DNA from: Hymenopellis radicata
Lineage: Eukaryota; Basidiomycota; Agaricomycetes; Agaricales; Physalacriaceae
NCBI GenBank assembly: GCA_015501595.1
Contig: JADNRX010000153.1
Coordinates: 1-64,000 of the forward strand
Direction: 5' to 3'
DNA length: 64,000 nt
Under the pieces are notes generated by a model. The model did not search any database. It worked only from the letters and a program-made list of their open reading frames with translations, and had not been told where the DNA came from. Positions within the stretch are counted from its first letter, which is position 1. Every line of letters begins with the position of its first letter. A program made the translations under genes and the position numbers. This document shows positions 1-64,000 of this stretch, in pieces.

Positions 1-310
1 ATGTCGATGAGGACTTAGAGTCGAATCGGATTCGTCCAATTCAGCGTTGCGTTTATGACGGGAAGTAAATCGCCGTCGTTGCAGTAATATTCTGCAGAAA
101 GGATTTGGACATGTACTTGAAAAGTCATCGTGATTGTAGCAACCTCAGGGCTTTCTCCTTACTTGAGACGGTTCGTTATGAGATAAGGATTATTAATTTG
201 CTCGGCGGAAAGCGCTGATTCTAGAGCAAAGGGTATGTACAAGTGCAGTAATTAAAAAGTCCTGTATGAGACTTTCAGTTCGTCTCTATTTAATATTAGT
301 TGACTTCAAT
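1..310. other. Intergenic, nothing recognised
   Basis: This stretch lies beyond the 3' end of the minus-strand GMC oxidoreductase. I see no coding segment, repeat pair or RNA fold here that I can support. It should contain the 3' UTR and polyadenylation region of that gene, but no single signal stands out. Confidence 0.4.
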
Positions 311-2806
311 CTAAAAGCCGTAATCCCTCTTGATGATGTCGGACGCCTGCAATGAAGACGTGAGTATTGATACCGGTGATGGAGGATGTAAACGAACCTT
401 CTCAGCGACGGCGTACACGGACTGCAAGATCGGGACGGACAACATGAAGGGGAACACGCTGGCGTCAACGACGCGGACATTGGCGAGGCCGTACACCTTG
501 AGCGAGTTCGAGACGACACCTCCCATCTCCTGGGGAGCCATGGCAGCGGTACCGAGGTAGTGAGCAGTGGACTGTACGCAAGATCGAAATCAATGAGGAA
601 TCGGAGGACAAAAGACAAGAGAACGTACACCCATGTGCGAGCGGACGTGTGCCATCCAGTCGTCCTCGGTCATGGTCTCGTTGGAAGGAAGAGACAGCGC
701 CTCAACGATACCGGAGCCTTCCATCATCTGACGAATGAACTTCGATCCAGCGGCGAGGACGTTGATATCTAGATGTTGATAGTTTTTAGTATGTTGCAGG
801 CATCGAGGACCGACAAATCACTCACCAACGTTGTTCTCGGCGAAGTGTGGGTTGATCGAGGGCGATTCGGTGATGTTGGTGCTCTGAATGTGAGTGTTGC
901 CCTGGGCCAAGGGGTGGGTCAAGATGACGACGGTGGTGGCGTATGACGTGTTGGCTATCATGATGACAGTCAGTTTCTTTTCGACGCCTTGTTTGGAAGC
1001 GGCTTACCCTTAGCGACGGAGCCAATACCACCTTGGGGCACGACGACGTACTGCACCCAGGCAACCTTGCCTTCTTCGGCCATGACCTTGGTAGCCTGGA
1101 TCTGGGCGGCGTGCAGACCACTCTTGGTCTCAGTGGTGTTGATGAATTCGTCGATGGATGCCATGATGCTCTCGTAGTCTTCGTCAGAAGTGAAAGAGCG
1201 AATGCTGGTGGGACCATTGACGGCGTTGGTGTACGAGAGAGGGCCAGTGCGGTTCGAGGCGCTAGAGAGATTTGACATTAGATTTAGCATGATGAAAAGA
1301 GAAGGCAGTACTATTCTTCAGAGGCAGCGGTGGCGAAGGTGGTGTTGAAGGTAAGCCAGTCGAGGGTCTGGAGTCCGTTCTTGAGCTGGAAGTCGGAGTA
1401 GGTGACGCAGTGGTCCTGTATCATGCGAGTGATTTAGAAAAGAACAGCAAGGAAGTAAAGTTCTCTTACGTGGAAGTTCTCTCCGACGTAGGGCGAGTCG
1501 AGGACGACGTCAATGCCAAAGCTCTCGAGGATGGTCGCGTTTCCGACACCTGAGAGTTCGAGGAGCTTGGGGGTAAGGATGGTGCCTATTCATCAGGTGA
1601 TCAACACGATTGTTACCAGGCAATAAGGAAGGGAGCTGACCAGCGGACAATATAACCTCCAAGTTTGAGTTAGCAGTGTAGCTTTCGCCACCCCAGAGGA
1701 ACTCGACACCAGTAGCAACGGGTTCGGGTCCATCAGTGTTGAACAGAACTTTGGTGACGGTAGCTTCAGAGATGAGCTTCAAGTTGGGGCGACTAGCGAA
1801 TGGCTCATAGTACGCATTCCCAGCATACGACCGCTCTCCGGTGATCGGGTTGACGACACGAGCCGTGTACAAAATGCCGGTACCATTTCCAGCATCCTGT
1901 CAAGAGGTATTAGGTAAGTTACATCAAGAAGTAAGATGGACGAACAGGATTAGAAGTAGTCGGGATACCCAAGGCGTTGGCACTGCTGACGACGGGGATC
2001 TCAATGTCAGAATCCCAGTTATCGTAGCTGGAGTTGATGTAACCAGTGGTTCCGTGTACGCTAGCGAGATCGGCAGAGCGCTCTTGCTCGGGGAGGATGA
2101 GGGGAGGAGGGGTCCAGGATTCCGTCTTTATGAAGTAAGGAAGCAGTCCGTCCCAGGTCCATTCATCGCCATTGCCGAAGTTGTTACCCCAGAGGTCATA
2201 TTCGCTAGCAGAAGCACGCATCCAGACCTGATGAAAGACATTTTAACAAGGTACTAGGCAAGGAGGATTGATGCATACCATGGTATTGATAGCACTAGAA
2301 CCACCAACAACTTTTCCACTGGGGTAGCGAACGATGGCATTGTCGAGACCAGTTTGAGGCTGTTGAGAAATCAGGAAACTGATTCCATCTAACTGAAGAA
2401 ATAACATACTTCCGTGTTGAACATCCAATCATACGAGGTATTTCCTTGGAGTTGGGAGCCCGTGCCAGATTCAGTACCAAGGACAGCCGGACCGGTAGCA
2501 CCAGGAGTGAGGATGAGGAAGTCACCGGGGCGGTATGTGCCAGCCTCAAGAACACCGACAGTGACATCCGGGTTCTCAGTGAGACGGTTGGCAACAACCA
2601 AACCACTCGTGCCTCCACCGACGATTATGAAATCGAACCCAGTCGCGGCAAAGTCACAACCGCTGGTGGGAGACTCTACAAGACGTTCAGAACAGCGCAA
2701 TAGAAAATTGAAAAGTGAACGCACTTGCAGCTTCGTAAGCTGATACAGCTGCAAAGAGCAGACCCAGAGCACTGAGGCGAGAGACACTTTGAGAGAAGTG
2801 AACCAT
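311..2806 (-). CDS. Secreted GMC (glucose-methanol-choline) FAD oxidoreductase
   Basis: This is a flavoenzyme of the family that contains aryl-alcohol, glucose and methanol oxidases. It oxidises an alcohol or sugar and is probably secreted; the substrate is not predictable. The start at 2806 gives a hydrophobic leader ([20 protein letters not shown]). After the first ~50-nt intron come the FAD-binding Rossmann motif [18 protein letters not shown], then [13 protein letters not shown] (GMC signature 1), [14 protein letters not shown] (near signature 2), and the C-terminal [16 protein letters not shown] and VVDASVF. It has about nine short introns; the last precedes [11 protein letters not shown] and the TAG at 311. 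No frameshift was found. The first active-site histidine (AHYLGT) is present. The second catalytic His/Asn, expected in the segment after VVDASVF, appears to be proline ([14 protein letters not shown]). Length after splicing is about 600 residues, normal for the family. Confidence 0.9.
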
Positions 2807-2854
2807 GTCGTCGGTGGAAGACGGTATTCTGAACAATTCGAAAAAGCACCAGCG

Positions 2855-2860
2855 TTTATA
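2855..2860 (-). promoter_or_regulatory. Possible TATA box of the GMC gene
   Basis: On the minus strand this reads TATAAA, about 50 bases upstream of the chosen ATG at 2806. The spacing suits a fungal core promoter with a short leader. It supports the start choice but is only a six-base match. Confidence 0.4.
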
Positions 2861-4030
2861 AAGTCGGCTCTCAGGTGTGGGACGAAGTAGTTGGCGCGTC
2901 AAGTGGGCGGCGCGTATGCACCGATCAGGCGAGTGCGAGCATATCCCAAAATAGCTACCTCGCACTAGAGGTGTCCAGTCATAGCTCGAGTAGAGCGAGC
3001 TCCGAGGCTCCCGTACTGTGCATACCCGCGTAACAAAACTAAACGGCTATAAAACAATGCGAGGGCGGAACGCGGGGTCAAGATATTTGATGGATTTTCA
3101 ACCGAATTGAATGTGGTCCGCAAGCCATCATTTGCACCGTTCGCACGCCCACGTGCGTTGGGTCCGTGCGCCGAGTAGGGGCTAAGTTTAGCACTCTTAA
3201 ATCTTCTTAAATTTACCTCCTTCATTTCAGCAATCGTCGGCGTTCCTGGGCCTGTGCAAAATTGAAAACATCCACATATTTGGGTACCGAGGGATTCATC
3301 ATAGTACTGGTTTGAAGGGCCGGGCACTGGCAGCGGCGTAGGCTCGGACGCGCATCGACCGCAACAGTGACAAGAGAGGCACCAGGAGCATCTACAATAC
3401 CGCTTAGTCGTCCCTAATGATAGGCACGACTATCGATGAACAGGCAAACTTGTAACACCCTGGCAAATCAGAGCCGCTGTCTCCTACTACGATGCCCACA
3501 TTTTCTATTCCAGTACCTGCCAAACGTTGGACGAGCTCTCGGTATCTGCCTCCTGACCCGCACTGCATCGCCTTTTGACACAGTCGCTCTTTTTCTGACG
3601 ATATCAATTTTCATCACTTCCTTACTGAGCAGTGATGTGGAGCATCATGTATCAGAGGTGGCGAAACGGTTACTGTCTAAGGTACTTCATGCTTTCTCAG
3701 TATCTCACGACAAGGTTTATTGAGCATCGATGGAAACTTGGGCATTGTTAGTGGATAGACGACCACGTGAGTGGCAGCCAGTATCGAGTACCGCGCGACG
3801 CGTGAAAGGCCTTGTGGAAGGCGCGTAAGTATTCCGGTCATGTATCACCACCACCACATAACATAGTGGGAAGCATGACTTTGAAAGGAAATCTTAGAAC
3901 AGAATACATGACAAGCGAAAGTAAGTAAGTACACAAAAGTTCTTTCGTAAGTAACGGCAGACATTAGTACACTAAATGTCCGTAACTTTGAACACGAGCT
4001 GAAAGAGCATACATCACAGCGCGCTTCCCT
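2861..4030. other. Intergenic region, nothing recognised
   Basis: This 1.17-kb gap lies upstream of the GMC gene and downstream of the small secreted protein gene. Open frames here are short, lack family motifs and do not continue across plausible introns. It should hold the GMC promoter and the terminator of the gene to the right. Confidence 0.4.
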
Positions 4031-4465
4031 CTAACACAGCGCTACAGGACAGTCGTACACCACCGTACACACCGTCTGACCAGTTCCTTCAGTAGCATCA
4101 CAAGAAACCGTATCAGCATGTACAGCTTGACTGCACGTCCCGAGAACGGCTTGGGAGTTGGGACCCAGCTGGACCTCCATCGTGACGCTCCCATCGACAG
4201 CAATCTCTGTCTCGAAAAACACCTGTTCACCACAAACGTCGTTGCCGTAGAACTCGGCAGGAGGGTCTTCAATGCCATCCCAGCCAATGAGCGGCTCTGT
4301 AAAGAGTGCCGTGTTGCAGGCGAGGGAGTTTGTCTGGATGCTGGTGGCAAAGGGAGCCTGGGTCGCTCCGTTGACGGACACGCAGGAGACGATCTGCACT
4401 GAGGCGTCAATGACGAGCGGGCTCATGGCGATGGTAAGCGCAGTGAGATAGTATTTGGAGATCAT
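4031..4465 (-). CDS. Small secreted cysteine-containing protein
   Basis: A single uninterrupted 144-codon frame starts at 4465 and ends at TAG 4031. It begins with a signal peptide (MISKYYLTALTIAMSPLVIDAS); the remaining ~120 residues are acidic and polar with about eight cysteines (for example VSCVSVNGA, SLACNTALF, DVCGEQVFF, VCTVVYDCPVALC). That suggests a compact disulphide-bonded extracellular protein. I do not recognise the family and assign no function. An ATAAATA-like sequence on the minus strand near 4591-4597 could be its TATA element. It is transcribed in the same direction as the GMC gene downstream, with 1.2 kb between them. Confidence 0.65.
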   Translation of the reverse strand: MISKYYLTALTIAMSPLVIDASVQIVSCVSVNGATQAPFATSIQTNSLACNTALFTEPLIGWDGIEDPPAEFYGNDVCGEQVFFETEIAVDGSVTMEVQLGPNSQAVLGTCSQAVHADTVSCDATEGTGQTVCTVVYDCPVALC

Positions 4466-5484
4466 ATCTGTCGAGAGGATGCCAATGCTTAAGCAGAAGA
4501 TGTGGAGTCTGATTTGAGGACGTACTGGATAACGGATTGAAGCCGGTTGCTCAGAGGAGTGAACTGGGTCTGTTAAAGCTTCAAGGGACGGTATTTATGC
4601 GATTCAAGTCAGTCAGGTCCAAATGGCGTTCTTCAAAAGCCGTTCTCAGGCCATAATGAAGTTACCTCGATTCTATGCCTCGACCTCCCGTCCCGAAAAC
4701 ATACGTTATGGTAGACTAGCCTCCGGATCAGGCCTGTACCTTCGTCTCACGCATTTACGACAATGATGGGGATGCATACGTCGAGCCTTGTGCAAGGTGA
4801 TGTTCAAGGATGCTAGAGTCTTGAATTGCTTTCTAGGACGAACGAGGACATAGACAAGTAATGACTGAGCGAATTACATGTACGTTCTGCAGGTCAAGGA
4901 GTGAGATTCAAGCCTCGATTGAATGAACGGCGAACTCGTCTTTATTTGGAGCGCTGAATGGAGAACATCGAGCATGCGGGATGCTGAAACTCTGAATAGT
5001 AGGCACACAAACATACGTATACTCTTGGCGCGTCTAGATGTGTATATGTTCTTTCACTCAGAGCCAGAGAAGTAGGGTTTCGACAAGATAGATGGAATCG
5101 ACAACAAGATCGGCCGGTCTAGGGCAGTTAATCCGGCGGAGGCCTACCGTTAAAGTCCAGGGGTTGAGAGTCTGTGAGACATGGAGATGTACTGCAAGAT
5201 GTACGCGGTCCAGAAAACGAAGCGCCAGAAGCTGTCAGTAAATCTTCAGCCCGGGAGCCGTCCTCTACTCGCCAGAGTTTGCCGCCACCGTAATTTCCAA
5301 TGCGACAGTGTCCAATAGTTATTTTTGACATGGTATGGCTTGAGTTTCGTATGAATACCCCGATTTGAACGAATTGAAGTTGGAAGGAGGAACGGAAGCT
5401 ATCACCAAATTGCCGAAGACCGGTGCCTTATGTAAATCTCGAGCAGTCGCCGATAATTTCCCGCTCGCGGGGCTCATCGTGCTT
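4466..5484. other. Intergenic region up to the hAT element
   Basis: This is the upstream region of the small secreted protein followed by about 800 bases without a recognisable gene. A short minus-strand frame at 5128-5331 has no motif I know. The region ends at the 8-bp target duplication of the hAT element at 5485. Confidence 0.4.
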
Positions 5485-5702
5485 GTTATTTGTGGGGCTG
5501 TGTATTTTATGGTCGTGTTACTAACACATGTTAAATAACACTGTTATTAACAGACTCCTTCCCATTCGCTCTTACGCCCAGCAAAATAATCTCACTTCCT
5601 TGGGCGGTGGAGGGAAAGATCTAGAATAGCAATGTATTTTAATCTAATCTACTTGTTATCTATTTTTTATCTCTTATCTCCCTTATCTTAGCAGTCCCAT
5701 CA

Positions 5703-6530
5703 AACCTTAATTATTTAGCTAGGGCGTAAGAGCGACTGGCATAACTTGCAAGGTTTGTTTATTTGGCTGCGGCATCTGGCGCATATCCGCTGTGCTCACC
5801 GTGATGGGACCGTGCCTCATGTTCAACTATAGACTGGCGGGCTCCGCGAACTCCAGCTGCCTCACCCGTGTACTGCTGTGTCATGAAGCCTAGAGGGAAT
5901 GAAATTTATTTGTTTTCCTACTGAATAACCACTGTTTCAATGGCCACTACCGGTAACTTGCGCTGCTTCTTGAAAAATATTCATAGTTGAGGCACGGTCC
6001 CCCGCAAATGGCCACTGAGGTATGCAGTCAACTGTGAGTATGCATTGCCATCATGCCGTGAGTACTGTACTAACGGGACCATGTCTTCACATAACGTGTA
6101 ACGGGGCCGCGTGAGTGAAGACCTGAGGTCTCGCATAACACGTAACGGCTTCAAATTTTCCTCGATACAGGCTAGAAAAGGAAATTTTTCGTGCGGCGGC
6201 TAGCGCCGCCGCTCCAAATAAGGCAATTGCCGCCTTTGTGCCTTGATGTGAAGACCTAATCCAGTGAAGACTGAGCGTAACGCGTAACATGCTGTGAAGA
6301 CTTGGTCCCGTTAGTACAGTATCTGTACAAGACACGGAACACTATTTTATTTTTCATATGTCCATCTGTGTAGAGCTTGCGACGACTTATGTGTGTGGAT
6401 CTTGCCACCCAACACTGTCGCGCGCCAGTGGTCGCCCGTGGCCTCGACGTGCTGGATGGTGTTGCCAAACAAACAGCACCCTACAAGTTATGCCAGTCGC
6501 TCTTACGCCCTAGCAGAATAATTAAGGTTT
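5703..6530. repeat. Fold-back segment with ~65-bp inverted ends
   Basis: The sequence around AAACCTTAATTATT followed by CTAGGGCGTAAGAGCGACTG (5703-5760) recurs inverted at about 6470-6530. A shorter core, GGGCGTAAGAGCGA, occurs four times: inverted at ~5560-5575, direct at ~5725, inverted at ~6505 and direct at ~7160. These are probably subterminal repeats of the enclosing hAT element, or the ends of an older nested element. I found no target duplication for this inner segment. Confidence 0.6.
6065..6319. mobile_element. MITE, 255 bp, CTGTA ends, TA target duplication
   Basis: The termini are perfect or near-perfect inverted repeats beginning CTGTACTAACGGGACCA, flanked by TA at 6063-6064 and 6320-6321. 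Inside each end is the module CTTCACATAACG plus GTAACG. The centre holds a GC-rich hairpin (GCGGCGGCTAGCGCCGCCGC). A TA duplication with CTGTA-type ends points to mobilisation by a Tc1/mariner-like transposase. There is no coding capacity. It is nested in the hAT element at 5493-7813. Confidence 0.8.
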
Positions 6531-6649
6531 GGAGTACTTAAGTAAGCATCAAAAATATGATCGAGGGTTCGAATCATGGTCAAGACAATATATTATCAAC
6601 GCCACATATCATTGTATCAAGGGTGTGTCGGAAGTACGGGCCGGTACAC

Positions 6650-7090
6650 CGGGCTGGTAGGTAGGTCCCCGCCGGAGGCGAAAAAAAAGTTATATTGGGG
6701 TTGGTATATTTCACTAGAAAACATGTTTAGAGTATATATTTAGAGGAAAACTTATATTGTGGCACTCATAATTACAGTAGAAAGGCTTTCCACAGTGCTT
6801 CATAGTCAACGACGCACCAGCAGAAGCGTCCGGAGAGAGACGGTCAGGGCAGAAGAGGAAGGTCAAAGTTGTAGCTAACACACTGGGCATGTGCATTTAT
6901 TGAAAGACATTGCCAAAGGCTGAGTGGAAGGTCAGGAAGGAGACAACAATGATAAGAGATGACAAGATCAAGTACGGATCAAGTGCAGAGCAAGTGCAAG
7001 GATGATCAAAAGCTATAAATAGCACAACACGTGACCAAATGACGTCATGGAGGTAGGTAGGTCCGCGTTGGAGGCGCGAAAAAAGTTATT
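6650..7090. repeat. Two copies of a GGTAGGTAGG...AAAAAAGTT motif
   Basis: A ~40-bp motif, GGTAGGTAGGTCC then GGAGGC then an A-run and GTT, occurs at about 6651-6692 and 7049-7090 in the same orientation. Related copies occur near both ends of another hAT element (24343-24385 and 25285-25325). What it does is unknown; it behaves as a dispersed repeat associated with hAT interiors. Confidence 0.5.
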
Positions 7091-7338
7091 CAGCCTCGTG
7101 TACAGTAACTTATTTTTGACATACCCTTGCATTGTATAGGGATTTGGGATTATTCTGCTGGGCGTAAGAGCGAATGGGAAGGAGTCTGTGTTATTAACTG
7201 TTATTAACATTTATAACATTGGCCACGGAAATGAGAATGTTATTTATGGTCATAAAAAACAGAGGTGTACAGGGTGATTGAGAGACTAGGAGTCCACCAG
7301 AAGACTCAGAGATGATTGCAGAGTAGGTGGGATACATA

Positions 7339-7591
7339 CTGTACCGTTTCGACCGGGTGTTCGGCTAACGCGTAACGCACCCGGTCGAACCGAACAAAAA
7401 CATAAGGGATAACGCGTAACGCATCATTTTTCGGGGTACACGAGGCCTAAAAAGGCAATTTTTTCGTCCCGCCTACGGCGGGACTGTCCAAATAAGTAAT
7501 TCCGCTGTGCGTGCCTGAAAACGAACAGTTATGCTGAGAGTTCGTTGCATAACGCGTCACATGGCACGAACACCCGGTCGAAACGGTACAG
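7339..7591. mobile_element. MITE, 253 bp, CTGTACCG ends, TA target duplication
   Basis: Terminal inverted repeats begin CTGTACCGTTTCGACCGGGT and are flanked by TA at 7337-7338 and 7592-7593. The interior has AACGCGTAACG modules and a central hairpin (GTCCCGCCTACGGCGGGAC) laid out like the MITE at 6065-6319, so the two are related but distinct families. It has no coding capacity. Confidence 0.8.
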
Positions 7592-7821
7592 TATCTTGTG
7601 GAAAGGAAAAGTGGTAGAGGTATTGGAGGCAAGATTGGAGGTGCAGCAGGAGGTTCGCAGGCAGAAGTGTGGCGCAAATTTCCCGTTCGGGAGAGCTTAC
7701 ATCATGTCAGAAATTGTGTTTTTTATGTTAAAAACCATGTTATTAATGGCGGCTGGGCGACTAGCCATTTCTAACATAACAAATTTCAGGAAATCAAAAA
7801 ATACACAGCCCTAGTTATTTG

Positions 7822-9746
7822 CTTGTCATCTGGTTCTTCAATCGCTTTGTAGGCCGGGCCGAAGAAGGTCCTGTCATAGTCGGGATGCACTAGCTAAAGG
7901 TCAACTGGGTTTAGCACCATCTCTGCAGTCCAAGATACCTGTTTGAATCTGCTTTTGAACAGTGTTATTCGGTAACATCGAACGTCCTCATTCGGAGGAA
8001 CATTCCAAACTCTAGGAGATCTCTGTTGGAATCTCAAGTGCATCGCTGCACCCAATACCGCATCAGCAAAACAGCTAATGCGTCTTTCCGGTCTTTTTGG
8101 TCTTGCCGCAAGCTCAAAAAAGACCAAAAAGACCAGAAAGACCAAAAGTCTTGCAGAAGCCAGGTTACGATTCTTGTTGGGATTTCTGGAATCTTATGCA
8201 AGATGAATTCAGTCTTTGACAAGACGGATTTCACCACGTCTTTTCCGTCTTGCCGACTTCTAGCAGGATCAATTCTCAGGTTATTACACGATGAATAGAT
8301 GGAAATCAGCATTTATTACGCAGGTACACGACAAACAACCATGGACGGTACTACGTACTACTACAAAATACTCGATGGAATGCGGTATGAAGGCATACCG
8401 CTACATTCAAGCGCCTCCCCTCACCAGTCCTGCGTCCACGCACCCCCCTCAGCCGCCGGAATATCATTGACCACTGCTCGTCCTATAGTCATTGCCATCG
8501 TAGGGCGCGCACCTCCATTGCTGCAACCAAGGCATCAGGACATGAGGTGGGGATAGTGAAAGTGGACGTACATTGGCGGTGGTCCGGAACCAATCAGAGA
8601 TGGCGCATACCTCAAAGAATGCCAGACTAAGAGGCAGTTAGAACAGAGGGCGGCCAGTGGAAGAAAGGGAAACACACAGCTCAAACATGCAGTACTGCAT
8701 GACGGCAAGTTAGTGCACCATACAGAGAAGATTGAAATGGACACACACCACGAGAAGGACAAAAGCACGCGCATCCTCTGTTTGCGCCATAGTCGCCGCC
8801 TTCATTTCCGCGTCCGGTGTCAGGATTGCTGGTCTCCTCGTACGCGCTCGGATTTGATGCATATGGTCGTGATGTCGGTGCCAGTCCTGATCCGGTACGG
8901 GGGTGCACATGTCATTAATGAGAGAAGGTCGTGCTGAGTATGGCGTCCATCGCCAGCTTGAGGAACGTTTGGGCAGTGGGAGGTTGGTGGGAGGAGACAA
9001 GAGAATGGAAGGTCAGACTTCCAAAAAAAGAATCCAACATGCACGTGCGTGCTTTTCGCGCACGGACCACGCGATCGCTTTCAATTTTGTCCAAGTCCTG
9101 CGACTTGGTACTGCCCACTACGACAAAGAAAGACTCCGACTGTCTGGAATTCCCGGGCCCAACCCCGGCCATCTCCCTTCCCTTGCTTTCATTGTTTCTT
9201 CCTTTCTGCATTGCGAAATCGCAAGACGGCTTATGGCGACGCATAAGCCCACCCCCATCGCAGTACCTGCAAAATTCGAGCGCCGTTGCAGATGGAGGCG
9301 GCATCAAAATGCGCCATACCTCACTGCCACACCGAGAGTGGCGTCAAGACGCAGATTAGCATGGGATTTAGTATTGTGGCATCTACAGGTACGTTTGTAT
9401 TCCTCCACGCGCGCGCTCTCGGCGTCATTAGCCATGCTGATAACTTCAGATCTCAACTGCCGTGTCCAGGCCGTGTCCGCGCATAAATCGCCACTTAGCG
9501 GCGCCGCACCTCGGCACCTGACTGCTGCATACTAGAGTTCGTTCTTACCACCCACCCCTCGAACTCACGTACGCGCTGCAGCCGTCAGCAAGCACATTCT
9601 CCAAGCTGTCCCCGACGAGCATTGGCCCAGCACCACCTGCATACGCCCCCCCCCCCCCGGAAACCTCTCCAATCACTGTTGAGGCAGCAATCCACATTCA
9701 TCATCGACTGGCACGAGATACACTCTTTAGCATCACAAGACTTATG
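7822..9746. other. Intergenic, low gene content
   Basis: Between two mobile elements there is no gene I can defend. Overlapping open frames on both strands at 8,900-9,540 are comparable in length and none shows a family motif, so I treat them as chance frames. A run of 13 C lies at 9646-9658. Confidence 0.4.
8080..8160. repeat. Low-complexity AGACCAAAA repeat, copy 1
   Basis: A purine-rich array of AAGACCAAAAAGACC units (written as its complement for part of the stretch) is followed by a segment around AGCTGTTTTGCTGATGCGGT on the minus strand. The same combination recurs at 10880-11010 on the plus strand. It is probably a minisatellite-bearing dispersed repeat. The lysine/aspartate-rich open frames it creates are by-products. 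Confidence 0.5.
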
Positions 9747-9748
9747 TA

Positions 9749-10770
9749 CAGTCGTTTCATAAATCCTTGCCTGGCGATGCCAAACACGCCAAACAATTCG
9801 ATTAATTCGAAAAATTCATTAAATAGAATAAATCATTTCTGCCGCTACCACGCACTTTTCGAGCCCACTGCCGGTGTCTCGCGAAGCCAAATGGCCAATG
9901 GTGTATGTTGCTCACTCTCAGGAGGTCAAGGAGCGTGCAGGAGCGTGCGATCAACAGCCAACAGTAAGACACGAACATGAACAGCGGAACGTCCTATTGC
10001 TCTCTGTGAAACTGGATGGGAGAAGGGTTGCAGTGGCAGGTGTGCATTAGTACCCCGCCAGTTTCATGCTCAGTGCGCATCCCCGGGCAATGGCACGGGG
10101 ACAGTCAGCTGAGCATGAGTGTGGTGGTAGGAGTATGAGGCAGCATGTTGATCTTGTCTGCTTCAGTGCAGAAAATGTCAGTGTCGTCGAGATAAACCGT
10201 GTGAGGACAACTGGGCCATAGAGTGCAAAGATTAGATCACACCCAAATGGATGAAGGATTGCGCACTTTTTAGCACTGGACGCGTGCACGACGGCCGCCA
10301 GCGAGAATCCGAACTCGTTGTGTGTGATAATACTACTGCGCGTCGCCTAGCCGGCCTGTTGAAGCGCGGCACCGTTGTCCAGAGGGATTGCAGCTGTGGC
10401 GCATCGTTATCGACGTCGTCATCCTCATTTCATCGTCCTCCTCGTCGCGTCATCCTCCATGTCGCATGGTCCACAATGTGGGCCTCTCCTCCTCCTGCTC
10501 CTCCTCGTAATTTCGTCGTTGTTGTAGCCGTGTCGTCCTCGCTGTCATCCTCATCGCTGTGTCGGCGCGCATCGGCGATGGCCGCTGAGGTGAGCGTATA
10601 TTAGCATCCCAGCGTGCAATGTTCTCTTTGGCTTCACGAGACACCGGCAGTGGGCTCAAAAAGTGCGTAGTAGTGGCAGAAATGATTTATTCTATTTTAC
10701 TGAATTTTTCGAATTAATCGAATTGTTTGGCGTGTTTGGCATCGCTAGGCAAGGATTTCTGAAACGACTG
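9749..10770. mobile_element. 1.0-kb TIR element with TA target duplication
   Basis: Inverted repeats of about 145 bp (roughly 9749-9893 and 10630-10770) begin CAGTCGTTTCA and are flanked by TA at 9747-9748 and 10771-10772. The arms share, with few mismatches, the segments GATGCCAAACACGCC and CCCACTGCCGGTGTCTCG. A TA duplication and CAGT start fit the Tc1/mariner group. No transposase frame is present in the ~730-bp centre, so this looks like a non-autonomous derivative. Confidence 0.75.
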
Positions 10771-10859
10771 TAGCTTGAACACAACATATGTTTTTTTAAT
10801 ATTTGTGAACCTCTGACAAGACGAAAATGAGCTGACAAGAATAAGACTAGATGGCAAGC

Positions 10860-11010
10860 TGCAAGACGGCAAGAGAAAGCCTGAAAAGATGTCGGCCTGC
10901 AAGAGCAAGACCAAAAAGACGGGCTCCGCAAGACTAAGACCCGGAAAGACGTGTGCGGCAAGACCAAGACGAAAAAGACGCACTTGCTGTTTTGCTGATG
11001 CGGTGCTCCC
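10860..11010. repeat. Low-complexity AAGACC/GGCAAGA repeat, copy 2
   Basis: Units around GGCAAGACC and AAAAAGACG are followed by CTTGCTGTTTTGCTGATGCG. This is the inverted counterpart of the array at 8080-8160. It begins just outside the right end of the 9749-10770 element, with no obvious TIR of its own. Confidence 0.5.
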
Positions 11011-11039
11011 GATTCCGGCGCACTCTACATACAAGTACT

Positions 11040-11525
11040 TTGCTCGCTCGTCACGCCGTATTGTAAAGCTTCGAGGGAATTGAGCTTAAGAAGGAACGTC
11101 ACGTAGCTCCGTAGCTAGCGAACGTGAATGGATGATGATTTCCCGATCACTGGTGTGACCGAGAGAGATGATGATGTCGAGCGTCAAGCTCGGTAATGAC
11201 TCGTCGAAGGACTCGAACTCAGTTTCAGAACTTAAGTTTTCACACTGCGCGTTTCATGGGCACCGAACCCGGGCCTCGCTAGATGAACACGCGTCGGAAG
11301 ATAAAAGTTGTAAAAAAGAAGATCCTTGTTTTGTACCTACGCGCCGTCTTATATAGTCTAGCTACTGCGATCGAAACGGGTAATTAAGAGTAATAGAAAG
11401 CGAAAAGAAACTCGTAGAAGGAAATAGAAGTAACTAGAACGAAGGAGAAAGAACGCGTACACACGAATGAGTCATAGGATGTTAACTCCTTTTGGCATAG
11501 TGAGATGAACCCTCACAGAGCCCCC
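11040..11525. other. Non-coding region beyond the split ORF
   Basis: On the minus strand this follows the stop of the interrupted ORF (TAG at 11526). It contains a TATATAAGACGG-like sequence around 11345-11357 and could be an LTR or downstream regulatory region of whichever element owned that ORF. I could not find a second copy in the window, so an LTR call is not supported. Confidence 0.3.
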
Positions 11526-12268
11526 CTACTCGAGATTAGCCGTTTCCGCGCTTACTCCGGCTGCGAGCTTGGGGCACCTGCACCTAACCGGCGGGTCCGA
11601 CAAGTGGTTCCAAGACAATCCGGGCGCGTACAAAATGGTGCAGATTTCGCACACCCCGGGTTGATTACCCGAAGTCTTGCGGAAACCGCCCTTGCGATAA
11701 GGGGCCGGGCGAGAACTGGAGGTCGCCCTTCGATCAGGTCCCACCTCGAGGGTTCGAGAGAGACGATCGTGCTCTGAGGTAGCCGGGGCTTCATCGTCCG
11801 ATGACGGGTATTCCAATGTCGGAATGTCGTCGTCCCAATGAATGTTTGATGGCTTCAAACTTACGTCAGTACCTGGCCGGTTGCTAGAGCGAGGATACAC
11901 GCTTACCGCTGCATTGTTGACTGCAGGGACTGGCCAGACGGGCGCTTCCCAAGTCGCTGGCAGGCCTCGGTCGTTCACGATCTCGGTGCATGGGAAATGA
12001 AGATCGCTGATTTCCTGGATCGAGGGGGTCGGACCATGCGAAGCTAGATAAACCTCGGGGAGACGAATTACGTCCTTGTACGAGCCGTCTTCCCTAGCCG
12101 CGGCTAACGCTCTTTGGAACGCCCTTAGGACTGGCTTCGGCGCTTGACCATAAGTCAACTGAACGTCCATGTGCCAACGGATAATTCGACAGCCGGGGCT
12201 GATTTCTTGGGTTCGCTGGAAGAGCCAGTTGACGAGGGGATAGTGCCGGGGGCTCAGGACTATGTCGC
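11526..12268 (-). pseudogene. 3' part of an ORF split by a hAT insertion
   Basis: The frame enters from the 8-bp duplication at 12261-12268 and runs through VLSPRHYPLVNWLFQ to TAG 11526, giving about 245 codons. It is in frame with the 5' part at 17483-18526: the duplicated bases encode Arg-Asp-Ile on both sides. The C-terminus has a cysteine cluster (GVCEICTILYAPG ... VRCRCPK) after a proline/serine-rich linker with an acidic patch (YPSSDDEAPATSEHD). I do not recognise the family. Because the reading frame is intact on both sides, the insertion is likely recent. Confidence 0.75.
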
Positions 12269-12929
12269 TAGGGATGGACACCGTTACCGTTTTTCGGTCC
12301 AGACGGTACCGTCTTACGGTCACGGCGTCTGTACCGTGAGCGCGTCGCGCATGAACCCTACGGTACGGTCACGGTTCACCCAAGCACCGTAAGGACCCGT
12401 CAGATACGGCCGCCTCGGCCGTTTTACGGTTGCCTGGAGAGAACTTATCTAGCCAATCGCAGCGTAGCTTGAGTGAATGCACATGCTTCCACTGATAACA
12501 GCCATTGATTTCCGAGCAAGGAAGTAAAATGACAAGAGCGGCGTTGCCATTTTGAGACGTGTGAACACGCGGACCGAAGACTTCCCACGGTTTCCTCTCT
12601 GCTTCGAACCATCACCGAACGCTGGTACGACCGCGTATGCGAAGACTTTTACCATCCGAACTTCGACACAGCAATACAGCGAAGCTCCATGAGTAGTATC
12701 TATGCAAAATCAAGTACTTGACGCGTCTAGTCGCGTCTAAAGCTTTGAAACACACTCCATGTCAACATATATGCAATTACATTATTTCTGGCTTAGCCTC
12801 AGGCTTTCTGTGGAGACATCCAAGCACGCAATTTTCTGCCCACCCTGAGCCAATCCCGTGTCTTTGATTTCTGACGTGACTTTGGTTTAAGACCAGCCGA
12901 AAGCCTCCCCACATCTCCTTAGATTCATC

Positions 12930-13447
12930 ATGGACAACGATTCCCCGCCCGACAAGGGGGGTCGCTCGCTGGCCCAACCCTTCTCTCATGATACACCATC
13001 TCGTCGCGGTACCCGTACGTCCCGTGCATGCCATTGATGACCGTCGCGCTGACTTGTAATCCTCAGAACCGCCGCCGCGTGAATCACACGCAGTGCTTAC
13101 CGTCTCATCCTCGACATCCGTCTTCAACTTCTCATTGAAATGGTTCCTCTCTCTTCTCCTCGTTATGTCGATACCTATCTTCAGTGTGGTTACCCTCTTG
13201 ACCACGGATAGATCGTTTCTGGAGCGTGTGCTCGAACGTGAACAGTGGGAATCACTTCCTCTTGGTCTCGTAGGCCTCACGTTGTATGGAATAATATTCT
13301 GGCTTATCCTCCGTGAGTTTATAATGCCTTCATTCCAATTCTGGCTGACATTGCTATCAAGTTACGCTTTCGGCGCCGTCCTTTTGGCAGCTTCATCGAA
13401 TTCTCCCACAGCCACCATATCGTTACCACCGCTCTCACGTCTCTCAT
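12930..13447 (+). other. Possible 5' exons upstream of the hAT transposase
   Basis: An ATG at 12930 (MDNDSPPDKGGRSLAQP) can splice over a ~52-nt intron starting GTACGT into a frame running to ~13482 that contains three hydrophobic stretches around 13140-13390 (for example WFLSLLLVMSIPIFSVV). Whether this is a leader exon of the transposase, a separate short gene, or intron sequence is not clear. The frame differs from that of the ubiquitin-like exon at 13448. Confidence 0.3.
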
Positions 13448-16400
13448 ATGCGCCTGGATCGCCTCCGACGCCTCGTCAATGACGAGGCAAGGACCATCTT
13501 CGTTATGGGTCCGTCTGACAAGTCGATTCCCATCTGTATGTATTCATCTTCTAACTTTATTGTTGTCCAACTGATTACTCTCACCAGTGGTGACGAAGAG
13601 TACCACTGTTGCGAACATTGTCTCCTTCCTCCGCGAGAAAGAATACATCCCGAAGTCATCTCTTTCTGGTTTTCTTCGTTACGGATTCTCGATTCCTGGC
13701 CGACGCGCTTTAGTCTTCGGTGATGAAACCATGGCATCATTGAATCTAGGACCACTGAGTCACATTCATTTTCGTGTTAGCTTTCTCGGTGGGGGTATGT
13801 ACCTTCTATGCACTCTGTCTCGTCTTCTAAACATCTCCTCAGCCGATCCGGAGGCATGCGCGCTGAACGCGGATGGAACTTTGAAAGACGCGTCCGAGAT
13901 TGAATGGCATTACGATCCTGATGACCCGAATCCCATGGAAGGCAGTTCAAATGGAGGTCCCGTGGGTATGTACATTCACAACATGCTGTCCGGTTGAGTT
14001 GACGTGAGAATTTAGGACATTCTTCGCGTGGACGCGGACATGATCGCAAGAAGAACCGCCTTCCTGAACTCCTCGCTGCTGAGCGGCTTGACGAAGATGG
14101 TGTTCCGGTTCCATCTATACCGAATAAACGTCGTCGTCGGCCTCGAAAGGCAAAGGACAAAGGCAAAGGAAAGGCAACAGACGATGGACTGGGTAGCGGA
14201 GATGACGGTAGTGATTTTTCCGGTGACGACGACGACGAGACATTGTCTGACTCTGATAGTGATGTTGAGATCACAAACGAAGAGGTAATGTGAACCCTCT
14301 AATTGATGTTCTTGGGCTCATGGTTCCCCTTTAGCTTGCTGATAGTCTCCCGTCAAAGACGGTTCCCGAACATTCGACAGCAAAAGGTTCACATAATACT
14401 CGCAAGGCCAACCGTAAACCCCCGGCAAAGCGACCACGACGTGATTCTTCACCATCCTCAGTGGTCGACAAGGATGTCCCCTCCACGCGCGGCGAAGCCA
14501 ATGTAGGTCAACATTGTCGTTCGCGCTAGTATGGTATCTGACGGTTTTCTAGGTGAAGGGAAAGAAAACAAACCCCATTCACCTGTTCTACGAGTCGTGG
14601 ACCGTTAACGCGGATGGTCAGAAAGGCGAACCCGGCGACAAACATTACAAGTGCTATCATGGTCGGCGGAAGATCATCACGATTACCAAGCGTATGCGCG
14701 GAAACTTGACAAGTGAGTCGCATTTCTGTAAAGAGCCTGGGCAATGCGATTAACAGTGCTTTCAGCCCTCATCAATCATCTCAAGCAACACTTCCCGGCG
14801 ATGCATCGTTTATACGAGCACTTGCACAGTCGTGATACACCTGCCACTGAGGAGGAGCTCTCGTTCGCATCTGGTGCTGTCACCCTTGACCCCGCCAAGG
14901 CATCTGCCTTCATCAAGAAGCTGGAGGCGGCGACCATGAACATTCAGGCAGCCTTTGCTCGTCAAGTGTCGGTACGACATTGGGGTCTTCTTTTTCTGTT
15001 TGTATTCTGATATCATCAAATAGCAAGATTGGGATCAGGCCAAGTTCGAGACACTTCTCGCGGAATGGTTAGTGGCTTGTGATCAACCATTCGAAGAGGT
15101 CGAACGCCCCGAACTGCGTGCGCTCTTGCAGTATGTCCACCACCCGGGGCTCTCAACGTTGCATATTCCTGGACGCAAGGGCATCAAGGCGCGCATTATG
15201 ACTATGGGTGTCGAAGTTGAGGAGAATCTTCGGAAAAAGTTTGCCGTATGTTGTTCGTTCTGCGCTCTTTGTTCGCCGTGTTGAATTTGCTCCTAGGAAC
15301 TACCTGGCATGATATCAATCTCTCTCGATGCGTGGACATCACCCAACGGAATTGCCTTCATGGCAATCATAGCTCATTATATCACAAAGGAAGGTGTCCT
15401 CGGTACGTTGTTGATTTATAGCCACTATCAGACACTTACATCCAGCTAGAGGAGTCTCTTATTGATTTCCGTGAGCTCATGGGTGAGCACTCGGGAGTGA
15501 ACATGGCCGACGCTGTGTGGTCGACTTTGACGAAGTATGACATTCAAGGACGCGTGCGTTAACGTTAGCGTTTATCTCCGACGGCAATGTTGATCTCATT
15601 ATTCCAGATTCTTGCATTCGTGATGGACAACGCGACGAACAACGATACTATGCTTGACGAGATTGAAGACCTCTGCACCAATGCAGGCATCGACTTTTCA
15701 GCAAAACGATCTCGTCTTCGGTGCATGCCTCATACAGTACATTTGGCTGCATTAAAGGTATGTCTTCTATTTCTTTTCGTACCATTTCAAGATCCTGATA
15801 ACTGCCACAAGTTGCTCGAGGCCATAGGTGCCATTAATAAGTCGGAATCAAAGAAGGCTGCTGGGCGCAATTCCGGTTATCAAGAGTCAGCAACCTTGCC
15901 CGTTGACCGCGATCAGGATGAGGAGGCCGTCCTACGAGAAGACGAGGAAACCGAAGACGTTAACGAGACGGATCCGGTGGTCTTGAAATCGGTGAAGAAG
16001 GTATGTCGATATCTTAATTTGTTGTTAATCAAGTTGCTGATGCAAGATAGTTGCGAAAGATTGTTGTTGCTGTTCGGTCCAGCCCTCAACGCCGTCGCTC
16101 CTGGCTTTCGGAGGCCACACGCTGGCTCAAGGAGAAGGCGACAGGTGCCCGAGAGACGGCACTTATGCTGATTCTTGACGTTCGAACACGTTGGGCCTCA
16201 ACTCATCAGATGCTTCGTATGTTAATAGTTCTAAATTCATTCCCTGTAATCAAGCCTTCTTCTTCAGGTCGTGCTCTCGATTATCGACGTGTTATTGATA
16301 CCTATGTCGCTTCCAGCCCCGATCTCGAGAAATACCGACTCACATCTCGTGAATGGGAGGGCATCCGGCAAGTCAGTGATTGGCTTAAGCAATTCCGACA

Positions 16401-17280
16401 TGCTACAACCGAGATGTCGACCACCAAAAAGCCCATGCTCTCGTCGACTCACGCAACGTTCCGTGGCCTTCAGAAGCATCTTCAGAATGTTCTCGCACAC
16501 CTGCCAGACGACACACCACCGGAGATCAAGAAGGGCTTACTTAACGCTCATCGCAAGCTGAGCGACTATTATTACAAGTTTGATCAATCGCCGTTATACA
16601 TCTGGGCAGCGCGTATGTCGTCTCATTATCCGCACACTTCCTATACTAACAGCGTTCATGCAGTTCTTGATCCTCGTATATCCTACAGTGGTCTCAAGGC
16701 TGATTTTGCCGATGATTCAGAGCTCGATGCTTATCTGGAGTCCTCGCGGGAGAGTCTCCAGGAATACTATAATGAGAAGTACTACACATCCCCTTCCTCA
16801 TCGACTTCTCGCTCCCAGCCATCCACGTCGTCTTCGCAGGCATCTTCATCGACATCCTTCCTTGGGAACGGATCTCCGCAAAAGATCAACTTCCGTGCTG
16901 TGTACCGGCAGTCGGTTCCTGCTAATCAGAGCGAGCTTGATCGTTACTTTGGTCTTGCTCGCGAGGACATCGAACACTGCAATCCCGTCGAATGGTGGAA
17001 TCTACGCCGCCATGAGCTCCCCAATCTGTATCGTCTCGCGTGTGACATCATGGCTATTCCCGGTATGTGTCTTAACATTCATTAGTGTGCGTTTTACTAA
17101 CTTCATTGCTCCTCAGGCTCTGCTGTTGCTGTTGAGCGGATCTTTTCCAGTGGTCGGGATACAGTATCGATGCGGCGCGCGAATCTTAGTGCCGAAACGA
17201 TTCGCACCTTGATGCTCGTCAAGCATAAGCTTCGGATGGCGCGCGAGGCTGTGAAGGAGCTTCTAGGCAATGAGGAGTAG
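13448..17280 (+). CDS. hAT transposase with N-terminal ubiquitin-like domain
   Basis: This is the transposase of the enclosing element, acting in the nucleus to excise and reinsert it. From ATG 13448 the first exons encode a beta-grasp-like segment (TIFVMGPSDKSIP ... SHIHFRVSFLGG) ending in Gly-Gly. An acidic and basic linker follows (KRRRRPRKAKDKGKGK, DFSGDDDDETLSDSDSD), then a possible BED-like DNA-binding region (NPIHLFYESW ... HYKCYHGRR ... LINHLKQHFP). The catalytic core follows, with SISLDAWTSPNG (first Asp), FVMDNATNND (second Asp) and RLRCMPHTVHLAALK. The hAT C-terminal dimerisation domain is WWNLRRHELPNLYRLACDI plus AVAVERIFSSGRDTVSMRR. The stop is TAG 17278-17280. About a dozen introns of ~50 nt connect the frames in phase, without a stop. 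The exact first exon is uncertain. Confidence 0.85.
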
Positions 17281-17482
17281 GATTACATTCTAGTTTACTA
17301 TTACTATGTCGATTTCGAGCAATCTTAGAACCGTTACTTCGGCCGCTTCGGCCGTCTTCATTACCGTCCGAACCGCATGAGTTTCTGAAGTGAGACATAC
17401 GGACCGTACTTTGACGGCACCGTAACCGTGGCTACCCGTAGACCTTACGGCCGTGTCCGTAACGGTACGGTATCCATCCCTA

Positions 17483-18526
17483 TATGTCGCGCCAGTCCTC
17501 GTGCACGCGCACCACGCAAGTAAAGCCTGATGGAATAGCCTCCGGGTAGCGAAGTCGCGATTCCTGACGGATTGGAAGGAGGTACTCGTTATGGGACTGG
17601 ATGACGTCAAGAACTCGCTGCTCTTTGAACAGGGAAAGCGTCTGGAGGGGAACGACGCGACCGCAGGCTTCATAGCAATCGTGGACGTACGCCAGAATCT
17701 CGGGATCGATGCGAAGATAGGATTTACGCGGTCCGGAGAGTTCTGATCCGTAATCGCGAAATGAAAAGGGAATGTTGTGACGCAAAAGGTTCCGTACCGC
17801 GGGCCGGTGAGAAGGCTCAGCGAAGTCGAAAATTGCCCCCCTACATTGCCTCGCCTGGATGTCTAGATTCGCCATCAAGCTCAGCGATTCCGGCGACAGA
17901 GATGCTTTCCATCGCGCTTCCCCAACTTGGCACCACCAGCCCTTGATCACGGCTAACATGTCGTTGTACGTGATTTTAGCCAGATTCACCGTATTGACAG
18001 CCGCGTTCCTAGTCATCCTGTCTTCGAGTAGCGCAGCGGAGGATTGCAGATACGGGAGCTTACGAGGAGCGAACTCAGGACTATGAACCACCTCTTTGAA
18101 CGTCTGCTTAACCGCTTCCAACTCGTTGATCAGCTCATACGCGATGGTCCGATCGATCCTGTATACTTCCTTCTCAACCTCCACCACCGGCATCGGGCGT
18201 TCTCCCTTCAAGTCGTCCAGACGACTACCCGAGGAGGACGACGCGCCAGAGCCGTATTTGGCGAACCAGTGGTCCTGCGACTCCAGGGAGGGTTGTAGCA
18301 GGCTCGACGGATCGACTCGGATGTTATCCAGGAAATCCACGTTGTACGCGATCTCGCGAATCCTATCGTCTGTCTTGTGGATCCTGGTCGTAAGCCATCC
18401 TGGATGAACCGCGATATGGTGGTCGATGGTTACGAGGTCGTAGAGACCCGAGTTGGATGGAGCAGGAAGGCTGCCGGCGACGGGAAGCTTGTGAATGCCG
18501 TTGAAGATGAGAATAGAGGGGGCCAT
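17483..18526 (-). pseudogene. 5' part of an ORF split by a hAT insertion
   Basis: The frame starts at ATG 18526 (MAPSILIFNGIHKLPVAGSL) and runs 348 codons into the 8-bp duplication. There it ends on a TAG supplied by the transposon's first bases. Joined in silico to 11526-12260 it gives one 592-codon frame without a stop. The sequence is soluble, moderately charged and has no recognised domain; a segment near residues 115-165 (VEVEKEVYRIDRTIAYELI ... VKQTFKEVV) looks helical. It lies downstream of, and on the same strand as, the gypsy polyprotein. It could be an extra retrotransposon ORF, the first ORF of a second element, or a host gene; the sequence does not decide. Confidence 0.75.
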
Positions 18527-18596
18527 TGGAGAGTCTGGTCGCTGTAGACTGGGGATTTAAGCGTCTGCTTGAGGAGGTTGGTCTTCGTGGTGAGTC

Positions 18597-18603
18597 TTTT
18601 ATA
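18597..18603 (-). promoter_or_regulatory. TATA-like box upstream of the split ORF
   Basis: On the minus strand this reads TATAAAA, about 70 bases before the ATG at 18526. It suggests that the split ORF has its own transcription start instead of being read through from the gypsy polyprotein, whose stop is 188 bases upstream of this box. Confidence 0.45.
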
Positions 18604-18790
18604 AGTCGACGGTCCTACACGCGACTGACGCGTTGCCAGGTTCGAACATTAGCGCGTCTCAGTCCTGCGTCCCACTACTTGCTATCATGCGTGCTTTTTT
18701 GATTTTTATGTCAATGAAAAAGGTGAGAATGCATACTTTTTTAATTTGCTTATTGTTTTATGCGGGATTCGATGAGTTTCTAGAGGATTC

Positions 18791-21700
18791 TCAGAGGTTG
18801 TTTGCCTTCCGATAGGTTCTGAGAATTTCCGGAGCGTTCTTCAATGCCGCTTGCGTTCGCCATGAGTCGAATTGCGGCCCGTAGCCATCCCATCGGACCA
18901 GTAACTCCAGCTTTCCTCCCTTGAACCTGTGTCCTACGATTTCTTCAATCTCCGCTTCTGGCTTTTCCTTTCCTCCTCTTGTCTCTGGCATGATCGAACG
19001 GTCGGGCCAGTGATTAGGCGAAGGTTTGTACGCCTTCAAGTGCTCCACGTTGAAGATCGGGGATCCGGGATACTTACTGCTCATTCGTAGCTTGAAAACC
19101 TTCGGGTTCACAACTTCTTGTATCTCGAAAGGGCCTATCCATTGTTGAGTAAATTTTGCTCCTTTTCCTTTACTTTCTTTCCATTTCAACGAATGCGGGT
19201 TAACCACCACTAGACTTCCTTGTCTGAAGGTTCCAGGAACTTCCTTTCTGCCGAGGTTATAATATTTCGATTGCGATTCTTGCGCTTTCGCTATCGAGTC
19301 TCTCGCGCTAGCGCGTTTCCGATCAAGCTGTAGAAGGAACTCCTTCCCCTTCGTGTTGAGCATGCCTCCGTTTGCAGTCAGGGAAGTTCTATTCTGATTT
19401 AACCTGTCCAGCGGGGATACCGGTTGAAACCCGTATAATACGTTGAACGGGGTTTCCTTCGTAGACGCGCTTTGATGAGAGTTGTAGGCAAACTCCAGTA
19501 AATGCAGGAATTCGAACCAGTCCTTTTTGTCTTTGGAAACGTAGGCTCTAAGCATCGTTTCTAACTGCTTGTTCAGGTTCTCCGTCTGTCCGTCATGCTG
19601 AGGGTGATGAGCGGACTAGACCTGGGCACGAGTGTCGGATGTTTAAGTGTGCACCTGGGTGCACTCGGCACTCACACCCGGGTGTCGAGTGTTTGCCGGT
19701 GCCGGGTGGGGTGTTTGCACGGGTGGGTACACGAGTGCGGGTGTTCAGCTTTGGGCCACGAGTACCCGTGCTCAGACACCCGTGTAAACACTCGAGTATT
19801 TGGATACATATTTATACTGAATTTACAAATTTATTACAATTTAAACGAGCCCATACACTCCTTAAAACGACGTGTACAAGAATTTCTTGTAATCCGGCGC
19901 TTCGGGCCGAGACCCGAACGGCCGCGTAAGCGTCTGATCGTGTCCGATCTTTCTCTCTCAACGCTCACCACCACTGCCTACGACGACTCGTCGCTCGACC
20001 TTGAGTCGGCGACGATGATACCGGTGCTCGACTCTGTGTCGGCATCGATATGGGAGAACGACTTTGCGTCGTCTCAATGGATACAACCTGATGGACGCGT
20101 AAGCCCGCAAAAACAGGCAGCACACACCAAATGATGGACAACGGCGAGTCGCTGACGCTGCCCGCCGCGCTCAATAGCGCGCTTGAAGAGCGGGAGCGGG
20201 GATCTGGGCTGCCGCGTCGTCTGCAGGCGACGCGGCAGAGGTACGTTTTTCTTATCTCTTCTTGATGTTGGCGACGTCTCAGACGTTGTTAAATCTTTTA
20301 TTATACTAACTCTCTATTCTAGGTAAACTACTCAATCTTCACGGGTAAGCCCTCGAGCGAGGCACCATACACCGAATGCCTCACCATCCCCTACCTCAAA
20401 TCTGCCTTCCCCACACATCCCACGCGTCATTAGTGTCATGCACCGCCGATGCTCCTCCCGCAATTGCTGGAGGATGCCGACGTGGCATGAGGTGACCGCG
20501 AGTGAGGTGGAGGACGTCGAGGATGCGGGTGTACACGGGTACACCCGTCACACTACACGGGTGGCGGCACACTCGGGTGTGCGCAACACCCGCGAATGGG
20601 TGCGGCACTCGAGTGCCGCACCCGGGTGCCACTCGAGTGCGGGTGTCCGGCTCCGAGCCGCGAATGACCCGCCCTACGAGTGCGAATGCACCCGTGTGGG
20701 CACTCTTGCCCAGTCTAGAGCGGACGATATACTCATCTTTGTCTTCAGGAATTTGGCTATTCCTTTCCAGAAATCTGCAGTCCATCTTGGATCTCTGTCG
20801 GCTATGATGTTGTCTGGAAGCCCGAACCTAGTCCCGACGTGTTTTACGAATAGCTTAGCGAATTCCTCCGCGTCCGCTCCAGTCGTAGTGGCAATGAACT
20901 GCGCGTGTTTCGATAGGCGATCCACGATTACCAGAATGGCGTTGAATCCTCCAGACCATGGTAGGTCAACTATGAAGTCGAGCGACACTGATTGATAAGG
21001 ACGGTCCGGGATGGGATTCGGCATTAAGAATCCGTACTTCTTAAAGTTGGATGTCTTGATTTTCTGACAAACGTCGCAGGTATGGCAGAACTCCTCTATG
21101 TCTTTCTTCATCCTGGGCCAGTAAAACTTCGAACTGAACTTCCTCCAGAGGTGCGCCGGGCTTAAATGCGCAGTCTCGACTGGACTTTCATGTCCTTCCG
21201 TTAGCAACTCCTGTCTCAGTACTCTGGGGACACACAGCCGTGGTTGGAAGTCTGCGTCCAGGAAGTATAATAGATCCTGTTCGTCGATTAGAAATCTCTT
21301 TCCTAATGAACGACTATCCATTGATTTCCTTGCTTCCTGATATACCGTCCTAAATTCTCTGTCTTTTTTATATGCGTCCACGAATCTCACGCGTAGTTGC
21401 GAATCCATATGGACCATCGTGATTTTCTTCGGTAATCCATCATCTGCTTCTTCCTGTTGCAAGTTCCATAACTTCGTCGAGTTCGCGTCTAGTAATTCGT
21501 CGGACTGAGACTCGGGATCAATTGCTCGATCGTGTTCTCCGATCGGATCAGATGTAACTTGCTCTTGATCTTCGATGTCATTTTCTGTTGTCTTCACTCC
21601 TTTCTCCCCCCCTGCATCGAAGTCTGGAGCATCAATCTCTAACTTCTTCGCCTGGCTTCGTGTCATGATGTAGGCGTCGCCTACAATCCACATGGCGTCT

Positions 21701-24208
21701 ACTCTCCTCGCCGGTTGGGCTTTCATCGCTGCTTCCTGGCTTTCTGCTAGGTCGTTGTTGGGATTCAGAGGCTTCGAAGGGTCTCTCACGGGCGATACGT
21801 GTTCTGGCGGATCGCGTGGAAGCCTCGACAAGGGATCCACGTTCGAGTGCACCCTTCCTGGATGGTGTACTATTTCCAGGTACGGGGCATAGGCTGAAAA
21901 AATTGTTCCCCATGAAGCTAGTCTGCGGTTCGAATTCTCGTACGTCTTTGCCCATTGCAGAGCGGCATGGTCTGTTATTAATGATGTGTATTCTCCCTCT
22001 ATGAACGGCTGAAATTTCACTAGTCCTTCTTTCGCTCCTAACGCTTCTCGTTCAGTCGCGGAATAACGCGTTTCAGCTCCTCGGAATCGTCTTGAATAGT
22101 ACCCGATTACGCGTTCTACCCAGACTACAGTGTCATTTAACGTTGCTGCCCACTCTTGCTGGTATCCGTGTTCGGGAATCCTTGTGTTCAGAGTTGCCCA
22201 CAGCTTAGGCACCTCTTTTGCTTTCTCGTTCCATGCTTTTTCGATTTTTTCGTACGCCTTGGTGCCTTTGAGGTCGCCCACTTTGATTTGTTGTATTTGT
22301 TGCAATGTGCAACCACACGCTTCGTCCGACGCGTCTGTGTACAAGCGATATGGGAGACCTTCGATCGGATGTCCTAGGATAGGTGAGTCTCGTAGAGCTT
22401 CCTTCGCTGTTTCCCAGGCGTACTCATGCTCCGCAGTCCATTCCCAACTCGCCCCTTTCCTCAATTTTTGAAATAGAGGTCCCATCCGGTCGGCGAAGTA
22501 AGGAATGAACGTTTGAAAATATACCAGCATTCCAATAAACATTTGTAGCTCGGACACCTTGCGCGGTCGGCTAAGATGCATAATGGCTTCTACTTTAGCA
22601 TCGTGAGTGGCTAGTCCTAAGCGCGATACTTTATGTCCTAACAGCAGTATGGAAGTGTAAAAGAAGTGACACTTCGTTGGAGACATGGTGACTCCGCTTT
22701 CCTCTATAGCTGTCAACACCTTGTCTAGGTGGACGATATGTTCTTCGAAGTTTGCCGAGTATACCACTATATCGTCGATATACACCAATGTAAAGAGCCA
22801 TAGGTATGGAGCAAGTATTCCTTGCATCACCCTTTGAAAGATTGACGGTCCGTTCCTCAGACCGAACGGCATTCTCTTGAACTGAAACAATCCTCGATGA
22901 GTATGGAACGCCGTCTTCTCCACGTCAGCCTCGAACATCCCTAACTGCGTGAATCCGGATAGCGCATCGAGCGTTGACATCACTTTCGCTCCCGACAAGG
23001 CCGCTAAAATATCGCTCTGTCTCGGGATCGGGAACTCATCTGGTATGGTGACTGCGTTGAGCTTCCTGTAGTCAATGCAGAATCGAGGCTTATTGTTTCT
23101 GTAGGCGATTACTACCGGGGCTCCCCAAGGACTCTTTGAAGGTTCTATAACTCCTTGTTCGAACCAGGTGTCGATCTGCTTGTCTATTACTTCCCTCTTC
23201 GCGGGAGAGGCATTGTACATTGGCATGCTGATCGGCTCCACCCCTTCCTTTAATCGGATCTTGGCTTCACCTTCGAGGCTGCCCAAACGCCCGTCGAAAC
23301 CGAAGGCTTTAACGTGTGTCTCAAGCATGTTCCACGCGGCTTCTTTTTGATCCTCCGGTAAGTCTCCTACATCTAGCACTTCTCTTATCTTAGATGACGA
23401 GTAGACTGTGGGATCTGGCATCGCGGCTGTCTTAGGTCCATACTCTTCGTCCTTATCGTCCTCTGTCTCGGAGGCAGAGGCTGGCTCAGCTACGGGATCT
23501 TTGGCGCTGGCGTTTGTTTCTGCTGACTGAGCTTCTCGGTCCGCATCTTCTTGTAACTGGACCTCGATTACCGACGCAATCAAATCCGCACTCTTTTTCA
23601 TAGCGGCTGCCTCGTCTTCGTCCCTAGGCGTCTGGAGAGCGTCGGCTGCTCTAGAGATTACCGCCAGAGCTTCTCCTTTCCTTATCATCTTGGGATGATT
23701 CGTAGGATTCGATACCGGAACTATTGGACGACTGGAAGTAATAATCACGTTTGGGATAGCCAGGTACGAGTTTTTCGCTTCTTCCAGCAGCGTGCGGTCT
23801 ACTAACCATACTTCCTCTGTCTCGAAGGGTCCGGTAACTTCTATGTTACACGTATGATGTGCTTTCAGTTTGAAGTCCTTTGCCGCGCGTATCGTGAGTT
23901 GATCCGTTTGTGCTTTCGCTTTCCTCTGCTGCCTCTTGTGCTTGTTTCGCCTATGGATTTTCGCTTTTACGAAACTTTGCAAGGCGAATGCGCTGGGTCT
24001 CAGCTTACTAATGTCTTTCGACCGGGATACAGCTTCTGCCTTTACGGTCCAATCGTCGTTGTTCTCGTAACAGATGCGAGTTCCTTCGCTTACGCTCCTT
24101 CGAGTTCCTATTTCGTACGTTAGCTGATAGTCCTCTCCCAGCAATATAGGAACTGACATGTTTGATAGCACATAGGCCTCTACTTCTGTCTCGATAATCT
24201 CTCCGTGT
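18791..24208 (-). pseudogene. pol: Ty3/gypsy chromovirus polyprotein, 5'-truncated and split by a hAT
   Basis: Read on the minus strand, the frame enters at 24208 (cut by the Copia LTR). It shows the end of the protease region (SVPILLGEDYQLTYE), reverse transcriptase (RFCIDYRKLNAVTIPDEFP, STLDALSGF, MPFGLRNGPSIFQ, VYIDDIVVYS), RNase H (YRLYTDASDEACGCTL) and integrase (HLSPAHLWRKF, CHTCDVCQKIK, SLDFIVDLPW, DRDPRWTADFW). It is broken after KMSISSA at 20726 by a 1.1-kb hAT and resumes at 19608 with HHPQHDGQTENLNKQL. The C-terminus is a chromodomain (GHRFKGGKLELLVRWDGYG ... FDSW ... NAPEILRTY), which places it among the chromoviruses. Gag and most of the protease are missing at the Copia junction. 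No LTR pair was found. Confidence 0.88.
19617..20717. mobile_element. Non-autonomous hAT element in the gypsy integrase, perfect 8-bp target duplication
   Basis: The ends are TAGACCTGGGCA and, inverted, TAGACTGGGCA, flanked by GAGCGGAC (19609-19616 and 20718-20725). The outer ~180 bp at each end are dense in ACACCCG, CGGGTG and CGAGTG words in both orientations, a subterminal repeat pattern. The centre has short open frames (for example SDLSLSTLTTTAYDDSSLD near 19940-20060) that may be remnants of a transposase N-terminus, but no catalytic motif is visible. Removing it and one duplication restores the integrase frame. Confidence 0.88.
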
Positions 24209-24562
24209 TGTTGGAGAACAAGCCGTATACCTCGTTACTTTTCTAATCCCTTTATCGACGGACCCGCACTCACATTTTCCGAACCCGCTCCCGTTACTAC
24301 CGACCCCAAGGGGGTTCCAGACTTAAAGTCCGATACACCCGGTAGGTAGGTAGGGTCAACACGGAGGTCTGAAAAAAGTTTTTTGTACCATCTTAAATAT
24401 GACTATAGAGGACACTTAAACAAGTCTTAGGACTCCAATTGAGTCTTTAACTAGTGAAAATACTATACATGTAACATATTTCCTATGCTAGCTTCAGTAC
24501 CGGGTCAAGCCAAGGCTGAGCTAGTACCCATATGGTCCCGTAAGTTCTCTGAGATATAATTA

Positions 24563-24825
24563 CTGTAGAGTTTCAATCAATTCGTCGGTCACGGGTCACG
24601 AGGGACCCAAAATCGACGAAATGTCACATGTGTCACTGGTCGTGCCAAAATCTGACGAATCTGGTAATCAAATTTGACGAAAAATGGCTCCAAAATCGGC
24701 CGAATCGGGCTGTTATGATGAAATTTTTTCCCCGGTTACGGCACCTACGGCGCCGCGATGAAATTAAATTTTCGTCAGGCCGGTCACACATCACATGGCC
24801 TGACGAATTGAATGAAACTCTACAG
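24563..24825. mobile_element. MITE, 263 bp, CTGTAGAG ends, TA target duplication
   Basis: The inverted ends start CTGTAGAGTTTCAATCAATT, flanked by TA at 24561-24562 and 24826-24827. The centre has GAAATTTTTT and a GC-rich hairpin near CGGCACCTACGGCGCCG, resembling the layout of the MITEs at 6065 and 7339. Confidence 0.8.
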
Positions 24826-24859
24826 TAGTCCTAGTTTCAATGCTCTCAGTAACTGAATA

Positions 24860-25007
24860 CTGTACTATTACGGTAAGGTCTTCACATAACGCGTAACGGG
24901 GGGTCGTTTGATCTTATCGGACCCCGCCGATCGCCTGGAAATCCTAATCGGGTTTCCATCAAAAAAAAATTGGGAAAATCTGTGAAGACTTGCCCGTAAT
25001 AGTACAG
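24860..25007. mobile_element. MITE, 148 bp, copy 1 of an inverted pair
   Basis: The inverted ends start CTGTACTATTACG, flanked by TA at 24858-24859 and 25008-25009. It contains CTTCACATAACGCGTAACGG, then GACCCCGCCGATCGCC and a poly-A tract. A nearly identical inverted copy lies 75 bases away at 25083-25231. Confidence 0.85.
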
Positions 25008-25082
25008 TATATCAGCTACAGGTGATTCACAAAAGTGTCATAGACAAATTCTTGATTAAGGTGGCGCTCGAGACCCTAATTA

Positions 25083-25231
25083 CTGTACTATTACGCACTA
25101 GTCTTCACAGATTTTTTGAAAAAAAAATTGATGGAAACCCGATTAGGATTTCCAGGCGATCGGCGGGGTCCGATAAGATCAAAAGACCCCCCCGTTACGC
25201 GTTATGTGAAGACTAGCGCGTAATAGTACAG
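25083..25231. mobile_element. MITE, 149 bp, copy 2 of an inverted pair
   Basis: Same family as 24860-25007 but inserted in the opposite orientation, flanked by TA at 25081-25082 and 25232-25233. The two copies differ only at scattered bases and poly-A length, so they are young relative to the other MITEs here. Confidence 0.85.
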
Positions 25232-25654
25232 TAGGCTGCCCCGCCAAAGGCGAGATCACGTGCACTTACCATATATGGTAAGTGAGGTAGGTAGGGTCAA
25301 GCTTGAGGGCTGAAAAAAATTAAACAGCCCAGTGTACAAAATTATAATTTTGGAACCCCCTTGACCGACCCGCTACCGTTAGCACCGGCACCACATACTG
25401 ACTCATTTACTCTACTTAGTTATCTTCTATGCCTCCGTGTACTTCGCCTTATTCCCAAGTTCCCCATTCGATATTACCAGTACTTACAGTATATATACGA
25501 TGTAGTTTAGATCTATATACTGTGTGCATTCTCCTCCTCCTTGTCCGAGTCCTAAGATCCAACAGGTTATGGGCCCCGCCCGTGCCTAATCTATCCATCA
25601 GAAATCTACTCGCTCGCATATTGATCCACGTACCTCTTCGCGTCACATCCCGCC

Positions 25655-28600
25655 ATGTCCACCAGCACTAAACTCATCGAGTTCTTCGCCCGCGTCCCGC
25701 AGTGCAAAGCGGACGGGACGAATTGGACGTTCTACCGCGACCGCTTCGTGTTCGCCGCTGAAGCAGCACAACTCGACGACTACCTCGTAGAGACGGCCGC
25801 ACCACCGTCTGTTCCAGTCCCCGCCGATCCCGCCAATCCCACCAAGGAGGAAACCGACTCCATCAATCGCCACCCAGGTGTCGTCCGGCTGTGGAAAGCG
25901 AACGAGGCCATCGTGAAGCAAGCTCTGGCTTCGACGATTTCCGACTCGTTGTTCCTAAAGGTAAAGGGGGAGTCGTCAGCAGGGAAGATGTGGAAGAAGG
26001 TAAAGGAGGAGTTTGAGAAGAGGTCGAAGATGATGACTGTCGACCTCAGGAGGAAGCTCCAGGAAGAGAGGTGCCCCGAGAACGGCGACGTTAAGGCTCA
26101 CCTTTCGAAACTCGAAGCTCTACGCGAAGAGCTTACCGCGATGAGCGCAGACCCCGGTGACGACAATTTCATCGCCATCCTGCTCGGTTCCCTCCCCGCA
26201 TCGTACGATCCCTACCTCGCAGCGCTGACAGCAACATCAGCACTGCTCAGCCAGACCATCACGCCCGACGTATACGTACGCGGCATCAGCGACGAAGCTG
26301 ATCGCCGGCGAATCAAGAGTCGCGTCAAAGAAGAGAAGGAGGCCGCGTTCAATGCGAATGGTGGCTCCTCAGGACGCGGCAGACGTTCCCAAGGCAGCAG
26401 ACGCAGCAGCACGGTCGAGTGCTATAACTGCCACAAGAAGGGACACATCAAGGCGGAGTGTTGGGCAAAGGGAGGAGGAAAGGAAGGACAAGGCCCAAGA
26501 GGAAAGGGCAAGGGACGGGCGTCGGCGAATAAGGCCGACGACAACGATGACGGCGTGTGGTACGCGCACGCAGGCTCAGAGTCAGGAGACTCCGACGAGG
26601 ATTGGCGCGACCTTACAGAAATGAACCTCGGCGGCTACGATGAGCCGTGGTCCGAATATCCGCGCGATGAGGGAGAAGAGAGGTTGGAAGGTTTGGCGGG
26701 TTTGTACCTCAACGACGAGGTAGCCCAGCCGTATGTGGAGGCGTCGGAGAGCGCACTTGAAGCTGCGGAAGCAGCACTATCCACTTCCATCCTCGACGAG
26801 ACCAACTCGGAGTCAGACTACGACTCCATGCCGCCACTCCTCGAGACATCCGACTCAGAGTCAGACGACGACGACAACCTCCCCGCGCTGTTGAGCGTTT
26901 CGGAATCATCAGATTGCTCTGATGAGGGGGAGTATTCCATGGTCGAGGAAGAAGACGTTGAAAATTTCAGTAATTTTGATCCCGGGGAAGATATCCCAGA
27001 CCTCGAGGATTGGTCTGATGCAGAAAATGACCTGGAAGAAGTCATCAGAGATGTCGGAGAGGAAGCCTACACACGCACCTTCGACACGGTATTTCTCGCC
27101 GCTGCCGCGACACTCCCAAATGACCCCGAAGTCGATATCTACGACTCAGGCGCATCTCGCCACATGACCCCCTACCGCCGTCGCCTATTCAACTACACGT
27201 CCATCGAACCCAAATCCATCACGGCGGCTGATAAAGGGAAGTTCCAGGCAATCGGTAAAGGAGACATGCACGTCTTCATTCCTGGAAAAGCTGGCGAAAG
27301 GACACGATTCCTAGTTCGAGACGTCCTGTACGCGCCCCAGCTGGGCGTGTCATTGCTGTCCGTTTCGAAGATAACTGCCGCCGGATATGGCATGTTGTTT
27401 CGCGGCTCGAAATGCCGCATTTACGGACCCAAGGACAAGCTGTTGGGAAAGGTACCTGTTAGAGGAGGACTTTATCGCGTTGAAACAGACGTACCTCGCG
27501 CGAACGCTGCCCACGACACCCCCATCACTGTATCACTCGACGACCTCCACCAGATGATGGGCCATATTGCGCCCGACGCAGCGAAGCGTCTCGTAAAGGA
27601 TCACATTGTTGAAGGAATAATCCTTGACGAATCGAAGCCGCCACCGAAATCCTGTGACTCCTGCGAGTACGGGAAGAAGACTCGAAAACCTGTCAGCAAA
27701 ATCAGCGAACGCGCTCGTGCGAAGGAACTAGGCGAAATCATTCATTCTGACCTCTGGGGTCCCTCTCCCATTCGCACTCCTCAGCATAAGGAGTACTATG
27801 TGTCGTATACGGACGACCATACGCGCTACTCGGCCATATTTCTGGTGCGCCAGAAGAGCGAAACCTTCGAAACCTATCAGCAATACGAGGCATGGCTCAG
27901 CACGCAGTTCTCAGCAAAAATCAAGGAATTACATACCGACAAGGGCGGCGAATATAGCAGTGACGAGTTCAAAGCTCATCTCGCCGCACAAGGAACTAAG
28001 CGCACTACCACGGTCCACGACACCCCCGAACACAACGGCATTGCAGAGCGACTGAACCGGACATGTCTTGAAAAGGTCCGCGCCATGCTCCACGCATCCG
28101 GACTACCCAAAAATCTATGGGGCGAAGCGTTGAAACACGCTGTCTGGTTGAAGAACCGGACGTCGACGCGTGCACTCGACGGCAAGACGCCGTACGAGAT
28201 GCTCCATGGTGAAAAGCCGAATCTTCGCGACCTGCACAAATTTGGGTGCAAGGTCTGGGTCCACGATGCGAAAGGATCCAAGCTTGACGGACGTGCTCGC
28301 GTTGGTCGCTGGCTCGGTTTTGACAGCGAGACCAGTGGACACCGAATTTACTGGGAGGATAATCGCAGCATTGGAGTCGAAAGAAGTGTCAAATTTGACG
28401 AAAAAGAGGACACGAGAGTAAAAGAGAGTATGCTGAATGAGGGGGAGGAAGGAAGAAACAGCATTCAGTCAACTTCCAGCATTCAGAACGCGAAAAGCGT
28501 ACCTAATCCTGCCTCTATACCTCTCCCACCATCGCCAGCACCCACTACGCCGCCGTCTAGCGCGCCTATTCCAACCATTGCCACGTCGTCTCCATCCCAG

Positions 28601-30427
28601 TCTCCATCCACACCCGATGTTTCCCACCCACCAGACTTCCTTGGCGGCTTGCTCCAGCGCGAAGGACTTGACCCAGCAAATATCCGCGAGGGCAAACGCG
28701 CCCGAAAACCGTCACAAAAGGCCCAAGAAATGGCCGAGTCATCCAATACGTCGCGAGAATCGTCTGCAGCATTGCCCGAGGCCGGCTACGTTGAAATGCC
28801 AGCAGAGCAGCTGGAAATGGCCATGGCTGCTGCCATATCGGAGTCCGAGGCTATTGAGCCCGTGTTCGAGGAAGCGAAACGACGCGCAGACTGGCCGTCG
28901 TGGAGAAAAGCGATTGAAGAAGAGTTAAAAACGCTTACGCAAGCAGGAACGTGGGAGATCGTGCCTCGTCCGACGGATCGGAACGTTATCGGATCCAAGT
29001 GGGTACTCCGAATCAAGAAGAAGGCCGGAGGAGTTATCGACAAGTACAAGGCGCGACTCGTTGCGCAAGGATTCACACAAGTCGAGGGAGTCGACTACTT
29101 CGTCACTTTTGCACCCGTAGCAAAACTTGCGTCACTCCGGATCATTCTTGCCATTGCCGCGCGAAACGATTGGGATATCAATGTCTTCGACTTTCACGGC
29201 GCGTTCCTAAATGGAGAATTTGACGACAACGAAGAGCTGTATATGGAACAGCCTCCGGATTTCGAGTTTACAGATCGCGAGAAGTACGTCCTACGTCTAC
29301 GCAAGACCATTTATGGGTTGAAGCAGAGTTCTCGTAAGTGGTACGAGAAGCTCACCGCCGCTCTCGCCACACTCGGATTTACAGCACTCGAAAAGGACCA
29401 CGCGGTGTTCAGACTCGTCACCGGTTCGGACATCATTATTCTCGCCATTCATGTCGACGACTGTACCATTACGGGCAGTTCACCCGCTCTCATCATCGAA
29501 ATTCAGGACCGCATTGGGCAGTTGTTCAAAATCACGCTGCTGGGACCAATCAGTTGGCTTTTGGGAATGGAAATCTTACGCGACAGGGCAGCGCGGACTA
29601 TTTCCTTGAATCAGACGTCTTACATCGACTCTGTACTACAGCGCTTCAATATGGAAGCCTGCAAGCCATCATCCATCCCCATGGACCCGAATGTCCTACT
29701 ATCACGCGACCAATGTCCGACCGACGCGCTCGAGATCGCTGAGATGCAGCGACATCCATACAGAGGAGTGGTCGGATCACTGATCTGGATCACGACTGGC
29801 ACGCGTCCCGACTTGGCTTACGCGGCCACCATCCTCTCCCGATTTAACGACAACCCCGGACTCATACACTGGCACGCAGCGAAACGTGCACTGCAATATC
29901 TCAAGGGTACTCGCAGCTGGAAACTCACTTTTGGAGGAGATGGACAAGGCAGAGGGTTAGAAGGATATGCAGATGCTGACGGGATGTCTCTGGAAAATCG
30001 CAAGGCGATTTCTGGGTACGCATTTCTTATCGACGGCGGTGCTGTTTCCTGGTCGTCTAAACAGCAGGACATCGTCGCACTCTCGACCACCGAGGCGGAG
30101 TACATTGCGTTGACGTACGCGGGCAAGGAAGCCTTATGGACGCGACAGTTCATCTCAGAACTGTTCACACCCCTCAACGATCCCATCATCATCCACGACG
30201 ACAACCAGTCGGCACTCGCCCTCGCTCATGCCGAACTTGGTCAGTTCCACGCGCGTACCAAGCACATTGACATTCGATACCACTTTATTCGGTACGCGAT
30301 TGCAAACGGTGACATCCAACTCGTCTACTGTCCCACGGACGACATGCTCGCGGACACGCTCACTAAAGCCCTTCCCAGCGCAAAGGCAAAACACTTTGCT
30401 CGCAGCCTTGGACTTATTCCGGCTTGA
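25655..30427 (+). CDS. gag-pol: Copia gag-pol polyprotein, intact
   Basis: A continuous 1590-residue frame encodes all retrotransposon activities. In order: a gag region of the UBN2 type (residues ~1-220), zinc knuckle CYNCHKKGHIKAEC (~255), an acidic linker, aspartic protease DSGASRHM (~495), pre-integrase HHCC region (HQMMGHIAP ... CDSCEYGKK, ~630-670), integrase with HSDLWGP, HTDKGGEYSS and EHNGIAERLNRT (~695-795), reverse transcriptase (KWVLRIKKKAG, VDYFVTFAPVAK, ILAIHVDDCTITG, ~1110-1265), and RNase H (YADADGMS, WSSKQQDIVALSTTEAEYIA, ~1435-1490). The catalytic box is HVDD in place of the more usual YVDD. The intact frame and identical LTRs suggest a recently mobile copy. Confidence 0.95.
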   Translation: MSTSTKLIEFFARVPQCKADGTNWTFYRDRFVFAAEAAQLDDYLVETAAPPSVPVPADPANPTKEETDSINRHPGVVRLWKANEAIVKQALASTISDSLFLKVKGESSAGKMWKKVKEEFEKRSKMMTVDLRRKLQEERCPENGDVKAHLSKLEALREELTAMSADPGDDNFIAILLGSLPASYDPYLAALTATSALLSQTITPDVYVRGISDEADRRRIKSRVKEEKEAAFNANGGSSGRGRRSQGSRRSSTVECYNCHKKGHIKAECWAKGGGKEGQGPRGKGKGRASANKADDNDDGVWYAHAGSESGDSDEDWRDLTEMNLGGYDEPWSEYPRDEGEERLEGLAGLYLNDEVAQPYVEASESALEAAEAALSTSILDETNSESDYDSMPPLLETSDSESDDDDNLPALLSVSESSDCSDEGEYSMVEEEDVENFSNFDPGEDIPDLEDWSDAENDLEEVIRDVGEEAYTRTFDTVFLAAAATLPNDPEVDIYDSGASRHMTPYRRRLFNYTSIEPKSITAADKGKFQAIGKGDMHVFIPGKAGERTRFLVRDVLYAPQLGVSLLSVSKITAAGYGMLFRGSKCRIYGPKDKLLGKVPVRGGLYRVETDVPRANAAHDTPITVSLDDLHQMMGHIAPDAAKRLVKDHIVEGIILDESKPPPKSCDSCEYGKKTRKPVSKISERARAKELGEIIHSDLWGPSPIRTPQHKEYYVSYTDDHTRYSAIFLVRQKSETFETYQQYEAWLSTQFSAKIKELHTDKGGEYSSDEFKAHLAAQGTKRTTTVHDTPEHNGIAERLNRTCLEKVRAMLHASGLPKNLWGEALKHAVWLKNRTSTRALDGKTPYEMLHGEKPNLRDLHKFGCKVWVHDAKGSKLDGRARVGRWLGFDSETSGHRIYWEDNRSIGVERSVKFDEKEDTRVKESMLNEGEEGRNSIQSTSSIQNAKSVPNPASIPLPPSPAPTTPPSSAPIPTIATSSPSQSPSTPDVSHPPDFLGGLLQREGLDPANIREGKRARKPSQKAQEMAESSNTSRESSAALPEAGYVEMPAEQLEMAMAAAISESEAIEPVFEEAKRRADWPSWRKAIEEELKTLTQAGTWEIVPRPTDRNVIGSKWVLRIKKKAGGVIDKYKARLVAQGFTQVEGVDYFVTFAPVAKLASLRIILAIAARNDWDINVFDFHGAFLNGEFDDNEELYMEQPPDFEFTDREKYVLRLRKTIYGLKQSSRKWYEKLTAALATLGFTALEKDHAVFRLVTGSDIIILAIHVDDCTITGSSPALIIEIQDRIGQLFKITLLGPISWLLGMEILRDRAARTISLNQTSYIDSVLQRFNMEACKPSSIPMDPNVLLSRDQCPTDALEIAEMQRHPYRGVVGSLIWITTGTRPDLAYAATILSRFNDNPGLIHWHAAKRALQYLKGTRSWKLTFGGDGQGRGLEGYADADGMSLENRKAISGYAFLIDGGAVSWSSKQQDIVALSTTEAEYIALTYAGKEALWTRQFISELFTPLNDPIIIHDDNQSALALAHAELGQFHARTKHIDIRYHFIRYAIANGDIQLVYCPTDDMLADTLTKALPSAKAKHFARSLGLIPA

Positions 30428-30429
30428 GG

Positions 30430-30434
30430 GGGAG
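30430..30434 (+). other. End of the Copia polypurine tract
   Basis: GAGGGGGAG at about 30426-30434 lies between the gag-pol stop and the first base of the 3' LTR. This is the expected position for the plus-strand priming site. Confidence 0.7.
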
Positions 30435-30725
30435 TGTTGGAGAACAAGCCGTATACCTCGTTACTTTTCTAATCCCTTTATCGACGGACCCGCACTCACA
30501 TTTTCCGAACCCGCTCCCGTTACTACCGACCCGCTACCGTTAGCACCGGCACCACATACTGACTCATTTACTCTACTTAGTTATCTTCTATGCCTCCGTG
30601 TACTTCGCCTTATTCCCAAGTTCCCCATTCGATATTACCAGTACTTACAGTATATATACGATGTAGTTTAGATCTATATACTGTGTGCATTCTCCTCCTC
30701 CTTGTCCGAGTCCTAAGATCCAACA
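30435..30725 (+). repeat. 3' LTR of the Copia element, intact
   Basis: This 291-bp LTR starts TGTTGGAGAAC and ends GATCCAACA. It appears identical to the reassembled 5' LTR and shows the empty target of the hAT at 24307-25363. Confidence 0.95.
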
Positions 30726-31357
30726 GCATGGAGACATCCTAAGAACAGTTTAGTTTAGATCAAGCAAAACATAAGCAAAAAGACATACATCCTCTGGCTG
30801 TTTAGCCTTCGCCGTGTTCCCGGCCTTCACAAGTCCTCCCTGCAAACAAAGCTCTAGATGCTTTCGACTCTAACATTGAGGCAAAGAGGCTTTTCCTAGA
30901 TGGCTTGGAAGACCCTCCTGCTATGAGCTGCAATATTTCTTGCAGACCCGGATGTGACCGTTGACACTGACAGGCCTATCCGACTTGAGCAGGGCATTGC
31001 AGTAAATACATGTCATTAGCTGCAACGTGAAGTCGGGCAGCTCTCTCGGCTTGTAGTCGCAGAGCAACCATCCCGACTTGTAGTCGAGTGATGGGGTGTG
31101 GCGGGAGGGGAGGCAGCACAAAAAAGCCTGATTTGGCTCAAGCCACGTGCTTCGGCAGCGCGGTAGAAAGTCGTCTCGCAAACGCAACTTCAATTGAAGA
31201 TTGCAGAACGAATAAATTCCAGACAGTCTCAGCATTCGGTGGAAATGTGTACATTAAATGTGGCATTCAGAGAGTACAACGTTGATATAATAATTCTAAA
31301 AAAAAATTCAGAAACATTTTCACTGGTAGTACTGTACAGGCGCCCTTCTAAACCATG
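30726..31357 (-). other. Region between Copia and the AAA-ATPase-like relic, with one short frame
   Basis: On the minus strand, 30921-31235 holds a frame ending with a cysteine/histidine pattern (TCIYCNALL ... NGHIRVCKKYC) that could be a small zinc-binding segment. It follows the AAA-ATPase-like relic on the same strand and may be its decayed 3' end or a separate fragment. I do not recognise it. The rest of the region shows nothing I can name. Confidence 0.35.
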
Positions 31358-32690
31358 TTACAAAACACCATCGAGGCTGATATCTTTCGCAGATTCTTTT
31401 GCCGTGGCCCGCTTGATAGTTCCGGCGGACATAGTACAGGATCTTAGGCGTCCCAGAACATCCTCCATGGAATACTCGACGTAGTTGCCACTACGATACG
31501 CTGGGCTGTGCTTTAGCTCATCCACGAACTTGATGCCCTCAGCCTCGCCCAATGCCTCCGCTGCCAATTCTTGAACTCGGGCAACGTAAATCCAAAGGCA
31601 CCTCGAACTCGCTCCTCGTCGGATACATCGCGCGCAATGTGCTCAAAGAGCGACTGGGAAGCTTGGGATGATCTAACCCATATTGGTTCCTCTGCGATAG
31701 GCGTTCCCAAAACAACCCCGCCGACTACTAAGCCAGCTTCCAGAGCGGAACGCAAAGGGCAAATGATACAGTCCCAGATATGACCATGGATGTCATTGCA
31801 GTTCTCGGGTGTTGAGTTCAATAGTGGCGAGTTGAAGTTGTCGATAAAGAACACAAGTTTGTGACCCGAAAAGGTGAGAAGGTCCTGAATAGATGGTTAG
31901 AAAGTGTCCTTGAGCATACAAGGGCTGACCAAGATCTCGTCGAATGTATGTGTGGCCTGGGGGCAAATGTAGCTCCTGATTTCATCTGCATCTGACAAAT
32001 CCAATTTCTCGGCGTACTGGTGCAGGAAACAGTAATAGACGGCATTCAAGTACGCGTCCACAGAGCTGCGCATGGTCTCGCTGATATCGTAGAAGATGTC
32101 TGTAGGTCAATGCGCAGGACAAGACGGTCTCCCCGAACGTATGGAAAGCTTGATGCACGAGGACCAAAGACATGCGCGGCGGTACGCTCATTGAGGACGT
32201 CGTGAAGAAAACCGGACGTGTAAATGAACGCAGTCTTCCCGTAGCCAGAAGGGCGTCTGATTAGGGCAAGCCAATTTCCCAACTGAGAGATTACGGGACA
32301 TAAAGATTCAACGAGTGGTATCTTGTTGACCCATATGGTCCCAGGAGTGTCAAGAAAATGTTGCGGTATATTGTCAGAAGGAAGTCGGCACTACACAGAA
32401 TTAGTGTGGTCGGCGCGGATAGGTACATACACAACTTACTTTTGCGGCTGCAAATGTGCATTTGTATATATGAGGGCGAATAAGGGTGGGCGGATGATAG
32501 TATTCTGGGTAGAAAGAAGCCCTGTTTTGGCTCGGGAAAACGAACGCTGCAAGCCACCGCTCCGAGGAGATGCGAAACTGTTCATGTCGGGGCCAGACGG
32601 TGACGAGACGGAGGATGTGGAGAGTACATCAGAAAAAAAGCTTGCTGCGGAACCCTCCGACGACGACGACAATGATGCAGAGTCAGCTAA
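31358..32690 (-). pseudogene. AAA-ATPase-like gene, frameshifted
   Basis: Segments in order on the minus strand match the fungal AAA-ATPase-like family that is amplified in mushrooms: WVNKIPLVESLCPVISQLG, the P-loop RRPSGYGKTAFIYT, GDRLVLRIDL, DIFYDISETM, and after a ~47-nt intron LVFFIDNFNSPLLNS, then VRGAFGFTLPE and EALGEAEGIKFVDELK. Two one-base shifts break the frame: near 32105 (between RIDLQ and DIFYD) and near 31580 (between LPE and VQELAAEAL). The C-terminal nuclease-like half expected for the family is not visible. An in-frame start codon is also lacking upstream. The role of the family is unknown. Confidence 0.65.
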
Positions 32691-33290
32691 AGATCGGCTC
32701 AGTCGGGCAATAAAGATCGAGTTTAACGCGGACCAGATTCAACGGAACGGACATATTGCGCGTCGTCGTCGAGCACCGTAACGAATATCGACATGTTGGG
32801 CTAGGGAAGCAGTGCTTGTTGGATAATGGTGGGAGTGAGAGGAGGACGCGGTTTGAAACCCAGCTGACTATTTGAGGGCAGTCTCACGTGAATTTGAATT
32901 GGCCACGCATCCTATTGTTCGCGCGCGACGCGTGGCTCTTACTCAGCATTCGCCCCGAATTACCGAACCACACGACTCCTGTCCACCGCTCTCTTTCCTT
33001 TCTGGTACTCTTGAGTCTTACCTTTCCTCCGGTTTGGCCTGTCCCGCCTACACGAGAGTAAGTAAAGACTTACTCTCGAGCTAATGAGATACTGACTCGA
33101 TCCTTCAAGACGCAAAACAAGCACTTGGAGGATGTCGTTGAGGAGACTAAGTGTGATTTGGGCGCCCGCGCTCAGGGAGACACCCGACGCTCTACTGCCG
33201 GGAAGACGCTCTACGCGCGTGCTTATCATATAAGGTTGCTTTCTTTTAGGGACATGTTACTGTTAGACCTTTCTTCGTTTGATTCTCGCA

Positions 33291-34200
33291 ATGTTCAACA
33301 TCCTTCGTCTGCTTTCTCTGGCTCTCCTTATCGCGGCTGTTCCCTCGACTGCAGTCAACATTCCTCGCGCTCCCTCCTTCGACGTTCCATCTAATGTCAT
33401 CAGAGCTCCTCTGGTATCGCTCGAAGAGTCGACTGTGTACTACGTCAGGGAAACCTTGAGCGCTAAGCGGATGTTCCGTGGATTGGGCTCAGTAGCTCGC
33501 AACTTCGAACGGGCGACTATTCTGCCAGGACGTCCAACAAGGGCCGAGTCTGGTAAGTATCTTGTTTCGTGGGCTTCTCCCGGCTTTATGCTGATCTTGC
33601 CTCAAGCCCACCGCTCGACGCCGTCGGGTTCCGTTTCTTCAGCCATTATGGGGTATGTGAATGTGTTCATTCAGAGCGGAAATAAGGAGTGGATTGACTC
33701 GAATATAAAGTGACGTGCGGATAATGGAGAGTATGTTAAGCAGACATTTGCGTCATTGACCACCAATAGGTTTGTCCTTCACTACTATCAACGTACGGTA
33801 TCGTGCTTACTGTTGTTAAACGTTTGTTAGATTCGGTGTCGCCTTGGACATTGGTTTGGCTCTCAACGTCCAAAGCGCGACTTCTGCAGTGGCACCTTTG
33901 AATTGTTGGAAAGGACTAGTGCTGTATATCGACCAATCAAGCTGAAGAAATCAATTACAGAACGGTACCGCCGCGGCATACCCATTTGCAGTTGGGTTCG
34001 AGAGCCCTTCTAGCAACTCAGGAAGTGCCCGTCTTGGATTCGTTTTTCATTTATTGCAGCCATTTGTAGGTTGAATCAACGGGCTGGAGTTATCTGCCTG
34101 CTACCCAGCAACACATGTATGGCTTCAATCTCCCTGGAAATTGCCATCCTAACACGGCTCGACTAGAACCATATACCAAGTTGTGCGTTTTTACCGATTG
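33291..34200 (+). pseudogene. Secreted-protein gene, copy A, degenerate
   Basis: ATG 33291 opens a signal peptide (MFNILRLLSLALLIAAVPST) and a basic pro-region (AKRMFRGLGSVARNFERATI). A first intron is at 33553-~33605, followed by STPSGSVSSAIMGYVNVFIQ. A TGA at ~33714 then falls inside the conserved segment. Further downstream, pieces of the family persist across plausible introns (RFGVALDIGLALNVQSA, NGTAAAYPFAVGFESPSSN, ESTGWSYLPATQQH), but the remainder is not recoverable. It is paralogous to the gene at 37215. This fits an Agaricomycete family of small extracellular proteins of unknown role. Confidence 0.6.
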
Positions 34201-34836
34201 CTTGCCTGGGATGTTCTTCGTTGAAGCACGCACACGTCTATGTCTTCACTATGGTCTAGGTGAATGAGATCGCCCAATCATACACGGGAACGCTCACGAC
34301 CGTTTTCCAACGTAGCTCCTTGACTGATTGTTTGCTCCGGTACTCCGACACTTTTTATTTTGATGTTACACTACTAATATTTCGGCTCTACACGCCCATT
34401 CGTTTTATCTTCTTGCTATGATTCTCCACATTGGGCCCTCGACAGACTTGTTTGCACTCGATGTTAACAGTAATGACTTCCAAGCTGCAATAAAGACGTT
34501 CACAACCAAAAGCCTTCCGCTTTCCCTGGCCATCTCTTGGATGATTGGGATTGACGCATAGATACACACTCCCATGCTAATTGAACCGTAAGACTCCCTT
34601 CATCAAATGCAGTAGACATTTTGCGAATGAAAACTAGCTTTCGAGTAACCCGTAGACGCAGCGAGCGCTTGACAGGGTCGTCAGGAACAGCCTTACCAGT
34701 GATTCGGGTGTGGACGAAGTGTGCTAGCTGATTGAAGCCTGATTAGAGCAACATATTGAGCGTGAATAGTTTCTTGAACCACAACCACCACCGCCATCAC
34801 TCAGTTCTGCCAAGACAAGGGACGTTCGGGACCAGC
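34201..34836. other. Intergenic region
   Basis: No gene is recognised between the end of the degenerate secreted-protein gene and the kinase start. It should contain the promoter of the kinase gene. A plus-strand frame continues about 27 codons upstream of the chosen kinase ATG (from 34756), but it lacks family similarity. Confidence 0.4.
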
Positions 34837-36265
34837 ATGTCGGTTTCCATTTTCAGCGTTTCTTCTACTCTCCCATCACACTGGAAATACATCTCAGAGG
34901 GCGGCGCCACCATCGTCTTCTCGTACATCGGACCGCCCAACGCTGAGCTCGATGGCACCGTTCTTCGTCTGCGAAAGTCGGGGGTACAGACGCCAGTTCT
35001 CGAAAAGTCCCAGTCCCAGTTTGGGTTGATGGACGGCGGCGGCGAGGAGCCGGACGATGCGTCCATCGTCTTTCAAGAACAGTGCATGGAGAGACTGATT
35101 CCACTGGTCCATTTACCCCGCCTGCGCTCGGTGCGCGTCGATGAGGCGTGGCTGACCGAATTTGCGCGTGCGCACGACGTAGATCGCCCGCTCGAGCGCA
35201 GCGCCGTCGGCGGCATAGACACGTCCAAGAACAAGGCTGTGCTTGCCAACGATCTCGTCGGCGGCGTCGCGCTGGCTGTGGAAATCAAAGTGAGCGCTCA
35301 GCGCTCAATCATGATCTGGAGCTTGCTGACCCTGCGACAGCCCAAATGGTCCTTCTTGCCCAACAAGACGCATTTATCTGAAATCAATCACCCGATAAAG
35401 TCCAGTACGTGTCGGTTCTGCATGCACTCGCATATGCGGTCTGGCGAAGGCGAATCTGTGTCTCTTGGTTATTGCCCGCTCGATCTGTTCTCCAACAATC
35501 CAGCGCGGATGCGCAAGGCCGTGTATTCACTCTACGACAACTGGCTGAAGAGCGACGGGAGTGTCAACAATCTCAAAGTATTCGTACACGGGAAGAAGAT
35601 AGGCACTGTAGAGGTAGGACTTTCTTCAAGTGATCATTACTGCCACTAACGTACGCTTTCGCAGAGATTTCTCATGCTGGAAAATGCGGAAAAAAACAGA
35701 CGACGTCGTGCGAGAGGCGTTCGCGGATGCGATGCTCCCACTTCTCATCGATACGCCTGTCCTTCGTGTTCTGAACAAGATTCAGCGGACACTTGACGCG
35801 CTCGATATTGAAGGTCTCTCCCTTCTTTGGAAGCGAGCTCAGACCGTTGCAGAGGTCACCCCCAATGGGTATTCTGTCCCGCCTCCCGCTGTCGGAGTTG
35901 GCGCTCCCAACCCCACACTCGCCGATTGGGCATCCTTCATCGACAACTATTTGTCTCGACCGCCATTCAATCACACCTCGACGAACCCAGAAGACCTCCG
36001 ATATTATCTCCTCGCGTATCTTCTTTCCGCCACCTTTAAGGACTGCTCCGTCATCATACGCATGGATCTATTAGATCCCTCTCGTCCTAAAACGGCCGTC
36101 GATCCGTCGAAGGTCACCATCATTGACCTTGACCCGAAGAATATGAACAGGCTGCAAAAGTGGGAAAAACTTGACCAAGTTATTGTGGAAGCATATCGAG
36201 AGGTTGCGCTGGAAGACAGGAAGACATGTGTGGATGATTGGGTCGATTCCGACGAGGAAGCTTAG
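34837..36265 (+). CDS. IPK1: Inositol-pentakisphosphate 2-kinase
   Basis: This enzyme phosphorylates inositol 1,3,4,5,6-pentakisphosphate at position 2 to make phytate (InsP6), which acts in mRNA export and phosphate signalling. Evidence: KYISEGGATIVFSYIGP near the N-terminus, VLRLRK, VEIKPKWSFLP across a 51-nt in-phase intron (35290-35340), TCRFCMHSH (zinc-site region), YCPLDLFS, a second intron (35614-35664), then TPVLRVLNKIQRTLDALDIEGL, LLSATFKDCSVIIRMDLL and IIDLDPKNMNRLQKWEKLD. Exon 3 as written is out of frame with exon 2. Dropping one A from the A7 run at 35690-35696 would join RFLMLENAEKT to DDVVREAFADAML. That is either a real frameshift or a homopolymer error. The start is ATG 34837. 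Confidence 0.9.
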
Positions 36266-36315
36266 GAAGCAGGTCTTATGTTTGAGTATTTTCTTGTAAG
36301 TTATAACTTATAGGG

Positions 36316-36800
36316 CGCCAAGATTCATTTCCTCGCGACCGACTTGCCCGAAGCTCATATCTGCAGAATTGTCAATGCCGTCTCAGGTGTGCACAACGGT
36401 GTTATCGTATGCTATACGCACTACAGGCGTGCTGATAACGAGCGTCCGAATCACACTTCGCATTTAGCGCTCACGAAAACCAATAAACCCATTGACTTGC
36501 ATCGTTGTATTGCAACAATCGACAATCGCCTTTCTAGGCTGGACCGAAGGTTGATTTTTGCTGCCCGCCGACTCCTTGAGTACGTTTTTCTGCTTCCACT
36601 GTTGCTACTCCTGATGATATGCGTAGGTTCGAGCGAGTGCTCGACTTGCCCGAATTTCCATACTCAGCCGTCTGCGAAAATGTGGCTAGTAGTAAGTTAA
36701 CGATCGCCCGCTTACCATGTCTCGATGCTAAGCGTTCCAAAATCCTCCTCGTTTGGTTCGCTGCAGGTCCAAGTGCTGGCTAGGTTGATGTAGGTACGGG
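36316..36800 (+). CDS. Unrecognised gene fragment
   Basis: A plus-strand frame (HFLATDLPEAHICRIVNAVS ... DLHRCIATIDNRLSRLDRRL) runs to ~36580, where a ~48-nt intron starting GTACGT and ending GCGTAG can join it to EFERVLDLPEFPYSAVCENV. Another donor (GTAAGT) follows near 36695. The two spliced segments look like real coding sequence, but no start codon is clear and I do not recognise the family. It lies just 3' of IPK1 on the same strand. Confidence 0.35.
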
Positions 36801-37214
36801 AATTCATTCCGCCTCGGAGATCCTCAAGCCTTACAGTACGTGCTAAGCAGATTTTTAGCTTCTAGAGGTATTGTAAGGCTGACGTTCGTTCGTTCCAGGG
36901 CTCTAGATGTTCCTGGAACTGACTTATTGAATTTCATTACCATTTAATCATACACAAGGTACGTGGTACAGTTGATTGCTGGCTCTTTCCCGCACCGTTG
37001 TGGACCTCACCTCCCCGTAGGGCAGCTTTTGACTCCGCCGTCGCCGACGAGATTAAAAACGCGTCTTGTCAAGCTTAGGGGTCCATCTGCGAGTCAAATC
37101 GTACACAAACGTCGCCCCCTAAATGTATGCTACGCCGCATAAGAGTGCTTTTCCTGGTCAGAAAAACGTATTCGCCTCTTCCCACCACTACACTCGGCCC
37201 GTTTACTTCTCGCA

Positions 37215-38642
37215 ATGTTCAACGTCCTTCGTTTGGTGCATCTGGCACTTTTTATCGCGTCTGCTTCATCCACAACACTCAACACTCCTCGCGCTCCTTC
37301 CATCGATGCACCATTCAAGGTCGCCAGAGTTCCTGGGGCATCCACCGACGAGTCGATATTCTTCCCCGTTAGAGAAACGAATGCTAAGCGGATGGCCCGC
37401 GGATTGGGCCCAGCAACTCCCAACTTTGAACGGGCGACCATTCTGCCCGGCCGTCGTCACATTCCGACAAGGATGGGGTCTGGTAAGTATTTTTGTTCAA
37501 GTGATTCTCTTGATATACTGATCTTCCCTTCAGCCCGTCGCTCTGTCCCTTCAGGCTCCGTTAATACTCCAGTTACAGGGTATGTCAATGTGTGCATTCA
37601 GATTGGAGCCTGGTAATGACTTGGTTCGAAATAGTACCATTAAAATCACACGCGCGGATAACGGAGCACTCGTTGGATACGTGAATGAGGATTATACAAG
37701 CGGAGGAACCAGGAGGTTTGTGCTTTACCATCAGGCAGAGTGCATAATCCTTACTGTTGTATATCAGATATGGTATCACCACGGATGCTGCGAACGCTCT
37801 ACAAGTCACGACGCTCGTTACCCAGAATTCCTACACTACCATTGAATTGCAGGAGCCTGTAATGAATATTCTACCCCACTACTCAAACAGCTAATCTGAA
37901 GGACTTTATCGACAGACTCCTACTGACGCGGCACACCCTCTTCTGGGAGCTGTCGTTGGACCGGCCAATAGTGGCGACAACTTGTCGTCAGGCAGCTACA
38001 AGTTCGTTCTTCTTCGAGATATGTCTGATAACTCGCATGCTTAATCATGACTCGTAACAGCTATGCTCTACTCACCGGCACGTCCCATAGTGAGCCCTTG
38101 TCTGATCTTGTGAAGATCTTTATTGACCGCCATGGCAGCGGACGCTAACTCACCTCCATCCGCCGCTGGCAATTCATATAGCAGCCAAAATGTACGTGAT
38201 GTCTGACAGGAGAGATCCAATGTTCAGCACACCGGAAACATTTGTAGTCTGAATCGACGATCTGGACTTATTTGCCTTCTAGTCTCGTAACCGACTCAAC
38301 GAGAGACGATGGGATACTCACGATCGTCTCTTAGTAGATTTGCCTTCTACCCAACAACTCACAGGTCTGGTTTCAATCCCGTTGGGGCTCGCCTTTATTA
38401 ACGTGTCGGTTAATCACAGCGCAATGGGTCAATCCGGATGGCAGTTAGTGTTCCTGTGCAGAACGACATCGAATCCTTAGTTGACGCCTTACTCCCCAGG
38501 CAAACCGACTACCTTTCTTTACTATCTTCCAGGCAGCAATGCATTGCTTCTTACGGGGGACGTTAGCGCGTTCAACTCAGCCTTTCCCGGCGGATATCCA
38601 GTTGTGTGTTCAGATCCAGTTCAGTTGAATGTTCACTACTAA
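37215..38642 (+). CDS. Secreted-protein gene, copy B, probably damaged
   Basis: This is a paralog of the gene at 33291: same leader style (MFNVLRLVHLALFIASASST), pro-region (AKRMARGLGPATPNFERATI) and ARRSVPSGSVNTPVTGYVNV. The next conserved piece (NSTIKITRADNGALVGYVNE) is in another frame, with a one-base offset near 37605. Later exons read QTPTDAAHPLLGAVVGPANS, YALLTGTSH, ESTIWTYLPSS, AQWVNPDGS and finally TTFFYYLPGSNALLLTGDVS and FPGGYPVVCSDPVQLNVHY with TAA at 38640-38642. It keeps the whole family layout and is better preserved than copy A, but is probably also non-functional unless the offset is a sequence error. Upstream ten-base contexts of the two ATGs match. Confidence 0.6.
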
Positions 38643-39343
38643 ACTGTCCACACATCTAAGGTTCTCACGCTGGTCTAAACGCCTTGGTTCTCTCTGTTGG
38701 AAGTACATGGTCATGGTCATGGATGCGAACATGACGGTTCTCCATCGTAACTACCTTCCTGATCGTTTGCATCGGGACTTCATAGCTATTGATTGGTAGA
38801 TTTACTGATAATAGCCAGAAATTTCAGCTCTGCCTACGACTATACATTCGTTTCTCATTACTTATCGTTAGTTGGCGTCGGGCAGCCGATGAGATCTTGA
38901 GAACTCTAGTCGATGATTTCTCTCAGGCTGTTTGCTAGCCACAGGACAAGTCGGCATGGTCGGTACCCATTGCTATTTAATTCATAGTGTTGCTGATAGA
39001 CTTGTGGTGTTGTCGAACCCGCGCCGGGAACAACAAAATGATCTGCTCGACTCAGAAGTAGTTGAAGTTGCGCGTATGTAATGTGTGCGCGTTATCGCAA
39101 CATGACCCGGCTTGCTTCCAACATCCATCATCAACGTCCCGCCGTCCCCGCCTATTTTCGTGAGGCACGTAACGGAACAAAACAGTCTTCCGGTATTCAA
39201 AAGGCTACCTCTAACCAATTCCTCAGATATCAACGTGCATCAACGAGTCAGGAAGCGTCTGGTTTCACACCTTCATGCTATATAACTCTTGTACGCCTTC
39301 CTTTTATCTTTCTTTCTTACCTCTTTTACATGTTCTGAAGGCA
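38643..39343. other. Intergenic region
   Basis: Nothing recognised between the secreted-protein gene and the F-box relic. Short frames on both strands lack motifs. Confidence 0.35.
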
Positions 39344-41029
39344 ATGACCTCTGTGGAACTGTGCCCAAAATGTCATGCCTCAATGGCGCTGACTTCATAC
39401 AAATCTCTTTCGAAAAAGACTACGCCAGAGCGTATCAGAACCCGACCCAATCCGAAGTCTCTTGCATAAAGAGCAGCTTGCGGACCCTATCTGCCGAAAC
39501 TGGCAGATCTGGTGCAGGAAATCGAGCGCGTCGAGTCGATGCTTGTCGCGCTGAAAGCGCACCGCGCGCATCTCAACAGCCACATTCAGCGAAGCACCCA
39601 GTATATGCGTTCTTCCTCCATTCGCCGACTTCCAACCGAAGTACTCGGAGTCATCTTTGCATCTGCGTGCTCGTCGTTCCAGCGCAGCGAATATAAAACC
39701 CCGCTCTCCATCAGCCTCGTCTGCTCGAAATGGCGTGACATCGCGCTATCCACGACCTCGATATGGACACATATATACATTGCGCCTTATTCGGGTGGCC
39801 TCGATGTGTACCAGCACTATCTCAAACGATGCGGGGATATCCCAATCTCTGTCAAGGTCGAAATTCCTTACAAAGAGCGACCCTCGACTGATGACTGTAA
39901 CGAAAACGATCCATACGAGGAGACCTACGACTATCACATCGAGCTCGTTTCAGCTACTTACCGAAACTGTGCCCAATGGAAAGTTGCCGAGCTGTGTATG
40001 AATCCAGAGGACACCAACCTCTTGGAACGTCACATACAAGAATTGGAGTCTCCTCTTCTGGAGTCCCTGACATTGGTGAACGACGGTCTACGTCCTTTTG
40101 CAACATCACTTGTTTCATAAAGCATCTTTGTTGACCAGTTTTACACTACTCGATCGCGAGGGCGAAGCAGAATTCGCTTTTGTCACCGATGCACTGCCCT
40201 GGCGACAACTTCGCGAGGTTTGTAGTCAGGGTAACGTGCACAGTCTGAGCCATCTGAATGACGAGTTCGTGGATGGCAATAATCGAACACTCGTTCTCAG
40301 GCCACACCTTTACGACCTTGACATTTATAACTTTGACCTACCAATGGTCCAAGTCGTATCGTTCAGTCTACACATCTCTACCCTTGTGCTTGATTCTGTG
40401 ATCTGGACGAGTTCGCTCAACTCGTTCTTTGAATATATCACCATCCCCGCCCTCCAAAACCTCACAATGATGCCTCCCGACCCAAAGACGACACGTAGCA
40501 ACTTCGACCCGCAGAGTGGACCAATCCCTTCTCACTTCTTCCCGATTTCTTGACTCGTTCCGGATGCGCACTACAGACGTTCACTGTTATTATGCGGGGT
40601 CAATACGTTGATGACTCTGATGACGATGTCGACTATAGCAAAGGTTTCTTCCGCACATGTCCCACTTGGCCATCCACGTTGGAAAAAAGTCTAGTTGATG
40701 CGCTTCATGGCATGAAGGACCTACGAGCGTTGTGCGTCATCGAAGCTGAGTTGGGACCATCACTATTCAGTGAATGGCTTTTCGAGGAGATGGCCGAGGG
40801 CGATCTCCTGCCAGAACTTACATCGCTGGAGCTGGTGTGGGCGGAAGCGCGTCAACCAGTAGACGCTCTGATCCCCATGCTCATTTCACGCGCTGGACAA
40901 GGAGGGGTGGGGATCAATACTGTATCCTCTGTCGTCCTCGGAGTTCGGAATGGAGGCGACCTTAGGAGTGACGTGCTAGAATGTATGGCCAATCTGCGAC
41001 AGCAGGGTGTTCGGGCAACTCTTTGGTAA
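39344..41029 (+). pseudogene. F-box protein gene, frameshifted
   Basis: The N-terminus has a cysteine pair (ELCPKCHASMALTS), then a coiled-coil segment (LADLVQEIERVESMLVAL), then an F-box (SIRRLPTEVLGVIFASAC ... LSISLVCSKWRDIALSTTSI) that would bind Skp1 in an SCF ubiquitin ligase, and a ~300-residue C-terminal region. The layout is that of large mushroom F-box families. The frame is broken by single-base shifts: near 39497-39500 (SEVSCIKSSLRTLSAE to LADLVQEIE), near 40115 (FATSL to FHKASLLTSFTLL), near 40545 (SHFFP to DFLTRSGCALQTF), plus at least one earlier. No intron explains these. Stop at 41027-41029. Confidence 0.75.
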
Positions 41030-41393
41030 CAAAGAAGAGATTTATTCATTGAGGTGTACTTGTTAGTCACTAAGTCACTTAATTCGCATAGGCTCCGCTA
41101 CCGCAGAGATCCGCAATCGCTTGAGAAATTGCCGTACTTATTTATACGAATCGCAATTTGGTAGATGCCCCCTTGTGATCCAGCCTGCGCATCGGTTAGC
41201 GTCGTCCTTTTACACTCTTACAAAATCATCCAAGCGGAGGCATACATGGACTGCGAACTTGTATCGCTTGAGCCTCCACTCATCTGCGCATCCTTTCTCG
41301 CGTCACATTTGCTGTGCACCTTTTATTAATAATTCAGAGCAATAACGTCTTTCCTTGTATCGGAACAGGTAGGTAGGTAAATGTACAGGCAAT

Positions 41394-43478
41394 TCAAGTA
41401 CTTATTTCTTGACTCAAACTGTGCCAAAAGTCGCATCGGGCAGTCTGTTCACTCGGCACCCTTTCCATCGTCATGACGGATGGGTCGAGTCTCATTCTAA
41501 GACTCCCGTCCAACATGCTCACGGCCTAAATACGCGCATTAGCTTCACATGTATAGACCAAAGGTAATGACAAACCCTCCAAGATAATGCATTGCTCGCG
41601 ACAGGCCGTCCTGAAGTGGCGAACGACGTCCAGTACTGGCGCATGTTCTCAAACAAGGCAGTATCGTTGGCATTGGCGTTGCTACTGGGCGCATTGTAGA
41701 GCGCCGCAAGCTCGCTACCGTGTCCCGATCCAAGATGCGCATTATTGTAGTGATAGTGGAACGAGGGCAGACCGAACTTGGCCGCGTTTTGGGTGATGAG
41801 AACGGCAGAGCATATATAGCGCGCCTCGCCGTACATCTGTTGTCCTTGGAGATCGTAGGTTCCGTACCCTTCCAATGGATATAGCTCTAAAGCACGATTG
41901 AAAGACTCGTTCGTGAGACTGCCATACTGCCCTCGCAGGAAGTTGTACACCGTAACTTCTGTCGCGTTATCAAGAGAGGTATTTGCATCACCGGATAGGT
42001 CAGAAGCCCAACTAGCACCTTCGTTCGTGTTGCCTCTGGTTGCACGTTTATTCTTCGGAGCCAGGAGCTGAGGGTGAAACTAGGCTTACCCAAAAAAGAT
42101 GGGAACGCGGGAAAATCTTCCGGATGTGAATGCTTCGACGGGATGTTCACGAAAAAAGATGTCGTCTACTCTTGGAGCGAAGACGAAGAGAGTAGTTGTC
42201 CGCAGCATGGCTACACCGTTTTCTGCATTAGCCAATGTCCTGGAAGTCGCGTTTCTTAGACAGTCCATTATGTTCGACGCGTCAGAACAGCCACTGTAAT
42301 AGTCTAGGATTAGAACTAGATGAAAGAGAAAGGGGAGAAACCCTACGCGAGAGAGACGAAGTCATTAAATATTGATTGGTCATATGCAGAATCTGCGCGA
42401 GGCATGTAGGATAGCGATGGACTGTCGCCCATGACACGTTGAAACAATCCTTTACTATCCCCGCCATTCGCGATTAGCTGTTAAAAATAAACATCAGTTG
42501 GCGATAGAAGGAGGGTTACTTACGTGAAGCATAGTCGCGCCAGCGCCTGCAGACTGTCCCCATATCGTGACTTGGCTAGGAATCTTCTTTAGCAATCACA
42601 GAGGAAGAAGACACGGTAAACTTCACCTCGGATCGCCACCAAAATTGCTTATGTACCGCTGAATCCAGCGCAACCCTGCGCGCTATCGTGGGGGTTATCA
42701 TTAGAGATGGAAAGCGCCGGTGTGATGACAAACATACTTGATCCAACATTCCAACGTTGTAGGTGCCGTCTGCTCCAACTTCCTTGCCGTCTGCAGCGGA
42801 ACATCAGCAGACGAAAGACGTGATGAATAAAGAACACTGACTCAAAAAACCGAATGCGCCAAGGCGGTATTCGAACGTCACAAAGACGAACGGAGTGCTT
42901 GAGGACGGGAGCATGTAAGTAGGAGTGTTTCCACGCGAATCACCTCCTTGGAATCCGCCGCCATGAAAGTAAACGAGAACTGGTAGCGGTCCGGAAGCCG
43001 ACGCCGGCGTGTAGACCTAGAAGACGCGTTAGATGAAGTGAAAGTGGGGCGTCTATTAAGGACAAGAAGAACATTTGCGTAAAGGCAGTCTTCTGACTGT
43101 GAGCTTGGAATAGCACCAGGTGTGATGGTCGCGATACAGCTTGGGCCAAACTAACACGTCCGTCAAATGGCGATATTGCTGACTCGATGAGCAGACATAC
43201 GGCAGACGCGTTCACAACCCCCAAGTTGGACGAGGGAGGGGTGACTGGTGGACGCCAACGTAGATCTCCCAATGGAGGATCCGCGTATCGTACTCCCAAG
43301 AAAGACGTGATATTTGTCGTGGTATTCGTCTGGCCGACGAACGTTCCGTCTGGAGGTCGATTAGAATAGGGTGAATAAAACACTAGTCGGGGGACTCACA
43401 GTCGAGAACTACGGTCTGACTGCACGCGAGGCGCCCCAAAGCCGCGATTAGGAGTAATCTGAAGCTGGTCTTCATCAT
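41394..43478 (-). CDS. Secreted type-B carboxylesterase/lipase
   Basis: This is an alpha/beta-hydrolase that cleaves carboxylic esters outside the cell. The start is ATG 43478 or 43475 (MKTSFRLLLIAALGRLACS, a signal peptide). Spliced segments in order: FLGVRYADPPLGDLRWRPP, SEDCLYAN (type-B signature 2), VYTPASASGPLPVLVYFHGG (oxyanion hole), QVTIWGQSAGAGATMLH (nucleophilic Ser in GQSAG), GNTNEGASW (catalytic Glu), FHYHYNNAHLGSGHGSELAA (catalytic His) and the C-terminal RCDFWHSLSQEIST ending at TGA 41394-41396. About nine introns of ~50 nt connect in phase; I found no frameshift. All triad residues are present, so it is predicted active. Length is ~530 residues, normal for the family. Confidence 0.9.
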
Positions 43479-44325
43479 ATCAGCTTTGCTATCCTCTTTC
43501 ATCATGCGATGTTCTTATACTATTATTTCTGGTCACGCAGGGCCATCCTCAAATGAGTGCATGATAAATCATGCCTTCGGAACCTTCGAAATAAATATCC
43601 GTTGGATAAAATTAGTGAGTGGGAGGTGAATATATAGACCAACCAAGTCCCGCGGCATGGAGTCCCTGTATTTTCCCGTGGTCTTCCGAGAGTCACTAGA
43701 CCTGATCGTCGATAATCAGCTTTGAATTGAACATCGAGCGTCGTGCAAAAAGAGCAGGTAGAGGGACACCAAGCAACTTCTGGGATATATGTCAGATGGA
43801 GCCGTACAGGAAGTACAGGAATTATTGTTCATCACCCGTCCAACGCGAACGCGCCTGTAGCAGGATCCCGGAGTGCACCGTTCAGGGCGTCTGAATCTGT
43901 CGAGCTGGGAGTAAGAACATCCGAGTCGTGCGGTTTGAACCCGGACTGAACCCGGGCCGCCATGTCCAACCGAACGAACTGTTACGAGGTGCCGAATCAA
44001 AGTTATAATTACATCTCAACGGCATTATAATTATGCACGAAATGTTCTACGCGCATTCAATTGTTACCAGTAGTGAAACGGTCAAGAGTCTCGCACCGCG
44101 GCGTGGCGTGAATGAAGGATGAGTCTGACCGTCCTGGCCAAACAAGGGCAAAGCGCGCGGTCACGAGCCAGTGCTTAAGCAGCACATCCTGGACGGTGGA
44201 CCTGAAGGCATGAAGGCAGTTGGTAACAGATCTACAATAAAGGCATGTCGAGTCGACTAATACAGCTAGAACAGTCCTAGTTGAGTATCACCAAAGTACC
44301 ATAGGGACCCATATGACATTCATCG
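43479..44325. other. Intergenic region
   Basis: This gap contains the esterase promoter and the 3' region of the MFS transporter gene. I see no gene or repeat here. Confidence 0.4.
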
Positions 44326-46587
44326 TCAAAGCGCAGCTTTTCCTCTCGAGTCAAATGGCAGCAGAAGAGCCACAAAGCCTGCAACAAGAAACAACGCGCC
44401 AGCAATATATATCGGAACACTTGTCCTCAAATTGGCGTATAGAGCGATGACGGGGGCCTGTACCATATTGTCAACGTTTGTCATGGACTTGACGTACAAC
44501 TTACCATAATCCCACATGTACGATTCGCTGCAGCTGCAAGCGCGTTCCCGGTCCCGCGATTCTTAGTCGGAAACAGCTCCGGTGTCAGGGCATACAGGAC
44601 GCCGTACATGACATTGCTTGTAAAGCTGTACGCACAATTCCATCCGAGGAGAGCCTTCGAGGACCGAGCCGTGGTAGAAGCAAGGATAAAGGCGCCTGTT
44701 AACAGGTGGATATTGAGAGAGTTCCTCGTCGGCCAAGAGAGGGGAGCTCCACGAGATACCCGGCTATAAGTGAGCCTGGGACGCCGATGACGCTCAGGAT
44801 GACTTGCTGGCAGTTATATGAGGTGGCGAGCGCGGACGTGCTGAATACACTTACATTACGGTATGTGAGAGACGTCGAACCGTCGCCAAAGTCTGCGCCG
44901 CGTGTAGCAAAACTGCGTGCGAGTATGAGTTCGAACGTAACTCTTGTCGCTGAAGAACACAAACATACAAAAAGGGGATAAAGGCGTTGTAAAGCGGAAA
45001 TGACAGGCCGAATAGCGCTAAGAAAAAAAAGTTAGTTCTAGATTGGAACGTGAAGCGAGGAAACACGAACCCCATATGACAATGATTAGACTCGTTGAAT
45101 ACGCCAGTTTCCTCGTAGCGAATAAGCTCTTCACATGGTCGGCACTGAGACCAGAGAGCGTGCGCCGAATGGCCCCCTTGGCGGAAGTATCCATCTCCTG
45201 GCATTCTTTCCCCAGAGCACCACGTAAATCCTCCACAGTCAGCCGGCACGCATCTGGCTTTCCGTTCCGTTCAGCAATCAAACGCAGAACATGAATCGCC
45301 TCCTCATCTCGTCCACGCCCCATGAGATACTTGGGACTCTCGTAGAGCCTAAACAAGAAGAACCGACAAGCCCACATCAGCAGCATCAGTCCACCCATCG
45401 CGAACAAGAAATATCGCCATCCTTGGTTATCCTGTCTCCTACACGGAACGGCGCCATCCTCACATGAGAAGTTGCCGATAAGCGCCCACGCAATCAAACT
45501 CCCAAGCAGCTGCCCGAATGCCCACCACATCGACAAAACGGTGAGAAGGTACTGATGGGACGCTGGGATGAACTCGAGGAAGATGGCCGAGTCCACCGGG
45601 AGGTTTCCACCAACACCGATGGACCATACTGCAGCCAGCGAGCTGACGGTGACGAAATTGGGAGAGCCTCCAGCAGCTGCGGCGAAGACACCTGCGATGA
45701 GGAGTGTTATATTGAACGAGAGCCGCCGCCCCCAAACGTCGGAGCCCACACCCCAGAACACGGCGCCGACGAGGAGACCTATGTTTTGGCTCAGTTGCAG
45801 AAAGGCGCCTTGTGATTGAAACTCCTGGACTACTTGGGGAAGGAAGAGGCCTGTGACTACCTGGGAAGGTGCTACTTCAGAGCTGTTGACTCGCGTTAAG
45901 AAGAACATACAGGCCAGAGGTTATCTCTTTTTTTTTTTTTTTTTTTTTTGGAGGACGCAGCTACACTTTCGTGTGATCATTGTTAGCGTACAGCACTTTT
46001 GTACTGTTTCCCGCGCCGCAGATCGCGTGTTTGTTCGAGGATATTTCAACCCCGCAACTTGTGCCAAGTTGTATGCTGGCAAGCCCAATAGGAAGAATGC
46101 ATTTACGCACGAACAGATGCCCAGTCTGAACAGTGTGGGACTCGCGTCGTTAGAAGCCATACCCACTAGAACTCCCTGGTGGTACGGCGTTGAACCCGCG
46201 ACTACGGGACCGGTGATCTACGGTTTACCCATAGACCAGAACGTGGGCTCAAGAACCACTCGCCCATGCGTCCCGCCAGAGTTATCTCTAAAGCAGACAT
46301 GATCAGACTCGAAGCTAGACATCTAGACGAATAGTTGATAACTCACGCGAACCAGCCAAATCCTGTCACGACAAACAGATCCCACTGCACAATCTTAATC
46401 CAGTATACGGCTCGAGACACAAATACGAACAGACCTGATACCGCCCCATACCAATCTCCTGCAGTGATCCATTAAGCAAGTCTACCTTCCGCTGATACTC
46501 GGAATCGACAATATACGCATCCACATCGCGTACGCCATCCACAGAGGCACGAACTCCGCCGTCCTTTTCGTTGTCAGCCATCGTCAT
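44326..46587 (-). CDS. MFS transporter, micro-exon hit by a SINE
   Basis: A twelve-helix major-facilitator permease of a fungal family related to phosphate/sugar porters; the substrate is unknown. Exon 1 (46435-46587) ends LQEIGMGRYQ and exon 2 (46347-46384) reads WDLFVVTGFGWFA. A 16-nt exon (45911-45926) then supplies DNLWP, and exon 4 from 45860 begins VVTGLFLPQVVQEF, followed by GVGSDVWGRRLSFN (loop 2-3 motif), GWRYFLFAMGGLMLLMWACR, LYESPKYLMGRGRDEEAI and a long cytoplasmic loop. Later exons give GLSFPLYNAFIPFL, GADFGDGSTSLTYRN, VILSVIGVPGSLIAGYLVEL and AGALFLVAGFVALLLPFDSR with TGA 44326-44328. A SINE (45928-46274) has inserted in the 16-nt exon, so correct splicing is doubtful. The start could be 46587 or 46581. 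Confidence 0.85.
45928..46274 (-). mobile_element. tRNA-related SINE with poly(A) tail and target duplication
   Basis: Read on the minus strand, the element begins GGGACGCATGGGCGAGTGGT (A-box-like, as in class II Leu/Ser tRNAs). It has GCGGGTTCAACGCC (B-box-like) about 90 bases in, followed by CCACCA, then a ~230-base body and a tail of 23 A (45928-45950). It is flanked by GAGATAACTCTGGC (46275-46288) and GAGATAACCTCTGGC (45913-45927), a 14/15-bp target duplication with one base missing in the upstream copy. Promoter boxes, oligo-A tail and duplication together identify a SINE mobilised by LINE-type machinery. It encodes no protein. Confidence 0.85.
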
Positions 46588-47365
46588 CGTAATAGCGGTC
46601 GAAGCAGGTCTCTGGAAGAAGCCATCGATAGCGGTTTGCGAACGTAGGTTTGATGCATGATGTCCAACTAACTCGATACTGCACGAACGTGCGAGGGGCG
46701 ACGTGGCTCAAACGAGCACTCCCTAAGCCGGTCTAACAGCGCCACCGTTTCGCTGTCAGCCTGAGATACATCCCGCCGCCTTCTGGAGAGTATCGTTGTT
46801 CGCGTCGGTAGATATACAGTTCGTTTAGTTTCCCCGGCCAAACAAGTTGCGTCGACATCAACAGATGAATCGTAGAGGAGAAGAGACAATCCTGTTTGTA
46901 TGGTGCGTCTAAAACGCGCAGTTGTTGGATCTTATATGATGGTACGAAGGCATGGTCCAACAACCCTAACCTGAGCTTCCGCGCTCCCAACATTCACTTT
47001 CATTATTAAAGGTTCGAGGCGTTATATAAATAACATGCATAACGATATATAACCCGTTGTAACATAAAAAAAGTCCGTTCGAAATCGTATCCAAGCACAC
47101 GCCTCACCTCGCCTCTGATTACCCACAACAACCCCATCTCATACCTAAATCTCCTCCACCCTCTTCTCACAACAATCCCACCATAATATACCCAGATCCC
47201 CCCACGCGTCGTGCCAATATCACTACATCATCTGCGTCCACTACCATCACTCGTGAAGATAATGCATACTGTTAATCCTCGATATCGCGCCCTGCCTCGG
47301 AGCCAGACTCGACAGATTAAGCTGAGACGCGTTCTGCGATCGCGAATAAAAGTCGTCCGAGGGGA
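46588..47365. other. Intergenic region
   Basis: Upstream region of the MFS gene and 3' region of the nucleoside phosphatase gene, which point the same way. Short minus-strand frames (46668-46993) show no motif. No repeat was seen. Confidence 0.4.
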
Positions 47366-49474
47366 CTAACCCCGGGACGGCGACGGCGAGCGCGATATCG
47401 CGTTGCCAGACGAGGCGAGACTAATGCCCGTCGGCAGGGAATAAGACCGTGTCGGGGAGATGCGCGAGGGCGTTACGGGACTCGAGGGTATGGAGAGGGA
47501 AGGCGACATCCGTGCAGGCGTAGGACGGTGCGACGTGGTTATAATCCGTCGTAACCACTTGAAACTTTTCCCGGTGGGAGACGGGGGACGTGAACCGTTG
47601 GCGAACGGCTTGCCCTCTTCCATGTTGTATATCTCAAAGTCGCGTTGTTTGGACATGGTCCGTATAGATCGTAGACAGTTTGCGCGCAATCGTCGTCGAA
47701 GAGGGTAGCTGATCAAAAGCGCGATGAAGAAAACCATAATCCAGAAAAGAAGAATGACAGGCGAGAAGCCCAAGGAGGAGCGTGTGAGAGAGGAAGGGAG
47801 ATGGGGTGTGATTTTGTCCTCTAGCATGTCCACCCACGGAGGACGTATCGGTTGTATTGGAAAGTTCTCGTCCGGTATGTTGTCCAAAGGATCACCAATA
47901 GGCTTTCCAGAATCCAATATTGGTATTTCTTTGCTCGCCTCCACCACCATCTTGCCTAGCGTCCAGCTGATAGCGATGTCGCCGACGGTATCCACCGACT
48001 GGAATGTCGGTCGCCCTAACCCCTTGCGTTCAGCCTTCTCAACTACCTCGTCTCCGTGCGTGGTCCCATTACCGCCGGGATCCACTATCCGCGGCATCCC
48101 AATACCTTCATGTAACACATTCGCGATCCAAGCAGCTTTGAAGCACTGCATCTGCAATCGCGGGATCTCCACCTGGTCGCCCCACTGTCCAACCTCGACA
48201 ATCTTCCCGTTCTCTTCCACTTCTCCGTCGCCACTCGGTCTCTGTCTCGACGCGTCATGCTCGGCCACAATGTCACTCCAGTTCCGAGAACAAAATGCCG
48301 ACGCGGCGCGCTCATACTGCACGTAATCATACGCGCCGCCCAAGCCAAAGACGTGTTCGGAGGAGTACCAGTATTCTGAGACGCCTATAAAATGCGAAAC
48401 AGAAAAATCTATCGGGGGGACGTAGACGCCATTCATTAGACACGGGGTATCAGGACAGGGTGTGTGTTTATTTAGCAGCGACGACGTATTCCGCATGCAT
48501 TGCTCAAAGGAGCCCGTGCCAACTAGACGGTGGGATTTCCTAGAATGTTCGGAAGAAGAGCCAGACTGGACAGGCGTCTCTATCAACTCTAGATCCTTGG
48601 GCAGACATGGGTCGGGAACAACATCGTCATTGGAGGGGTGCTCTTCAAAGTCGTTGATGGCCTGGCCAACGTATCGCTCCCGCGCCTGGTTCGTGCCATA
48701 GCCTAGCCAGGTCGTGACGAAAACTTTATGACTGATTTCCTGGCCGTTTAGCAGGCGCAATGACACGTCGACGAGACTCTTCGAGTCGTGCTGGTGGGCT
48801 TTGTTGGGTTCAAAGGCAATCTGGGTCGATGCGCCGCCCATGTCAAGAAAGCCGTATGTCGTTGGATTGCTGGAGCCCGCGAATCCATCCATAAGATAAT
48901 TGACTGCTATCCAGCCAAAGAGCCCTTCCTCCTCGCCGGTGATGATTCGGACACTAGAACCGCAAGGACCAGCGTCACTAGGAGAATCCATCTTGAAGTG
49001 GGAATGGTGCACGAAGAAATGACACGTCTTGAGTAGAATTTCCGCCTGTTGTTCGGGTGAAAGAAGGCGCATTCCGCGGTTGCCAGTAGAAAGAGAGGTG
49101 TCTCGGCGTGTAATGAAGGGGGGATATGGTCCTGAGCATGGGCAAGTAAGGGCCTCAGATAACCAGGGAGATCGTCCGAGTCGTCTGCAAAGGTGGAAAT
49201 CCCTGTACCGCCTATCAACAACCATTCACGCTATCTTCAAATTCAACTATTCACCTGGCTCAACCTTGGTCACCCAATCCTCGCCATTCCTGGTTCCCTT
49301 TTCCACCGTCGGCAGCGTGAGCAAGTCTGGTGAATCAATGTCTTTGTCGAGTCGGATAACTTTTGGGTCCTTCCAACTGTATATCTGCACTCGAGAGCCC
49401 GACGAGCCAGCGTCGATGACAACGCCAAAATGGCGCCCACTCAGCCATTGATCCTGGGCCGTCGACGGCGGCAT
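47366..49474 (-). CDS. GDA1/CD39 nucleoside phosphatase (Golgi apyrase type)
   Basis: This enzyme hydrolyses nucleoside di- and triphosphates in the Golgi lumen and supports glycosylation by removing GDP/UDP. The start is ATG 49474 (MPPSTAQDQWLSGRHFGV). Apyrase conserved regions: VIDAGSSGSRVQIYSW (ACR1), LFLLATAGMRLL (ACR2, across a frameshift), ITGEEEGLFGWIAVNYLMD (ACR3), YGFLDMGGASTQIAF (ACR4). A membrane span (SPVILLFWIMVFFIALLISY) is followed by a ~100-residue basic cytoplasmic tail, as in yeast Ynd1, ending at the stop near 47366. One ~52-nt intron lies at ~49220-49260. One G appears to be missing near 49074: GCGGA stands where GCGGGA would keep ATAGMRLL in frame. Everything else is intact, so a sequence error is possible. 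Confidence 0.88.
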
Positions 49475-49759
49475 ACGTCGATGTCGAGCACGGCGGGGGT
49501 CTTGAAACCGCGGCCGTCGTGGATGTCGTGGTTGACGGAAAGCCGCGCCGATAGGCCGACGAATAACGGAGCTCTCAGGGTTAGGGTTACATAATGGACC
49601 ACGCTCACCTGACGCTCACAAATCCATCTAATCCAAAGACGCCATACTAGGAGGACACCAGAGGATGTATCCGATGCACATGGGAATCTGTCCACCCGAG
49701 TGATTACAATGTCTTGCTTCCAAGCGGAGATGGGCGGTGTCCTACCAGTCAGATAAGTA
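49475..49759. other. Short gap upstream of the phosphatase
   Basis: This is the promoter region of the nucleoside phosphatase; no other feature is recognised. Confidence 0.35.
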
Positions 49760-50230
49760 TCACAGTTCATGGCAGGCCTTCATGTACAGCGCGGCGCCTG
49801 GCGCGTCGCAATTCACGACTCGCTGACTCGGATGCACCGTCATAAAGAGGTTCGTTCTGAAAGTCGGACATTTTGGGCCGGAAAAATGATGCCCTGTGAA
49901 AGAAATCGTACATATTTTGCTCACCAGGGGGCTGACCTGACAGATGCTGGTGCTGAGTGCGCCGTGTTCCCTTGGATCCATAGCTGTCATAGCAACTGCA
50001 AAGTGAATCATAACACCTAGAGAATTGGCCATGCCTAGTCGATACATCTTCATGAGGTGCCTCAAGACATCGGTGTCGTAATCCGCATGAATGGCTTTTG
50101 CTTGCTCTCGTCCTGTAAACATGATAAATGCGATGGGAATTCCTTTGCCTTTTTCATTCGTCACAAGAAGGATCAGGAGCAAGACACGGGTAGCACAAAA
50201 GCCTAAGGTGAGATCCATATGGACTTCCAT
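49760..50230 (-). pseudogene. Fragment of a MULE-type transposase
   Basis: The minus-strand frame contains MDLTLGFCATRVLLLILLV, TNEKGKGIPIAFIMFTGRE, KAIHADYDTDVL and FAVAMTAMDPREHGAL. Order and wording follow the central part of fungal Mutator-like transposases (Asp in the first strand, then a VAMTDxDxRExxAL-type motif). The flanking catalytic regions and the C-terminal zinc finger are missing and no terminal repeats were found. It is therefore an old fragment. Identification rests on remembered family patterns. Confidence 0.55.
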
Positions 50231-50397
50231 GTAGGAGCGTGCATCCTTGGCGTCGCGAGGATTAGTTCAAAACGTTGCTCGGGTCAATGTTCAGTAGCTG
50301 CAATTTGCGACTGATAATGGAGGCAGAATGATGTGAAGGAAAGAGTTGGTGATGATGCTTTCGCGCCGAATCAGCTTTCAATGTTTAGCTCTGCTAT

Positions 50398-50870
50398 TGA
50401 TCCTTGAGGAATACCGGTTTTAGAAGCGGCGGAACGATAGAGCGAAGAGGACTCATGAATAAGCTGATATGGATAGCGGTCGTCGCTGTAAATGTTTGGC
50501 CAGCGTGCAACCAGCGTGATTGAGCGAATTTCTTGCGGAAGCGCGATTTTAGAAGCGGCGGAACGATAGAGCAAAGAGGAATCATGAATAGCAAGCTGAT
50601 ATGGATATTGGTCGTCGCTGTAAATGTTTGGCCAGCGTGCAACCAGCGTGATTGAGCAAATTTCTTGCGTACGAGGTTGATGGAAGCGCGATTTTAGAAG
50701 TGGCGGAACGATAGAGCCTTGAAGAGGAATCATGAATAGCAAGCTGATATCGACAGCGGTTGTCGCTGTAAATCTTTGGCCAGCATGCAACCAGCGCCGG
50801 TGATTGAGCAAATTTCTTCCATACGAGGTTGATGGAAGCGCGTTCACGAAGTAGCGAGAGGGCATAATTT
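50398..50870. repeat. Minisatellite, about 3.5 units of 120-150 bp
   Basis: Three full units (about 50398-50518, 50519-50650, 50651-50800) and a partial fourth share TTTTAGAAG, GGCGGAACGATAGAGC, ATCATGAATA, AGCTGATAT, GTCGCTGTAAAT and TTTGGCCAGC. Units differ by short indels (for example an extra GTACGAGGTTGATGGAAGCG block in the third). Reading frames on the minus strand repeat the peptide AIHDSS...LYRSAASKIAL and ITLVARWPNIYSDD, so the array could lie within a coding region, but no complete gene is evident. Confidence 0.8.
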
Positions 50871-51462
50871 CGGACATCTGGGTGAAGAGAAATACGTGGT
50901 GCATCATCCATGTCAATGAGTCGTCTACATCTATCCGGCGAATGGGAGGTTATTCCGGAAATCTCTAAAATTGCAATCGTAATACCATCTGGGTTGCATA
51001 TATACATCAAAATATTCCACAGAATGGTGCATAAACAGACCTGGGTTATTGTCCTGCATGGAAATGACTCGAATCCAGCATGGACAACCAATGTCTGCCC
51101 AGCCACTCTGATTCTTCCCCGACTCGGCCTCCTTGCCCTTGTTCAATACTGCCCACGACGCTGAGACATCTAGAATTTTTTTTAAAATGCATGAATAGTC
51201 CGCGCTATACAAGAATCGGACGACGAAGAGGAAGACGAATGGGACGAGGTCGAAGCACCGGGTTCAGGTCGGCGACAGGACATCGAAAAGGATTTCCTCA
51301 GCAAAATGCTGGAGGAGGCGCCGTAGGAGGAACTGGAGCAGGAGCATGAACAAGAAGGAGTGATAGCGACTGATTGGACTCGAATTGTATTTAATACCTG
51401 TTATTTTGTTGAACTGCTATTGACGTGTCGAGTTAAAAGTATACATACAATGATTCTGTAGT
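50871..51462. other. Region with short unrecognised frames
   Basis: On the minus strand a frame upstream of the minisatellite reads DDAPRISLHPDVRNYALSLL and runs into the array. On the plus strand a short acidic peptide (ESDDEEEDEWDEVEAPGSG) occurs at ~51215-51280 and stops after 30 more codons. Neither can be assigned. Confidence 0.3.
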
Positions 51463-52340
51463 TTACTGCTTATCAAGGTGACGCTGTAGCAGCTCGTCCA
51501 TGACTTTGGTCAAAGGTCGGACAGGATTTTTGTGTTCTTTTTTGCGCCTAACAGGAATGTTTGTACTCGATACACAGAGTTAATCCGTACGCACCTTTCA
51601 TCAAACCAACGCTTGACTTTCAAAGGGGGCAGCTCCACCTTCTGCACCAGCGCGTCAAAGGTACCGGTCTGCTTTGGGTATGGATCTCGTTGGAAATGTT
51701 CCTCTAAGATAGCCACCTTGTAATAAGGCTTCCGTTTTGTCTTGGCAGGTGTCACGGTAAGTGGTATACCGGTCGGGAGAGAACCTTGGCGCGCCTTGTA
51801 TCTTCATGTACAGGTCAATGACATTTGGCTACCTAGCATATGAGTTATTTAGCTCACCGGATGTCGCTGAGCCGTCTGCTGAGTCTAGATTTGTTCGTGC
51901 CGAGGCGCTCCGCCAAGTCGACAAGCTCGCTTTCACTGGGGTACAGGTTGCGAGCGCATTGGTCCAATATTATCTTGCTTTGCTCGTCTGGTACACGTTC
52001 ATAACCGCGGAATTCGCTTGTGTCCTGTCCTTGAACACTGCGCGCCGCTTTGTCCGCGTCCCGACTGGAGAGTCTTGAGGTAAGCGTGATGAAGAATAAC
52101 GCGTTCTGCCACGTACCGACGACAAAACCAGCGCGAGATGGTCTTTATAGGGAAGCCCAGATCTCGTGCCACGATCTCTTGTCTCTCACGACTGGGATAA
52201 CGATCGTCTTTGTAGACGGATTCGAGCACCATCCGAAAAGGCCGAAGATTGCCTTTGGTTTGGAGAACGCTCGAAGTCGACGACAAGTACCGCTGTAATT
52301 TGAGTGTCCTGGTGGTGACATGTCGACAGAAATTGAACAT
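51463..52340 (-). CDS. Protein with three homeodomain-like units
   Basis: Four exons join in phase: 52117-52340, 51858-52064, 51595-51801 and 51463-51547 (introns 52, 56 and 47 nt). Unit A (VLESVYKDDRYPSRERQEIV ... GFPIKTISRWFCRRR) and unit C (AILEEHFQRDPYP ... LKVKRWFDERRKKE) fit the homeodomain pattern of L16, F/Y20, Y25-P26, W48-F49 and R53. Unit B (IILDQCARNLYPSESELVDL ... KSRLSRRLSDIR) keeps the helix spacing but lacks W48-F49. In all three the normally invariant Asn51 is replaced (Arg, Asp, Glu). The protein is ~240 residues, basic at the end of unit C, and ends LTKVMDELLQRHLDKQ. A nuclear DNA-binding role is inferred only. ATG 52340 is the first in frame; a gene on the other strand starts 87 bases away at 52427. 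Confidence 0.65.
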
Positions 52341-52426
52341 GGTCGCTTTTGACGCGTTGGTGACAAGTAAAGATGCATCGGCAAATTCCGGCAATCACAC
52401 AACACTTGCCTCTGCCCATCATCATC
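52341..52426. promoter_or_regulatory. Short divergent intergenic region
   Basis: Only 86 bases separate the start codons of the homeodomain-like gene (minus) and the coiled-coil gene (plus). Both promoters must overlap here or lie within the opposite gene. No TATA box is obvious. Confidence 0.4.
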
Positions 52427-53020
52427 ATGTCGGAACCCTTCGCGTCTGGATCAGGCTACGGTTCCATCTCGCCGACGTTCCCTCATGTCAACAACGTCTT
52501 CGCCGATCCTATGCAGCTCGAGCCACCTTCGGCTGATGTGACTGTCTTTAAGCAAAACATTCGCCTTATTTCTGAGCAGGTACTCCACCTGCAGAATGTC
52601 GCAAGGAGCGCGTTAGATGGGATGTTAGTTGGTCTCGCTCTGCTCTTTTTATTTTACCACCATTCTCATGCAGACAAAACGCGTACCACCCAGGCAGCAA
52701 TCCCGTTCAGACCGAATGTAACTAAATTGTCGTTTGCCAACGAAACAGTGCTAAAAAAGCTCCATTCTGCAGCTGACATCGCTACCCTCAAGCAGAATCT
52801 CGAAATGCTGTCCGAGCTGATGCGCCAGACTGGTGTGGGCGCGTTGCCTTTGCTGTCGATCGAGAACCCACCTCCGACGGAAGAGCAGATAATGTCAGAC
52901 GTGACAAAGTCGGTGGAGGTTTTGTACGCGCGTCTACAAAGAAATCAGGAAAGTGCGGGTGTAGTTGCCAAGTTGATGTCGGACGCGACTGGGGCTGCAA
53001 GGAAAGGCCCTGGCAAATGA
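52427..53020 (+). CDS. Small coiled-coil protein
   Basis: From ATG 52427 (MSEPFASGSGYGSISPTF) the gene has two inferred introns (52624-52673 and 52718-52772) and ends at TGA 53018-53020. The spliced product has heptad-like helical stretches (TVFKQNIRLISEQVLHLQNV and SDIATLKQNLEMLSELMRQT), a TGVGALPLL motif, and a C-terminal helix with KSVEVLYARLQRNQESAG. Length is about 160 residues. Without splicing out the second intron the frame also stays open in another phase, so the exact structure is uncertain. No family is recognised and function is unknown. It is divergent from the homeodomain-like gene. Confidence 0.55.
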   Translation: MSEPFASGSGYGSISPTFPHVNNVFADPMQLEPPSADVTVFKQNIRLISEQVLHLQNVARSALDGMLVGLALLFLFYHHSHADKTRTTQAAIPFRPNVTKLSFANETVLKKLHSAADIATLKQNLEMLSELMRQTGVGALPLLSIENPPPTEEQIMSDVTKSVEVLYARLQRNQESAGVVAKLMSDATGAARKGPGK

Positions 53021-54061
53021 TCTACGTAGGATGAATCACGACAGTGTACATATGTACACGTTGGTGGATGTCAATATGTCCCTTGTATTATTAATGTATC
53101 CAAGGTTAATATGGAGGAAGTGAAAAGGTCTCTGTCATGGGTTGTTCAAGGAGCTGCCATCCCTTCGATCTTGTGCCGGTGAGATTTTCTTCCTCCATCC
53201 CCGATGACTTATCGTTTAGAAGCCAAATAGACGCCCGGCGGACCCTTCGTAAGTGCGCATTTTTCCAAGGATTGACGCTCAACGAGTTCCCTTCTGCAGG
53301 ACGATACATTCACATTAACAGAAGACGACAAATGCACTCTTAGACGAGCTGAAAGACTCTACTTCTCTATATATGGAGTACGAACGCCTGCTTACTACCA
53401 ACCCCACCTGTGCATATGCTCTGGATCGACTAGTTCAAGCGGCTTCAGATCCACAGGCTGATACAATCAAGTTCGATTATCATCGCGCCTGCGTAATTAG
53501 CGATAGTTCTCACCAAGTTTTCACCTTACAACAGGCACAGAAGGATCATGACCTCGGGCCGCTGCTCAACGAGTTGGTCAAAATGCAAACGCGGCAATGG
53601 AGTCGCGCCTATTTCAGAGGACCACAAACGCTATAGAATTCGAACTAGGCCCCATAATGGAGAGAAGAGACTGCCGCTTCGCCGCCCCGTACGACAGCGT
53701 GTTTCTTTGGTAGTCTATGTTGTCATTGTTGTAGTCTTATGTCAAATTGAGCACGCCTCATGTTCCCCAAGTGCCACCACACATGTTGCCCTCGATTATC
53801 AGTCGTTCAACTTCGGCGTCTTTGCACCAAGTACATCATAAAATTCCGACCATTCAAGTATGTCTGTTTATTACATTCGTCCATACTCGGAACTACAGGG
53901 CAAAGAGAGTTGGTAAGGTAATGCAGCATGCAAATTAAATAGATAGTATAAATAACAGAGAGAGACAGAGTAAGTGGGTAGCATAAGTCATAAGCATAGG
54001 CATGAGAACGGAAAAACATATATGGTACAACGCGAAAGTGATAGAAAGGTATCTAAAGCTC
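53021..54061. other. Region with unrecognised short frames
   Basis: Frames at 53137-53343 and 53373-53636 (plus; the latter reads YERLLTTNPTCAYALDRLVQ) could be exons of a small gene, but I cannot connect them convincingly and recognise no family. The remainder to the F-box relic holds nothing I can name. Confidence 0.3.
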
Positions 54062-55698
54062 CTAGTCATCGTCATCGTCGGGCGCCAGGCTCAGGAAGGT
54101 CTTCTTTGCGACCACAATTGGACGCCAATCTACCGCGGCCTCCTTCTCCTGCGTAAGAAGAGGGAAAATCAAATAGAGAACATCTATCTTCTCGCCCACG
54201 TACGTCTCCGTGCCGTTCTCGCCCCGCACGAGGCGTCGCTCCCGGCGATCGCCCAAATAGCGCATGATGCTGCGGTGCGCCTGGTCGTCGGTGTCGACCG
54301 CGAAGCAGAGCTCCTTGACGCTGGCGAGAACGATGGGAATGTCCAAGACGTCGTCATCCTCCTTGGGAAGCATATCCAGCTGGGGGTATAGCATGCCCAT
54401 CAACAAGAAGCGGTCTGGGTTGTCAAGGCGGACCTTGCTCACGTTCTTCAAGCGCTGGAGGAGCTGGAAGGGCACGGGAAGCGACGACAAGGATACGGAG
54501 CCGCTGGCGCCATCTCCTCCGTGGCGATATACGGAGCCGGCGAGCCAAACTGGGCGTGCCGGAGCGTGAACGCTTCGAGCTGCTCGAAAGGGATCGAGGC
54601 GAGGAGGGCGGTGAAGGAGTTGAGCGTGTCCCCGTAAATCTCTGACTCCTCAGCAAAGTCAAAGTCCCCGGGAACTCTCTGGTCTCGATTGCTAATAGAA
54701 AGGTGCGTCAGGGCGGGCACGAGGAAGTTGCTCGCGAACGCGTCGAGCTCGACAGGCATGGTATATCCCAGTTTCAACTGGGTCAACCTGGTGAGCGTAA
54801 GAGGCGGCAAAACCATCCCCCCTTCTGGCTCGAGGTAGGGCAAAGCGCCTGTTAAGTTGAGGGTCTCGAGTGTGGCGCTGCACATCTCCAACACCGCGCG
54901 TAGTTGGGTCACCGTTGGGCGAGCCTGGAAGGGCAGTCTGGAAATCGTCAGGTGCACGAGGCCCGCACAACGAAGCGGTCCCAGTCATGGTAGGTGCCTG
55001 TTAGGTTAAGATGCCGGAGGCTGGGACAAAGGGGCTCTTCCGGCGTGCCAGGGAAGAAACATGACCTAGACCGAGGAACAGACGCGGTCTGTTGACTGTA
55101 TGTGGGGGCGTCAAAGCGTGGTGAAAACTCCTGCCAGTCGTCGTACGACCTATCAATCTTGAGATTGGTGAGGTTGTCAAGTACACGTCCACGCAGGACC
55201 TCGAGGAGGATCGCGGAGTGCTTCCACATGCCGGAAGTTTCGATGCAGAGAGTATGGATGCTACATACGTAGGCGTTAGGAGTGCAGCAAGCGACTTGGT
55301 CTGGTAAAATTCCCAAGGCGGGCTGAGATCGCGAACGTTGAGGTCAATAAAAATGTGGAGGGGCTGGGTGCGCGAACGCTCGAGCATCCTTTTGGTATCG
55401 GGGAATGCGTTACGGCGGAAGCGGACCTTGCGTCTTTTGCGCATGGCGATGTCGAGAGCAGAGAGCCTTCGGTCGATGGAGTCCTCGTTGATGAGGATGC
55501 GGTTCCACAACGTGGAGTCCCTGAGCGCGATGGCCCGCCATCGGAAACAGACTTGGGCAACGCGATGGGGGACCAGCTGTCGGAGCAAACGAGAAATTTG
55601 AAGATCTCGTTGAGGACATCGTCGCAGACTATGTTCTCGATGAGAGCATCGGGATCTTGAGGAGGGCGTTTATAGGTTTCGGAACTACTTAAACTCAA
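54062..55698 (-). pseudogene. F-box protein with LRR-like C-terminus, frameshifted
   Basis: From ATG 55698 (MSLSSSETYKRPPQDPDALI) an F-box follows (VCDDVLNEIFKFLVCSDSW, then AQVCFRWRAIALRDSTLWNR in another frame). Then come short leucine-rich segments (LLEVLRGRVLDNLTNLKI, CPSLRHLNLTGTYHDWDRF, LVHLTISRLPF, ATLETLNLTGALPYLEPE, LTRLTQLKLGY, LPVPFQLLQRLKNVSKVRL). The end is acidic (FLSLAPDDDDD). Single-base shifts break the frame near 55570, 55262, 54965 and 54493; none has intron borders. As with the F-box gene at 39344, this is decay typical of an expanding family, or error-rich sequence. Confidence 0.75.
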
Positions 55699-56073
55699 TA
55701 AGCAAAAGACGCGAGCATTAAGGAGAGAGACACAAACCTGTCTGTTTGAGCAAGCGAGTCCATGACGGCAGAGCTGGGAATGGGTTGGGAGAGCTGGTAG
55801 ATAGCGGAAGATAGTTGTGTAGTGGGGAAATATCTAACTCGAGGTGCGCATTATGTAGCGGCCAGCGTTCATGGCTAACCCTGACGCGTCCAACTTCCCG
55901 AATCGTTGAACAATGGCATTGTTTTGAATGCGTCGAACAAAGGAGATCATCTCGTCCACATTTGACGCGTGAATTTGTTTTTAGAACACCCATTTGGGAC
56001 ACAATAGACTCCGGGGCAAACAGTGTGGACTCTTGAGAGAACGGCGGTTCTCGAGATGTATAATCGATAATAA
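55699..56073. other. Intergenic region
   Basis: Upstream region of the F-box relic; nothing else recognised. Confidence 0.35.
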
Positions 56074-56400
56074 TTAATCCGAGGCACAAGTGGTGGAGTT
56101 CGGCCCTTCCGTGACTGCGAGTCCGCATTCCGGATCGAATATTTGGATGTCGCAAGCATCGTTTGGTCTGCCCTCGGCGTCAGGGAGGTACAGGAGCTCT
56201 GCAAAGAACTGGTATGCCTCATCTATAGTTACAGTTAGTTGGGCCGCGGTAGAGAAGGGAATCACATACTTTGATCAGTATTGCTGTACGTATATCGCCT
56301 GCACTCCCAGCCACCATTTTCGATCCTCTCCTCCACGGCTGCACGCGTCTTCGTAGTCAGAAGTAATTTGTATATACGAGCGCCACGGCTAGGACCCGTA
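56074..56400 (-). CDS. Unrecognised 3' gene fragment
   Basis: On the minus strand a frame containing TRAAVEERIENGGWECRRYT can be spliced over a ~47-nt intron (GTATGT ... ACTATAG) to EAYQFFAELLYLPDAEGRPN and DIQIFDPECGLAVTEGPNST, ending at TAA near 56074. The intron has good ends and a CTAAC branch site, so this looks like a genuine exon pair. Upstream sequence has stops and no clear start. Function unknown. Confidence 0.35.
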
Positions 56401-56785
56401 TCAAAGCGTAGAAAGGATTTTCAGGAGACGAGCACAAGTGGTTCGTGTCCTGACTCTTTAAGTTGTCTGTCCAGGTCTTGAAAGCAAATTCAACTCCCTA
56501 ATAACCTCCATATCTTCGTTTGTAAACGAGTCCAAGCCCAGCAGTCCGAAATAAGGACGTACCGCCAAGGAATCAGGATACGTTGCTTAGGTGGTGTAGG
56601 GATTTGATCTTATTTTTTTGTTTCCCTCTCCTGCAGGAGGTTCAATCTATCTTTCTAAAGTCAAGTACGAGCGGTTCACAAGAGAAAATGAGAGTCATTG
56701 CAAGTATGCATTGTTCGAACGAAATGAATGTATTTTGTGCGCCACCTAACCAAGAATGTTCTCAGGCGTCTACCTACGACGAGCA
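56401..56785. other. Intergenic region
   Basis: Nothing recognised between the fragment above and the end of UTP22. It contains the 3' region of UTP22. Confidence 0.35.
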
Positions 56786-59700
56786 CTACTTTACCGTAAC
56801 GCTTTTGACCAACCCGCTCCCCATTCGGCTGATCTCATTCAAGACCGCCATCTCGTTGAACACGGTGAGATCCTTCCCTTTGCCCTTCTTGGCAGATTCA
56901 GGCTATAAACAGATCAGTACGACATACAAATAAAGCAAGAATAGTCAATTACTTTATCACCATAAGGAGCACTCGAGAATCCTCCCAAGACCTTGAACGG
57001 CCTCGGATCGCGCAGCGTCGGATCCCACACGGCACCAAACGTGTCTCCCCCAAGCGGATCCCAGAATATGCGGAACGTGTCCGCGTATATCCGCTGAAGA
57101 TCGCTGAAAAAGGCGTGCGCAGGATCGAATCCGATGCGCATCGGTGTGTCGTCGGCTTTTAGGTTTGAGTAGCGGCCTTGGTGGCGAGACAACAAGGACA
57201 GGTCGGCATGCACGTTTTGGTGGTACCGAGGAAGCACCAGGGGATCCAGCTTGACAAGGAAATCGTAGTCGCTCGTTGGATGGGTGAAAAGTGGCTGGGG
57301 AGAGAGATAAGTCAATGAGTCGTAGAGGGAGAGCGGTATTTACCTGGACACTCTCTCCGTCGCTTTCCACTGTCTTCAAGTGCGACCATGTTGCCGCAGC
57401 CAATGCCCGAACTCTACGAGCAACGATCGCGTCCGGTCCTTTCGATGTCCAAACTCTCCCCGCCTTATCCATCTCAGTTTTAATCGTCCACACACCGCTG
57501 GAAAGCGGCGTAGAGCTCGACTCCGCTTCTTCAGCACCGCTTTCATACAGATGCACGAACACCCCATCTTCCCACTTCCAACTCTGCAAAAAGTCCATCA
57601 CCATCGCAAACCCGCGCTCCTTACTCGCAGGGACATGAGCGCCCAACGACGAATCAGGATTCTGGTCATGGTCCCGCTCCCATCCAGGCCGCACGAAGAC
57701 ATACGCACAAAGCAACTCCACCGCTTCCTCCGAAACGTGACCGCCCAAGAGCCAGTGCGTGGCGAACCACCTCTTCACCAGACGCGTCGTACCCGAATAC
57801 GACGCGAAGACGTGGTGTAGCTTTGAGATGGCGCGATGGTGCCGCGGACTATGTATGAAGCGCCGCAGGTAGAGCTCCTTCGCTGCCACCGCCTCGTGAT
57901 ACTCGTGCCCCTTTCTCTTCTTCTCCCCAGGACGATTAATATGCCCCGTATCCGTCGTGATAACCCGGTTCAGCAAGGTCAGCTCCCGGTCATGCCATAT
58001 GTAGATGGAAAACGCCCATCCGTCAGCGGTTAGGACTTCCAAAGTGGGGTCATCATCTTCGCCTCCTGCGTGACCCACGACGACAGAAGCTGTCAGACCG
58101 TCGACCGCGTTCATCAGGTTCGCAGCTATGCGCTCGAAGAATGCGAGCTTTACTTTTTTTATGGCCTGCAGATCGTCGGGCCATTGCGCTGACTTTTCGA
58201 ATTGGACGATGAGAGGCATGGGGTGGATGTACGAGGCGTTTGGCGGGAGCGAGGAGAGCCGAGGGACGGGGCTGAAGGTGCTGGTGTGTCGCAGGTGAGG
58301 AGAGATGGGGGTAAAGTTGAGAATGTGAAGAAGGAGCTCCTCTTCGGGAAGGGATTTGATACTCTTCACGAGACCGTCAAACGCGGTGAGAGCGCCTTTG
58401 AAGCCTACTGGGAGTTTCGAGTCTGTGTACATCTTTGAAAGAGGCTCAGGCAGGCGAATGAGAGCATCGTAGGACGAATGCCACGATTGTGCCTCTTTCA
58501 CGCCAAAGTGGATATCCAAGAGGTGTCTCACAACCTGCACAGGCAGGTGCGATTTCTCGTCGGCGGTCTTCACGTCCCAAACAACGCTTTCGAGGATTTT
58601 GCCGTCTTTGAACATGCGAAGTTCAGCCTTTTCGCCCCAGAGCTCGCGGAACTGCGCTGCGTTGTTCGGATCGGGGTCTTTGGCGTCGGGACCATGGTCA
58701 ACCTGGCGGAAGGCATGCTCTGGATCATAGACGAGACCAATAAAGAGAATATTGGGATTCGAAGGGAGGGCTTGGGAGAGAGGACGTGAGGGCGGCGTAG
58801 GATGAAGGAAGGTCAGAACTTTGGTTCTGTTTCCAAGCCCGTGGCGTAGCCGGGAGGACATGGCGGCGAGGAGAGCGTTATGCCGTGAGCCATGGTCTAA
58901 TATGGCGTGTACGTCTATGTCATGTAACATTGACGAGGATAGGTCTATGCGGACAACGGCGTCGAATCGAGTGCAGAGGGTACGCCGCTCTTGAAGGAAG
59001 GCCTCTGAAAAAGGATCCAGAGAAGAAGTTGTGGCGAGCACATTGAGGGTTTTCTTAGCCTCGTATCGAAGCTATGGTCAACAAATTAAATTGAATGCCC
59101 TAAGCATGATACCGAACAACGTACCAAATCCAGGGAGCCGATTGGAACATCAGCAAGGAGATTTACTTTTGAAGACGAGTCGACAAAAACCGCCGGATGA
59201 TGTTCCTCGTACTCGCTCGGAGAATACTACCTGGCAATGAGTTCCCAAGAATGGGAATAGAACAAAAATCGTACAAGATGGCCTTCCTTAGTCTTTACGA
59301 ACACCGGCTGTTTCTCCCAATCGTGTGTACCTATGAATAGTCAGTTTCAACAATAAACCAGCGAAAGCAAATCGATCAACCAAGGAAATCGAGAGCCGCT
59401 TTGAATAGTTGGTATGAGCTGAGACCCCTGCCGAGAGGCTTGCGTTTCGATTTCCCGGTTACTTCTGCTCCTTCTATCAACACTCCGAGTAGAGACGCCC
59501 ACCAAGGGCCTTTGCCTTCGAACCCGTGAACCTGCATCCCGGATCCTTCGGAGAAACCGCGCTGGTTTGCCCATACTCGTAAGAGAGATAACGCGTCTGT
59601 AAATGCGGGGGCCTCTTGCTGCCACTTATGTACAGCAAGAAGATGCGCTGGAGGGGTTAACGCAGTAAGGATGGCAGTATTATACAAGGGAGTAGGAGGG

Positions 59701-60732
59701 CGCGCATCGGATGAATGTACGTTGCAATTAGACGGTGATAGCCGCTTAAGAGCGAGGGGTGAGGTCGGGGAGAGGATGGGGATAATGAAGATTTCTGGCT
59801 TGGAGGTGCTCTGACGCGGCTGCACGACGAGTCGTGTAAGACGGGGATTATCAGCGTGCGACTGATAAGCGCAATCAGCGTCAAGACCGCTCTTCTTGTC
59901 ACAAATAGCAGCGGCCAGTTTCGCGAGATAGAAAGCCCGTTTATGAAAGAATCTCCCATTTAGATAGTCCTTTTCTTGAAAGAGACTCTGCTTGACATAA
60001 GGACAGACTTGGTCAAGCAAATTGGGAAACTCACATCCGGCATCTCAACTGCAATATCAATTCCCCAACTTCTGCCATCCATTCCTTTTACAGAGGTTTT
60101 GTTATTCCAGCTGCCTACGAGGGTAATGTTGCTCGGCGGTTCAAAGGCAACCTTCCAATTCGAGTCTTCAGATGGTAGTGGAACAGAGTAAGGAACAGAT
60201 ATGCCTTTTTTAAGTAAAGGTCGGGCAGCCTCTAGAGGTTGGGTGGGTGGAGATGAGGGAACGTTGTTGAGACATTTATGGAGGGACATGAGGAATGGTT
60301 CAAGGGAAGCTTTTTGTTTCTCTTTCGGGCGGACGTTGGGGAGCAGTTCATCAATCTAAACGAGGTTCAAGGATTATCCAAGTTCATAAGGATCTTGCAC
60401 GCACCTGCATCTTAAACGTCGACGAGCGATACAGATCTCCAGCCTCTCTCATCTCTCGTACTTCTACCCCAGTGGGCGGTTTACTGGGTTTACTACTGGA
60501 TGGGCCCTCTTCAACATCCATCGGCGCCGGTGCAGATACACCACCCCATTCTTCCTCTTCATCGGCTGCATTTTCGCTGTTCTCACTCTCCTCTTCGCTG
60601 CCATGTGATGGTACGGGAGAGACTTTACGGGCCTTGAGAGTCCAGTTGAGTTTAACAAACAATCGTTGATAGCAGACATACCTTCCCCGGCTGGGACTCG
60701 TTTTCCCGTTTTCGTTTGAGATTAGCAGCCAT
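56786..60732 (-). CDS. UTP22: U3 snoRNP-associated protein Utp22 (Nrap/NOL6 family)
   Basis: A nucleolar protein of the small-subunit processome, needed for 18S rRNA maturation. The start is ATG 60732 (MAANLKRKRENESQPGK, basic, then an acidic linker SEEESENSENAADEEEEWGG). Next: REMREAGDLYRSSTFKMQ, VSVPYSVPLPSEDSNWKVAF-like Nrap core (PPSNITLVGSWNNKT, IDIAVEMPD), FHKRAFYLAKLAAAI, ALSLLRVWANQRGF, SYQLFKAALDFLG, and in the large central exon VRIDLSSSM, FIGLVYDPEHAFRQVDHGP, FRELWGEKAELRMFKDG and VELLCAYVFV. The C-terminus has FFSDLQRIYADTFRIFWDPL and RPFKVLGGFSSAPYGDK, then a last exon ending SGLVKSVTVK at TAG 56786-56788. Several ~50-nt introns; no frameshift found. Length is ~1,150 residues, as usual for Utp22. 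Confidence 0.93.
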
Positions 60733-61082
60733 GAAGGAAGGGAATGAAAATTTGCACAGCCACCGATCAACGGAAATATGATGACCGTTTTGGAATACGA
60801 TCTCCTGTCCTTTTTAAGATGTTTCTCTCCTCCCTCATGCCACCTTCACGGAAATACGATTATTCAATCTTCGTTGCCCAACGAAACAGGAGAATGATAG
60901 ATCACTATCTCCCAAATCTGCGTCCCACTGCCGAAGCCGTGCCTACGCGTCACTGGGCTGGCTGATTGGACTTGAATTGAACTGCCTTCGGAGCGAATAC
61001 ATTTCCGTCGTCAGCAGGTTACGCGTTCTACGGTATAAATGAACAAGTCGCGAATACTATCGTTCTCTGTCTTTTCTTTACC
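60733..61082. promoter_or_regulatory. Divergent promoter region, UTP22 and SDR
   Basis: 350 bases separate two divergently transcribed genes. A TATAAAT at 61034-61040 lies ~43 bases before the dehydrogenase ATG on the plus strand. No comparable box is clear for UTP22, as expected for a housekeeping gene. Confidence 0.5.
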
Positions 61083-63543
61083 ATGGGCGTCACTTCCATC
61101 TTCAAGCAGCAATTTCCAGCAGATACAAAGTACACTGCGGACGACGTGCCCGATCTCTCTGGCAAGGTCGTCCTAATCACTGGAGGAAACTGCGGAATTG
61201 GCTTTGAGACTGCCAAGGTTCGTGCACCTCCGTCTACCTTTCGAGAGTCTTTTATTTAGAGGGCATGTATAATACAGTATTATACTTGGGGAGGTCCATC
61301 CGTCTGCAAGACCGCGGCCGCTTATTAAGTGCACAGCCACTCAATCATTGACGCACCTTGATACTTTACCTTCGACTAGCACTTTAGGCCTTTCCGACTG
61401 TATTTAGTGATAGCATTAGTATAAATACAATATAAACATATTCTGACATTCCTGAGGTACACGCAGAGGGTAATAGTCCCAAAACTGCTGAATTAGTGTT
61501 GTCGGCGGATGCGGAGGGTGACACTTGACGCGCTTCGTCACGTTGAGTCACACTTATCGTGGTCATTCTGAGGTCGATCTGCGGAACGAATTTGCCAAAG
61601 CTCCACCGCTCTGATAGCTCTGATAATTTGCAGATTTAATTTTCAACTCAAACTACAGGTATTGTTAGGTTCTTGACCCTCTCGGAAGCCCGCCACTTTG
61701 CGATCTCACACTCAACGCAATACTGCCACTGGTGAGCTCGAGCTAGAACCTAACAGAACCCGTACAATACTATCAATTTCAACTTCCGACACTAAAATTC
61801 GCTATCAGCAATACCCTTACTGGACTTCCGGAAAATAATGGGAATCGCCGAAATCTTTTTGGGGTCATCCCAAATAGGCAAGTGCACACGTTCCCGCTTC
61901 TGAGCGCGTATCGACAACCATGACTGTCATTGCCAATGACGAGGAGATGTATGACACTGAGAATAGTGATATACTGTAAGAATTATATGCATAAAAAAGC
62001 AAGCTAGTGCATGGTCCGCTTGTATTTTCTAAGAACATGTGATTGTGCCCTGGCGGCCTTCCAGCACGCTACTTTTGTAAATTACAGGTCGAGACGTTGA
62101 TTTCCCATTCTGCAGTTGTCTAATTGACTCCTGGGAGCGACAAGAGGCAAGACGCTGGCTCCAGAACGTTGCAAATGCGTAGATGCCCTAATTCGGTCGA
62201 GCTGGAAAAACTTTCGATCATTCCCATTATTTTCCGGAAACCCAGTAAGAAGATAAATCGATGGGCAGCTTCTCAGAGGCGATCACCTGGAACAAATATC
62301 ACCAAACAACACGGGCTAGTAGGCCAATGGACCTCCCCAATTATTATAATACAATGTATAGGCTCTTTTGAAACGCAACGCCAAGGTGTATATCGCCTGT
62401 CGAGATGAGAAGAAAGCCGGTGACGCCATCGCACGACTGTCGACGGAATGTGATGGAAAGGTGGCCCTGTTTCATCCATTGAACCTCTCCAATCTTTCTG
62501 CCATTAAAGCCTCCGCGGAATCTTTCCTAACGTATACTCGAACACTTGCAGAGTTTCTCCATCTAACGCTCTCTCCAGCAAGGAGCCTGAACTGCATATC
62601 TTGTTCAACAATGCGTGCGTTGAAGCCGTCTCTCATTTCCAGCTCCCGCTGATGCATTTTTAGTGGTGTTATGGAACCACCCAAAGAACAACTGACGGAC
62701 GATGGGTACGATCAAACATTAGGCGTCAACCTCCTGGGTACGTTCCCATTAGTTACCCGTCAACTTGAAGGAGGCACTGATTTCGACGCCCTTCCAGGTC
62801 CATTCTACTTCACTACGCTCATCCTCCCGGCCCTCCTCGTTGGGGCCTCATCTTCCCCTGAAAAATCGGCGCGTATAGTTAATACGTCGTCCTTGGCCTC
62901 CGAATTAGCCTCAAAGATCGACTACGATGCCTTTAAGGACGGCCCCAGACGCAAGAAGTTAGGCCTTGAGGCGCTGTACAATCAGAGTAAATTTGTACGT
63001 GTCTCGTCGTCTCATGCTCGTTCTGCTATTCACGCTGGCATTCTAGGGAATTACAGTATTCTCGAACGAGCTTGCGCGGCGGTATGGGGATAAGGGCGTT
63101 ATTTCGACAGCTGTAAACCCTGGTGCGTTCACCCACGTATCTCTCTCTCTGTCTCCATGCATGCGTATTGATATACGCACAGGGACTATACAAACCGAGT
63201 TGCAGCGCACGCTTACTGGGGTGAAGAAGAAGATTGTTGTAAGATTCCAACTTTGCCTTTCATGAACTTCCTGAATGACACCCTCCTTTAGTCCAAGCTT
63301 GTGTACCCAGTCGAGTATGGCGCTTTGACGCAACTCTACGCCGGCACTTCACCTGAGGGGAAGGACTTCAATGGAAAGGTAAACGACCTCTTGCTCTAAG
63401 TTTTTAGCGAAAATGACGTACTTTCCCATTAGTATCTTGGCCCTTGGGCGCGCCTCTTTCCGGGGAATCCTGTTGCTCAGTGCGAGAAGACAGGCTCGGA
63501 ATTGTGGGAGTTCCTCGAGAAGGAGACGGTCAATGTTGTATGA
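61083..63543 (+). CDS. Short-chain dehydrogenase/reductase (retinol dehydrogenase-like)
   Basis: An NAD(P)-dependent oxidoreductase of the classical/extended SDR type common in fungi; substrate unknown. Exon 1 (61083-61217) encodes LSGKVVLITGGNCGIGFETA (Rossmann glycine motif). Exon 2 starts at 62361 (ALLKRNAKVYIACRDEKKAG, DGKVALFHPLNLSNLSAIKA). Later exons: EPELHILFNNAGVMEPP, GPFYFTTLILPALL, ARIVNTSSLASELASK (catalytic Ser), LEALYNQSKF (YxxxK), ELARRYGDKGVISTAVNP, GTIQTELQRTL, VEYGALTQLYAGTSPEGKDF and YLGPWARLFPGNP, with TGA 63541-63543. Six ~50-nt introns are normal. The first intron is 1,143 nt because a hAT-like element lies inside it. Active-site residues are complete and no frameshift is needed. 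Confidence 0.9.
61286..62341. mobile_element. hAT-like non-autonomous element within an intron
   Basis: The left end reads TTGGGGAGGTCCAT and the right end, inverted, ATTGGGGAGGTCCAT. Flanks TATTATAC (61278-61285) and TATTATAA (62342-62349) match at 7 of 8 positions. The ends resemble the CAAGGGGGTTCCA ends of the element at 24307-25363. Removing it leaves an 80-odd-nt intron with intact donor (GTTCGT) and acceptor (TATAG). It contains an inner inverted-repeat element (61816-62249). No transposase. Confidence 0.7.
61816..62249. repeat. Inner inverted-repeat element, 434 bp
   Basis: CTTACTGG...TTCCGGAAAATAATGGGAAT at 61816-61844 recurs inverted at ~62220-62249, with ~40 bp arms. No target duplication was recognised, so it may be a nested MITE or subterminal structure of the surrounding element. 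Confidence 0.55.
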
Positions 63544-63608
63544 GGAGAGTCATTACAGATAACAATCTCTTGTTTTTCATGTCTCGATGCAGAACCTGCT
63601 TAGACACC

Positions 63609-64000
63609 TCAAGGTTCAAATGAGCGGCTTACCGAGTGTGTATAAGACCGTACGCGATGGTATTGGCTCTCACGCCGAACGGATCCCACTCTTTCGCGAT
63701 AGTCTTGGTGAGACCGACAACGGCCGCCTTGGCCGCAGCGTAGTTCGCCTGGCCGACGTTCCCATTGAAGCCCCGATGTCGCAGAGATGTTTATTATCGA
63801 GCGGTTCTCTCTTGCTTCCGGCTTGACGCGGAAATACGGCGCTGCTTGGCGGATAAGCCTGAAAGGCGCGCGGACGTGGATCTTGAGGATAATGTCGAAC
63901 GTCTCGTCGGGCGTGGTGTAGCATCTTGTCAAAAGTGAATCCAGCGTTGTTGATGATGTGGTTTATTTTGCCGTATGTTCTGAGAGACGTATGGGTTAAC
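63609..64000 (-). CDS. Short-chain dehydrogenase (FabG-like), partial, frameshifted
   Basis: The gene enters from beyond the right edge on the minus strand: KINHIINNAGFTFDKMLHH, then PDETFDIILKIHVRAPFRLI, RSIINISATSGL, GNVGQANYAAAKAAVVGLTK (YxxxK) and WDPFGVRANTIAYGLIHTR before a probable donor (GTAAGC). This matches the 3-oxoacyl-ACP reductase-like SDR branch, distinct from the gene at 61083. Two one-base shifts are needed to read it: near 63915 (MLHH to PDETFD) and near 63765 (an extra A between SGL and GNVG). The N-terminal Rossmann motif lies outside the window. It converges tail-to-tail with the neighbouring SDR gene. Confidence 0.7.

Follow-up and report, generated by a model that had tools for sequence, protein, structure and literature searches.

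A SINE inserted in a 16-nt micro-exon of an SV2-like MFS transporter gene of Hymenopellis radicata, and its predicted effects on splicing

Introduction

What becomes of a transcript when a retroelement lands in an exon of only 16 nucleotides and duplicates almost all of it? This question is raised by a transporter gene of Hymenopellis radicata, an agaric of the family Physalacriaceae, found in a stretch of 64,000 nucleotides (here called the window, C467:1-64000) of an assembly of 75.5 Mb in 1405 contigs. We infer that this assembly is the genome of strain IJFM A160, as described in the relevant part of PMC8480192. An original prediction, made from the letters of the window, had proposed that a SINE was inserted exactly into a micro-exon of this gene; the gene, its paralogues, the element and the possible splicing outcomes were analyzed here.

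Results

The host gene and its locus

The gene is encoded on the reverse strand, with its 3' end at 44326 and a total of 1,514 bases in exons. Apart from the micro-exon, its coding parts are the following:

46435..46581, reverse strand: exon 1, 147 nt, from the start ATG to MGRYQ, identical to the public protein P0010
46347..46384, reverse strand: exon 2, 38 nt, WDLFVVTGFGWF plus GC, ending in GFGWFA, aligned to contigs C302 and C1221
45071..45860, reverse strand: exon 4, 790 nt, VVTGLFLPQ ... IVIW, from comparison with the paralogue and P0010
44326..45017, reverse strand: exons 5-8 with their introns, from comparison with the paralogue; the start of exon 5 is approximate

All 330 residues encoded by exons 1-4 match P0010, annotated as 'MFS general substrate transporter [Hymenopellis radicata]'. 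The frame of exon 4 gave hits to Pfam Sugar_tr and MFS_1 with 57 and 51.8 bits (cut-offs of 22.3 and 33.4), and its best solved relative in the PDB is SV2A (E 7.4e-12). The gene belongs to the SV2-like MFS transporters, and within them to a fungal branch with the motif [A/S]DNLWP. Compared over 497 codons with an intact paralogue of 509 residues on C1221, it shows 81% identity, with a dN of 0.110, a dS of 1.04 and a dN/dS of 0.105, a ratio in which one 14-codon piece uses a C1221 exon end placed a base short. These values suggest that the host gene is, on average, under constraint.

In a tree of 26 proteins (25 picked from 120 homologues listed of the 2,709 found, plus that of C1221), P0010 joins the Mucidula proteins and those of Hymenopellis C302/C1221, in a position outside them, with support of 100/99, so the gene duplication appears to be younger than the split from the Armillaria lineage. 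Pieces of the window between 56700 and 59000 are 83-93% identical to sequences upstream of the MFS gene on C302 and C1221 and share their relative orientation, which may point to a segmental duplication including this gene. The region at about 51900-56600 is a dispersed repeat, probably a transposon, with long matches of 78-91% on C302, C550 (twice) and C1368.

A 16-nt exon shared with the paralogues

Between exons 2 and 4 the following elements were located:

46288..46346, reverse strand: native intron 2, 59 nt, gtgagt ... ctgat ... ctttag, complete, with ctgat as putative branch region
45911..45926, reverse strand: micro-exon (exon 3), 16 nt, A-GAT-AAC-CTC-TGG-CCT (AGATAACCTCTGGCCT), encoding ADNLWP, with donor gtatgt, from comparison with paralogues
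45861..45910, reverse strand: native intron 3, 50 nt, gtatgt ... cccag, complete

The limits that had been proposed for the neighbouring exons, with exon 2 ending in GFGWFA (46347) and exon 4 starting with VVTGLFLPQ (45860), were confirmed by the sequence, as was the 16-nt exon at 45911-45926 with its gtatgt donor. Such an exon had been expected also in SINE-free relatives, and it is present in the paralogues of the same genome, which were the relatives checked. Contigs C302 and C1221, both SINE-free, carry it at the same place (ttcgc/gtaagt...cttatcag/AGATAACCTTTGGCCT/gtcagt...ccacag/GTAGTC); their alignment of 2,882 bases contains 58 substitutions (2.0%), and they are probably alleles of one locus. 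Contig C380, also SINE-free, again has a 16-nt exon at this position (ctacag/TGATAGCGTGTGGCCG/gttcgt), and five matched pieces of it are 42-61% identical, at the protein level, to the window gene in the frame of exon 4. Therefore, 16 nt are found in the same phase at three loci (the window, C302/C1221 taken as one, and C380), supporting that the micro-exon is real, flanked by introns and conserved among paralogues of this genome; its size is well within the limit of ~30 nt used for micro-exons.

The corresponding residues are present in protein models, P0001 and P0010 among them. In the 120 listed homologues (2,709 were found), SDNLWP appears in 59, ADNLWP in 52 and VDNLWP in 4, whereas four variant motifs appear once each and one protein has no match. 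Of the family motif that had been put forward, FADNLWLQ, the core DNLW was right and the ending was not, since here the motif is [A/S/V]DNLWP; by eye, the form with W-L-Q belongs to another permease, on contig C1096. The micro-exon appears to be constitutive, because its skipping yields a stop.

Further members of the gene family were looked for with a pattern that matched 24 places, of which 21 were viewed by eye and three others lie on the reverse strand (one of these being the window gene itself); only the window, C302, C1221 and C380 were recognised by eye as members. The permease on C1096, at about 165.4 kb (L056, 872-888), carries GFGWMADNMWLQ and an apparent 17-nt exon, GCTGGATGGCGGACAAT, nearly at the same protein position as the 16-nt exon, in another phase (by eye).

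Anatomy of the insertion

The element and its flanks consist of these parts:

46275..46288, reverse strand: upstream copy of the target duplication, GAGATAACTCTGGC, 14 nt as assembled, one C fewer than the downstream copy
45928..46274, reverse strand: full-length SINE, 347 nt including a tail of 22 A, with B-box-like GGTTCAACGCC and A-box-like TGGGCGAGTGG, from comparison of the repeat family
45928..45949, reverse strand: A-tail of the SINE, 22 A as assembled, from the alignment of copies
45913..45927, reverse strand: downstream copy of the target duplication, GAGATAACCTCTGGC, 15 nt, whose first G forms AG with the last A of the tail

The duplication had been equated with the exon. It consists in fact of exon bases 1-14 preceded by the G of the acceptor, and the final CT of the 16-nt exon is not duplicated. 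The rest of the proposed arrangement was found as described: the upstream copy has the natural acceptor ctttag, in such a way that native intron 2 is complete with its 59 nt, the downstream copy is followed by what is needed for the whole exon and its gtatgt donor, and the AG in front of it is rebuilt from the last A of the tail and the G of the duplication. The tail itself, counted at 45949-45928, has 22 A and not the 23 first reported. A repeat finder did not report the duplication in the window, and when its 15 letters were searched for, with three mismatches allowed but no gaps, the downstream copy was the only match (1.53 matches expected by chance); both searches missed the pair because its copies differ by an indel, and the copies were paired because they fall exactly at both ends of the element.

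An assembly chimera as the cause of the insertion was rejected, given the exact ends of the element and the matching duplications. The chance of such an agreement with the exon, computed post hoc, is 4 of ~2,250 gene positions, the insertion included, and no special mechanism is needed for the coincidence. No SINE-free allele of the locus was found in the assembly, where the flanks match themselves at 100% and paralogues at 69-76%; a neighbouring ORF of 1,860 nt used as an allele probe matched itself plus one short piece at 69%. The empty site would thus be that reconstructed from paralogues and flanks.

The SINE and its family

The inserted element is a member of a dispersed repeat family, with at least 34 matches in the assembly. 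Sixteen loci were examined and both ends were found in nine, including that of the window; all nine have an A-tail and flanking target duplications, the latter read by eye. The first letters of these nine copies were fixed by the 5' search pattern, whereas the match ends are independent of it: seven of the eight other copies begin exactly with the first base of the SINE (query position 25), and one begins two positions earlier, at 23. Duplications of the other copies mostly begin with A, or with G followed by A (by eye), and the site AG/AGAT in the window fits this preference.

Patterns for the A-box and B-box of pol III promoters were also searched. Copy L004 contains a perfect B-box pattern (0.04 expected), and its A-box was matched only with one mismatch, among four such matches against 1.98 expected. 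Neither ARAGORN nor Rfam at gathering thresholds detected a tRNA or other Rfam ancestry in the window, and no tRNA, 5S or 7SL family was matched by L004 in Rfam at E up to 10, although diverged SINEs can escape these searches.

The SINE in the window shows no substitutions against its copy on C496, so the insertion is taken as recent. Moreover, copy L004 on C240 (4194-5793) is absent from the matching place on C1 (974683-975900), where the flanks match at 97% and 99% and overlap by 17 nt, corresponding to one copy of the duplication; the SINE family is therefore polymorphic within the strain. Empty alleles were not found for the C496 copy, which gave only pieces of 72-92% on the same contig, nor in the assembly for the C774 copy.

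The last 60-130 nt of the SINE (about 45928-46060 in the window) are common to other repeats, for instance L016, L017 and L021-L027. This shared 3' end is perhaps the tail of a partner element; no partner LINE was recognised by eye among the ORFs near loci that share SINE sequence. Separately, loci L014 and L015, on contigs C456 and C723, contain a shorter relative of the SINE flanked by a repeat of ~20 nt with AAGGTAAGT, which resembles a 5' splice site (by eye); the two contigs look allelic (by eye).

Predicted splicing outcomes

The products that could arise from this arrangement were computed. Removal of both native introns leaves an exon of 377 nt (46287-45911) with a stop at codon 85. 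If intron 2 is extended to the AG made with the tail (45927), an intron of 420 nt is removed, and exon and frame are restored. Use of a cryptic AG at 45966 keeps the frame with 13 extra residues, and that at 45961 leads to a stop. Skipping of the micro-exon had been said to shift the frame; the frame is indeed lost, and more exactly the junction reads GCG TAG, an immediate stop, which is also the result when everything is retained. Six combinations of the upstream acceptor with donor-like sites of the SINE were also tried, and every one of them led to a stop or to a shifted frame.

The upstream copy had been regarded as a dead end for lack of a donor of its own. With intron 2 (59 nt) and intron 3 (50 nt) each complete, however, the simplest prediction is an exon that retains the SINE. 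The locus had been called a clear natural experiment on micro-exon recognition; the sequence makes it a candidate for one. Intron definition is concluded to be the main mode of splicing in fungi, with an extension to basidiomycetes (Cryptococcus, Ustilago), in the part of PMC2397502 that deals with them. Taking together the two complete native introns and this mode of recognition, we favour, with moderate confidence, removal of both native introns and retention of the SINE in an exon of 377 nt that carries a premature stop, giving a loss-of-function allele. Two observations count against this: the published gene model P0010 joins exon 2 to the downstream copy of the micro-exon, with the SINE removed in a 420-nt intron, and there are a branch-like CTAAC and several AGs within the SINE.

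The first of these observations leads to an unlikely but serious alternative, in which splicing from the donor of intron 2 to the AG shared between tail and duplication removes the SINE within the 420-nt intron, and the frame is restored by the 16-nt exon. P0010 encodes exactly this splice junction, and the sequence contains the AG, the micro-exon of 16 nt and its gtatgt donor. However, an intron of 420 nt contrasts with the seven introns of the C1221 paralogue, of 47-58 nt, 22 A occupy the normal position of the pyrimidines, and the native acceptor at 46288 is intact and would compete. Besides, P0010 also departs from the paralogue at a frame break near 44704, where it is net 12 residues short, and this suggests a gene model driven by homology. 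RNA-seq was used somewhere in the annotation, according to the portion of PMC8480192 concerned with it.

More generally, since the SINE ends in A and is followed by a duplication whose first base is the acceptor G, an AG is rebuilt behind the element, and retrotransposition at the boundary between AG and micro-exon might automatically regenerate the AG, the exact exon and its donor, so that a SINE in a coding exon would be removed as an intron; we consider this rather unlikely.

The second observation points to a cryptic acceptor in the SINE, at the AG of 45966 or 45961, downstream of CTAAC (branch A at 45983). The AG at 45966 lies 17 nt from this branch-like site and adds VAASSKKKKKKKR in frame ahead of DNLWP. 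Against it, the region is purine-rich and the intron would have 381 nt, the frame is set by the length of the A-tail, which is uncertain in the assembly, and 8 of the 13 added residues are charged, beside what is probably the first membrane helix. We find this outcome highly improbable.

One-base differences and a second frame break

The sequence of the window differs from related copies by several single bases, one of them in the coding region:

44700..44706, reverse strand: one-base deletion against paralogue C1221, followed at once by an in-frame TAA, from the alignment and the P0010 model

This deletion near 44704 is the only coding indel in the aligned exons that is not a multiple of three. 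If it were a real 1-nt deletion, the gene would be a pseudogene independently of the SINE, and splicing would be without consequence. Agreeing with this are the in-frame TAA relative to C1221 and the end branch of P0010, of 0.5, the third longest in the tree of 26 proteins after those of P0096 (0.62) and P0060 (0.52). On the other side, the other coding indels in aligned exons preserve the frame and the dN/dS is low, as given above, and similar one-base differences break the C302 allele relative to C1221, making an assembly error plausible. A pseudogene of this origin seems decidedly improbable to us.

Compared with the nearest copy, that of C496, the SINE of the window has eight one-base deletions and one one-base insertion, with seven of the eight deletions in two-base runs (by eye). 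The 28 pairs among the other eight copies have at most four indel events each, with 0 to 9 substitutions. The contrast in indels within the SINE copies gave p = 0.009, on few events and with copy L009 used twice, and that between SINE and exons gave p = 6e-7, a value biased by selection, which removes coding indels. The C missing from the upstream duplication (CC to C) is of the same type as the SINE deletions. In C302 against C1221, one-base losses occur in coding G runs, and the public model P0002 retains intron 3 beside one of them. The methods given for the whole genome set in the pertinent section of PMC8480192 include PacBio, Falcon and Quiver.

With nine one-base indels and no substitutions in the SINE, the base absent from the upstream copy is probably a consensus error. 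The statement that this copy has lost one base is thus right for the assembly, with 14 nt, and probably wrong as a true loss; the frame break near 44704 is possibly another such error. However, hardly any such indels are seen in the other eight SINE copies or in the exons of this gene, which requires a local cause or a real mutation. As a bold inference, reads from a SINE-free nucleus could have biased the consensus of the insertion toward deletions, in which case the SINE allele may be heterozygous in this strain.

Discussion

The best explanation of the locus is that a fungal SINE of roughly 334 nt, plus its A-tail, was inserted recently by retrotransposition, presumably through target-primed reverse transcription. 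With nicks at the acceptor of intron 2 and slightly before the end of exon 3, of 16 nt, the duplication seen in the sequence (acceptor G plus exon bases 1-14) would result, and introns 2 and 3 retain their native donors, acceptors and lengths. By intron definition both introns would still be spliced out, with the SINE left between them, converting the 16-nt exon into one of 377 nt with a stop at codon 85; the transcript of this loss-of-function allele would probably be a target of nonsense-mediated decay.

This is a rare and clean insertion, of a known kind of event. In SINE and Alu exonization a retroelement alters the splicing of its host through cryptic sites, or stays in the exon, and the element described here may likewise do either; in contrast to those cases, its target is an exon of 16 nt, so that the duplication takes in almost all of the exon together with part of the acceptor. 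In a limited search of the literature on SINEs in micro-exons, fungal SINEs and fungal micro-exons, no case of a SINE in a micro-exon was found.

Among fungal SINEs of tRNA type, the MgSINE, Foxy and AfuSINE2 families, as far as they are treated in the corresponding part of PMC5063351, are similarly short and non-coding, with a B-box-like motif, flanking target duplications and low copy number. Unlike them, the SINE of the window gave no tRNA match (ARAGORN in the window, Rfam with L004), belongs to an agaric and ends in a tail of 22 A. As to the exon, the Xlr2 micro-exon of Trichoderma virens, as presented in a section of PMC11121469, is also a very short exon of a filamentous fungus, whereas that of the window appears to be constitutive and is known here from the sequence alone.

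The probable consensus errors indicate that, in a draft genome, they can mimic mutation and bend gene models. If the SINE were after all removed through the acceptor made with its own tail, this basidiomycete would offer a case of a poly(A) tail doing the work of the pyrimidine tract, and a single step would have sufficed to make a SINE a piece of an intron. At this single locus, intron definition, exon skipping and the tail-made acceptor predict products of clearly different length, so that it could serve to test how fungi recognise exons of 16 nt and whether a poly(A) tail can precede a 3' splice site.
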